Source of the DNA: a virus
IMG/VR virus record: IMGVR_UViG_3300042261_000331
Span: 1-39,388 of that record
DNA: 39,388 nucleotides
Direction: 5' to 3' (one strand)
The translations under genes were made by a program, and so were the position numbers. Below the pieces are notes generated by a model that had not been told where the DNA came from, searched no databases, and saw only the letters and a list, made by a program, of their open reading frames with translations. This document shows, piece by piece, positions 1-39,388 of this stretch. Each line of letters opens with the position of its first letter. Position 1 is the first letter of the stretch.

Positions 1-86
1 AATAATATCTTAGCGTGTAATAATTGAAGTTTACGTTTGTGAGTCATATAGACTCTTTTTATTTGTTTTTTGTTTTGGTATTCCAT
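1..86 (-). CDS. Partial lysozyme-like gene (first 28 codons, cut by contig start)
   Basis: This is the redundant copy of the N-terminus of the gene at 38823-39314. It starts at an ATG at 84-86 preceded by AATTAT and runs off the left end. It has the same basic N-terminus and enters the membrane segment. It is not a separate gene; it exists because the contig ends overlap. Confidence 0.9.
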   Translation of the reverse strand, partial: MEYQNKKQIKRVYMTHKRKLQLLHAKIL

Positions 87-160
87 ATAATTAAAAGTTA
101 ATTTCTTCCTCCAACCATTCTTCTTTAGCTGGAGGTATTAATTTTCTAGCTAGAATTGCT
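1..160. repeat. Left copy of the terminal repeat
   Basis: The first 160 bases match the last 160 (39229-39388) at all but three positions: 127, 153 and 156. The repeat covers the 5' end of the lysozyme-like gene and the 3' end of the gene upstream of it. The contig can therefore be closed into a circle of about 39,228 bp. All three differences fall in the 57-residue gene; two are silent and one is Ile/Val. That looks like natural strain variation, not sequencing error. Confidence 0.95.
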
Positions 161-264
161 TGATGAATTTTACAGTTTTCTTTATCATTACAATGATGAT
201 TTTGATATAACTCATAAAGTTCAACAGCAGGCATTTGATATAATTGTTCGTCTGGTGAACACAT
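91..264 (-). CDS. Small hypothetical protein, 57 aa
   Basis: This ORF begins MCSPDEQLYQMPAVELYELY and ends in an acidic stretch (WLEEEINF). It contains H, H and C residues near its middle (NHHCND, ENCKIH), which could bind a metal, but no family is recognised. It is the first gene after the strong leftward promoter at 399-427 and lies 4 bases upstream of the lysozyme-like gene, so the two are probably co-transcribed. Its C-terminal part is repeated at the right end with one conservative and two silent changes, which supports real coding. Confidence 0.75.
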   Translation of the reverse strand: MCSPDEQLYQMPAVELYELYQNHHCNDKENCKIHQAILARKLIPPAKEEWLEEEINF

Positions 265-392
265 ATTATTTTAGTTAACACCGACTGGCTAAGGGTGAGA
301 GATAACATCAAGTCCATGCAAAACTTCTGTCATTCCCACCCTTGCCGTGTGGTGTGATGAGTTAGCGATATAAATCGTTCCCTAACTCTGAT
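265..392 (-). promoter_or_regulatory. Structured 5' leader of the leftward lysis-side transcript
   Basis: About 130 bases separate the promoter at 399-427 from the ATG at 264. The leader can form a 7-bp stem (359-365 with 382-388) and a second 7-bp stem (291-297 with 337-343) around a long internal region. CACC/GGTG pairing near 279-297 would compete with the second stem. It contains GCATGGACTTG, a motif also seen (GCATGGCTTG) in the leader at 33549-33681. No known riboswitch was recognised. Confidence 0.5.
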
Positions 393-398
393 GAATGT

Positions 399-427
399 AT
401 TATAACACAAGCTAGCTTGTTTGTCAA
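399..427 (-). promoter_or_regulatory. Perfect sigma70 promoter (leftward) with palindromic spacer
   Basis: On the minus strand this reads TTGACA, a 17-base spacer and TATAAT, matching consensus at both hexamers. The spacer holds a perfect 14-bp palindrome (acaagctagcttgt, 407-420), a good candidate operator. A DnaA-box-like TGTGGATAA (445-453) lies upstream. It would drive the 57-aa gene and the lysozyme-like gene across the contig junction. Confidence 0.85.
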
Positions 428-444
428 TAGATTAAAAATAAGGC

Positions 445-453
445 TGTGGATAA
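445..453 (+). promoter_or_regulatory. DnaA-box-like site TGTGGATAA
   Basis: This is the reverse complement of the DnaA box TTATCCACA. It sits between divergent promoters, with 17 bases between it and the -35 of the leftward promoter and 3 bases before the -35 of the rightward one. The same 9-mer recurs at 871-879, 1275-1283 (inside a gene) and 33728-33736. Confidence 0.5.
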
Positions 454-456
454 CTA

Positions 457-485
457 TTGACAAATGTTAAGAGGTATGATAAACT
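457..485 (+). promoter_or_regulatory. Sigma70 promoter for the HNH gene
   Basis: TTGACA (457-462), 17 bases, TAAACT (480-485). The -35 is perfect and the -10 matches 4 of 6. A TATGAT at 475-480 is a better -10 but is only 12 bases from the -35. The first downstream ATG is at 517, giving a short leader. Confidence 0.6.
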
Positions 486-516
486 TTATTAGAAAATGTA
501 ATATTAAAATTATTTT

Positions 517-861
517 ATGAATAAACAAATTAGATTAGAAAAAATAATAAATATGAGAAGAAAAGGTATGAGTTATGGTACTATTGGCAATTTTTTTAGT
601 ATATCAAGACAAAGAGTTTTTCAAATAGAGAAAAACTACAAACCATTAAAAGAAAAAACAAGAGAATTTATTTTTAATAGAGATGAAAATCAATGCCAAT
701 GGGGAGAAGTATGTAAAAATAAGGAAATTAATAAATTAGAAATCCATCATATTGATGGAAATCCAAATAATAATGCACCTAATAATTTAATTCTTTTGTG
801 TAGACAATGTCATAGACACTTTCATTTTGTAATAAAAAATATTGAAATATGTGATGGTTAA
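517..861 (+). CDS. HNH endonuclease with N-terminal helix-turn-helix
   Basis: The 114-residue protein has an N-terminal helix-turn-helix (about 8-40, GMSYGTIGNFFSISRQRVFQ) that would bind DNA. An HNH nuclease domain follows: Cys60/Cys66, the LEIHHIDGN catalytic segment (His77, His78), Asn89/90 and the CRQCH zinc knuckle (Cys95, Cys98). HNH proteins cut DNA using one divalent metal and often act as homing nucleases or packaging helpers. It is a single gene behind its own promoter, transcribed away from the leftward genes. Being free-standing beside early control DNA, it is probably a selfish homing-type nuclease; a packaging role is less likely because it is separated from the terminase. Confidence 0.85.
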   Translation: MNKQIRLEKIINMRRKGMSYGTIGNFFSISRQRVFQIEKNYKPLKEKTREFIFNRDENQCQWGEVCKNKEINKLEIHHIDGNPNNNAPNNLILLCRQCHRHFHFVIKNIEICDG

Positions 862-870
862 GTTGTATTA

Positions 871-879
871 TGTGGATAA
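871..879 (+). promoter_or_regulatory. DnaA-box-like site TGTGGATAA
   Basis: Perfect DnaA-box complement in the gap after the HNH gene, about 50 bases upstream of the -35 at 929. Confidence 0.45.
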
Positions 880-928
880 GTTTTGTAATAGTAAGTATCT
901 TGGCTTAGTGTAGCTAAATAATTAAGGT

Positions 929-957
929 TTGACAAGTATAAAAATAAGGTATATACT
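929..957 (+). promoter_or_regulatory. Near-perfect sigma70 promoter for the structured RNA
   Basis: TTGACA (929-934), 17-base spacer, TATACT (952-957). It is one of the strongest promoters in the window and the first rightward one before the packaging genes. Transcription should begin near 963-966. Confidence 0.85.
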
Positions 958-1063
958 TGATATGTAGTAGCTTAATAACAGGTTAGAAACTGAACTGACT
1001 CGTACGGCTTTATCGGTTATAATCTGTTATTAGGCGGGATTACTTGCCAGTTTGCTTGTCGCT

Positions 1064-1102
1064 ATGGCTAAAGTCTCAAAAAAGAAAAAGAAAAACTGCT
1101 AG
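1064..1102 (+). CDS. Possible 12-residue leader peptide
   Basis: ATG to TAG encodes MAKVSKKKKKNC. It has no Shine-Dalgarno sequence, but neither do most genes here. Its stop touches the left arm of the terminator, the geometry of an attenuation leader peptide. The lysine run comes from an A-rich stretch and could be chance. Confidence 0.25.
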   Translation: MAKVSKKKKKNC

Positions 1103-1130
1103 TCGGGTCTATTAGAAGCCCGCTTTTTTT
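1101..1130 (+). terminator. Intrinsic terminator abutting the next start codon
   Basis: A CGGG/CCCG hairpin extended by TCT/AGA pairing is followed by seven T. The ATG of the next gene is at 1136, so reading that gene requires read-through or processing. The same arrangement recurs before the terS gene and the replication initiator. Confidence 0.75.
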
Positions 1131-1135
1131 ATTTT

Positions 1136-1363
1136 ATGCTCTGTAAATTTTGTAAAACAATTTACACTAGAAGATTAGATGGTTATTGCCTAAAATGTGC
1201 TGAGAATAAAAATAAAAGCCTAAATAACGAAAGAGTAGACTTTATTGGTAATTGGAGTGCTAAGAGATTGAGTATGTGGATAAACGAAAACTTAGAATAT
1301 TGTAATAAACTAAGATTTCAAACAAAACTAAAACTATCATTATTAGGTAGCAAACAAGCATAG
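1136..1363 (+). CDS. Small zinc-ribbon protein, 75 aa
   Basis: The N-terminus has two CxxC pairs (Cys3/Cys6 and Cys18/Cys21), a typical small zinc ribbon. A helical basic region follows (RLSMWINENLEYCNKLRF). No specific family is recognised. The start lies only 5 bases after a terminator T-run. A TGTGGATAA site occurs inside the gene at 1275-1283. Zinc-ribbon mini-proteins like this are common in phage early regions and may bind nucleic acid or a host protein. Confidence 0.65.
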   Translation: MLCKFCKTIYTRRLDGYCLKCAENKNKSLNNERVDFIGNWSAKRLSMWINENLEYCNKLRFQTKLKLSLLGSKQA

Positions 1364-1379
1364 ACTATTTAGTCTGTGG

Positions 1380-1412
1380 AGGCGGCATCTGCTACATCCT
1401 TTTCTGCCGCCT
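1380..1412 (+). other. GC-rich hairpin before the next gene
   Basis: A perfect 8-bp stem (aggcggca 1380-1387, tgccgcct 1405-1412) encloses a 17-base loop, after a smaller agact/agtct hairpin at 1362-1375. No T-run follows, so it is more likely an mRNA processing or stability element than a terminator. The next ATG is at 1422. Confidence 0.55.
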
Positions 1413-1421
1413 AATGATGAT

Positions 1422-1592
1422 ATGAAGAAGATAGAAGTAATAGTTAAAAAAAACCAAGACCCATTTACAATAGCTTTGAATTACTTAAATTGTCCTGAAT
1501 GTGGTGCTAAAATGGATAAAGAATGGTCTTGCAAGAAATGTAAACTATATATTGTTTTTGTACCTCCAGAGGTAAAGAAATATGAAATGTAA
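1422..1592 (+). CDS. Zinc-ribbon protein, 56 aa
   Basis: This small ORF has two CxxC knuckles (NCPECG at Cys24/Cys27 and SCKKCK at Cys37/Cys40), a classic rubredoxin-like zinc ribbon. The C-terminus is hydrophobic then charged (IVFVPPEVKKYEM). It overlaps the next gene by 11 bases, indicating coupled translation. Function unknown; probably nucleic-acid or protein binding. Confidence 0.65.
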   Translation: MKKIEVIVKKNQDPFTIALNYLNCPECGAKMDKEWSCKKCKLYIVFVPPEVKKYEM

Positions 1593-1752
1593 AAAATGCG
1601 GAGATAATTATAATGATTTTAACTTCGTAGTCTTTGATAAAGATGGTAATTGCCCTAGATGTCAGAGAGGTAGGTTTGATTGGATAAGTATAGGTTTATT
1701 AGTAGTTTTCTTGTTTGGTTTTATTTATTGTATTTATAAATTTATATGGTAA
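1582..1752 (+). CDS. Zinc-ribbon protein with C-terminal membrane helix, 56 aa
   Basis: It begins MKCKKCGDNY and has a second CxxC at Cys24/Cys27 (NCPRCQ), forming a zinc ribbon. One strongly hydrophobic segment of about 18 residues (roughly 36-54) follows. The product would be a tail-anchored inner-membrane protein with a cytoplasmic zinc ribbon. It overlaps both neighbours (11 bases before, 7 after), so the block 1422-2181 is translationally coupled. No family recognised. Confidence 0.65.
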   Translation: MKCKKCGDNYNDFNFVVFDKDGNCPRCQRGRFDWISIGLLVVFLFGFIYCIYKFIW

Positions 1753-1976
1753 AAAACAAAAAGATTTCACCACCACAAGAGGAAATTACTGATTTGGAAC
1801 TAACAACTCAATCAGAAGTTAGTCAAGAAGATAAGAAAAAACAAGCTGATTATGAAAGAAGACATAGTGTCTTTATGAAAGAATTTCAAAAACTAGAAAA
1901 AAAACATAAAATTAAATTATTGCAGATTCCTGCAAAGTTAATCTATTATGATACAAAGTATGAAGAAAATAACTAA
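1746..1976 (+). CDS. Hypothetical protein, 76 aa
   Basis: A highly charged protein: residues 10-35 are acidic and Gln-rich, 35-60 are basic and likely helical (YERRHSVFMKEFQKLEKKHK), and the end is IKLLQIPAKLIYYDTKYEENN. It has no Cys and no membrane segment. The start overlaps the previous stop (ATGGTAA) and the next gene begins inside its last codons. Family not recognised. Confidence 0.6.
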   Translation: MVKNKKISPPQEEITDLELTTQSEVSQEDKKKQADYERRHSVFMKEFQKLEKKHKIKLLQIPAKLIYYDTKYEENN

Positions 1977-2181
1977 AAAAGTTAGTCAAGTTAAACCAAA
2001 ATTGGTTAAGATTAAAGAAAAAGAATTAGAAACTGGAGTAAAGGAAGTATTATTAGGAGTTGTAGAAACAACAACTTTTAAAGTTGGTGATGTTTTAATT
2101 GATAAGTCAAGTGGTAAAAGATTACATTATCATAATCAATCAGTAGTTGACTCACAACCTGAAAGATTTATTAAAGTTTAA
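1960..2181 (+). CDS. Hypothetical protein, 73 aa
   Basis: A Lys-rich N-terminus is followed by beta-type alternation (TTTFKVGDVLIDKSSGKRLHY). An in-frame ATG lies 12 bases earlier (1948), but 1960 reduces the overlap with the previous gene and gives the basic MKKITKK start. No family assigned. Confidence 0.55.
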   Translation: MKKITKKVSQVKPKLVKIKEKELETGVKEVLLGVVETTTFKVGDVLIDKSSGKRLHYHNQSVVDSQPERFIKV

Positions 2182-2185
2182 ATAT

Positions 2186-2356
2186 ATGTCTCTAGGTTCA
2201 AATGTTTCAAAAAATATTTCTGAATTATACGCAGATAATAAAAAAACTGGTAAAGCAAAAGGAGCTAATGGAACTCCTAGAGGTAGAAAACAAATAATTG
2301 CTATTGCTTTTTCAGCCGCAGATAAAAGTAAAAAGAAATATAAACGAGAGATGTAA
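2186..2356 (+). CDS. Small basic hypothetical protein, 56 aa
   Basis: The product (MSLGSNVSKNISELYADNKK...) is rich in Lys, Gly and Ser and ends KKKYKREM. Short proteins with an NISELYADN...GTPRGRKQIIAIAFSAA pattern occur in phages, usually near packaging or head genes; their function is unknown. An upstream ATG (2147) is possible, but this one has the usual TAAATATG context. Confidence 0.6.
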   Translation: MSLGSNVSKNISELYADNKKTGKAKGANGTPRGRKQIIAIAFSAADKSKKKYKREM

Positions 2357-2366
2357 TTAATTTAAT

Positions 2367-2475
2367 GAATCACCATAACACTTCGGTAGCAACAAGCTTG
2401 GCTTCTGATGTGGGACTTGGTGATTCTCTTCCCATATTGGAAACAAGACTGTGCTACTGAAGGCACAGTTTTTAT
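2367..2475 (+). promoter_or_regulatory. Structured leader with competing helices upstream of terS
   Basis: An 8-bp closing helix (gaatcacc 2367-2374, ggtgattc 2419-2426) frames the element. cttcggtagca (2381-2391) can pair with tgctactgaag (2452-2462) over 11 positions with one G-U. The latter segment overlaps the loop and 5' arm of the terminator at 2448-2473, so the two folds exclude each other or form a pseudoknot. This is the layout of an attenuator or riboswitch controlling packaging genes. No known class recognised. Confidence 0.6.
2448..2473 (+). terminator. Intrinsic terminator-like hairpin ending 2 bases before the terS ATG
   Basis: A perfect 7-bp stem (actgtgc, gcacagt) with an 8-base loop is followed by five T, two bases and ATG at 2476. 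Either it is a regulated terminator or the hairpin and U-run set up ribosome entry in a genome without Shine-Dalgarno sites. Confidence 0.75.
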
Positions 2476-2904
2476 ATGGAAGAAAAAACTTGGATAGATG
2501 AGATGATAGAAAGACAAGCAACCCCAGAACCTTTAAGAGAGGAAACTACAAAGGAATTTTGTTTAAAATGGAATATTCCTGAAAGTAATTATTATTACCA
2601 CGTTGCAAAAAAAGAAAATCAAAAAAAGATATTAGAATTATCGCTAGGATTAGCCAAAAAATATACAGCAGATATATTAGAGAATCTTGGAGTAAGAGCA
2701 AAGAGTGATAATAAAGCGGCAGAACTGTTTATGGACTATGTATTACAACTCTCAAAGAATGTAGATATAAAGACAAATGGTGAATCAATAGCAGGTTTAA
2801 CTGCAAAACAGATAGCCTCACTAGAAGAATTACTCTATGATAAACAAAGCAGTAATGGACAAAATAATAACGGGTACAGTAGCGGAGAGGACTTATCTGT
2901 GTGA
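2476..2904 (+). CDS. terS: Terminase small subunit (phBC6A51-like)
   Basis: The 142-residue protein has an N-terminal helix-turn-helix region (about 20-45, TTKEFCLKWNIPESNYYYHV), a central helical part and a Ser/Asn/Gly-rich tail. Small terminases bind the pac or cos site, form rings and hand DNA to the large subunit. The assignment rests on the HTH, the length, and its position directly before and overlapping (68 bases) the large terminase. It is preceded by the structured leader described above. The family name is from recall of similar proteins; the role is fairly safe. Confidence 0.75.
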   Translation: MEEKTWIDEMIERQATPEPLREETTKEFCLKWNIPESNYYYHVAKKENQKKILELSLGLAKKYTADILENLGVRAKSDNKAAELFMDYVLQLSKNVDIKTNGESIAGLTAKQIASLEELLYDKQSSNGQNNNGYSSGEDLSV

Positions 2905-4315
2905 AAGAGAGTTCAAATACTTCTTTGTTTACTACGCTGTTGATTACATAAAGTATAGATTTGCTCCTTTCCACTTTGAGATGTTCCAAGACTTAAATGA
3001 TTTGATGACAGATAAGTACAGAGAGTTATTATGGTTAATGTTTCGTGAGAGTTCAAAGACAAGTTTAGCTAAGATTTTTCTATTATGGCTAATAACCTAT
3101 AAGAAACGAAAGTATATTAACGTAGATAGTTTTGATAAAGAAAACTCTGAAAGAATATTGTTTGATGTAGTAGTTGAAATGCAAACTAATCCTAGATATA
3201 AAGCAGACTTTGGTGAAATGTATAATGCTAAGAGGAATGCTGATGAGGTAACTCAAAAGAGAGTATCTAACTTTATAACAAATAATGGAGTTCGTGTAGA
3301 AGCCCATAGTACACAAGAATCAGTTAGAGGTCGTATTCACGGGCATCAAAGACCAGATTTTCTTTTACTAGACGATTTTGAAACTAATAAGACAAAAGAT
3401 TCTAAAGCCTACACAGAACAGGTTATCAAGCATATAGATGAATTTAAGACAGGTTTAGATGGTAGTGCTAAGATAATTTATTTAGGCAACTACATTACAG
3501 AATATGGTTCAATTCAAACTTTGATTGATAGAGCAAAGATAGATAAAAAGTTGTTAGTTAGAAGTGTTCCTGTTGAAAAAGGTGGTAAACCTACTTGGGG
3601 TGATAAATATGTAATGACCGATGAGGAAGCCAAGGGGACTAACAAAATAAGCCTTGAGGATAAGAAAAGGCAATTTGGTTCACTAGTCTATTCTGCTGAA
3701 ATGCTTAACCAGCCTATAGATGAAAGTTCACAAGAGTTTTTTAAAAAGAATTTCAAATATAAAACACAAGAAGAAGTAAATAAGATGAGAACAAGGAAGT
3801 TTGCTACGATAGACTCTGCTCTTACTAAGAACGCTGAGAGTGATTTCACAGGTATTACCAAGAACTATGTATCGCAGACAAATGATTGGCATTTAGACGC
3901 TAGACGCTATAAAATAAATAGTAAAGAACTTATAAATTTGATATTCCAAATGCACGATGAAGGATTTGAAAAGATTGGCATTGAAGAGGGTGCGTTTACT
4001 CAAGCAGTTGAGCCTTTTTTCCAAGATGAATGTAGAATTAGAAATAAATATCCTTATATAATCAAACTAAAACATGGTGGGATAATGAAAGAAACTCGTA
4101 TTAGAGGTTTAATTCCTAGATATGAAGCAGGACAAATTTATCATATTACAGGTACTTGCCAAGAGCTAGAAGAAGAATTATTGAAGTTCCCTAAAGGATT
4201 ACACGATGACGTAGCTGATAGTTGCCAGTATCAAAATAAAATAGCTGAACCTCCAAAACAACAAACTATATATAAACAGAAACCTATGGAATCAATCTTT
4301 GATATTGGTTCATAA
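2837..4315 (+). CDS. terL: Terminase large subunit
   Basis: The 492-residue packaging motor has an N-terminal ATPase with a divergent Walker A (FRESSKTSL, about 69-77) and a Walker B PDFLLLDDFE (about 173-182). The C-terminal RNase H-like nuclease shows its acidic residues at ATIDSA (Asp326), GIEEGAF (Glu383/384) and LHDDVADS (Asp457/458). It pumps DNA into the procapsid through the portal and cuts the concatemer. A second ATG at 2855 would shorten the overlap with terS; I keep 2837, but either is possible. All key residues are present, so it should be active. Confidence 0.9.
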   Translation: MINKAVMDKIITGTVAERTYLCEREFKYFFVYYAVDYIKYRFAPFHFEMFQDLNDLMTDKYRELLWLMFRESSKTSLAKIFLLWLITYKKRKYINVDSFDKENSERILFDVVVEMQTNPRYKADFGEMYNAKRNADEVTQKRVSNFITNNGVRVEAHSTQESVRGRIHGHQRPDFLLLDDFETNKTKDSKAYTEQVIKHIDEFKTGLDGSAKIIYLGNYITEYGSIQTLIDRAKIDKKLLVRSVPVEKGGKPTWGDKYVMTDEEAKGTNKISLEDKKRQFGSLVYSAEMLNQPIDESSQEFFKKNFKYKTQEEVNKMRTRKFATIDSALTKNAESDFTGITKNYVSQTNDWHLDARRYKINSKELINLIFQMHDEGFEKIGIEEGAFTQAVEPFFQDECRIRNKYPYIIKLKHGGIMKETRIRGLIPRYEAGQIYHITGTCQELEEELLKFPKGLHDDVADSCQYQNKIAEPPKQQTIYKQKPMESIFDIGS

Positions 4316-4318
4316 AAT

Positions 4319-6262
4319 ATGATTGAAGATTTAATATTACAACAAGCCTTAAAAGAATATAATATTGCACTTAGATATCGTTCACAACGTATATCTTCTT
4401 GGCATAAGAACGAAGACCTTTATTTACAACGTAAGAAGAAAGAGATTCAAGGTAGGCATAACATCCTTTTAGGAGAAATGCAAGGTTTTATTGATACATT
4501 GCTTTCTAAGATTGATGATGCACCAATGATTAAGTTTACCCCTACAGATGAAGCTGATACACGTAAAGCAGAGAAAGTTAGTAAGGCTTGGGAGAAGGAT
4601 AGTTCTATTACACAAGGAGACTGGGCTTATAAGGACTTGCTTGGAAAGAAACAGTGTGGTTTATATGGACGTACAGGCTATAAATATTTTGCCGAGTCTG
4701 ACCCAAAATATTCGTCTAATCTTTGTTTGGTTGATGTTTATGACTTATTAGTTGACCCGTTAGCTGGTGGAGAGGATATTGAGAAAGGCAAATTTTGTGG
4801 ACACGACAATATTTTTAAATCAATTTACGAATTAGAAAATAGTTCTCTTTATGACGCTAGACAGGTAGTTCTTGCTAAACTAGGACTTTCAAGAGAACAG
4901 ATTGAAAAGAATGATAATGAACTTAACGAAAAAAGAAACAGAGCTTCGGTACTTGGACTTACACCTGATAAATATCAAAGTGAAGAAACTTTAAAACTTT
5001 GTGAATGGTATACAACTTACAAAGGAACTCGTTATTTAGTTACTTTTGACCATCGTTCAAAACAATGGTTAAGAGTCGAGAAGCTAAAAGAGATTTTTAC
5101 CACACCTGAGTATGCTAATGGAGACCCACTTTATCCTCTTGATAGTTGGGCTACTAATCCTGATATGTTTGAATTTTGGACTCCATCACCAGCTGACCAA
5201 GTTAGAGAGACTATTGAAGCTAAATCTCTGCTCATTTCTCAAGCCTTTGATAACAGAATGTATAACAACTTTGGGATGAAAGCTTATGATATAAACGCTT
5301 TCCCTAATCCTGCACTACTTGAGCCACGTTGGGGTGGATTAGTACCCTTTAATTCAAGGGAGAATAATAAGAGTATCCAAGACAATATTTATGAATTCCG
5401 TTATCCTGCTTTAGGAGATACACAAGTTCTTTATAACATTTTAGATACTGAGAAAAGCAAAAACTCTGGTATCACACCAGCTACTCAAGGCTTAGCTGAA
5501 AATGACAAAAAAGTTGGAGTTATGGAAGGTGAATTGGCTATGGCAGCAGACCGTATGGGGCTGTTTAATAAGTCCTATGGGCGTTTCTGGGTAAAGATGG
5601 GTAAAAGGTATTTAAACGGTTTGAAAGAGCATTTAAACGAGGAAATGGCTGTTAAAATGATAGGAGAAAAAGGAGTTACTTGGGATAAATTAGTTAAAAG
5701 CGATTTAAATACAGACTTTGATATTGAGATTATTGGTGCTAATGCTGAACTTTCTGCTGATGCTCGTTTAACAAAACAAAAACTTACTGTTTTACAGTCT
5801 AATATTCAGAATCCTAACTTTAATCCAAAAGCTTTAAATAGAAAGATACTAGAGATAGCTGGATTTGAGAGTCCAGAGATTAATGACTTATTAGATACAC
5901 AAAACTTTGCTAATAAGGAAGTAGCCCTACAAGCGGCAGAAGAAAATGAAAAAATGTTGAAGAAAGTAATAGAACCTAATCGCAACGCTGACACAGGTCA
6001 TATACGTAAGCATTTAGATTTTATTCGTTCAAATAATTTAAAGCCAGAAGTACATCAGAGAATTATTAACCACATGAAGTTAGAAGTGCCTATTGCTAGG
6101 CAGAATATGGTTGAAAATCTTATGTATACTAAAGCTAGCATGGGTGCTTTGCCAGAAATTGGACAATCTGAATTAGGTAAATCACCAGAGATGGGACAAG
6201 AAATGATGAATAAATTACCTGAAGAAAATTTACAGCCACAATCATTAGTAGGTAATGTGTAA
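4319..6262 (+). CDS. Portal protein
   Basis: The 647-residue protein directly follows the large terminase, and its size and sequence style match podovirus portals. It has a helical charged N-terminus, DVYDLLVDPLAGGEDIEKG (about 140-158, a conserved portal strand-turn), and a long C-terminal helical part ending in Gln/Met/Pro-rich sequence. The portal forms the dodecameric ring at one capsid vertex, docks terminase and later carries the neck. The stop is followed by AAAT and the next ATG, typical of this operon. No truncation seen. Confidence 0.85.
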   Translation: MIEDLILQQALKEYNIALRYRSQRISSWHKNEDLYLQRKKKEIQGRHNILLGEMQGFIDTLLSKIDDAPMIKFTPTDEADTRKAEKVSKAWEKDSSITQGDWAYKDLLGKKQCGLYGRTGYKYFAESDPKYSSNLCLVDVYDLLVDPLAGGEDIEKGKFCGHDNIFKSIYELENSSLYDARQVVLAKLGLSREQIEKNDNELNEKRNRASVLGLTPDKYQSEETLKLCEWYTTYKGTRYLVTFDHRSKQWLRVEKLKEIFTTPEYANGDPLYPLDSWATNPDMFEFWTPSPADQVRETIEAKSLLISQAFDNRMYNNFGMKAYDINAFPNPALLEPRWGGLVPFNSRENNKSIQDNIYEFRYPALGDTQVLYNILDTEKSKNSGITPATQGLAENDKKVGVMEGELAMAADRMGLFNKSYGRFWVKMGKRYLNGLKEHLNEEMAVKMIGEKGVTWDKLVKSDLNTDFDIEIIGANAELSADARLTKQKLTVLQSNIQNPNFNPKALNRKILEIAGFESPEINDLLDTQNFANKEVALQAAEENEKMLKKVIEPNRNADTGHIRKHLDFIRSNNLKPEVHQRIINHMKLEVPIARQNMVENLMYTKASMGALPEIGQSELGKSPEMGQEMMNKLPEENLQPQSLVGNV

Positions 6263-6265
6263 AAT

Positions 6266-6616
6266 ATGCTAGATTTATTAGAAAAACTGAAGGATAAATA
6301 CGCTGACATAAGAGGTGAACATTCTCAGTCAGTTTCACTTGAATTAAAAGATTTACAGAAACGAATTATAGAAAACACAGAATTAGAAAAGTTTGCAATG
6401 AGTATTCCAGTGCAGAAGTTAGTTAAACAAGTCCTTAGTTATATAGAAAAGATTGATAGTTTGTGTATGGACGAGCAAGCAAAAGATGAAGTTAAATTAA
6501 ATTTATTAAAACAAAGAAAGGCTTGGATTACTGTGTTAAGGACATTATTAGGGGGTAAAAGTCAGTTAGAGGCAATTAGAGAACAGATTAAAACTTATTT
6601 AAATTTAGAGGACTAA
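6266..6616 (+). CDS. Hypothetical helical protein between portal and scaffold, 116 aa
   Basis: Almost all of the sequence looks alpha-helical, with heptad-like Leu/Ile spacing and no Gly/Pro clusters until LLGGKSQ near residue 97. Proteins at this site are sometimes scaffold helpers or capsid-associated factors, but there is no motif to name it. It starts 3 bases after the portal stop. A short non-coding gap (6617-6662) with a 4-bp cgag/ctcg hairpin follows. Confidence 0.6.
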   Translation: MLDLLEKLKDKYADIRGEHSQSVSLELKDLQKRIIENTELEKFAMSIPVQKLVKQVLSYIEKIDSLCMDEQAKDEVKLNLLKQRKAWITVLRTLLGGKSQLEAIREQIKTYLNLED

Positions 6617-6662
6617 ACCTTATGGGTTTGTCACCGAGAGTCAACTCGTAATAAAATCTTAT

Positions 6663-7517
6663 ATGTTAGAGATTAAGTCTCCCACAGAAGAATTGAAACC
6701 TGAACAACAGGCAATTCTAGACGCTATTGAAGCCGAAAAACCAAAAGTAGAGCCAGAGGTGGCGAAGCCAGAGGAAAAGGCAGAAGTAGTAAAACCAACA
6801 GAAGAAATCAAAGAGGAAGTTATGCTTCCTGATGAATCTGATGTTGAAGAAGACAACACTAGTCCTGAACGACAACCGAAGTTCGTGAGACTAGAGAAGC
6901 ATCTTAAAATTCGTGATAGAATGAAGGAATTAGAAGAAGAGTTAGCTATTTTTAAATCTAAACCTCAGACTACAATGAACGAGATTAAACAAGAAGAAGC
7001 TCTTGACGAAGTCAGAGCTTATGCTGAAGAGAACGGTTATGATGCCGAACAGACAGCAAAACTTGTTAGTTTAATAGAAAAAGGTGCTTATAGTCGTCTT
7101 GAAAAACAATTCGCTGACAAATTTAATCAGCTTAATGAAGTCGCTGAAAAAGCTAAACGAGATAATGAAGAAGTAGAGCAAGAGAAAATATGGAATAAAC
7201 AATATTCTGAACTAGTAGATAAATATTCTGATGAAAAAGAGCATATTGAGTCTATTAAGGAAAATATAAAAAATCTTGCTTTCTCTAAAGAGTTTCATCA
7301 GTCTCCATTATCTGCTGTCTATGTTTATCTAAAGGAAGTAGAAGGATTAAAACCTCCTACTAAAACTAAAACGGTGGAAAGTGGTACTGGAGGACAATCT
7401 AAAGGGGGAATTGATTATGCTCGTGTTATAGCTGACAACGACGAACAAGCAATTAAAAATATGTCTAGCGAAGAGTTTACTGAATTTCAAAAGTATATTA
7501 AATCAAATAATTTATAA
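6663..7517 (+). CDS. Putative scaffolding protein
   Basis: This 284-residue protein is very acidic at the N-terminus (Glu/Pro/Val-rich, 5-60), has coiled-coil regions (about 75-100 and 150-200) and ends in a small basic and polar segment. It sits between portal and coat, the normal position for a scaffold that templates procapsid assembly and then leaves. There is no sequence match I can name, so the call is from composition, helicity and order. Confidence 0.75.
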   Translation: MLEIKSPTEELKPEQQAILDAIEAEKPKVEPEVAKPEEKAEVVKPTEEIKEEVMLPDESDVEEDNTSPERQPKFVRLEKHLKIRDRMKELEEELAIFKSKPQTTMNEIKQEEALDEVRAYAEENGYDAEQTAKLVSLIEKGAYSRLEKQFADKFNQLNEVAEKAKRDNEEVEQEKIWNKQYSELVDKYSDEKEHIESIKENIKNLAFSKEFHQSPLSAVYVYLKEVEGLKPPTKTKTVESGTGGQSKGGIDYARVIADNDEQAIKNMSSEEFTEFQKYIKSNNL

Positions 7518-7519
7518 AT

Positions 7520-8707
7520 ATGAGTAATTCTCTAGGAAATGGTTTGCTTAACAAAGCATACTGGTCAAAGAAAATGCAGGAATATCGCAAGAAAAACTTA
7601 GTCGCAATGGCTTTGTGTGATGTTTCTGAAAAAGCTGGTTTATCAAGTGGTGATACCATTCATCGTCCTTATTCATCTGATGTTGTAGGTCAATCTTACA
7701 CTAAAGGTACTGCTTTTACCGTACAAGATGTGAGTGCAACTGATGATACCTTAACAGTATCAACTGCTCGTGTAGCTCCTTTCTATATTGATGATGTGGA
7801 CAAAATCCAAAATAGTTATTCTGCTGCTGATGAATTTAGTGGAAAGGCAATGGATAAATTAAATCGTTTCGTAGATGCTGATGTATTAGCTGAATATGCT
7901 AATGCTACATCTTACATCGATGCTGGTGATGTAGGTGGTTCTGCTGGTACTTCTATCAGCCCAGACACAACTAATATCAACAAGATCTTTACTGCTGCTG
8001 GCCGCAAATTGAATTCTTTGAATGTATCAGCTCAAAATCGTTTTGCTGTTATTGGTCCAGCTATCTTGGAAGTCTTACAGCAATATACTGCTGGTAAAGA
8101 TACTCAAATTGGCGACAAGGTAATGGAAAATGGTTATATTGGTTCACGTTTTGGTTTTGATTTGTATATTTCAAACAACTTGACTTATACAGGTACTTGG
8201 ACTCCATCTGATAACCCATCAAATGGTGAAACCTTAACCATTGGTGGTGTTACTTTCACTTTTGTTTCTACTATCGGGACAACTGCTGGAAATGTGTTAC
8301 AGACTACCAATACTGCTACTACCATTGCTAATTTGGTAGATTTGATTAATAATCCAACTTCAACTACTGCTAACCACGTTGCCTTATCATCTGCACAAAA
8401 AGCCGCTTTAGAGGGTTTGGTGGCAACTGATGGAACTACTTATATGTCTTTGGTTGGTCCTGGTTTAGGAGAGACAGTTGGTGGTGGTACTGCTCAAGGA
8501 ACTTGGTCAGCTGAAATTGTACACTTATTGTTCGGTCAAAAAGGTGCTACTGCACTTGTGATGCAGAAAGAACCTAGCGTTGAAATCAAAGATGTATCTG
8601 ACAAATTAGGCAAGAACTTTGCTCCTTGGATGCTCTATGGCTTAAAGACTTGGAACAACAATAAAGATATGTTGGTTGATGGTCGCATTTTGGCAACTTC
8701 ACTTTAA
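7520..8707 (+). CDS. Major capsid (coat) protein
   Basis: The 395-residue protein follows the scaffold. Its N-terminal and central parts look like a HK97-fold coat of the P22-type group: long N-arm helix, GDTIHRPYSS, FYIDDVDKIQ, then helix and P-domain. Residues about 222-330 are Thr/Gly/Asn-rich beta sequence (ETLTIGGVTFTFV) that interrupts the fold and resembles a surface insertion domain. The end VDGRILATSL is typical of coat C-termini. Some AAC/ATC/TAC-type codons are more frequent than in neighbours, as expected for a highly expressed gene. Confidence 0.85.
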   Translation: MSNSLGNGLLNKAYWSKKMQEYRKKNLVAMALCDVSEKAGLSSGDTIHRPYSSDVVGQSYTKGTAFTVQDVSATDDTLTVSTARVAPFYIDDVDKIQNSYSAADEFSGKAMDKLNRFVDADVLAEYANATSYIDAGDVGGSAGTSISPDTTNINKIFTAAGRKLNSLNVSAQNRFAVIGPAILEVLQQYTAGKDTQIGDKVMENGYIGSRFGFDLYISNNLTYTGTWTPSDNPSNGETLTIGGVTFTFVSTIGTTAGNVLQTTNTATTIANLVDLINNPTSTTANHVALSSAQKAALEGLVATDGTTYMSLVGPGLGETVGGGTAQGTWSAEIVHLLFGQKGATALVMQKEPSVEIKDVSDKLGKNFAPWMLYGLKTWNNNKDMLVDGRILATSL

Positions 8708-8728
8708 TTCACATTTTAACATAAAGCT

Positions 8729-9148
8729 ATGAAATACGTTTTTCCAGTTGTTGCAGTAGTAGCATTGGTGTTGGGTGTGATAAATATTTTGCCAAATGAT
8801 GTATTAGGTGGTCAGTATAATACTAATTATTCTGTGTTTGGTGCAGGCTTACAGGCTAAGGGAACATCTACAATGGAAAATTTGACTGTATCTGGTACTT
8901 TTACTCCTGCCACTTTAGAAGGATATGTTACTTCTTCATTGTCTACTTTGACAGTTAGTGGAGCTAGTGCATTAGGGACTGTCACCATGAGTGGTATTAC
9001 TACTTCTAGTGATTTTGTTTCAACTGATGATGTAGTTGTAGATGGGAGTGCTTGTGTAAAAGTTAGTACAATTTATTATACTTTGACTCCTTCAACAACA
9101 AATAACCAACTTTGGACTTGGACTTCCTCAACATCTCCTTGTTTATAA
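8729..9148 (+). CDS. Putative exported or membrane-anchored LTVSG-repeat protein
   Basis: Residues 5-22 are strongly hydrophobic after a short MKY start, which gives a signal peptide or membrane anchor. The rest is Ser/Thr/Gly-rich beta sequence with repeated LTVSG-type strands (ENLTVSGTF, STLTVSGASAL, TMSGITTS), as in fibre and trimeric adhesin stalks. The last 30 residues hold two Cys that could pair. It lies just after the coat gene, where decoration proteins are usual, yet the export signal is unexpected for a virion part. Function unknown. Confidence 0.65.
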   Translation: MKYVFPVVAVVALVLGVINILPNDVLGGQYNTNYSVFGAGLQAKGTSTMENLTVSGTFTPATLEGYVTSSLSTLTVSGASALGTVTMSGITTSSDFVSTDDVVVDGSACVKVSTIYYTLTPSTTNNQLWTWTSSTSPCL

Positions 9149-9154
9149 GTTCTC

Positions 9155-9179
9155 AATACTCCTCTTTATGGGGAGTATT
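9155..9179 (+). other. Intercistronic hairpin after the LTVSG-repeat gene
   Basis: aatactcc (9155-9162) pairs perfectly with ggagtatt (9172-9179) around a short loop. No T-run follows (acagag), so it is not a classic terminator. It could stabilise or delimit the mRNA end of the head genes. Similar hairpins occur at 18903-18935 and 25974-25998. Confidence 0.6.
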
Positions 9180-9206
9180 ACAGAGTTTATTAACTAAATT
9201 TAATCT

Positions 9207-9602
9207 ATGGACAATTCTAATTTCACAAAAGTAATTCGTTCGTCAGCTATTTTAACAAATAGTTATGTAGCTGCAACAGTTTTAGGAGGAGGTAAAGATG
9301 AAGGTAGAGTAGCTGAATATAATCAATTAGCTGCCTATTTTTATTATACAAAAGGTTCTTTGACTTCATTAGAAGTTAAGATAGAGAGTTCTCTGGATGG
9401 GACCAATTATGTTCAAGAAACCAATATTGCTGTTTCTGGTGCTACCATCACAATGAATAAAGGTGAATTTACTACTACTGAGGATGGTAATTTCAAGATT
9501 ACAATGCCAATGTCAGCAAAGTTTGTTAAAATTAGTGCCAAAGGGACTGGGACTTTAACAAGTTCATTATTAGGAATTGAAGCAATGCTACAATATGTCT
9601 AA
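9207..9602 (+). CDS. Virion protein, all-beta, 131 aa
   Basis: A beta-rich protein with SLTSLEVKIESSLDGTNYVQE and a later VKISAKGTGTLTSSLLGIEAMLQYV. This pattern is common in small phage neck, decoration or fibre-tip proteins that measure a sample-like signal with strand pairs. No named family. The end overlaps the start of the coiled-coil gene (ATGTCTAA), so translation is coupled. Confidence 0.6.
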   Translation: MDNSNFTKVIRSSAILTNSYVAATVLGGGKDEGRVAEYNQLAAYFYYTKGSLTSLEVKIESSLDGTNYVQETNIAVSGATITMNKGEFTTTEDGNFKITMPMSAKFVKISAKGTGTLTSSLLGIEAMLQYV

Positions 9603-10431
9603 ATCTTACTCTAATTTTTCTACTAAACAATTAAGAAGTGAAAAAACTGATTTATTACAGCAAATTTCTTATTATTCAGAAAAATTGAATGAAGCGGAGG
9701 AACAGAGTAAAAAAATAGTAGATAAAAGCAAAGAATTAGAAGAAATTACTAGTAAATACGATTTATTGAAAGAAGGGTATGCTAAATTAGCTGAATTAAA
9801 AGCTAAAGAAGAAAATAAACATCAAGAATTATTATTTGAATTACCTAAAATAGAGGAAAAAGTTAAGATTACAGAGCAGTTACTCTTAAATGTTAATAGA
9901 AACGGAGAACAAGAGGTAGAAAAATATAAAGAAATTATATCTAAATTACAAAGTAAAGAGTTAAAATTATCTAATGATGTAAAAGAGGTAGAAAAAAATC
10001 TTAGTTTAATTAACAATGAACTTAATGATAAAAAAATAGAGTTAGATAAAGTATTTAAAGATAATGAATATCAGAAAAAACAACTTGACTTATTGAAAGC
10101 TAAAGAAAAAGATTTAAAAGAGTCAATAAAACAATTAGAAAGTAAAATAAAAGAAAAAATTTCTGAATTTGAGTCTATTTTGAATGAAGTAATAAACATA
10201 AAACAAGATTTAGAGACTTTAAAATCTGAAAAGGTGGCGTTAATAGATGAAATATCGGAAAAACAAAATAAATTTACTTCCGAAATCAATTTAAAAGAAG
10301 AAAATTTAGCAAAAAGAGAAGCTGAAGTGAGCAAAAGAGAACTTTTGTTAGATTCAAAGAAAACAGATTTAATGACAGCAAAAAAAGGTTTGGAAAAATA
10401 TTTGAACAAACCATTAGATATCATAATTTAG
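9595..10431 (+). CDS. Coiled-coil protein, 278 aa
   Basis: Nearly the entire product is one long coiled coil (Lys/Glu/Leu heptads from about 10 to 255), ending KGLEKYLNKPLDIII. Such rods in a fibre cluster may be stalks or chaperones. An earlier in-frame ATG at 9577 exists, but 9595 carries the AATATG context and overlaps the previous stop by eight bases. The antisense frame is open only because of the A-rich codon use. Confidence 0.7.
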   Translation: MSKSYSNFSTKQLRSEKTDLLQQISYYSEKLNEAEEQSKKIVDKSKELEEITSKYDLLKEGYAKLAELKAKEENKHQELLFELPKIEEKVKITEQLLLNVNRNGEQEVEKYKEIISKLQSKELKLSNDVKEVEKNLSLINNELNDKKIELDKVFKDNEYQKKQLDLLKAKEKDLKESIKQLESKIKEKISEFESILNEVINIKQDLETLKSEKVALIDEISEKQNKFTSEINLKEENLAKREAEVSKRELLLDSKKTDLMTAKKGLEKYLNKPLDIII

Positions 10432-10432
10432 T

Positions 10433-10696
10433 ATGTCATACCATAATAAAGGTGGGGTTGACCCAGTAGGATTGAAAGATAAGTTGGGATTACCAATAAA
10501 TCCTGCAACTGAAGATACTTTAGTATCTGTAGCTGGTATGATTACCTCAGCTTACGATTACTTTTCTATTACTCGTACTAGTGGATATATAACCTCAATG
10601 ATATTTAAAACTGGTGGTTCTGGTGGTACAACTGTAGCAACAATAACAATAGCAAGAGATATTGATAATTATATAACTTCAATAACCAAAACATAG
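10433..10696 (+). CDS. Small virion-region protein, 87 aa
   Basis: It starts MSYHNKGGVDPVGLKDKLGLPINPATEDTL; PATEDTL-like segments occur in many phage fibre-associated proteins. Thr/Ile/Ser beta sequence follows (SITRTSGYITSMIFKTGGSG). It begins one base after the coiled-coil stop and ends one base before the giant fibre gene, so it is probably an accessory of the fibre. Confidence 0.6.
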   Translation: MSYHNKGGVDPVGLKDKLGLPINPATEDTLVSVAGMITSAYDYFSITRTSGYITSMIFKTGGSGGTTVATITIARDIDNYITSITKT

Positions 10697-10697
10697 T

Positions 10698-13600
10698 GTG
10701 GCAGTTCTAATCACAAAACAAGATAGCAATTTCTCTGATTCAAATAACTTCTATGAAGTGGAAACTTTTAATTTAGGATTGTCTGCAGCTGTTAATGGTT
10801 CAGCGTTGACTCTCGCAACTGCTAGAAACATCAATGTTACTTTTGCTCACGCTGGTAATGTACAAGGTGTTGTTTTATGTCTTAGTACGACTGCAATGAC
10901 TAGTAGAGCAATACACGTTGCTTTGGAAGAATATCAAGCAATTACTTCAGTTGACTATACTACTGATACTTTTACTAAAAACTCTCACGGATTATTAGAT
11001 AATGATATAGTCACTTTCTCTACAACAGGAACTCTCCCAGGTGGAATGTCGACTACTACAAGATATTATGTAGTTTCTTCAGCTACGAATACTTTTAAAA
11101 TTTCTACTACTTTAGGTGGTTCTGCCCTTAATTTAACATCCAATGGTACAGGTACTCATACTGTTGGCGTTCAAAGAGCTTATCATTCAGCAACTGTCGC
11201 CGAGATAACTAATGGAGATAATATACAAACAGGAACTTATAAACATCGTGGCACTTATATTACTCCGATTACTTTTGATGCTCCTTATGCAGTTGATACT
11301 ACCATGGGGAAATGGAGATTAAAAATAATGCACGGTTCAGGCTCTGGGACTTGGAATGCTTTTAGTTCTGACCTTGTAACTCCAACTAATATTTCTTACG
11401 CAATTTGGTGTGATAATATCAAATCGTTTTCTACAGGGAATGATATAATTATAGTCAAAAATTACTTAACGATTGACCAAAATGTTACTCTGAGTTCTAC
11501 AACTGCTTCTGGTGATGCTACTAATACTACTTCTGTTTGGATTTGTTCAAATGTTCAGAATATGGATAGGTATGATGTTGCCTATTTAAGGTGGTCTAAA
11601 ACACCAGCAGCTTCGTATTCTTTCTCTTACCCAGGTTCTATTTTTATGGCTTTAGGTGGAGGAATAGAAATTGGCAATGAAAATTCTACTACGGTTACAA
11701 TTTCTAACGCAAATCCTGGAGTAGTAACTTGGATTGACCATGGAATGGTAGCTAATCAGATGGTTAGATTTACTTCAACAGGAACTCTCCCAGATGGTCT
11801 TTCTGCTTCTCAAGGGTTTTATTATTATGTTAAGAATGTAATCAATTCATATTCGTTTACTTTATCTGCTACTCCTGGTGGAGCAGAGATCGACACCACA
11901 GGAACTCAATCAGGTATCCATACTGTTTATTATGGAGCAATTCCAACTGCTCAAAGAGCTATTTGGTATCAATCAGAAGCTACCTCTTCGTCTATCGGGG
12001 CAATTCATAGTCCATCTTTAAATGCTTCGTATACTCCACAACACGGTTCTACTTTTATAGTTTGTGGGCAGAAACCAAAATTTGAATACACAACTCTTAC
12101 TGCTCAAGCTGATATTGGTGCAAGTTCTTTAACTGTTGCTGATGCTGTTGACTGGGTAAATGGAGACCAAATAGTTATAGGTAAGCAAGATGTTTTGGGG
12201 CAAGGAGACACAACAGTATATACTGTTTCAAGTGTTGTTGGAAACACGATTAATTTAACAGGAACAATTGCTTCTTATAATAGATTAATCGGAGCAACAG
12301 TAATGCGTTTAGATAATCACGGTGTTAAGATGTATTCTGGGTATGGATATAAATTTAATTATTTGTTCAATCCAGCAAATTTAATTTTACAAGGTGCGGA
12401 CCTTTATAATTTTTCTATTTACCAGGCTGGAGTTAATTATTATTATCTTTTAGCATCTCTTTTAACAGCTTACAGAAGTAAACATTTATTTAATAATTTA
12501 GTCTGTCCTGCTACATATAATGCAAGTAATGCAATTTTAGGTTATTATTTACCTCCACCAGATGGAGCAGAAATGACAAAAACTTATTATTGGAGATTAG
12601 CCCCTTATCAGTATCTTTATTATCGCTCTTCTTCAGGGTTTACTTCTGGTTATTTTGATGTTCACGATAATCGTATTTTAAGTAAATATACACAATTGAC
12701 TAACTATGTAACAGGTGGTAATGGTTCTTTAAATGCAAAATGGAGAAATTATAATAATTCTTGGGAAAATGGTTCAGCTGGATACGCTCAAATGATTTTG
12801 CACGGACTTAGTTGCGAACATTATAATAATCTTTATTGGGGTGGAGCTGGTGTAGCAGTTGGACAATTTGTAAATCCAGTTAAACTTCAAAATAATACTT
12901 ATTCTAAGTGTACATACGGACTTAATTTTCTTGCGAATGTAACTGTTAATTGTGTAGAAAGTGATTCAATTTTTTCAAGTAATACTTATGATGTAGGATT
13001 TGCTGATTCCGCTTTAATAAGTTATGTACTTAATTCTCCAACAGGAACTTTAACCTTTGATGAAACCTATCTCGCTGATACAGTAGTAGGCACACGTTTA
13101 AGTGTACAAAGCGAGAACGATACAACGGACATTGATTACACTATAAATACTTTCGGTAAGTTAGTAAAAACAGGTACAGGTCTTGCTGATACAACTTGTC
13201 GTACAGCAGGGGGGTTCGCCTTAAGAATGGAGCCGTTAAGTGGAACAGAACAAGCTACCTTTTCAACAGTAGGGCAACCAACTGGTAATATCCAAAACAA
13301 GACAATGTCTATTAATGTTTGGGTTAAGATTAACAATGCTAATTATTATGCTGGTACTGATTATCAACTTCCTAGACTTACTGTGACTTATGATGTAGAC
13401 CAGACTGCTTCTTGCACAGCCGCTTCTCATACTGATTGGCAATTACTTCCTGTTCCTATTACTCCAAAAACAACTACTGGTGGTATCACTATTACACTTT
13501 CAGGTATGACTGACGCTACAAGTACTGACCGCTATATTTATTGGGATGACGCTGATGTTCAGCTTCCCTCAGGTCATTCGTTTAACTCTGGTTCTCTAGA

Positions 13601-13772
13601 TAACTGGTTGTATGGACTTCCGATTACTCCTTTTTACGCCAATTCAATTTCTCCTTTGTCGTTCTTTACTGCTAACACTTCGGTTGACTATGGTGATGGA
13701 ACAATCGGAGAACTTTTAAAAATGACTGAAAAAAAGGTAGATGATAATACAATAATCCCTGGACTTTTATAA
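10698..13772 (+). CDS. Large beta-helical tail fibre / receptor-binding protein
   Basis: The 1,024-residue protein uses a GTG start, giving MAVLITKQDS. It contains two related domains (about 95-160 and 335-410) sharing the pattern HG-L/M...V-FT-TGTLP-G...YYV...F-S-T-GG. A DWVNGDQIVIGK segment of G8-like type follows near 485, then a long Asn/Tyr/Gly-rich region suited to a right-handed beta-helix, and a C-terminal beta domain around SGMTDATSTDRYIYWDDADVQ. It should be a host-binding fibre or tailspike; no catalytic residues can be assigned. Confidence 0.7.
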   Translation: MAVLITKQDSNFSDSNNFYEVETFNLGLSAAVNGSALTLATARNINVTFAHAGNVQGVVLCLSTTAMTSRAIHVALEEYQAITSVDYTTDTFTKNSHGLLDNDIVTFSTTGTLPGGMSTTTRYYVVSSATNTFKISTTLGGSALNLTSNGTGTHTVGVQRAYHSATVAEITNGDNIQTGTYKHRGTYITPITFDAPYAVDTTMGKWRLKIMHGSGSGTWNAFSSDLVTPTNISYAIWCDNIKSFSTGNDIIIVKNYLTIDQNVTLSSTTASGDATNTTSVWICSNVQNMDRYDVAYLRWSKTPAASYSFSYPGSIFMALGGGIEIGNENSTTVTISNANPGVVTWIDHGMVANQMVRFTSTGTLPDGLSASQGFYYYVKNVINSYSFTLSATPGGAEIDTTGTQSGIHTVYYGAIPTAQRAIWYQSEATSSSIGAIHSPSLNASYTPQHGSTFIVCGQKPKFEYTTLTAQADIGASSLTVADAVDWVNGDQIVIGKQDVLGQGDTTVYTVSSVVGNTINLTGTIASYNRLIGATVMRLDNHGVKMYSGYGYKFNYLFNPANLILQGADLYNFSIYQAGVNYYYLLASLLTAYRSKHLFNNLVCPATYNASNAILGYYLPPPDGAEMTKTYYWRLAPYQYLYYRSSSGFTSGYFDVHDNRILSKYTQLTNYVTGGNGSLNAKWRNYNNSWENGSAGYAQMILHGLSCEHYNNLYWGGAGVAVGQFVNPVKLQNNTYSKCTYGLNFLANVTVNCVESDSIFSSNTYDVGFADSALISYVLNSPTGTLTFDETYLADTVVGTRLSVQSENDTTDIDYTINTFGKLVKTGTGLADTTCRTAGGFALRMEPLSGTEQATFSTVGQPTGNIQNKTMSINVWVKINNANYYAGTDYQLPRLTVTYDVDQTASCTAASHTDWQLLPVPITPKTTTGGITITLSGMTDATSTDRYIYWDDADVQLPSGHSFNSGSLDNWLYGLPITPFYANSISPLSFFTANTSVDYGDGTIGELLKMTEKKVDDNTIIPGLL

Positions 13773-13773
13773 T

Positions 13774-14598
13774 ATGGCGGATAATCAAAGAAATAGAATA
13801 ATAGTGTTTGGAGATGGTGACTTAGCTTTCGTAGCTTGGTGTGATTTAGATAATATTTTTACAGGAGATAATATTTTTAGAGTAGATTCAGAAACAGCTT
13901 TTTCTATTGAAAATACAAATGGTTATAAAGTTATTGATATTGATACAGTGAATGAATGGTTTAAAGTTGGTGCTGACCCAACTGCAGATAACACTGATGC
14001 TCTTACTTCAGCTTATTTTACTCGTAACCAGAATGGATACCACGCTGTTAATGTAATCAATGTAAATGACGGTGGTAGTGCTAGTGCTGATTTAGTTCTT
14101 TTAAACGACTCTGATACAAATTATGGTGAAATTGGTCTTAATAGCACAAATTATTCAGATGCTAGTTATGCTTTTTTTACTCCTGATAGTTTTGTAGCTT
14201 ATGGGGTAGATGGTGATACTTTTGTAGGTACGGGGAATAGTGCTAAGAAAATTTACTTTTTTGTTGGTGATTTAGCAGATGCTAGTTCAGTAAGAGGATA
14301 TATTGATACAGACGGGCTTCATATGCCAGTTATTTCACCGTTGTCTATAAAGACTGATAATTACACCGCCCAAACTACTGATGAAGTAATAGAACTTTCT
14401 GTAAGTGGTAAGACTATTACCTTACCAACTGCTTCTGTTACTGGTAAAAAATATGTTATAATTAATTCAAGTTCAGGAGATATCACAGTTTCTTCTGCCA
14501 GTGTGATAGGAAATACTGGTTCTGACACTTCACTTACAGTAGGGACGGGGAATGCTACAACATTAATTTCTAATGGTACTCAATGGAGAATAATTTAA
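13774..14598 (+). CDS. Tail fibre-like protein with beta C-terminal domain, 274 aa
   Basis: The last ~80 residues form a recognisable phage fibre-tip pattern: TDEVIELSVSGKTITLPTAS, then KYVIINSSSGDITV, ending NGTQWRII. The same C-terminal domain recurs in the protein at 15872-16285. The N-terminal part is Asp/Asn-rich with short strands (NTNGYKVIDIDTVNEWFKVG). Likely a short fibre or fibre-associated protein. Confidence 0.7.
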   Translation: MADNQRNRIIVFGDGDLAFVAWCDLDNIFTGDNIFRVDSETAFSIENTNGYKVIDIDTVNEWFKVGADPTADNTDALTSAYFTRNQNGYHAVNVINVNDGGSASADLVLLNDSDTNYGEIGLNSTNYSDASYAFFTPDSFVAYGVDGDTFVGTGNSAKKIYFFVGDLADASSVRGYIDTDGLHMPVISPLSIKTDNYTAQTTDEVIELSVSGKTITLPTASVTGKKYVIINSSSGDITVSSASVIGNTGSDTSLTVGTGNATTLISNGTQWRII

Positions 14599-14599
14599 T

Positions 14600-15664
14600 A
14601 TGTCATATTTTCAATCAACAAAAATAACAGATTCTAACGGGGTAGCACAAGGCGTATTAATGGAAGATAATACACTTACTTCTCGTTCTTATTATCAAGC
14701 AATGGGGGAAGGAGATGTCGCTAATCACCGTTCTTGGTCAAAAATTGGTTTTACTCCGACAATGAATACCACTGAAAGTGATGTGTGGGGTTTAGGAGGA
14801 GTATATGTTTGGCCTACTACTGCTAGTCAATGGGATGTTATTTCAAGTAGTGCTAATGACGCAGGTACTTCAATTAAATCTGGGACATCAACAGGAGGTT
14901 CTACAACAACTTTAATTGACTCTGGGGCTAACTTTACTGGGGCAACAGCAGTAGCAATAGGTGATTGTGTTGTTTTGGATAAATCAGGAACAACTCCAGA
15001 ATGGGGTTATGTGTCATCAGTAGATAGTGCTACTCAACTAACAATATCAGGAGGTTTTTCATTAGGTGGGACAGGTTCAGGCAGAGCTTATAATATTGTT
15101 GATACTTCTGCTGCGACTGGTGCTCAAGTTGTTAAAATTAATTATCTTGATGGAAGTTATAATGAAAAAAACGAAATCGTGATACTCAATGGTTTAAGTG
15201 CTGTAAATACAGTAAATACTGATTTTTTTAGAGTAAATTCATTTAGAATAATTGGTGCTGGTTCTTTAAAATATACAGTAGGTAATGTTTCTCTAAGAAT
15301 AGCTGGTGGTGCAAATACTTATTCTTATATCCAGGCAAAATATACCAGAGCAAGAAATTCAATTTATACTGTCCCTGTAGGAAAAACTGTATATGTAACT
15401 CAATATTCTGCTTCATATTCAACTACAGGTAACGCTAATAAAGAATACGCTAGACTTTATACTCGTGCTAATATAGAACCAGATACTCGGTTTCAAACTG
15501 ACGGAATATTCTATGCTTATACTGAAGTAGCAATGCAAAACTCTACAATCGTTATTCCTCTTGAAATTCCAACAAAACTTCCTGCTAAAACAGATATTAA
15601 AATAAGTGGTGTCGCCACTGCCTCTGGCGTCGCTTCCATAGTTTTAAGGGGTTGGATTGAATAA
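14600..15664 (+). CDS. Beta-rich virion protein, 354 aa
   Basis: Gly/Ser/Thr-rich with GTSTGGSTTTLIDSGANF, a loop-rich stretch common in phage baseplate and fibre proteins, then a compact C-terminal domain (YTVPVGKTVYVTQYSAS, TKLPAKTDIKISGVATAS). The C-terminal half resembles small host-interaction domains appended to fibres. No enzyme motif. Confidence 0.65.
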   Translation: MSYFQSTKITDSNGVAQGVLMEDNTLTSRSYYQAMGEGDVANHRSWSKIGFTPTMNTTESDVWGLGGVYVWPTTASQWDVISSSANDAGTSIKSGTSTGGSTTTLIDSGANFTGATAVAIGDCVVLDKSGTTPEWGYVSSVDSATQLTISGGFSLGGTGSGRAYNIVDTSAATGAQVVKINYLDGSYNEKNEIVILNGLSAVNTVNTDFFRVNSFRIIGAGSLKYTVGNVSLRIAGGANTYSYIQAKYTRARNSIYTVPVGKTVYVTQYSASYSTTGNANKEYARLYTRANIEPDTRFQTDGIFYAYTEVAMQNSTIVIPLEIPTKLPAKTDIKISGVATASGVASIVLRGWIE

Positions 15665-15668
15665 TTAT

Positions 15669-15875
15669 ATGAACATAGTAACCATAAATAAAAAAGAGTA
15701 TCTTCAAGTAGAAGAAGGTAAAAAACTTGTTAGAGAAAATCTAATATCAAAAGAACAACTAGTTAATGAGAGAGAAATGTTAAGAAACAATAAACGAAGA
15801 CACCAGGATGAAATTGATGAAATAAATATAAAAGTAAATGAATTAACAGAATTAATCAATTTATTTAAAGTATGA
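15669..15875 (+). CDS. Small coiled-coil protein, 68 aa
   Basis: It begins MNIVTINKKEYLQ, then forms a charged helix through the rest (REMLRNNKRRHQDEIDEINIKVNELTELINLF). An upstream ATG at 15657 overlaps the preceding stop; 15669 has the standard TTATATG context. Its TGA overlaps the next ATG (ATGA). Possibly a fibre-assembly helper; function unknown. Confidence 0.55.
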   Translation: MNIVTINKKEYLQVEEGKKLVRENLISKEQLVNEREMLRNNKRRHQDEIDEINIKVNELTELINLFKV

Positions 15876-16285
15876 AAAGGAATATTATTATTTTTATAGT
15901 TTGTATCTTAATTACAGTTGGATTAAATTATTTTTCAAAACAAGATTATCTTGCGTATTCTAATCTTAGTTATAATATAACTAAAGTAATAAATACCCAA
16001 ACAGGCAATTATACTTTATCAGTAAATAATTTAAATAATATTATTTTAATGAGTTCTAGTTCAGCCCAAGTTATCACACTTCCATTAAATGCCTCTACTA
16101 CTATTCCAGTAGGCACAGAATTAGAGATTCTTCAAGTAGGTTCTGGTTCAGTTAGTTTTGCTACCTCAACTGGCGTGACTCTTTATTCACGAGGTAATTT
16201 ATATGCTATTGGAGTTCAATACGCAGGCGCACAATTAATCAAAACAGACACAGACACATGGTATTTAATTGGTGCTTTAAACTAA
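15872..16285 (+). CDS. Membrane-anchored protein with fibre-tip domain, 137 aa
   Basis: Residues 4-18 form a hydrophobic anchor after MKRN. The rest is the same beta domain as the end of the 13774-14598 product (ITLPLNASTTIPVGTELEIL through TWYLIGALN). Joining a virion-type domain to a membrane anchor is unusual and suggests it acts at the cell envelope, or that the N-terminus is cleaved. Confidence 0.65.
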   Translation: MKRNIIIFIVCILITVGLNYFSKQDYLAYSNLSYNITKVINTQTGNYTLSVNNLNNIILMSSSSAQVITLPLNASTTIPVGTELEILQVGSGSVSFATSTGVTLYSRGNLYAIGVQYAGAQLIKTDTDTWYLIGALN

Positions 16286-16286
16286 T

Positions 16287-16694
16287 ATGTTAGGTCCTAT
16301 TCAACAACAACATAAAATACATACTGCAGGAAATAATATTTTTACTTCTGCTAATACTGAAAGAACTACAACATCTACTTCTTATCAATTAAAAAAACAG
16401 TTTACAATGAGTAGTAATGGTAATATAAAAATTAGTTGTGAATTAAAAAATACTACTACTTTTCAATTAGCTGGTGTAGATTATAGAGTTAATGATATTT
16501 CGGTTGCAACGAATAGCAGAGTTAATTTAAGTTATGGAGAATTATCAAATAACTTAATTAATCTTAAAAGTAATGATATTATAAAAGTTTATTTAAAAGT
16601 AGGTACTAGTGGAACTGCATATATAAGGAATTGTAAAATTAAAATAGCTGAATCAATAACTTTATTTACTTCACCAACAGTTAACCAAGATTAA
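16287..16694 (+). CDS. Hypothetical beta-rich virion protein, 135 aa
   Basis: Strand-rich with STSYQLKKQFTMSSNGNIKIS and ISVATNSRVNLSYGELS, a layout typical of small jelly-roll-like fibre or decoration domains. It sits between two genes with N-terminal export signals but has none itself. Family not recognised. Confidence 0.55.
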   Translation: MLGPIQQQHKIHTAGNNIFTSANTERTTTSTSYQLKKQFTMSSNGNIKISCELKNTTTFQLAGVDYRVNDISVATNSRVNLSYGELSNNLINLKSNDIIKVYLKVGTSGTAYIRNCKIKIAESITLFTSPTVNQD

Positions 16695-16696
16695 AT

Positions 16697-18895
16697 ATGA
16701 AGAGAATATTCGTAGGTTTAATTTCATTAGTAGTATTGCTAGGAGTCACCTTGACTGCAAATGCTTATGTTATACAGGAAGGAGATGCTCCATTAAAAGT
16801 ATTTGGGGCTAACTGGAAACCTGCAATGCAACATTACTTCGGGCATACTGACCCTCACAGATTACCAGTAAATGCTATTGTTGACCCAAACGGTTGGAAG
16901 CCTTTAGGTTATTCAAATTTACAAGATTATATTCCTGCTGATTTAGAGATTGATACCATATCAGCTTCCACAGGCACAATCCCAACCTTTTATGACCCAA
17001 CTGTTCGTAATCAAACAACTTATTCGACTACCACCGAAGAACTTTTAACTGATGGAAATCTTGATAATTGGAATACTATTGAAACTCCAGATTATTGGGA
17101 AATTTACGATTTTTTAAGTGATACTGCGGCTACTTCTGGATTTGCTAAAGTTTCTGGATATACAGGGTATGCTTTATCAGTTGATATTGGTACTAGTGAG
17201 TTCTTCCCTGGTTATAAGATGCAATACTTTATTGCTAATAGGTCTGATGCTACCGCTGATGAAGAAACCTTGCAGACTATTTTCAAAGCTAAAAGAACAT
17301 TAGGTGCTTCTAATGTCGCTATTTTATACACCGCAGATATTTGTACTGGCGAAGGTGAGGAAGAGGTATGTGTTTCTTACGCATACAATTTTTCAACTAA
17401 TGCCTGGGATGAAATTGAAGGCGGTCCATCTAGCCTAGACCAGTTTGAAATCTTTACTTTAACAGATTCTTGGGCTACTTATACTGGTGAGATTACCACC
17501 ACAACTCTAGCTGGATTTGGTAAAATTGGTGTTTATTTAATTCCTGTTGGAACAACTGGTGATAAAGTAGTTTTTGATGATGTTCAGACTTTAATTGATG
17601 GAGTAAATTCAACAATTGATGGCGGGTTCGCTTCTTGGGATGAAAATCCGACAGTAACAAATCCTTTACAAGATTGGATTTATTTTTCTTCCACTACAAT
17701 TCAAAGTTTTGATACTCCGACTAATACCAAGGATTCTATATTTATTGATAGGGAAGAAACTGATACTCCAACCACAACTTATGCCGCTAGATTTTACCAA
17801 TCTAACCAAGAGTCAAGCAGAAACAATGCTGATTACAGACAATATATCTACCAGACTAACTCGTGTACTCCAGGTAAACTATTAGACCTTAGTTTTTCCT
17901 ACAAGAACGCTAGTGAAATGATGGGGTTTATTTATGGATACGGAATATTGTTAAATGGTTCAACATCTACATACACTCAATCTTTTGATGGTAAATCAAT
18001 GAATTGGTATGATGTGTCAGGTATTGATATAAGAAACTTCCCAGAACAGTCAACAACTGGAACTCTTAACTTTGATGATAATGATTATGGCTCTTGGAAA
18101 GATATTGACCTTTTAGAAGGAGGTTTAACTGTTCATTGTCCAGTTAGTGGCGAGATTACTATTGTATTTATGGCTCCTAATGCCACCGAACAAAGTCCTG
18201 TTGATTTCTCTGTTGGAGCAATTTCTTTACTTGAATATACTACTAGTACAGACCCTGCCAATGCTTTAAATGGCTTTCAATTTAAATACAATGCTGACAA
18301 AAATGACCTAGACCAAACAGACACTTTATTCAAGATTGAAACTACAAGCGGCACTCCTTATACTTACTTAAAATTAGATGGGGCTGGAGCTTATTATACT
18401 TCTTCTTCAGCTTTTAACTTCTCATCTGCCCCAGTTAAAGTAGGCACACCAAGTTCTACTAATGACGCTACTTCAAAAACTTATGTTGATACTGCTATAA
18501 CTGATAACAATGAATACAAACTCTTTGCTACTCCAATGACTGCTAACATAAATTTGATGGCTACTGATACAACTTCCACTGTTTACACAGTACCTACTGG
18601 ATATACATTTTATCCAATGACTTATAACTTTTTGATTACTTCATCAACAAATCCTGGTATGGTAAGTTATGGTTCTTCACAAATTGGTACTGCACCAAAT
18701 TATAGTGATATTCAGAGTTTAGCTCCAACTATAAATACAGCAAATAAATACACAACAGTAAATTTCGGTAGTGGGGCTGCAGCCAATGTGTATACTTCTG
18801 GACAGGTCATTGGTTTGAAAGTTGCTGTTCCTGCAAGCGGAATTGATGCGTTATTAGTTAAGTTTTGGTTAACAGGTTATTTAGTAGCTAATTAG
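16697..18895 (+). CDS. Large exported multi-domain surface protein (fibre or adhesin-like)
   Basis: The 732-residue product has a clear signal peptide (MKRIFVGLISLVVLLGVTLTANA, cleavage after residue 23). Two carbohydrate-binding-module-like jelly-roll regions follow (about 110-200 around LLTDGNLDNWNTIETPDYWE, and 210-330). The C-terminus contains a typical fibre junction (KVGTPSSTNDATSKTYVDTA) and a final beta domain. The mix suggests a sugar-binding surface protein in the tail cluster. A Sec signal is not expected on a protein assembled into virions in the cytoplasm. Confidence 0.65.
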   Translation: MKRIFVGLISLVVLLGVTLTANAYVIQEGDAPLKVFGANWKPAMQHYFGHTDPHRLPVNAIVDPNGWKPLGYSNLQDYIPADLEIDTISASTGTIPTFYDPTVRNQTTYSTTTEELLTDGNLDNWNTIETPDYWEIYDFLSDTAATSGFAKVSGYTGYALSVDIGTSEFFPGYKMQYFIANRSDATADEETLQTIFKAKRTLGASNVAILYTADICTGEGEEEVCVSYAYNFSTNAWDEIEGGPSSLDQFEIFTLTDSWATYTGEITTTTLAGFGKIGVYLIPVGTTGDKVVFDDVQTLIDGVNSTIDGGFASWDENPTVTNPLQDWIYFSSTTIQSFDTPTNTKDSIFIDREETDTPTTTYAARFYQSNQESSRNNADYRQYIYQTNSCTPGKLLDLSFSYKNASEMMGFIYGYGILLNGSTSTYTQSFDGKSMNWYDVSGIDIRNFPEQSTTGTLNFDDNDYGSWKDIDLLEGGLTVHCPVSGEITIVFMAPNATEQSPVDFSVGAISLLEYTTSTDPANALNGFQFKYNADKNDLDQTDTLFKIETTSGTPYTYLKLDGAGAYYTSSSAFNFSSAPVKVGTPSSTNDATSKTYVDTAITDNNEYKLFATPMTANINLMATDTTSTVYTVPTGYTFYPMTYNFLITSSTNPGMVSYGSSQIGTAPNYSDIQSLAPTINTANKYTTVNFGSGAAANVYTSGQVIGLKVAVPASGIDALLVKFWLTGYLVAN

Positions 18896-18902
18896 TTTAT
18901 AG

Positions 18903-18935
18903 GTTGGCTACCTTAGTCACAACGGGATAGCCAAC
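18903..18935 (+). other. Intercistronic hairpin after the exported fibre-like gene
   Basis: gttggcta (18903-18910) pairs perfectly with tagccaac (18928-18935), with possible outer aggtt/aacct pairing. There is no T-run. It marks the boundary between the fibre block and the membrane and lysis block. Confidence 0.6.
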
Positions 18936-18955
18936 TCATTAACCTAATTAAATTT

Positions 18956-19315
18956 ATGACACCAGACGAACAACACCAAGAATATTATAAAGAAAATCCT
19001 AATGGCAATCATTATTCACCAGCTCCTGAAACATTACGCTTTATGGAAAAACAAGAAAAAATCAATGAAGCTATAATGAATAATCTGTCAGATATTAAGG
19101 TTCACTTAGGGAAACAAGATGTAGTAATTACTGAGGGTTTCAAGATAACTCACCAAAAACAAGATTATACTAATGGAACAGTTAAAGACCACGAGAAACG
19201 CTTAACGGTTGTAGAAAAGAAAATTATTTACTGGTCTGCAGGGTTAGCTACACTAGTAGGAGTTATGGAGTTTTTAGGAAATTATCCAAGAATCATACAA
19301 TTATTCGTTAAATAG
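18956..19315 (+). CDS. Holin-like / XhlA-type membrane protein candidate, 119 aa
   Basis: A soluble helical part (1-80, including DIKVHLGKQDVVITEGF and DHEKRLTVVEKK) is followed by one hydrophobic segment (IIYWSAGLATLVGVMEFLG, about 90-108) and a short tail. A charged helix before a single C-terminal membrane helix is the layout of XhlA-like lysis-associated proteins. It could equally be a tail-associated membrane protein. It lies directly upstream of the GC-rich insert. Confidence 0.5.
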   Translation: MTPDEQHQEYYKENPNGNHYSPAPETLRFMEKQEKINEAIMNNLSDIKVHLGKQDVVITEGFKITHQKQDYTNGTVKDHEKRLTVVEKKIIYWSAGLATLVGVMEFLGNYPRIIQLFVK

Positions 19316-19324
19316 TTAACATAC

Positions 19325-19349
19325 GTTAACCATAAAAGTCGTGGTTAAC
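19325..19349. repeat. GTTAACC inverted repeat at the left edge of the GC-rich insert
   Basis: gttaacc (19325-19331) and ggttaac (19343-19349) form a 7-bp inverted repeat; a third gttaac lies at 19315-19320. It could be an operator, or a trace of how the GC-rich DNA was joined. No transposase is present. Confidence 0.5.
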
Positions 19350-19412
19350 ATAGAATGGTTTGTCGCTATTGTAGGGGGCAATATGGGGCAAATCAACCCA
19401 GAGGAGGTAAAC

Positions 19413-19574
19413 GTGTGGTACGTGACGTACTGCCATCGCTGTCGTGAGACAACAGACTTCAAGAAGGTAGACGAGGAGGGAGAGTTCAACGTCTGCCAGT
19501 GCAAGAAGTGTGAGTACAAGGTACTCATCCGCAAGACCAACCAGTCGAAGAAGAAACCGCAGAAGGTGTGGTGA
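19413..19574 (+). CDS. Zinc-ribbon protein of foreign composition, 53 aa
   Basis: I take the GTG at 19413 because GAGGAGGT sits 4 bases upstream, one of the only strong Shine-Dalgarno sites in the window. The product has CHRCRETTDF and CQCKKCEYKVL, two knuckles forming a zinc ribbon, then a Lys-rich tail. Codon use is GC-rich, unlike its flanks. It overlaps the next start (TGATG). A longer frame from 19341 ignores the ribosome site. Origin is probably transfer from a higher-GC phage or host. Confidence 0.65.
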   Translation: MWYVTYCHRCRETTDFKKVDEEGEFNVCQCKKCEYKVLIRKTNQSKKKPQKVW

Positions 19575-19735
19575 TGAAGAAGTACGTGCTGGTCTCGCCG
19601 ATGGAGTGCAAGACGTGCAAGGGACAACATCTCCACGAAAGGGGGTACGACACCCAGACGAAACAGCAAATCAAGCGCTGTATTGCCTGTGGGGCTGAAA
19701 GCGAGGACAAAAATGACCGTCGCGTTCAGGTCTGA
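19574..19735 (+). CDS. Zinc-ribbon protein of foreign composition, 53 aa
   Basis: MKKYVLVSPMECKTCKGQHL starts with a CxxC knuckle (Cys12/Cys15); CIACG supplies the second (Cys36/Cys39). AGAAGG lies about 7 bases upstream of the ATG. It overlaps the neighbouring genes on both sides, so the three insert genes are coupled. Composition is GC-rich like the rest of the insert. Function unknown; small phage zinc ribbons often bind nucleic acid. Confidence 0.6.
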   Translation: MKKYVLVSPMECKTCKGQHLHERGYDTQTKQQIKRCIACGAESEDKNDRRVQV

Positions 19736-19934
19736 GGGACGATACCCAAAGGACGACCCAATCGTGCAAGCCTACTACCGCCAGTACGCAAAAGCCATCT
19801 CTGAACGTGGGGTCAACCTCACCGAAAGAGACCGCTTCGGCTACTTCCTGGACGCTCTTGCCAGTTTTCTTCCCTCCGAGCAGGTGAAGGAGATTGAGCA
19901 GGAACTCCAGTTCGTTCTTTCCAACGGAGTATGA
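19713..19934 (+). CDS. Hypothetical protein of foreign composition, 73 aa
   Basis: Starting at the ATG at 19713 (GAGGAC upstream), the product MTVAFRSEGRYPKDDPIVQA is mostly helical, with a C-terminal LPSEQVKEIEQELQFVLSNGV. Codons are GC-rich. It overlaps the previous gene by 23 bases. The frame from 19683 is less likely because it overlaps further and lacks a ribosome site. No family recognised. Confidence 0.55.
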   Translation: MTVAFRSEGRYPKDDPIVQAYYRQYAKAISERGVNLTERDRFGYFLDALASFLPSEQVKEIEQELQFVLSNGV

Positions 19935-19948
19935 GCCGTCTCTCATAC
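19929..19948 (+). other. Hairpin at the end of the GC-rich insert
   Basis: gtatgag (19929-19935) pairs with ctcatac (19942-19948) across a 6-base loop, overlapping the stop of the last insert gene. It marks the right boundary where composition returns to AT-rich. Confidence 0.5.
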
Positions 19949-19963
19949 AAATTCCAAAACAAT

Positions 19964-20059
19964 ATGTTTATACTTAAATTAGTGGCTTGGATTATCTTTT
20001 GTGTATTCGTATTCTTTGTAGGTTATTTTGCTCAAGAATTTTATTATTTATTTCAATAG
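19964..20059 (+). CDS. 31-residue membrane peptide
   Basis: MFILKLVAWIIFCVFVFFVGY is almost entirely hydrophobic, followed by FAQEFYYLFQ. One base separates its stop from the next ATG. A tiny single-helix protein just upstream of a lytic-type enzyme is a candidate holin or small export and lysis helper, but nothing in the sequence proves this. Confidence 0.55.
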   Translation: MFILKLVAWIIFCVFVFFVGYFAQEFYYLFQ

Positions 20060-20060
20060 T

Positions 20061-21266
20061 ATGCCTATACTAGACCCAATAGGATGGTTCCCAAAATTAC
20101 TTCAGAAATATCACAAATGGAAGTTTAAAGGTGGTTTTATCCCAGATTTACAAGATACGAATGATTATGTTTTAGGTTGGTCTTTTTTTGGTTCTTATTC
20201 ACCAAAGAATATTCGCACTAATAATGCTTCCAAACTATTGGAAATCAAAGACCAAAAGGGTTTAAATATCTGTGTGCTTGTTAGTTTGATTGGTATAAAA
20301 GAGGTTGATGAAGGATGTTTATTGGATTATCAGTGGCTGGCTGCATATTTAAGAGACAAAAAACAACTTTCTATAAATGGGACATCATTATCTTTTGGAC
20401 AAAAAGCACTTCAAGATGTAGGTATCCCACAGAGAACAAGAGAGATAGACTGTAATCAAGATTGGTATTCTTTCACTGACTCAAGACAACTTACGCCAGA
20501 AAGTTTTAAAGAAGCAGCTGAACATAAAATTGATAGTTTCTATTCAACTACAAGTTTAGATAAAGTTTTAGAAGAATTTGATAACGGTAGGATGGGACAC
20601 ACTGGAGCAGATTGGTACTCTGGGTATAATAATTCAGGTCTAGGTGTTTCTGATGTATTAGGGGTAACGCAAACTTCTTGGTGGAAAAAAATATTGTTTA
20701 AATTGCATTTTAAAGCTAGGCAATTAGGTGGAGTTATCCTTTATATTATTACATTAAATAAAGGATATTTGGTAGGGGGTCACGCTTTCATTGCAGCAGA
20801 TTATGATACAGATTATCACAGTTTTAAAGTAATTAAATTGATAAATAGTTATTCAAAGCTATATGGTGATAACGGAGCGTTTTATGTAAAATGGGAAGAT
20901 TTTAACAAATTGTGTAAATATGGAGTATATTTTAACACTGACCTCCCCAAGAATGTGCTGGGCTGGCTCTCAATCAACCAAGGAAGATGTGTATTAGAGC
21001 AGAGCGGAAATAAGGTTTACTACATTGACTCTGATACCAAACGTTATGTACCTGACGAAGCCTTGATGACTATGTTAGGCGGTACTGCTTCAACCTTAAT
21101 ACACGATGTAGAGAATATCTTAGTCAAAGTAAAAGAGGGAAGTGAGATGACAATTAATGATATTCCAATGGATATTAGAGAAAAGACAAAGTATATCTTA
21201 CAACAAACTAAAAATCCTAACTTAGACCTCAAAACACTTTGGGGACGATATTTTCCAGACCTATGA
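20061..21266 (+). CDS. Papain-like (C1A) cysteine protease
   Basis: The 401-residue protein shows the papain triad. A catalytic Cys (about 71) lies in DQKGLNICVLVS, a His (about 241) in GGHAFIAADYD, and an Asn (about 262) in INSYSKLYGDNGAFYVKWED, the equivalent of NSWGxxWG. No signal peptide is seen. Residues 302-400 form a separate region (YYIDSDTKRYVPDEALM, a short repeat-like segment seen on some cell-wall proteins). Flanked by a membrane peptide and a two-helix holin candidate, it may cleave envelope peptides for lysis or entry. I take 20061 because the earlier ATG (20028) lies inside the membrane-peptide gene. Confidence 0.8.
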   Translation: MPILDPIGWFPKLLQKYHKWKFKGGFIPDLQDTNDYVLGWSFFGSYSPKNIRTNNASKLLEIKDQKGLNICVLVSLIGIKEVDEGCLLDYQWLAAYLRDKKQLSINGTSLSFGQKALQDVGIPQRTREIDCNQDWYSFTDSRQLTPESFKEAAEHKIDSFYSTTSLDKVLEEFDNGRMGHTGADWYSGYNNSGLGVSDVLGVTQTSWWKKILFKLHFKARQLGGVILYIITLNKGYLVGGHAFIAADYDTDYHSFKVIKLINSYSKLYGDNGAFYVKWEDFNKLCKYGVYFNTDLPKNVLGWLSINQGRCVLEQSGNKVYYIDSDTKRYVPDEALMTMLGGTASTLIHDVENILVKVKEGSEMTINDIPMDIREKTKYILQQTKNPNLDLKTLWGRYFPDL

Positions 21267-21454
21267 CTAAATTTTTAACTTTCTTAGATGGAAAGAAATC
21301 AGTAATAATGTCCATCTTAGCTCTAGTGGTAGTATATTTAATGCAAAGTGGTGTAATTTCAGATAATCTAGGGTTGTTAATTCAAAGTATCTTATCGGTA
21401 TTGACTGGTGGTGCTGTGGTAGCCACAAAGAAACTTGGGCTTTCAGCTAAATAA
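21263..21454 (+). CDS. Holin candidate with two membrane helices, 63 aa
   Basis: MTKFLTFLDGKKSVIMSIL opens with a polar start, then two hydrophobic helices (about 12-28 and 38-54) separated by a short turn (SGVISDN), and a KKLGLSAK tail. This is a class II holin-like layout. The ATG overlaps the protease stop (ATGA). With the protease it forms a plausible lysis pair. Confidence 0.65.
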   Translation: MTKFLTFLDGKKSVIMSILALVVVYLMQSGVISDNLGLLIQSILSVLTGGAVVATKKLGLSAK

Positions 21455-21590
21455 CTGCTTTACTCCTGAACTATTAATGAAGCGGTTGATTCCGTAACAG
21501 GGCGACGGCAGTTAATAGGTAAGGAATGAGTGGAGGAATTAAATATTCCTGTGGGGCAAAAATAGGTACTGTACTATGGTATTGCCTCAC
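21453..21590 (+). promoter_or_regulatory. Multi-hairpin leader before the neck-protein gene
   Basis: Helices: aactgc near 21453-21458 with gcagtt 21508-21513; ctattaa 21471-21477 with ttaatag 21512-21518 (competing); aggaat 21534-21539 with attcct 21545-21550; gtggggcaa 21551-21559 with ttgcctcac 21582-21590 (9 bp, one G-U). Local GC is higher than around it. The ATG follows at 21613. No promoter was seen, so it may be an internal mRNA processing or translation-control element. No known RNA family recognised. Confidence 0.5.
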
Positions 21591-21612
21591 GATGAATACT
21601 TAATTAAAAAAT

Positions 21613-22284
21613 ATGACACCTAATGAATTAAAGAGTTTATATGAAGATTTAATAGATGATACAAATTTATCACAATCTTCTGTATTTACATTTTTTAATA
21701 ATTCTTTTAATGCTATTTGGATTAAAAGACCTTGGGAAATTGCGAAAAAGAGTGATGACACAAAGACAACTTCTGTTGGTGTTACTTATGTTGCATTGCC
21801 TTTTAAGTTTTTAAAACCTTTGCCAATTTGGATTGGCTCAACTCAAATTTTACCTATTAAGCGTGAAGACAGAAGATTATTTAAAGATAGTGCTTTTAGA
21901 TACTATGTTGATTGGCAAACTTTAACTATTAAATTAACTTACAGTCCTACTTCTGCTGAGACTATTTATTGGGATTATATTTATGAACCAGATAATGCTT
22001 TCACCGTTACTTTAGAAGACACAGATTTAGAGACCACTATCCCTGGATTTAAAAAAGCGTTTCATCCTTTAGTAGCTTATGAAGCAGCTAAAATGTTCTA
22101 TTATCAAGAAGTAGGTTCTAAAAATGATAGTTGGACAGCAGAAATGGAAGTAGAATATCAACGTTTGTATAATTTAATGGCTACTTGGGATGCTGAATTA
22201 AAAATGTCTGCTCAAAATACTTCTATACCTGATTTGATGTCTTATGGTAATTATAGAAGTGACGTAATTGAATTATCAGAATAA
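21613..22284 (+). CDS. Putative head-tail adaptor / tail tubular A-like protein
   Basis: The 223-residue product begins with a helical arm (MTPNELKSLYEDLIDD), continues with beta sequence through IWIGSTQILPIKRED, and has a C-terminal helical part (FKKAFHPLVAYEAAKMFYYQE). Size and order (before a ~630-residue neck protein) fit gp4/gp11-type adaptors below the portal in short-tailed phages. I recognise the shape rather than a motif. Confidence 0.65.
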   Translation: MTPNELKSLYEDLIDDTNLSQSSVFTFFNNSFNAIWIKRPWEIAKKSDDTKTTSVGVTYVALPFKFLKPLPIWIGSTQILPIKREDRRLFKDSAFRYYVDWQTLTIKLTYSPTSAETIYWDYIYEPDNAFTVTLEDTDLETTIPGFKKAFHPLVAYEAAKMFYYQEVGSKNDSWTAEMEVEYQRLYNLMATWDAELKMSAQNTSIPDLMSYGNYRSDVIELSE

Positions 22285-22285
22285 T

Positions 22286-24175
22286 ATGAGTAATCGTTCA
22301 ATTAAAACAACTATTTTTAAGTCTGGTATCGTAGATAAATATGAGGCTTCTGAAATTCCTAGAGGAGCAGCTTCTGCTTCGTCTAATTTTCTTACTAAAT
22401 TAGATAAGATTGAACTAACTAGAGGACGTAAATTACTAGGAGAAGAAATCACAGGTTCTGGTAAAATAACAGGTTTAAAAGTAGGTTATACTGGAATAGG
22501 GACACAAGTTCTACATAGAACAACCTCTGGTGGTAAATTACAATATTATAATTCTACAACTGATTTATGGGTGGATATCCAGTCAAGTTTAACTAATGAG
22601 GCACACCAATTAGAACCTTATCGTTCTTTGGCAGGTTCTCAACTAATAATGTCATCCGATACTGATGGGTATTATAAAGTCATGGTTGATAATGAAATTT
22701 CAGTTGACCAAAATGATTCAACAAAGCAACCTGTTAAGGGAAAATTAAAAATAAAACGTGGTCGTTCTTTTATGTGGTCTCCACAAGACCCAGCAACACT
22801 ATACGGCTCTTATATTGATGACCAGAATGTAGGAGACCAATATACTTCTGTAACTAGTGAAGCTATAGCTGGCTCAGGTGCTACTAGAACAGGTACACTT
22901 GCATTTAAAGCTAGTGGAGCAAAAAGAACTTGTTTTAATGTATCTTTTACTGATGGAACAGAAACTTTTGGAGATAATTTTGATGGAACCTTAACTGGGT
23001 CGGCTGGTGGTACTGGCACAATTAACTACGCTACAGGAGCATATTCAATTACTTTTGCTGCTCCAGCAGTTACTGTTACTTCTAATTACTTCTGGGAGAA
23101 TGCAACAGTACACGGAATTTTTGATTTTACTAAAAGTGGCACTAGAGGAGCAGGAGAAGGATTTACATTAAAACAATCAGAAGGTGGCGATGCAATTCAA
23201 AATGTGGTAGTTTATTCTAATGAGATTTATTCTTTTAAAAGACGAAGAATTTACAAACTTACTTTGAGTGATGACGACATTTCAATTTTAAATAAAGTAT
23301 TTTCTGAAAGAGCAGGTATTACTTATTGGAGAGGGTTATGGGAAGATGAAGAAGGTATATTTTTCATTGACGATTCTACTGAAAATGAACCAAAGTTAAG
23401 AGTTGTTAAACCAATGGAAGCTAATGGAGTAGTAATGCCACAATTAGTAACTGATGCTATTGATTTATCAGGGTATTATTTTGATGAATGTGATATGGTT
23501 GGCTGGGGAGATTATGTCTGTTTTACTGGTCGCTCTGCGGATGCTTCAGAGAATGATACACTATTTATGTTTCATAAAATATATCGTTCTGTTGATAAAA
23601 TAGCTTGGTCATTATCTCGTTTGGAAGTTATTGATGGTTCATTAGTCGGAGGGGAGTCAATTTCTCAAAATGTTTATCTTTTATTTAGTGGCACAGATGA
23701 TGATAATTTTGGCATAGATGCAAGCTGGGAAAGTAAAGATGATGATTTAGATTCTAAGGGACTTAAAAAGACTAAAAGATTAAGAGTAAGAGGTGAAATT
23801 GGAGTTAGCCAAAAAATATTTGTTTATCAAAATTTTGATAATTCTGGTTACCAATTAGTAATAGATGACAAACATCCAGACGGTTGTATTGATGGTTCAG
23901 GTGATTATGTTGATGGTGGACAAAGCGTAGCAGTAGGAGCAACTACGATTGGAAGATTTGAAGTAGGTGGTGGTGGAGCAGGAATAATTGCTTATCCATT
24001 TTACACCGAATTTAGGTTTAGTAGTCCTAAATTTGAAAGACGTAAGTTAAAATTTGTAGTTCAAGCCGTAAATGAAGATAATTCTGAAAATATAGGCTAT
24101 GCTTCAATAACTGAGTATGAAGATTTTGGGATATTCCCAACAAGTACAAAAATACCTAAAAAATATAATATTTAA
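22286..24175 (+). CDS. Tail neck / tail tubular B-like protein
   Basis: The 629-residue protein starts MSNRSIKTTIFKSGIVDKYE and soon has EIPRGAASASSNFLTKLDKIELTRG, a pattern seen at the start of podovirus nozzle-like proteins. Long beta-propeller-like sequence follows (VYSNEIYSFKRRRIYKLTLS, FIDDSTENEPKLRVV). It follows the adaptor and should form the nozzle of the short tail. An upstream ATG at 22268 overlaps the adaptor stop. Confidence 0.7.
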   Translation: MSNRSIKTTIFKSGIVDKYEASEIPRGAASASSNFLTKLDKIELTRGRKLLGEEITGSGKITGLKVGYTGIGTQVLHRTTSGGKLQYYNSTTDLWVDIQSSLTNEAHQLEPYRSLAGSQLIMSSDTDGYYKVMVDNEISVDQNDSTKQPVKGKLKIKRGRSFMWSPQDPATLYGSYIDDQNVGDQYTSVTSEAIAGSGATRTGTLAFKASGAKRTCFNVSFTDGTETFGDNFDGTLTGSAGGTGTINYATGAYSITFAAPAVTVTSNYFWENATVHGIFDFTKSGTRGAGEGFTLKQSEGGDAIQNVVVYSNEIYSFKRRRIYKLTLSDDDISILNKVFSERAGITYWRGLWEDEEGIFFIDDSTENEPKLRVVKPMEANGVVMPQLVTDAIDLSGYYFDECDMVGWGDYVCFTGRSADASENDTLFMFHKIYRSVDKIAWSLSRLEVIDGSLVGGESISQNVYLLFSGTDDDNFGIDASWESKDDDLDSKGLKKTKRLRVRGEIGVSQKIFVYQNFDNSGYQLVIDDKHPDGCIDGSGDYVDGGQSVAVGATTIGRFEVGGGGAGIIAYPFYTEFRFSSPKFERRKLKFVVQAVNEDNSENIGYASITEYEDFGIFPTSTKIPKKYNI

Positions 24176-24178
24176 TCT

Positions 24179-25966
24179 ATGAAAAAATATCTCGTTTTAT
24201 TGGCAGTTTTGGCAGGAGTTCTTACTTCAGGTGTAGCTTCTGCTTCACTTTATGATTGGTATGCTTCCCAAGGGCTAGATTTGCCCACTGTAAGCGTTAG
24301 GGCATCATTAGCTGATAGTTATGGAATTTCTAACTATAAAGGCACTGTAGAGCAAAATAATATCCTAGAATCCTTTTTAAGGGGAGGAACTTTAGGTATA
24401 GCTTCACTTGATGTAGTTGCTTTATATGAAGATAACTTACAAGATACAATCACTGCTTCTCAAACCACTCTTACGCTAGTCAGAGGTACTGATAAAAGTG
24501 GTACTGCTTTATCAGGAACTTTTGGTTTTATAATTGATGAAGGCACTACTTTAGAAGAATTTGTTATTGGTACGGCTTCTGGTACAGCAGTAACTGGATT
24601 ACAAAGAGGTATTTCAGTAACAGATGGTAAAACTGAAGTTACCGCCTTAAAGAAAGCTCATCGTAAAGGTGCTACTATTAAGATGACTAACTATCCTATT
24701 TTAGGTCGTCTTAATCGTCAATTAAGTGGCTTAGAAAGTCTTGATTCATTTCTTTATTATACTACTTCTACTATTTTACCAACTTTAGATGGTCAACTTG
24801 CAACTAAATATTATGTTGACCAAGTAGGTGCAGGTGGTTTTACTTGTGCAAATGTATCATCATCTTTAGGTTTACAATGCTTAGGAACATCTCCAGAGAA
24901 AGTAGGTATCAATGCTTCCTCTACTACTGGTAGTTCTTTTGATGCTTCAGGTAAGTATTACCAAGCTATTGGTAATGCTCTCACTTACACAAACAACGCT
25001 ATTGCAGTTTCTACTTCAACAATAGTAAGTCAGATTGCCACCTCTACTCCTACTGCTAGTATGATACCGATTGCTGATGGGAGTGGATATGTAAATAGTT
25101 GGATTAATGCTTCTACTTTAACTGGAACTCCTCCAAGACTACAAAAATCTTTCACGGCTGGTGAAAATATTACTGCTGGACAGGCTTTAGTGGTTGGTAA
25201 TGCAGTTAATTTTTTAAGTGGAAGTGCTAATAAAACTAGCGGTGGCACAGGTAGCACAATTTCTGATACTAGATGGTGGGCTATGCAATTTCGAACTTCT
25301 CCTAGTGCTAAAAGCATAAAGTCAATAGGAATGTGCCAGCAAGGTGGTGGAGCAAGTATAACATATTATACTTTTACATCTCCTGTCACAGTTTCTCCAG
25401 ATACTCTATATTTTATAGTTGTTAGATGCAGTGATGCTTCTTGCAATGCTGGTAAAGTTTCAATAAGAGCAAACTCAGGAAATTTACCAACTGGTTCTGA
25501 TATAGAAAGCAAAACTGCCGTTGTCTCTGAAACAATGAATACTTGGTTATATGGTGCTACATTATCTTATACAGGAGCAATGACTGGACAAGGTGGCTTA
25601 TCAACTAATTCTGGTTCTTCTTGGTCTGATAGTGATGATAATCTTCATTCAGATAATTGTAGTGCTGATTGGGAAATTTATGAACTAAATTCAACTGCTG
25701 GACAAATTTATACTTCTAATGCTACTAACAACAATGAATTTGCTAATAACTTCGTAGGTTTCGCTGCCAATTCTGCAAGTTCTTCACAGTCAGTCACTGT
25801 AAATCTGACGGGTGTTGATAACACTCAAACTGGACTTTCTGCTGGTTATACTTATTACCTTTCAAATACTTCAGGAGCAATTTCTACTTCTGCTGGTTCA
25901 CAATCTCGTAAAGTAGGATTGGCTGTTTCAAGTACAGAATTGTTAATAAAATACGACAATCCTTAA
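24179..25966 (+). CDS. Exported tail/surface protein with LYDWYASQGLDLP segment
   Basis: The signal peptide is clear (MKKYLVLLAVLAGVLTSGVASA, cleavage after residue 22). It is followed at once by SLYDWYASQGLDLPTVSVRA, a short motif I associate with exported proteins of Patescibacteria and their phages. The middle holds a common phage tail segment (TTLTLVRGTDKSGTALSGTF) and the end is Ser/Thr/Gly-rich beta sequence (NTQTGLSAGYTYYLSNTSGA). It is one of four export-signal proteins in the structural block. Role unproven. Confidence 0.65.
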   Translation: MKKYLVLLAVLAGVLTSGVASASLYDWYASQGLDLPTVSVRASLADSYGISNYKGTVEQNNILESFLRGGTLGIASLDVVALYEDNLQDTITASQTTLTLVRGTDKSGTALSGTFGFIIDEGTTLEEFVIGTASGTAVTGLQRGISVTDGKTEVTALKKAHRKGATIKMTNYPILGRLNRQLSGLESLDSFLYYTTSTILPTLDGQLATKYYVDQVGAGGFTCANVSSSLGLQCLGTSPEKVGINASSTTGSSFDASGKYYQAIGNALTYTNNAIAVSTSTIVSQIATSTPTASMIPIADGSGYVNSWINASTLTGTPPRLQKSFTAGENITAGQALVVGNAVNFLSGSANKTSGGTGSTISDTRWWAMQFRTSPSAKSIKSIGMCQQGGGASITYYTFTSPVTVSPDTLYFIVVRCSDASCNAGKVSIRANSGNLPTGSDIESKTAVVSETMNTWLYGATLSYTGAMTGQGGLSTNSGSSWSDSDDNLHSDNCSADWEIYELNSTAGQIYTSNATNNNEFANNFVGFAANSASSSQSVTVNLTGVDNTQTGLSAGYTYYLSNTSGAISTSAGSQSRKVGLAVSSTELLIKYDNP

Positions 25967-25973
25967 TTTTCCC

Positions 25974-25998
25974 TCACTCCATAAATTTTGTGGAGTGA
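25974..25998 (+). other. Intercistronic hairpin after the exported tail protein gene
   Basis: tcactcca (25974-25981) pairs with tggagtga (25991-25998). No T-run follows. It separates the tail proteins from the ejection-protein genes. Confidence 0.6.
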
Positions 25999-26025
25999 AT
26001 TGAGAATTAATTAACTTATTTATAT

Positions 26026-27975
26026 ATGGCAATAAATCCTTTCACAGGTCAAGAAACAGATGAAGCATCTGCAAAAATATTTCAAGAAGATTATAACTAC
26101 AAGAGACCAAATACTCCTGTAGTTCCAATTGTCCCTACAGACACAGTAGAAAAATATCCTAGGATTGATACTACTGCTCCAACTTATATTGCTCCAACAG
26201 CTCCTGTAATAGATGAAGCAGCTATAAGAAAAGCTGAAGAAGATGCAATCGCCCAACAAATTAAGGCTATTGAAGGAGTTTATGCAGGTGAGATTGCCAA
26301 AGCAAGACAAACTGGCGGTGAACGTGTTAAACAAAGAACTGCTATTTCAACTGTGAGAGGGGGGGCAGGTTCAGATTTTGCTGCTGCTGAAAAAGATGTT
26401 GTTGAACAGGCAAACGCAGATATTGAAAATGCTATAAATGCTCAAATGAATGCTGAAATAGCCTCTGCAAGGTCAAAAGGTGGAGAAAATGCTCGTGCTG
26501 CTATCAAAGCAGCCTATGAAAATGCTGCTAGTAAAAAAGCTCTAGCTGATGCATATATTGCTGATGAGAAAACTAAATTTACTGATGCACAACAAAAAGC
26601 AACTATACTTGCTCAATCTGGTAGTCCTTATGAATATCTTGATGAAGCTACTCGCTCTCTGTTTGAAAAATATTATGGTCAAGGAGCAAGAGATGTTTAC
26701 AATAAACTAGGTAAAACAACTGAAAAACCATCTGGAGTAGAAGTTTCCGCTGGTGCATCATATATTGACCCAAATACTGGTAAACTTATTTATCAAGCTC
26801 CTAATAAACCAGAAACACCTTCTTATTCTGGGACTGTCGGAGAATATCAGTTCTATGTGGAACAAGAAAAAGCAGCTGGTAGAACTCCTAAATCTTTTAC
26901 TGAATATCAAAATGAAGATGCCAATCGTAAAGCAAGAGCTGAAAAAGCTTCCATTGCTGGTCTTGACCCTAGTTTAGTTTCCATTGGTAATGGATTAGGC
27001 TCACGTTTTGATTCATCTCCTATTGTTAAACAATATAATGAAGTTCAGAATAAGAAATTAGGTATTGATAGATTGCTAGCCGAAGGTAAAGTATCTGGAC
27101 CACAAGATGTTGCTTTGGTATATGATTTTATGAAAGCTCTTGACCCAACATCTGTTGTGCGAGAAAGTGAATACGCAATGGGTGCTTCCTCAGGCAACAT
27201 CTTCTTAGGGGCATTAGCAAAGTTTAATGGATTATTTAATGAAGCTGGTGGTAAACTTCCTGAAAATGTTAAAAAAGAATTTCAGAATATTATTAATCAA
27301 CGTTATAGTGCAATAAGTCAACAATATAACAATAAATATAGTGAAGAAGCTAGAAAAATGCAGGCTCTTGGAATAACTGACCCAACAATCTTTTTAACTA
27401 ATTATTCCCAAGCTGAAACAACACCAGGAGTGAATCAATCACAATTAGATTATGCAAAAAAATGGGAAACATTAGGTACTGGAGTTAATTATGAGCAGGC
27501 AGTTAGCCAATATGGTGAGGAAGGAGTAAAGAAAATGATGGAAGCGAGCGGAATAACTTTTAATAATGAGGAGCAAACCTCATTAAAAGGCACTCCAGAA
27601 CAATTAAGTTATGCAATAGGACAATACGAGTCTGGTGGAAATTATAATGCTAGAGGTCCAGTAGTAACCGAGGGACAATACAAAGGTCAACGAGCTATGG
27701 GTAAATATCAAATAATGCCTGGCAATCTTCCTTCTTGGAGCAAGCAAGCGTTAGGTAGAGTAGTTTCTGAAAGTGAATTTATGTCTAATCCAGCTATACA
27801 AGATAAAATAGCCCAATACCAGATAGGACAGTTATTGGCTAAACACGGTAATAACGCAGATGTCGCTTCAGCTTGGTTTACAGGACGCCCTTTGGCAAAA
27901 GCAGGTAATGCTAAAGATGTTTTAGGTACTACTGCCCCTCAATATGTTAAAAATGTTTTAAGTTATATTTCTTAA
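26026..27975 (+). CDS. Ejection/internal virion protein with C-terminal lysozyme-like transglycosylase domain
   Basis: The 649-residue product is mostly charged helix and Ala-rich coiled coil (about 60-190) with a disordered start. Its last ~130 residues form an SLT-like domain: SYAIGQYESGGNYNARGP with the candidate catalytic Glu (about 535), AMGKYQIMPGN and HGNNADVASAWFTG. Virion-borne lysozyme-like domains let short-tailed phages open the cell wall during genome entry. It lies next to another probable ejection protein. Confidence 0.8.
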   Translation: MAINPFTGQETDEASAKIFQEDYNYKRPNTPVVPIVPTDTVEKYPRIDTTAPTYIAPTAPVIDEAAIRKAEEDAIAQQIKAIEGVYAGEIAKARQTGGERVKQRTAISTVRGGAGSDFAAAEKDVVEQANADIENAINAQMNAEIASARSKGGENARAAIKAAYENAASKKALADAYIADEKTKFTDAQQKATILAQSGSPYEYLDEATRSLFEKYYGQGARDVYNKLGKTTEKPSGVEVSAGASYIDPNTGKLIYQAPNKPETPSYSGTVGEYQFYVEQEKAAGRTPKSFTEYQNEDANRKARAEKASIAGLDPSLVSIGNGLGSRFDSSPIVKQYNEVQNKKLGIDRLLAEGKVSGPQDVALVYDFMKALDPTSVVRESEYAMGASSGNIFLGALAKFNGLFNEAGGKLPENVKKEFQNIINQRYSAISQQYNNKYSEEARKMQALGITDPTIFLTNYSQAETTPGVNQSQLDYAKKWETLGTGVNYEQAVSQYGEEGVKKMMEASGITFNNEEQTSLKGTPEQLSYAIGQYESGGNYNARGPVVTEGQYKGQRAMGKYQIMPGNLPSWSKQALGRVVSESEFMSNPAIQDKIAQYQIGQLLAKHGNNADVASAWFTGRPLAKAGNAKDVLGTTAPQYVKNVLSYIS

Positions 27976-27976
27976 T

Positions 27977-29461
27977 ATGCCTACTTTAGAAGAACTAGCC
28001 AAGAAAGCAGGAGTACAACCTCTTGCTTCAACTACTCCACAAATGCCAAAGACAAGTATAGAAGAACTAGCTAAAAAAGCTAATGTTTCTCCTATTATTT
28101 CTCAAAAACCATCTGAAAATATTTCTTTTGAACCAGCAAAAAAAAGTATCATACCAAGAATTGCTGAGATTTTATCTCCAAAAAGTGTAGAAGGTTTTGG
28201 TGCAACATTAGGTGGTGCTTTAGCGACACAAAGTAAAGATGTTAAGGCAGCTAGTGAAAGTCAGAGATTATTAGATGAATCTAACGATAAATTATCTAAA
28301 TTGATTATTAAAAATAAAAAAGAAGGTAAAGATACTACTAGACTTCAAAATCAACTTCGTCAAAGTTTAGGATATAATTTTGATATATCTCAAATTATTC
28401 CTGAGACACAAAAGACAACAAAACAGATTGCTGGTGAAGGATTGGGAGTTTTAGGCACTGCAGCTTTAGGTGCAAAACCAAGTACATCTGTTTTAGGTAG
28501 GTTAGGATTTGGAACTGTTTTGGGTGCAGGAACTGGAGTACAAAAAGCATTACAGAAAGAAGAAAATTTTGGTGAAATAGTTAAAGAAGGATTCAAAGGA
28601 GCTGGTGTTGGTTTAGCTTTGTCTGGTATCTTTGAAGGCATAGGGGCTGGGTTAAGAAAAGTGGCTAGTAGTAAAATGGGTGAAAGAGTTGCTGGAAGAG
28701 TTTATACAAGAGAGTTAGCACCTCCAAAAAAAGAAATAGCTAAGGATATTGAAAATGGATTTAAAACTTTTGGTGAAGAAGTTTCTCAAGTTGTTGATGA
28801 TGCTGGAAAACCAATATACGTGGGTAGATATAGAACTTTATTATCTAAAGCTAAATCAGAGTTAGCAGACAAAGGAGAAAAATTAATGCAAAGAGCTGAT
28901 AATTATTCAGATACTTTTATAACTAGAAATGAAGCCGCTGGTGATATTGTACAACAAATGCAAAATGAATATGGTCGTTTAACTCCTAAACAATTAAAAG
29001 ATATTTCTTTTGAAGTTAGTAGAATGCCACAACAATTTAATATTAAAGGTGGTATAGAAACAAAAAGATTATATGATAATTTAATTCCTGATAGTTTCTG
29101 GACTAAAATTGATGACCCTGCGACTTCTTTTGCATCTTCTGTAAAATATAAATTGAGAGACAAAATAAGACAACTTATCAATGAGAAAACTGCTGACCCA
29201 GTTATTCAAAAATTAAATAATGAAATGAGTATAGCAATGGATGTAAAAAAACTAACTGCTTCACAATTAGCTCAAAGAGAATTAAAATCAGGTGCGACTG
29301 GATTATGGTCTAGAATTAGTAAAATTGCGGATGATACAATATTTAATCCAGCTATAACTACAAGAGCTTCACAAACATTAAGAAATTTAGGACAATCTGG
29401 TAAAAGTAATATTTTAAGAAACATTACTGTTTTAGGTACAAATAAAAAACTTAATCAATAA
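27977..29461 (+). CDS. Probable internal virion (ejection) protein, 494 aa
   Basis: The N-terminus has two copies of a short repeat (LEELAKKAGVQPLAS and IEELAKKANVSPIIS, about residues 3-48). A Gly/Ala-rich hydrophobic region follows (GLGVLGTAALGAKPS, GTVLGAGTGVQKAL, GLALSGIFEGIGAGL), as in proteins that insert in membranes during ejection, then helices to the end. Position after the lysozyme-like protein supports an ejection role. No named family. Confidence 0.65.
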   Translation: MPTLEELAKKAGVQPLASTTPQMPKTSIEELAKKANVSPIISQKPSENISFEPAKKSIIPRIAEILSPKSVEGFGATLGGALATQSKDVKAASESQRLLDESNDKLSKLIIKNKKEGKDTTRLQNQLRQSLGYNFDISQIIPETQKTTKQIAGEGLGVLGTAALGAKPSTSVLGRLGFGTVLGAGTGVQKALQKEENFGEIVKEGFKGAGVGLALSGIFEGIGAGLRKVASSKMGERVAGRVYTRELAPPKKEIAKDIENGFKTFGEEVSQVVDDAGKPIYVGRYRTLLSKAKSELADKGEKLMQRADNYSDTFITRNEAAGDIVQQMQNEYGRLTPKQLKDISFEVSRMPQQFNIKGGIETKRLYDNLIPDSFWTKIDDPATSFASSVKYKLRDKIRQLINEKTADPVIQKLNNEMSIAMDVKKLTASQLAQRELKSGATGLWSRISKIADDTIFNPAITTRASQTLRNLGQSGKSNILRNITVLGTNKKLNQ

Positions 29462-29518
29462 TTACTTTACTTACTACTAAGAAAATTATAGCTATTATTA
29501 TAATAGTTAAAATCATAT

Positions 29519-29827
29519 ATGAAATCATTATTACCTTATTTAATTAAAGAGGTTAGTAAAAAAGGATTAGATTTTATTAAGAAAAATACTCCAACTAATG
29601 TACCAACTCGACCTAATAAAGAAGATTTTGCAAATGTAGGTAAATATCTTCAGAAACAATATGCTTCTACTGTAAATGGAGACCCAAATAAACTACCTTG
29701 GAAACAATCTACTGGTGATGTTTTAGAATTAGCTAAAGGTGTAGAACGTGGTGTTAATAAAGCTAAAGATGTATACCGTAAGGTTTCTTATTCTATTTCT
29801 CATCCTACTAAACGTCGTGTTAGATAA
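29519..29827 (+). CDS. Last late-operon gene, hypothetical basic protein, 102 aa
   Basis: Strongly basic with KKGLDFIKKNTPTNVPTRP and a C-terminal YSISHPTKRRVR; amphipathic helix at the start (LLPYLIKEVSKKGLDF). It could be a small ejection or DNA-binding protein. A rightward terminator begins 15 bases past its stop. Confidence 0.6.
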   Translation: MKSLLPYLIKEVSKKGLDFIKKNTPTNVPTRPNKEDFANVGKYLQKQYASTVNGDPNKLPWKQSTGDVLELAKGVERGVNKAKDVYRKVSYSISHPTKRRVR

Positions 29828-29945
29828 CTGTTTTTAACTTGCTCTCCCACTTCCCAGTGGTGAGATTTTTTCTTATCCAAAGTTCAACACTGACTGTAGG
29901 CTCTACCATTATAGTAATATAGTATTCCCATTTTGTGTATTTCAT
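29820..29945 (-). CDS. Small protein at the end of the early operon, 41 aa
   Basis: MKYTKWEYYITIMVEPTVS continues to ...KWESKLKTVI. The ATG at 29943-29945 has the AATTATATG context shared by leftward genes, so it is preferred over the longer frame from 30056, which runs through the structured RNA. Beta-rich, no Cys, no known family. It converges on and overlaps the late-operon terminator. Confidence 0.55.
   Translation of the reverse strand: MKYTKWEYYITIMVEPTVSVELWIRKNLTTGKWESKLKTVI
29842..29871 (+). terminator. Intrinsic terminator of the rightward late operon
   Basis: CTC(tc)CCACT pairs with AGTGG(t)GAG around TCCC, followed by A and six T. It lies just after the last plus-strand gene and overlaps the 3' end of the converging leftward gene. 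Confidence 0.8.
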
Positions 29946-29973
29946 ATAATTAAATAGATTAACACCTAACACC

Positions 29974-30138
29974 AGCAGTGGAGTAATGGCAAGGATTTGA
30001 CTCGGGTTCCCAGACTCACCCTGGTACAGCCTAATCTTTCGAACGAGTATAGTCACCTTGCAATATCACAGTCTATGTTTAGTGATTTAGGAGCCTTCTG
30101 ACTAGCGTCTTCTATTCCGCCACATTACTCTCACTGCT
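29974..30138. ncRNA. Structured RNA with interrupted tRNA-Leu-like features
   Basis: A long closing helix joins 29974-29988 and 30123-30138 (7 + 8 bp with one bulged base). Read leftward, GTAATG-TGGCGGAAT-AGA-AGACGC matches the acceptor and D-arm of a bacterial tRNA-Leu. If 30001-30054 (54 bases) is removed, the T-arm becomes CAAGG-TTCAAAT-CCTTG, followed by CCATTAC-T-CCA. The anticodon arm is degenerate, with a TCAGA trace. A plain long hairpin (GCAAGG/CCTTGC plus TGACT/AGTCA) is an alternative fold for the same bases. It is not a normal tRNA; strand and function are unknown. Confidence 0.5.
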
Positions 30139-30141
30139 TGT

Positions 30142-30163
30142 GCCAGTCGTTAAACTGGCTTTT
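30142..30163 (+). terminator. Second rightward terminator
   Basis: gccagt (30142-30147) and actggc (30154-30159) form a 6-bp stem followed by four T, just beyond the structured RNA. It could end a rightward RNA read through from the late operon or catch read-through into the leftward genes. Confidence 0.6.
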
Positions 30164-30165
30164 GG

Positions 30166-30384
30166 TTATTTAATAAATACTAATCTATTACTTAATTTTT
30201 CTACACCTATTATTTCTCCATCAAAATCTTTGTTTATAGTATTTTTAAATTTTCTTAAAAATTGTTCGTATAATTTTATTAAATCAAATTCTCCGCTATC
30301 TTCATTCGGATTATATTCCATTACATAATTAACATAAAAATCATTTCTAAAAAGCACTGTAAAAGTATATTGCTCGTATCCCAT
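30166..30384 (-). CDS. Hypothetical protein, 72 aa
   Basis: MGYEQYTFTVLFRNDFYVNY starts a beta-rich N-terminus, followed by a helical charged part ending RLVFIK. It lies in the tightly packed leftward early operon. No motif recognised. Confidence 0.55.
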   Translation of the reverse strand: MGYEQYTFTVLFRNDFYVNYVMEYNPNEDSGEFDLIKLYEQFLRKFKNTINKDFDGEIIGVEKLSNRLVFIK

Positions 30385-30396
30385 ACAATTTATTAT

Positions 30397-30687
30397 TTAA
30401 TCCCTTTCGGGTGAGTTAGTTTTTTTATATTCGCAATACTCAAAATTTTTAATTGAAATAGTATAACCATCTATATTGGGAAATTCTAATTTTAATTTTT
30501 CCCAAGCATTTATTTCAGCTTTACAAATTTCTGCTAAATATTTTAATTTTTCATCAATCGTTATCTTTCTAAAAATTGTTCCTTTTAACATTTTATCTTT
30601 TTCTCGTTTTAATGTATCCCAATATTTAAATTCAAATGAAGTAGCTGGTGAAATTTTACCTCCTTTTTGTTGATTTTCATTTTCCAT
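30397..30687 (-). CDS. Hypothetical protein, 96 aa
   Basis: Helical and Lys/Glu-rich with a SPATSFEFKYWDTLKREKDK start and a YTISIKNFEYCEYKKTNSPE end. It follows the AATATG start rule. No family recognised. Confidence 0.55.
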   Translation of the reverse strand: MENENQQKGGKISPATSFEFKYWDTLKREKDKMLKGTIFRKITIDEKLKYLAEICKAEINAWEKLKLEFPNIDGYTISIKNFEYCEYKKTNSPERD

Positions 30688-30697
30688 ATTTTATAAG

Positions 30698-31015
30698 TTA
30701 GTTAATTATTTTGTTTAGCCATTCAATGGTTTCTGATGATTGAGAGTCAAGAGGTTTGCCGAGTTGCCAATAAACACCTGCTGGCTCAATTTCTGCATTA
30801 CCATCTTCACCGATATTACATACAATCTCATAGATATGAGCTAAATCATCTCCATCAAATGTAATATAATGTTCATATTCTTTTCCTTTTAGTGCTCTCA
30901 AAACATCTTCAAGAGTAAAATCTAAGTCATCGGGCAACAAATTATTGTCTTCACAGTATTGTTCTAACTTTAATAACTTTTGTATTTTACTTTTTAATTG
31001 GTCTAGTGTTGACAT
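30698..31015 (-). CDS. Acidic hypothetical protein, 105 aa
   Basis: A helical N-terminal half (LDQLKSKIQKLLKLEQYCED) and acidic C-terminal half (FDGDDLAHIYEIVCNIGED). Strong net negative charge could suit a DNA-mimic or inhibitor, but that is not shown. It sits next to the YopX gene. Confidence 0.55.
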   Translation of the reverse strand: MSTLDQLKSKIQKLLKLEQYCEDNNLLPDDLDFTLEDVLRALKGKEYEHYITFDGDDLAHIYEIVCNIGEDGNAEIEPAGVYWQLGKPLDSQSSETIEWLNKIIN

Positions 31016-31052
31016 AGGAGGTTATTTTAATAATTCAGGATTTTTGTATATT

Positions 31053-31523
31053 CTACACTTTCGTATCTGTGTTACCAAGTAGATTTTTATGTTCGTAAAT
31101 GTTTCCAATAACTTCAATAAAATTATATTTGTCTTGTCCTTCTACTAAACTGACAGTATTATCTTCTTCACAAAATTCTTGTTCTAATAGTTCAATATAC
31201 CAACCAAGACAGTTAGCACCAGGATATTCCTGTCCACTCCCATCTTGTTCCCATTCTCCAAATCTTATTATACCTTTACCAGTCTCATTTTCCCAACCAT
31301 AATAAACACCGCCACTTACAATATCCCCCTCATAAATTTCTTTTCCGTTTTTGTCTTTTAGACCTGTGTATTGCATTAAAATTACATCCTCCAAATCATA
31401 CCAATCACCAATCACTTTATCTTTTTGTAGCCAACAAGTTCCATCACTAAATACAATATTTTTAACTTCTCTTACCAATCTTTTTTCTTGTGGTATCCAC
31501 GCTCTAAATTTTATTTCTCGCAT
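31053..31523 (-). CDS. YopX family protein
   Basis: The 156-residue product opens [20 protein letters not shown] and contains the family hallmark [20 protein letters not shown] followed by DIV, then ends in [15 protein letters not shown]. YopX proteins are common in temperate and lytic phages of many bacteria; the biochemical role is unknown. The signature order ([19 protein letters not shown]) is intact. An AAGGAAAG lies before the ATG, one of few SD-like sites. Confidence 0.9.
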
Positions 31524-31557
31524 ATTATCTTTCCTTTAAGAGTTAATAGGGATAGAG

Positions 31558-31785
31558 TTAATATTTTCTATCTTCTTTTTCACAATTTATGAAAACATAC
31601 CCTTTTTGTCTATAACAACTTGGATATTTTTGTGGTTTCCAATCCCAAGGTGGAACATCGTTTATTCCTACTTTTTTTCTTTTTATAATTTTGGCATTTT
31701 TAAGACACCAGCATTCTTTTACATTGTAAGGGTTATTTCCATTATAAAAATTGTCTTCACATCCTACACATTTTTCTTTTTTCAT
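31558..31785 (-). CDS. Cys-rich hypothetical protein, 75 aa
   Basis: KCVGCEDNFYNGNNP, ECWCLKN, SCYRQKG and FINCEK give six Cys (at about 6, 9, 25, 27, 57 and 68), suggesting a zinc-binding small domain. DVPPWDWKPQKYP lies between the clusters. It is in the early operon after YopX. Not assigned to a family. Confidence 0.6.
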   Translation of the reverse strand: MKKEKCVGCEDNFYNGNNPYNVKECWCLKNAKIIKRKKVGINDVPPWDWKPQKYPSCYRQKGYVFINCEKEDRKY

Positions 31786-31824
31786 ATCTTTTAGGTTAAT
31801 AAGGTTTTATAAACTAATTCAGAA

Positions 31825-31944
31825 CTATATAATGTTAAGATTTTGTATTCTCTCTATCGCCTGTAATCTTTTTTCTAACTCCTCACCTCCAACTTCTGTT
31901 AAGGCTTTCATTAAATCTGCTTGTGGATTTTTAGATTTTTTCAT
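31825..31944 (-). CDS. Small helical protein, 39 aa
   Basis: MKKSKNPQADLMKALTEVGG leads into a charged helix (EELEKRLQAIERIQ). It starts in the AATTATATG context of neighbouring genes and fills the gap between two larger genes. Function unknown. Confidence 0.5.
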   Translation of the reverse strand: MKKSKNPQADLMKALTEVGGEELEKRLQAIERIQNLNII

Positions 31945-31948
31945 ATAA

Positions 31949-32284
31949 TTATTTAATTAAGGTTTTAATATTTTGTTCAAAAGTTTTTATCCCTTCATTA
32001 AATCCTTTATTAATTAACATATTTTGTTTTTCACATTTATTATGAACTTCATCTAATTTAAGATAGTTTGGTGATATTTTTAATTCAGGTTTACACTTTA
32101 ATACATTCTCAATCGTTTCTTTTCTTGCTTGGTTGTATGTTTGGGTGACGAAGTCTTTAATTTGTGTGGCATTATCTGTGTTTAATAATTCGTAATCTTT
32201 TTCCAATACTCCTCTTACAACAACTGGAAAATTAAATATTTTGTTAAATTTATTGTCAAACTTTTTTAATATTTGGTCTAGCAT
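31949..32284 (-). CDS. Hypothetical protein, 111 aa
   Basis: A mainly helical protein: MLDQILKKFDNKFNKIFNFP, then IKDFVTQTYNQARKETIENV, with two Cys later (LKCKPELK, NKCEKQN). No recognised motif; part of the compact early cluster 31825-33361. Confidence 0.55.
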   Translation of the reverse strand: MLDQILKKFDNKFNKIFNFPVVVRGVLEKDYELLNTDNATQIKDFVTQTYNQARKETIENVLKCKPELKISPNYLKLDEVHNKCEKQNMLINKGFNEGIKTFEQNIKTLIK

Positions 32285-32285
32285 A

Positions 32286-32498
32286 TTATTTACTTACATT
32301 ACTAGAAAAATCTACACCTAATTTAGGTACACATTTGACTCTGCCTTTACAAATCTTCCAGCCTAATCCTCTAGCTACACAAGACATCCTATCACTACTT
32401 TGTTTAGGCGTAAGATTAAGTTTAAGTCTGCTTATTCTCTCATTGACTCTTCCTCTTAGAGAGATAAGTTCAGTTAAGGTTAAGTTATCTAAGTTCAT
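32286..32498 (-). CDS. Hypothetical basic protein, 70 aa
   Basis: I take the ATG at 32498 (MNLDNLTLTELISLRGRVNE), one base after the stop of the upstream gene; the frame extends to 32528 with another ATG. A helix-rich start is followed by a basic, Cys-containing end (MSCVARGLGWKICKGRVKCV). Possibly nucleic-acid binding. Confidence 0.5.
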   Translation of the reverse strand: MNLDNLTLTELISLRGRVNERISRLKLNLTPKQSSDRMSCVARGLGWKICKGRVKCVPKLGVDFSSNVSK

Positions 32499-32499
32499 A

Positions 32500-32817
32500 C
32501 TAATATTGGTTTCTAGCTTCTTCAGCATAGCTTTGGAGTTGTCGTTTAATTGTACTCATAAGTTTTTCCAAAGTTTTAAGACGTATTTTAATTATATCCT
32601 CCCGTTGTCCTATTTCAGATATATCGTAGCGTTTGTTAGCTTCAGTAATCTTAGGGTACATTTCCATCAATTCTTTCTTTTTTTGGGCGATTTCAGGTAT
32701 TAGCTTTTCGTAATTATATGAAACAGTAGCGTATTCATCAGTTATCTCGTTGAGTAAAGACTGTAAAGCCACTGGATTATTTTCTAGTTCTTTGATTTTT
32801 CCTATAAAATCTTTCAC
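32500..32817 (-). CDS. Coiled-coil hypothetical protein, 105 aa
   Basis: Mostly coiled coil (YNYEKLIPEIAQKKKELMEM, IKIRLKTLEKLMSTIKRQLQ). It overlaps its upstream neighbour's stop (ATGA type). Proteins of this style in early operons often support recombination or replication, but there is no specific evidence here. Confidence 0.55.
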   Translation of the reverse strand: MKDFIGKIKELENNPVALQSLLNEITDEYATVSYNYEKLIPEIAQKKKELMEMYPKITEANKRYDISEIGQREDIIKIRLKTLEKLMSTIKRQLQSYAEEARNQY

Positions 32818-33164
32818 ATTCCCTCCACAGTTTGTTGCACTTCAGGGTCAATATCTCTGGCAACATTTATCCAATATTTAATTTCTTTACCAGTCTTTCC
32901 GTTAGTCTTAACAAAGTATTTTAAATCTGCCATTTTCTTTTTTTCCATATAAGCAGAGAAAAGCATTTGACTTAATTGGTCTTTAGATACTTCTAATTGT
33001 TCACCATTAACTAATTCAAAAATAAACTTAGGATTGTATCCTTTAAGCCAAGTTTGTGCTGTTTCGTATTTTTTAGTTTCATCATTCCAGCGTTGAAAAG
33101 TAATTTTACTTTCTGCTGATTTTATTTGAAAGGTTAAACCTTCTTTACATCTAATTGGGTACAT
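32814..33164 (-). CDS. Hypothetical protein, 116 aa (possible ssDNA-binding fold)
   Basis: Begins MYPIRCKEGLTFQIKSAESK and alternates beta strands with basic and aromatic residues (FQRWNDETKKYETAQTWLKG, FIFELVNGEQLEV). That style can suit an OB-fold nucleic-acid binder, though no motif confirms it. It is coupled by overlap to the downstream coiled-coil gene. Confidence 0.5.
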   Translation of the reverse strand: MYPIRCKEGLTFQIKSAESKITFQRWNDETKKYETAQTWLKGYNPKFIFELVNGEQLEVSKDQLSQMLFSAYMEKKKMADLKYFVKTNGKTGKEIKYWINVARDIDPEVQQTVEGM

Positions 33165-33166
33165 AA

Positions 33167-33361
33167 TTAAAATGGGCTTTCTCCTGTCTCTACAGGATGA
33201 TTAAGTTTTTCTTTTTTAAGATATTCTTTAATCCAATTTTTTACTTCTTGCTCAGCTTCCTCTTTAGTGTCAGCATAAGCTCCAAACTTAGGGAATAGGA
33301 ACTTATACTCCGAGCCGAATTCTCTTTCTAAAGAGACTGGTAGTTCAAAATAATATTTCAT
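33167..33361 (-). CDS. HicB-like small protein, 64 aa
   Basis: MKYYFELPVSLEREF, then YKFLFPKFGAYADTKEEAEQ and a helix VKNWIKEYLKKEKL. This beta-strand, loop, helix arrangement resembles the HicB antitoxin half domain (strand...PEFPGC...T.EEAL.N...). There is no HicA partner beside it, so it may be an orphan or simply share the fold. Confidence 0.5.
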   Translation of the reverse strand: MKYYFELPVSLEREFGSEYKFLFPKFGAYADTKEEAEQEVKNWIKEYLKKEKLNHPVETGESPF

Positions 33362-33362
33362 A

Positions 33363-33548
33363 TTAGTAAACAGCTCTTAAACCTTGTTGCACATCATCAA
33401 TTCTTTCGTCATTTAATTCTGCTTCTAGTTCATCTTCGTTAATTCTTTCCTCACCATACTTGAATTGTTGATTTTCAAGTTCATCACAGATTTCTTCATC
33501 TGTTAAATCGTGTGTGTCTTGGGCTTTGATTAGTTCGTCTGACATCAT
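33363..33548 (-). CDS. Acidic protein heading the leftward early operon, 61 aa
   Basis: Almost a third of residues are Asp/Glu (LTDEEICDELENQQFKYGEE, ELEAELNDERIDDV). As the first gene after a consensus promoter it should be made early and strongly. Very acidic first-early proteins can be DNA mimics or inhibitors of host enzymes; that is a guess. Start at 33548 (AATTATATG); an ATG also exists at 33545. Confidence 0.6.
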   Translation of the reverse strand: MMSDELIKAQDTHDLTDEEICDELENQQFKYGEERINEDELEAELNDERIDDVQQGLRAVY

Positions 33549-33681
33549 ATAATTAATTTAATAATAATTGTCAGATAATACAGCGTTCATTTCATTCCAG
33601 TTGTCCTTTTATCCCCGTCTGGTTCTCGCAAGCCATGCACTTTTGAGAATTGTTAGGGAACTGTATCACTTTGACATTACT
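33549..33681 (-). promoter_or_regulatory. Structured leader of the main early transcript
   Basis: acag-cg-ttc (33580-33588) pairs with gaactgt (33658-33664), closing a region with CCAG/CTGG and ttctc/gagaa hairpins, a multi-branch layout. It shares a GCATGG-CTTG motif with the leader at 265-392. No terminator lies before the ATG. No known riboswitch class recognised. Confidence 0.45.
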
Positions 33682-33709
33682 ATTATAGCACACTAGTTAG
33701 CTTTGTCAA
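33682..33709 (-). promoter_or_regulatory. Sigma70 promoter of the main early operon
   Basis: On the minus strand: TTGACA, 16-base spacer, TATAAT, both hexamers perfect. The spacer (gctaactagtgtgc) resembles the spacer of the promoter at 399-427. It would drive the genes from 33548 down to 29820. Confidence 0.85.
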
Positions 33710-33727
33710 TAGGCTAGCCTGTGAGGG

Positions 33728-33736
33728 TGTGGATAA
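33728..33736 (+). promoter_or_regulatory. DnaA-box-like site TGTGGATAA
   Basis: It sits 18 bases beyond the outer end of the -35 at 33709, the same offset as at the left promoter (427 to 445). With the leftward promoters at 399 and 38551 this makes three promoters with such a site nearby. Confidence 0.5.
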
Positions 33737-33908
33737 GTATTTTATTTTATCTCTTAAATTCATTTTAGTTAAAAAGTTATTTCTGCGTATAATCGCATAG
33801 GACGCGTTTAAATTATGAAAAGGTATCTTTCGGCGTACAAGACAGAACAGTGCTTTAAATCAAAGAATAAGTGGCTTCTTGGAAGAAATAACCTAGTATT
33901 CTACCCAC
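33737..33908. other. Non-coding gap upstream of the main early promoter
   Basis: This 172-base stretch completes a 360-base gap between genes (33549-33908). It has a lone TATAAT (33788-33793) without a good -35, a 51-codon rightward frame (33815-33970) and GC-richer spots near 33785-33840. No leftward terminator was seen for the RusA gene that ends here. Confidence 0.4.
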
Positions 33909-33970
33909 CTAAACCAGCTTTTCTACAAATAGTTCAATTCTTGGGTTATTTTTGTCATAATTCTTGGTAA
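33815..33970 (+). CDS. Doubtful 51-residue ORF
   Basis: MKRYLSAYKTEQCFKSKNKW in the gap upstream of the early promoter, then running antisense into the RusA gene for its last 20 or so codons. It starts after TTTAAATT and near a lone TATAAT. The overlap and lack of a good promoter make it doubtful. Confidence 0.2.
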   Translation: MKRYLSAYKTEQCFKSKNKWLLGRNNLVFYPPKPAFLQIVQFLGYFCHNSW

Positions 33971-34280
33971 TTCGTAAGTCTTGGATTTGTTCATCATCTG
34001 TCCATAAAATTCCAGTTCCCGCATCCATCCAAAGTTTATTATGATTATCAATATCTCTTTTTCGTTTATCATCAAAATATAAGTTAACTTTTACTTGCAA
34101 ATTACCTGTTAATAGTTTAGCTTTTTGTGCTTTCAATTCCCATTGATACACTTCTTTGATTTCTTTTCCCTCTGCCGTCATATACATGCAAGGATGATTT
34201 CCTCTACAAGCATATCTATAAATTTTTTGAGTTGATTTTGGATTTCCTTTTAAGATATATAAACCTTTGTTGCCAGTCAT
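33909..34280 (-). CDS. rusA: RusA-type Holliday junction resolvase
   Basis: The 123-residue protein has an N-terminal strand-rich substrate side (LYILKGNPKSTQKIYR) and the catalytic acidic core KRDIDNHNKLWMDAGTGILW followed by TDDEQIQD. Asp76, Asp78 and Asp95/96 correspond to the metal-binding Asp residues of RusA. RusA resolves four-way DNA junctions and helps trim branched phage DNA before packaging. Its start overlaps the upstream HNH-like gene by 65 bases in another frame, which is long. Confidence 0.9.
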   Translation of the reverse strand: MTGNKGLYILKGNPKSTQKIYRYACRGNHPCMYMTAEGKEIKEVYQWELKAQKAKLLTGNLQVKVNLYFDDKRKRDIDNHNKLWMDAGTGILWTDDEQIQDLRITKNYDKNNPRIELFVEKLV

Positions 34281-34524
34281 ATTTTGGATAATTAATTTTT
34301 AAATATTCTAAGTTACTATTTATGGCAATATATTCTGTAAGTTCTTTTACCTCTTGAAAAATATCCCCATTATTTCCTTGATGATGGTATTTGCAAAGTG
34401 GAACAGATATCTCATCAATTTGTCTTCCTGAATAAATTAATGGATGATGTTGGTTTGCTGGCTTAAAACAAATTAAACAATATTTTCCGAATCTTTCTTT
34501 TTGTTTTTCACTTACTGGTCTCAT
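34216..34524 (-). CDS. HNH-like zinc-binding protein, 102 aa
   Basis: KERFGKYCLICFKPANQHHP and EISVPLCKYHHQGNNGDIF show a zinc knuckle pair (Cys16, Cys19, Cys44, His47/48) around a His-His (26/27), the layout of HNH-type nucleases. A true catalytic His-Asn order is less clear than in the other two HNH proteins. Gene order beside RusA suggests a recombination or branch-processing role. Confidence 0.65.
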   Translation of the reverse strand: MRPVSEKQKERFGKYCLICFKPANQHHPLIYSGRQIDEISVPLCKYHHQGNNGDIFQEVKELTEYIAINSNLEYLKINYPKYDWQQRFIYLKRKSKINSKNL

Positions 34525-34527
34525 ATT

Positions 34528-34752
34528 TTAAACATAAAATTCTTCTTTTAAACTTTTTATAAGTTTTCTAAGTCCATCTTTTAAAGTTTTAAATGGAATA
34601 TAATATGCTACGCCACTATTAAATATATCTATATCAACAAAAAAACCCACATTCTTATTTTCAAAACTTCCTTTACCAAAATAAATCCTTTCTTGGTCTA
34701 GTCTTACTGTAATTACAGCATATTTAGGAAATAGAAGTTTAGTTTTTTTCAT
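34528..34752 (-). CDS. Hypothetical protein, 74 aa
   Basis: MKKTKLLFPKYAVITVRLDQ, then beta-rich sequence and a C-terminal helix (FKTLKDGLRKLIKSLKEEFYV). It overlaps the upstream HNH gene by the ATGA rule. Not assigned. Confidence 0.5.
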   Translation of the reverse strand: MKKTKLLFPKYAVITVRLDQERIYFGKGSFENKNVGFFVDIDIFNSGVAYYIPFKTLKDGLRKLIKSLKEEFYV

Positions 34753-35081
34753 ATTTTACCAAGCAATTTAATTAAAAGTTCTTTTGTTTTAGGATTGGAG
34801 AAGTCAAGCCTATTAGCTTTAAAAATATTACACCTCCTGCAAAGTATTTGATAATTTTCTTCTACTATTTCGTGGTCAACGTCAACCCCGAATTGTAAAA
34901 GTAAATCACGAGGAATAATGTGGTCTAGAGTTAGATTATCTATACTTGAGCATTTAGTACAGTGCTGTGGTAAAGAAATTTGTATGGCTTGTTCTAAAGT
35001 AATCCTGTTCTTTTTAGTTAATTCTTCATTTTTTCTTCTTTCTCTTATTTTATTTCGTAATTCTATATAGGCTTCATTCAT
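34749..35081 (-). CDS. HNH endonuclease, 110 aa
   Basis: A basic helical N-terminus (RNKIRERRKNEELTKKNR) precedes CTKCSSIDNLTLDHIIPRDL and NYQILCRRCNIFKANR. Cys41/Cys44 and Cys81/Cys84 bind zinc; Asp53-His54 and Asn76 fit the HNH metal site. The pattern is complete. In phages such proteins nick DNA, for example in packaging or as homing nucleases. Confidence 0.85.
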   Translation of the reverse strand: MNEAYIELRNKIRERRKNEELTKKNRITLEQAIQISLPQHCTKCSSIDNLTLDHIIPRDLLLQFGVDVDHEIVEENYQILCRRCNIFKANRLDFSNPKTKELLIKLLGKI

Positions 35082-35086
35082 ATTAG

Positions 35087-35527
35087 TTATATAAGAGTTT
35101 GTTGTTCAGTTATAAATTTTATTGCTTCTTTGAAACCAGAAGATTTATGCCCACCAATTCTTGTAATTTCTTTACCACCATTATTATAAATATAATTTTC
35201 TTTATAATACTTTTCAAGTTTCTTTATTATTCCAGAGATAATATCAATTTGCATTTCTCTATTAGCTATTTTATTTCCAGTAAAGGTACTTCCTTTAATA
35301 AACTCACCTGTCACAGGATTATATACTGTTTCACTTATTTTTCTTTCAATACCAAAATCTTTACCAACATAAATTATTTGACCATTTACAATAGTGGCTA
35401 CTGTCTTATCTATACTTTTAAAAGGTTTTGTATTTATTAATTTATAAATATCAATTTGTTCTACAAAAGTTTCTATATTTCCTACTTGAAAACCATCTTT
35501 TTTACATTTAGTTATTTTAAATTTCAT
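35087..35527 (-). CDS. Hypothetical protein, 146 aa
   Basis: A beta-rich N-terminal half (KTVATIVNGQIIYVGKDFGI, ETVYNPVTGEFIKGSTFTGN) and a helical end (EAIKFITEQQTLI). No recognised motif. It sits between the HNH nuclease and the protein with the diversified-looking patch. Confidence 0.55.
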   Translation of the reverse strand: MKFKITKCKKDGFQVGNIETFVEQIDIYKLINTKPFKSIDKTVATIVNGQIIYVGKDFGIERKISETVYNPVTGEFIKGSTFTGNKIANREMQIDIISGIIKKLEKYYKENYIYNNGGKEITRIGGHKSSGFKEAIKFITEQQTLI

Positions 35528-35539
35528 ATATTAAATATA

Positions 35540-35923
35540 TTAAGTTTCAGAAGTATTAAGTAGCTGTGAATCCAGATCTCTTATTTCTTCATCTTTTGTG
35601 CATAGACGCAATGCGAGGCAAAGGTCGTGCCAGCCACCGTTTAGACCGTACCAGTCCTGATACCATCTGCTGCCATTCCAGTAGAAGTACGATACATGTT
35701 GCTGGCTGCGGTGGTGTCGCCAATTAGGAAAAACTAAATAACTATTATGTAACTCTTTTGGAATTTCATCTTGATGTTTAAACAGATATACCCCATCTTC
35801 TTTTGTGGCAGGATTGGATAGTTTGTTAACCCGTTTTATAAATTCGTCTCCTTTGATAAAATATTCTTCATCTTTATGTACTTTTACAACTTCAAATAAA
35901 CCTATTTTTGTTTTAAATTTCAT
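35540..35923 (-). CDS. Hypothetical protein with DGR-like variable patch, 127 aa
   Basis: Residues 1-60 are typical of this genome. From about 68 to 109 the sequence becomes Trp/Tyr/His/Asn-rich (WRHHRSQQHV, YWNGSRWYQDWYGLNGGWHD) and the DNA becomes strikingly GC-rich, with many C-ending codons (CAC, CGC, AGC, TAC, GGC, GAC). AAC-to-NNC change driven by adenine mutagenesis produces exactly this. The look resembles variable regions of diversity-generating retroelement targets in Patescibacteria. No reverse transcriptase or template is visible here. Confidence 0.6.
   Translation of the reverse strand: MKFKTKIGLFEVVKVHKDEEYFIKGDEFIKRVNKLSNPATKEDGVYLFKHQDEIPKELHNSYLVFPNWRHHRSQQHVSYFYWNGSRWYQDWYGLNGGWHDLCLALRLCTKDEEIRDLDSQLLNTSET
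35597..35722 (-). repeat. Candidate variable region (GC-rich, NNC-codon patch)
   Basis: Covers roughly Trp68 to Thr109 of the 127-residue protein. Composition and codon use differ sharply from both flanks in the same gene. Confidence 0.5.
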
Positions 35924-35952
35924 AATTGGTTATATTAGTTATATAAAAGTTT

Positions 35953-36118
35953 TTAGTTATTTACTTTTTCTAATAATTCAATTTCTTTTTTATAAATTAT
36001 AAATGGAAAACAATTAGTTCTTCTAACCATATAATACCCTTTTGCGTAAGCTATAATTGTGATATAACCATCTAAATATTTCAAAACTGTTCCTATTGGA
36101 TATTTTATTTATCTCCAT
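35953..36118 (-). pseudogene. Small gene with an apparent +1 frameshift
   Basis: ATG at 36118 reads MEINK, then needs to skip one base in the A-rich run AAATAAAATATCC to give a sensible protein: YPIGTVLKYLDGYITIIA, continuing AYAKGYYMVRRTN, and ending EIELLEKVNN at 35953. Length is 166 bases, one more than a multiple of three. Without the shift the frame stops after 31 codons. This may be an assembly error in an A-run, a natural mutation, or slippery decoding. Confidence 0.5.
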
Positions 36119-36164
36119 ATTTACAGTAAAGTTGGATTATTATATTGTCTTTTAAAAATTAAGA

Positions 36165-36356
36165 TTAGCTATGATGTGTCTTCAGATATTCTTTAAATCC
36201 ACATCTAACGCAATCAACCATATATCTGCTGTCTTCAAGATAAACTCTACAGGTTTTTTCTTCATCAATTTCGCCACATTGTTTGCATTTGATGTAAGTG
36301 GCTATTATCTCCCTGTGTTTTTTCATTATAGATTTGGTAGTCATATTTTTGTTCAT
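36165..36356 (-). CDS. Zinc-ribbon protein, 63 aa
   Basis: CKQCGEIDEEKTC and DCVRCGFKEYLKTHHS give two knuckles of a small zinc ribbon. The start is uncertain: ATGs at 36410, 36356 and 36326 are in frame. I use 36356 (MNKNMTTKSIM...), since longer versions overlap more of the gene at 36265-36459. Function unknown. Confidence 0.55.
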   Translation of the reverse strand: MNKNMTTKSIMKKHREIIATYIKCKQCGEIDEEKTCRVYLEDSRYMVDCVRCGFKEYLKTHHS

Positions 36357-36459
36357 CAAATGAAAGATATTCTGTTGAGCTTCTGTAATAAGTAAAAGTG
36401 AACTTTTCATTATACTTACTTATTAAAATTATTTTCCACGGAATGTTTGTCAATATCAT
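36265..36459 (-). CDS. Hypothetical protein downstream of the helicase, 64 aa
   Basis: MILTNIPWKIILISKYNEKF overlaps the helicase stop (TGATG-type coupling) and continues as an aromatic, charged sequence. Its 3' end overlaps the zinc-ribbon gene in another frame; the final residues look like a frame shadow of that gene, so the true end may be earlier. Confidence 0.4.
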   Translation of the reverse strand: MILTNIPWKIILISKYNEKFTFTYYRSSTEYLSFDEQKYDYQIYNEKTQGDNSHLHQMQTMWRN

Positions 36460-37352
36460 ATAGCACTAATCATTTCTTGTAATTTCCCGTGTTCTTCTGT
36501 GGCTTCTTTCCAAGATTGAAATTTGTGTCCATCAAAAAATAGTTTAACTCTACCAGTTCTTCCATTTCTACGATTAGCTTCAAGTGAAAGCCAAGATTTA
36601 TTAGTATAGACTATTTGTCTTTCTTCATCTTCATCATCACTTGTTTTCTTAGAAGCGTTTTTATCTCTAATACGCCACATAATCATTGCAAAGTCTGATT
36701 CTTGAGCAATAAATGAACTGTCACGAATATCATTGATTGTGGGAGTCTTTTCAACATCAAGTTTAGTAGTGTGGGCAATCAAGAGAATTGGTATTTTAAG
36801 TTCAACCGCAATCTTTTTTACTTCTCTGACAATCCCACCGATTAAAAAGGAGGTATTTGATTGATAATCTTTTAATGGTAACAAAAAGTGTAAATGGTCT
36901 ATTACTACAAATTCTGTATTCTCTGTCCGTATGGCTTCGCTAATAGTTTCTCTTAACCATTTCATTTGTAAATCCCCACCTTTGTAATAGTTCTCAATAG
37001 GATAATGAATTGGTGCTGAATAAGGTCTTTTATTTTCCTGATAAGTTTCATCCATTGCCATAAATTTACGAGTAAGTTCTTGCCAAGACATTTCCATTGT
37101 AAACCACAAGGATTGTTTGTTATTCATTGCCATATTCCAAGTAATTGTTTGAGCAAGTGTACTTTTGCCTTGTTTAGTAGGAGCAGATAATATAATAAGT
37201 TCACCTTTTTTAAAGCCACCATCTAACATTTCATCTAGTAAAGGAAATCCACAAGGAATTGGTTTGTTAAAAATTCCAGTGGTTTGGTCTTCTTTTATTA
37301 TTTCTCTAGCACATTCTTCGTACCATTTCCAATTAACAATAGGATTATTCAT
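36456..37352 (-). CDS. DnaB-type replicative helicase (RecA-fold domain only)
   Basis: The 298-residue protein has Walker A APTKQGKST (57-65), Walker B FVVIDHLHF (148-156), a motif around LLIAHTTKLD, and the NRRNGRTGRVKLFFDGHKF C-terminal signature of DnaB and SF4 helicases. It lacks the usual DnaB N-terminal domain, so it is shorter than host DnaB (about 450). It should unwind DNA at the fork in concert with the O-like initiator just upstream in the operon. Confidence 0.9.
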   Translation of the reverse strand: MNNPIVNWKWYEECAREIIKEDQTTGIFNKPIPCGFPLLDEMLDGGFKKGELIILSAPTKQGKSTLAQTITWNMAMNNKQSLWFTMEMSWQELTRKFMAMDETYQENKRPYSAPIHYPIENYYKGGDLQMKWLRETISEAIRTENTEFVVIDHLHFLLPLKDYQSNTSFLIGGIVREVKKIAVELKIPILLIAHTTKLDVEKTPTINDIRDSSFIAQESDFAMIMWRIRDKNASKKTSDDEDEERQIVYTNKSWLSLEANRRNGRTGRVKLFFDGHKFQSWKEATEEHGKLQEMISAI

Positions 37353-37588
37353 ATAATTTTATATCCATAAGCAAGTATATTATTTGTATTTAAATAATCA
37401 CTTTTAAATAAAAGTAAATCTTTGGTTATTTTAATATTGTCATACAAACCAATAAAAAATTGTTGTTGATTTTCAATAGAAGTAAATAAATTATTCCAAA
37501 AATCATCAAAAATATCCTCTGAAATTGTCATTTCATATTTTTCTCCAGTTTTTAAAATAAAATATACATTGTATTCTTCTCTACTCAT
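37349..37588 (-). CDS. Hypothetical protein between initiator and helicase, 79 aa
   Basis: MSREEYNVYFILKTGEKYEM; beta strands then helix, ending ILAYGYKII. It overlaps both neighbours (8 bases with the initiator, ATGA with the helicase), which places it in the replication unit and suggests coupled translation. A helicase-loader role (lambda P analogue) is possible by position only; its small size argues against it. Confidence 0.5.
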   Translation of the reverse strand: MSREEYNVYFILKTGEKYEMTISEDIFDDFWNNLFTSIENQQQFFIGLYDNIKITKDLLLFKSDYLNTNNILAYGYKII

Positions 37589-38411
37589 ATAAATCTGGGT
37601 TAAGTTTATTAGTTTCTTTATTATTTTTTGGTTTTCCTTCTTTTAACCATTTTTGTATCTCATACCAATTATTGTAAATTGTTATTGGTTTCCAATCTAA
37701 ATTACGTTGTTTAAAATATTCTGCTCCATCAAAAAGTATTTGTTTAGTTTTTTCTACATCTCCAGCTTTTTTTAACAATTTAGATATACCCTGAGAAATT
37801 GGGGCAATATCATAACTTTCGTCTTTTTCAAGTTGAATACATTTACTTTGAAGATAAAAACCTGCTAAGACGAACATTGTTTTTTTACCATATTTACTTT
37901 TAGAATGTTTTACCTCTGAATATATATATTCAAGTTCTTCATTCATAAATTTTAAAGTTAAAAATAAATTTTCTTGTTTTTGTATATATTGTTTTTTGTT
38001 TATGTGTGTTAAAGGGCTTTTACTAGTTTTGGTTAAAGGGCTTTTACTAGTAAACAATCTCCCTTTAACTAGTTTAAGGGCTTTAACTAGTGGTATCCAT
38101 TCGTCGTAATTCTTATTTATTGTGTAAGTATAGCCATTTTTATCTAGTTCAACTCCTTTAACTAGTAATAGGGCTTTAACTAGATAATTTAACCAATAAA
38201 CAACTGTATTTCGTGGTAAACCTGTTCCTTTTTCAAATTGAGATAATGAAATAATGTCATCTTTTTTACTAAAACCAAAAGTTTTTCTTGCTATGTAAAG
38301 CCAAATTAGACGTGGTGCTTCAGTATTAGGAGGAAAACGATAAAGTAAGAATTGTTCTAATAATTCATTTGCTATTGGTGTATAGCCGTTTTCTTTTTGT
38401 GGACAAGCCAT
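37581..38411 (-). CDS. Replication initiator, lambda O-like
   Basis: The 276-residue protein starts MACPQKENGYTPIANELLEQ and continues with a winged-helix pattern (LIWLYIARKTFGFSKKDDII, LSQFEKGTGLPRNTVVYWLN), the Phage_rep_O type domain at about 9-85. The centre carries repeats KALLLVKG / KALKLVKG and KSPLTKTSKSPLTH, encoded by the iterons at 38009-38184. A C-terminal helical part follows. Such proteins bind iterons inside their own gene and recruit the helicase. The longer frame from 38468 starts inside the leader hairpin and is not used. Confidence 0.85.
   Translation of the reverse strand: MACPQKENGYTPIANELLEQFLLYRFPPNTEAPRLIWLYIARKTFGFSKKDDIISLSQFEKGTGLPRNTVVYWLNYLVKALLLVKGVELDKNGYTYTINKNYDEWIPLVKALKLVKGRLFTSKSPLTKTSKSPLTHINKKQYIQKQENLFLTLKFMNEELEYIYSEVKHSKSKYGKKTMFVLAGFYLQSKCIQLEKDESYDIAPISQGISKLLKKAGDVEKTKQILFDGAEYFKQRNLDWKPITIYNNWYEIQKWLKEGKPKNNKETNKLNPDLYE
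38009..38184. repeat. Iteron array: candidate replication origin inside the initiator gene
   Basis: The core CTTTWACTAGT appears six times, at about 38016, 38041, 38062, 38081, 38155 and 38174 (last copy ends in A). Longer units TTAAAGGGCTTTTACTAGT (38009-38027, 38033-38051) and TTAAGGGCTTTAACTAGT (38074-38091) are near-identical. In lambda-type phages the origin iterons also lie within gene O. Confidence 0.8.
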
Positions 38412-38503
38412 ATAATTAAAAAAACCATTGGTGCCTAGAAACGCCCAACACCCAATCACAGGTGCCACAGGGTTTTACCTGTGAGTTTCCAGACACTAAT
38501 GGT
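38412..38503 (-). promoter_or_regulatory. Structured leader hairpin with intrinsic-terminator layout before the initiator
   Basis: Two 19-base arms (38485-38503 with 38424-38442) pair over all but one position (two G-U), enclosing a perfect 8-bp stem (38477-38484 with 38456-38463). Seven T follow on the minus strand (38418-38424), then AATTAT and the ATG at 38411. This should attenuate the initiator transcript unless read through or refolded. Confidence 0.7.
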
Positions 38504-38550
38504 CTTTGAATTATGTGATTGTTTTTGGGCATATTAAATTTTTCATAGTA

Positions 38551-38579
38551 ATTATACCAATATATAAATTACTTGTCAA
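38551..38579 (-). promoter_or_regulatory. Perfect sigma70 promoter for the replication operon
   Basis: Minus strand: TTGACA, 17-base spacer, TATAAT. It lies upstream of the leader hairpin. A DnaA-like AGTGGATAA (38588-38596, one mismatch) sits 9 bases beyond the outer end of the -35. Confidence 0.85.
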
Positions 38580-38600
38580 GTGGTAAAAGTGGATAAAGTG

Positions 38601-38804
38601 TTAAAATTTAATTCGTGGGTCTGGTTTTTTTAATAAATTAATTTTTACTTCATCTGTAGCTTCTTTGATAATTTTAAGTATTTTTTTAGAATATCTTTCT
38701 TCATTGAGTAAAGTTTCAACAAGTTTAACAATTACTGTTACATTTGCTTCATCATTTTTATCGTAATAATTCATTACTGCTGGTATTTTAATTGGAATTT
38801 CCAT
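38601..38804 (-). CDS. Hypothetical protein, 67 aa
   Basis: MEIPIKIPAVMNYYDKNDEA and a helical remainder (VKLVETLLNEERYSKKILKI, IKEATDEVKINLL). It lies between the lysozyme-like gene and the replication promoter. No family recognised. Confidence 0.55.
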   Translation of the reverse strand: MEIPIKIPAVMNYYDKNDEANVTVIVKLVETLLNEERYSKKILKIIKEATDEVKINLLKKPDPRIKF

Positions 38805-38822
38805 ATTATTTATAATTAAGAA

Positions 38823-39314
38823 TTACCATTTACCTTTTAAAACCCATTTATTACACATCCATTCTGACTGAAAACCATTTTGGATTCTACGCATAGACCA
38901 TCTAATAGAAAAGTCTAAATCAAAAGCCTGTTCATTACTAACCTCTGGATGATATTTAGTGTTAATTTGTAATAGACCTCTATCAACTCCGTAAGCACCA
39001 TTGTTATTAATAGCGTATTGGTCATAGCGACTCTCACAATATACAAGTTTCTTGAAAAATGAAACCCATTGAAAGTTCTCTTCTTTGGCAATTCTATCAA
39101 TCATTTGGTCAATAGTTTCAGGATTGCTAACTTCTCTTTTATTTAAGTCGGGAATATCACTAGCCATTGAGTTCTGTGTGTAAGTACCTACTGCACCAAT
39201 AACTATTACTGCTAACATTACAACTCCGAATAATATCTTAGCGTGTAATAATTGAAGTTTACGTTTGTGAGTCATATAGACTCTTTTTATTTGTTTTTTG
39301 TTTTGGTATTCCAT
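38823..39314 (-). CDS. Membrane-anchored lysozyme-like (SLT-type) protein
   Basis: The 163-residue protein has a basic start, one membrane helix (LFGVVMLAVIVIGAVGTY, about 28-45), a linker and an SLT/lysozyme-like domain. FFKKLVYCESRYDQYAINNN holds the candidate catalytic Glu (94), followed by YGVDRGLLQINTKYHPEVS and a short end with Cys154. It would cut peptidoglycan from the membrane, as a signal-anchor endolysin or infection factor. Its 5' end is duplicated at the contig start. Confidence 0.8.
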   Translation of the reverse strand: MEYQNKKQIKRVYMTHKRKLQLLHAKILFGVVMLAVIVIGAVGTYTQNSMASDIPDLNKREVSNPETIDQMIDRIAKEENFQWVSFFKKLVYCESRYDQYAINNNGAYGVDRGLLQINTKYHPEVSNEQAFDLDFSIRWSMRRIQNGFQSEWMCNKWVLKGKW

Positions 39315-39388
39315 ATAATTAAAAGTTAATTTCTTCCTCCAACCATTCTTCTTTGGCTGGAGGTATTAATTTTCTAGCTAAAACTGCT
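39229..39388. repeat. Right copy of the terminal repeat
   Basis: Matches 1-160 with differences at three positions. It runs from inside the lysozyme-like gene to inside the 57-residue gene, so the genome continues from here to base 161. Confidence 0.95.
39319..39388 (-). CDS. Partial 57-residue gene (3' part, cut by contig end)
   Basis: The same gene as 91-264, missing its N-terminal part. Compared with the left copy it has Val for Ile and two silent changes; reading continues at the left end of the contig. Confidence 0.85.
   Translation of the reverse strand, partial: AVLARKLIPPAKEEWLEEEINF

Follow-up and report, generated by a model that had tools for sequence, protein, structure and literature searches.

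A non-decoding, tRNA-Leu-like phage RNA with a hairpin in its T-loop

A tRNA-like element between convergent gene blocks

The window analysed here is a 39,388-nucleotide stretch of a viral genome (IMG/VR record IMGVR_UViG_3300042261_000331), in which the end of a plus-strand block of late genes faces the end of a minus-strand block of early genes. Between these convergent blocks, after the last early gene, lies a tRNA-like element on the minus strand, adjoined by two plus-strand terminator-like hairpins. A 41-codon open reading frame without a clear ribosome site follows on the same strand (29820-29942, minus; MKYTKWEYYITIMVEPTVSVELW...), and its product has no homologue among the loci retrieved in this work. 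Three single-protein scans of IMG/VR found no close relatives of the window phage, and searches of INPHARED with its TerL and DnaB gave relatives only below ~30% identity, and with its portal protein none.

From 30138 down to 29974 on the minus strand, the element has the order AGCAGUGAG-AGUAAUG-UG-GCGGAAUAGAAGACGC-(43 nt)-GCAAGG-UG-(54 nt)-CAAAU-CCUUGC-CAUUACU-CCACUGCU, the core of which is a 7-bp acceptor, a Leu-type D-arm and a 6-bp T-stem, with 54 nt lying within the T-loop. The initial annotation had placed these bases correctly and every stem it described is present, including the 15-bp helix that encloses the whole element, which has one bulged A and contributes an extra -31.5 kcal/mol. 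The features are as follows.

29974-30138, minus: the whole tRNA-like RNA, including the outer helix; fold z of -4.0 on this strand, and family membership
30132-30138, minus: outer helix extension, 5' strand AGCAGUG; outer stems reach past the acceptor in the T-loop-insert subfamily
30130-30131, minus: outer helix detail; A30131 is the bulge and G30130 pairs with C29981
30123-30129, minus: acceptor 5' strand AGUAAUG; 7/7 pairs with 29982-29988, and register tests
30121-30122, minus: UG, counterpart of tRNA positions 8-9; UG in 200/201 members, base 8 being U in 158/158
30105-30120, minus: Leu-type D-arm GCG-GAAUAGAAGA-CGC; the stem GCG/CGC changes to GUG/CAC in L288, L312 and L313 (and, by reading, L284)
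30062-30104, minus: hypervariable domain of 43 nt replacing the anticodon and variable arms; nothing in common with the relatives' sequence, and cassette exchange in relatives
30056-30061, minus: T-stem 5' strand GCAAGG of the 6-bp T-stem; free pairs 94-99% paired in the family
30054-30055, minus: T-loop part 1, U54-G55; identical in every member, but fixed by the search patterns
30000-30053, minus: T-loop hairpin insert of 54 nt, ACUAU-ACUCG ... CGAGU; motif and insertion point common to 47 unique members
30044-30048, minus: insert closing helix, 5' strand ACUCG; covaries in relatives (ACGAG/CUCGU, ACUAG/CUAGU, ACUCU/AGAGU, ACAGG/CCUGU)
30000-30004, minus: insert closing helix, 3' strand CGAGU; the same covarying pairs
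29995-29999, minus: T-loop part 2, CAAAU (positions 56-60); equals the UG|CAAAU of relatives without the insert
29989-29994, minus: T-stem 3' strand CCUUGC; T-stem pairing statistics in the family
29982-29988, minus: acceptor 3' strand CAUUACU; acceptor register tests
29974-29981, minus: outer helix extension, 3' strand CCACUGCU; occupies the place expected for the discriminator and CCA
30142-30163, plus: terminator-like hairpin for plus-strand transcripts; context only

The G+C content of the element is 47%, against ~28% around it, and both strands fold better than 200 shuffled sequences (z of -4.0 on the minus strand and -2.9 on the plus strand). Taken with the recurrence of the same covarying design in hundreds of phage loci (see below), the GC island and the fold scores show that the element is more than chance. 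A plus-strand reading, in which words resembling the R and S segments of a group I intron (AGACU...UAUAGUC) can be picked out, was dropped; the architecture is wrong and the G-U pairs favour the minus strand.

The element has neither the anticodon arm of a tRNA-Leu (a 7-nt loop with a Leu anticodon) nor the discriminator A73 and free CCA end; the base at the discriminator place is a C, paired inside the outer helix. At default settings ARAGORN calls no tRNA gene here, with the insert present or removed, and its tmRNA search finds nothing; when introns and low thresholds were allowed and the insert removed, only spurious low-score folds appeared. Rfam 15 gives no match on the element, the yjdF riboswitch and YrlA covariance models included, and permissive thresholds yield chance matches only.

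A family of phage RNAs with a constant tRNA-like frame

The first lead to this unannotated RNA family was a weak 22-nt BLAST match. Against INPHARED the element gave only marginal blastn matches (E ~9), four of which aligned with the D-arm and pointed to unannotated sites close to tRNA genes in two unrelated Lactobacillus phages. The Lactobacillus phage sequence is GUGCUUG-UG-GCGGAAUAGUAGACGC-(long interior)-GUAGGG-UGCAAAU-CCCUAC-CAAGCAC, and as a query it recovered the same ends with differing interiors in phages of Lactobacillus, Leuconostoc, Brochothrix and Tenericutes. A pattern combining the D-arm with GGTGCAAATCC matched at least 120 IMG/VR contigs and 80 stretches in bacterial and archaeal species genomes, mostly Firmicutes (Bacilli, Clostridia), with others in contigs binned as Methanoperedens, Alphaproteobacteria, Leptospiraceae and further groups. 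Dozens of cultured phages carry the RNA, including SPP1 (between genes 9 and 11), Enterococcus and Listeria phages, and phiJL-1. The family was collected with exact loop patterns, and the uniformity of the D-loop and T-loop sequences is therefore partly a product of selection. Real tRNA-Leu genes share the D-arm, and intermediates with canonical T-loops also exist. ARAGORN called none of the 120 listed IMG/VR family contigs.

Members are recognised by a 7-bp acceptor, UG, and a Leu-type D-arm with stem GCG/CGC or GUG/CAC, followed after the interior by a 6-bp T-stem ending GG/CC around a loop UG...CAAAU (UGCAAAU in the family at large). The window fits both halves of this rule, the second as GCAAGG-UG...CAAAU-CCUUGC; one base is missing from its D-loop, as also in L015 and L002, and the GG pair of most members is absent. 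The acceptor was evaluated in 158 unique loci chosen by D-arm and T-loop only: the heptamer preceding UG pairs with the one that follows the T-stem in 96.5% of cells, against 32-51% in other registers and at most 57% in 1000 partner shuffles, and the loci contain 117 distinct acceptor stems. The D-stem and T-stem covary as well, and the same design is found in hundreds of phage loci. As to the refuting conditions named with the initial annotation, ARAGORN at default settings sees no gene once the insert is removed, but the covariation of acceptor, D-stem and T-stem in relatives is strong. Together with a D-arm like that of real phage tRNA-Leu genes, this covariation bears out the earlier view of the element as either a mimic or a phage RNA of tRNA origin.

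The interior between D-arm and T-stem ranges from 18 to ~230 nt and is hypervariable throughout the family, so that what had been described as an eroded anticodon arm in the window is a hypervariable domain rather than erosion. The 55-nt member in phiFL2B is without an interior, showing that the elbow half alone persists. Among 39 pairs of loci in which both 100-nt flanks are more than 75% identical, 13 have interiors below 65% identity (L115/L120, flanks 98-99% and interior 64%; L056/L166, flanks 90-91% and interior 34%), while in the reverse case 19 pairs have a common interior and unlike flanks; it follows that an interior is transferred or substituted as a single block. The near-identical prophage loci L115/L120, L056/L166 and L094/L130 differ almost solely in the RNA interior, as in a cassette exchange within the RNA gene. 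A canonical T-arm motif lies inside seven interiors, against 0.26 in shuffles, three of these loci having entered through a pattern that favours the motif; L225, L244, L275, L260 and L028 have complete canonical T-arm hairpins within their interiors, as if remnants of other tRNAs.

Family RNAs of Firmicutes prophages commonly lie downstream of ArpU/RinA-like late activators and upstream of HNH/TerS/TerL on the same strand (gene names from reading of the sequences, backed by some record annotations), and those of large lytic phages lie among tRNA genes; no universal downstream gene was found in the family loci tested. Several loci hold other RNAs nearby. Just upstream of the tRNA-like RNA in phiJL-1 (L009, 1-534), L010 and L011 is a second tRNA-like sequence of ~60 nt (ATCGCTGTGGGCTAATTGG...GGTTCGAATCCTGCCAGCGAT) with acceptor, D-arm and T-arm and no anticodon arm, which scores 42 bits with the Rfam tRNA model in phiJL-1. 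Directly 3' of the SPP1 member is a second tRNA-like stretch of 45 nt (ACGGACGGCTGG...GGTTCAATTCCCGGAGTCCGT; L217, ~1610-1660), and in Listeria phage B025 an Rfam mcrA RNA (RF03010) lies ~100 nt downstream of the member (L222, 1275-1325). The cyanopodoviruses S-CBP2 and P-SSP7 (L218, L219) contain, at unannotated sites, the 5' half of a tRNA-Leu alone, which in S-CBP2 comes after an annotated integrase; these are probably attachment sites and outside this anticodon-less family.

The family can be compared with several known RNAs. It shares with phage and bacterial tRNA-Leu the D-arm TGGCGGAATAGGTAGACGC, UG at 8-9 and a 7-bp acceptor, but differs in having no anticodon arm, a T-loop that is UGCAAAU or split, a rarely encoded CCA and an A73 that is not universal; its 6-bp T-stem makes a 13-bp stack, unlike that of tRNA-Leu. 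Like tmRNA (SsrA) it has tRNA-like ends enclosing an internal domain between D- and T-arms, but the D-stem is Leu-type, the size far smaller and the internal domain hypervariable. T4 species 1 RNA (rnaC) is also a phage RNA beside tRNAs, with a perfect T-arm CCGGGTTCGAATCCCGG, acceptor-like CGAAACG/CGTTTCG and an odd interior (L216, 609-747); the idea is the same, but its T-loop is canonical, it is without a Leu-type D-arm, and it has no obvious sequence similarity to the family. Non-proteinogenic staphylococcal tRNA-Gly has a G at position 55 (GUGC replacing GTPsiC), a likeness in G55, but these RNAs carry glycine and retain an anticodon arm. Bacterial Y RNA (YrlA) is a tRNA-mimicking non-coding RNA found in phages too; its layout differs from that of the family.

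No description of the family was found in the openly licensed (CC) literature searched, although one may exist elsewhere, and a paper on SPP1 relatives that ran both tRNAscan and ARAGORN does not mention the RNA. On the basis of Rfam 15, ARAGORN, record annotations and this literature search, the family is a large class of phage RNAs that is widespread, unannotated and apparently undescribed.

The T-loop-insert subfamily

Scanning for the D-arm with a distant CAAATCC identified three contigs with a hairpin in the T-loop, and a subsequent motif scan gave 49 contigs and 47 unique members. In all 47 the T-loop reads U-G-[ACUAU-ACNNG ... NNNGU]-CAAAU, interrupted at one fixed point, and the window has the motif UGACUAUAC-NNG...GUCAAAU, as UGACUAUACUCG...CGAGUCAAAU, together with the covarying closing helix. 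The three pairs after the C-G pair are paired in 98.6% of cases (shuffle maximum 90%), with the compensating forms GAG/CUC, UCG/CGA (the window), UAG/CUA, UCU/AGA and AGG/CCU. Relaxing the C-G pair gave 83 matches and no further real member, so that this pair appears invariant; the search pattern itself dictated GUCAAAU and the remainder of UGACUAUAC. Independently of the insert pattern, the D-arm motif TGGYGGAAW lies within 300 nt upstream in 39/47 members, against 2.6% of controls. Acceptors are 96.7% paired (shuffle maximum 59%) over 36 distinct stems, and the D-stem alternates between GCG/CGC and GUG/CAC. The stems contain seven G-U cells and one A-C cell, indicating the window's minus strand as the RNA strand.

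The initial annotation had offered a degenerate split tRNA as one possibility. The fixed site, conserved flanks and covarying closing pairs of the insert in 47 unique members show instead that it is maintained and not decaying. The excision that had been proposed, of 30001-30054, does yield CAAGG-TTCAAAT-CCTTG, but the relatives set the insert one base off, at 30000-30053 (ACU...AGU), between U54-G55 and C56; removal of these bases gives CAAGG-UG-CAAAU-CCUUG, the T-arm of the insert-less relative in Brochothrix phage ADU4 (L015). The T...G boundary bases once taken to recall a group I intron fall away, because the corrected insert starts with A and ends with U. A competing hairpin, UGACU/AGUCA, had also been put forward to explain the T-arm bases. 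The base of the insert does have two competing pairings among the 47 members (ACNNG/NNNGU with probability >0.5 in 30/47, UGAC/GUCA in 14/47), so that this hairpin is possible as a local alternative; the tRNA-like core stays.

The TerL, portal, capsid, DnaB and YopX proteins of the window are 22-42% identical to proteins on contigs with a T-loop-insert RNA, and no consistent partner gene was found for the subfamily. In L284, L286, L289 and L303 a GroEL-like protein is encoded within 6 kb of the RNA. In L308 (1997-2060) the insert motif occurs a second time inside the insert itself (UGACUAUAC-GA-GUCAA), and L306 and L320 have extra sequence or a hairpin in the D-loop, L320 with two copies of unlike interiors.

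Interpretation and alternatives

There is good support for the identity of the element as a tRNA mimic that is conserved and does not decode. The most likely reading, to which we assign a probability of about 0.5, is that it is a phage-encoded, tRNA-Leu-derived RNA that acts in trans. The RNA would be made from the minus strand, beyond the last early gene, and would fold as a tRNA elbow, with the acceptor/T-stem stack and the D-loop/T-loop contact kept. The hypervariable domain takes the place of the anticodon and variable arms; in the window copy the T-loop contains a second, hairpin-borne variable domain and the outer stem buries the acceptor end. Judging from the sequences, the elbow probably docks on host machinery that reads tRNA elbows (the ribosome, RNase P or another tRNA-binding protein), and the variable domains may carry a phage-specific activity as decoy, blocker or guide. 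Against elbow mimicry stand the shortened window D-loop with its missing GG pair and the T-loop insert, which, lying between positions 55 and 56, might block the normal elbow; the rival pairings at the base of the insert and the want of a consistent partner gene in the subfamily also weigh against this reading. More tentatively, these RNAs could be phage-wide devices in which a constant elbow chassis engages a common host target and one or two exchangeable cassettes give specificity, perhaps towards other phages or the defences of the host, the T-loop hairpin being the second slot.

Next after the trans-acting mimic, though a good deal less probable, is a cis-acting tRNA-like element within a longer phage transcript, which would have no free 3' end and would affect ribosome loading or RNase processing of its neighbours. 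The outer stems of the subfamily reach far past the acceptor, with a median extra -17.2 kcal/mol against -5.8 with swapped flanks, a test in which the acceptor was located by its pairing and the flanks were not; the window has such a long stem (>7 bp). A Shine-Dalgarno-led open reading frame begins within 130 nt downstream in about a third of members, against 11% at random positions. The yjdF riboswitch provides a precedent, as it has a D-loop/T-loop elbow without a free acceptor end and its tRNA-like fold can raise translation (PMC9142559); the family RNA differs in being Leu-type rather than Lys-type, in not being tied to yjdF and in matching no Rfam model. However, most members have no such reading frame and their downstream genes vary, the window RNA is followed only by its 41-codon frame, and insert-less members end like free tRNAs, often within tRNA clusters, with an extra outer-stem energy (-7.8) close to that with swapped flanks (-7.4).

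It is improbable that the RNA is matured like a tRNA, given CCA and leucylated, to act as a LeuRS sink or as a carrier of Leu that does not decode. LeuRS reads A73 and the tertiary core; the D-arm is identical to that of phage tRNA-Leu, a free acceptor sequence would suit the enzyme, and A73 and U74 each occur in 86/158 insert-less members. But A73 is thus present in just 54%, CCA is encoded in 2/201 members, no long variable arm lies at the usual place, and the window end is a C buried in the 15-bp helix; charging is therefore generally unlikely.

Fainter still is the prospect raised initially, that the T-loop insert is an intron whose splicing rebuilds a normal T-arm. Its exact loss does give back the family T-loop UGCAAAU, and the flanks UGACUAUAC and GUCAAAU look invariant. 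Inserts of 36-61 nt are, however, too short for any known self-splicing intron, and no Rfam intron matches, so that the 54-nt insert of the window, with its A...U ends, gives no sign of a group I intron. The UGAC/GUCA pairing with its AAU bulge resembles an archaeal bulge-helix-bulge, in which a 4-bp helix lies between two 3-nt bulges, but the other bulge is 5 nt, and cuts of that type would misjoin the exons and not restore a T-loop; the closing helix, moreover, covaries like a stable hairpin. The window element requires no intron.

A mere bidirectional hairpin or DNA site where two convergent operons meet is very unlikely: the convergent blocks and adjoining terminators would suit it, but the tRNA-like anatomy and minus-strand G-U bias recur at loci in other contexts, and a terminator has no need of a D-arm. 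A decaying tRNA-Leu pseudogene would explain the missing anticodon arm and the silence of ARAGORN and Rfam, but is scarcely credible, being contradicted by compensatory changes over 36-117 distinct acceptor stems and by an insert conserved in unrelated phages.

Annotation programs thus overlook a tRNA mimic that many phages carry. It is present in hundreds of them, the model phage SPP1 included, and has gone unannotated because tRNA finders depend on an anticodon arm and no Rfam model covers it. Its conserved elbow with a replaced decoding half allows tRNA mimicry by DNA phages to be put to the test, for which SPP1 in Bacillus subtilis is a ready bench system, and it bears on the old question of what stable phage RNAs that do not decode, T4 species 1 among them, are for.
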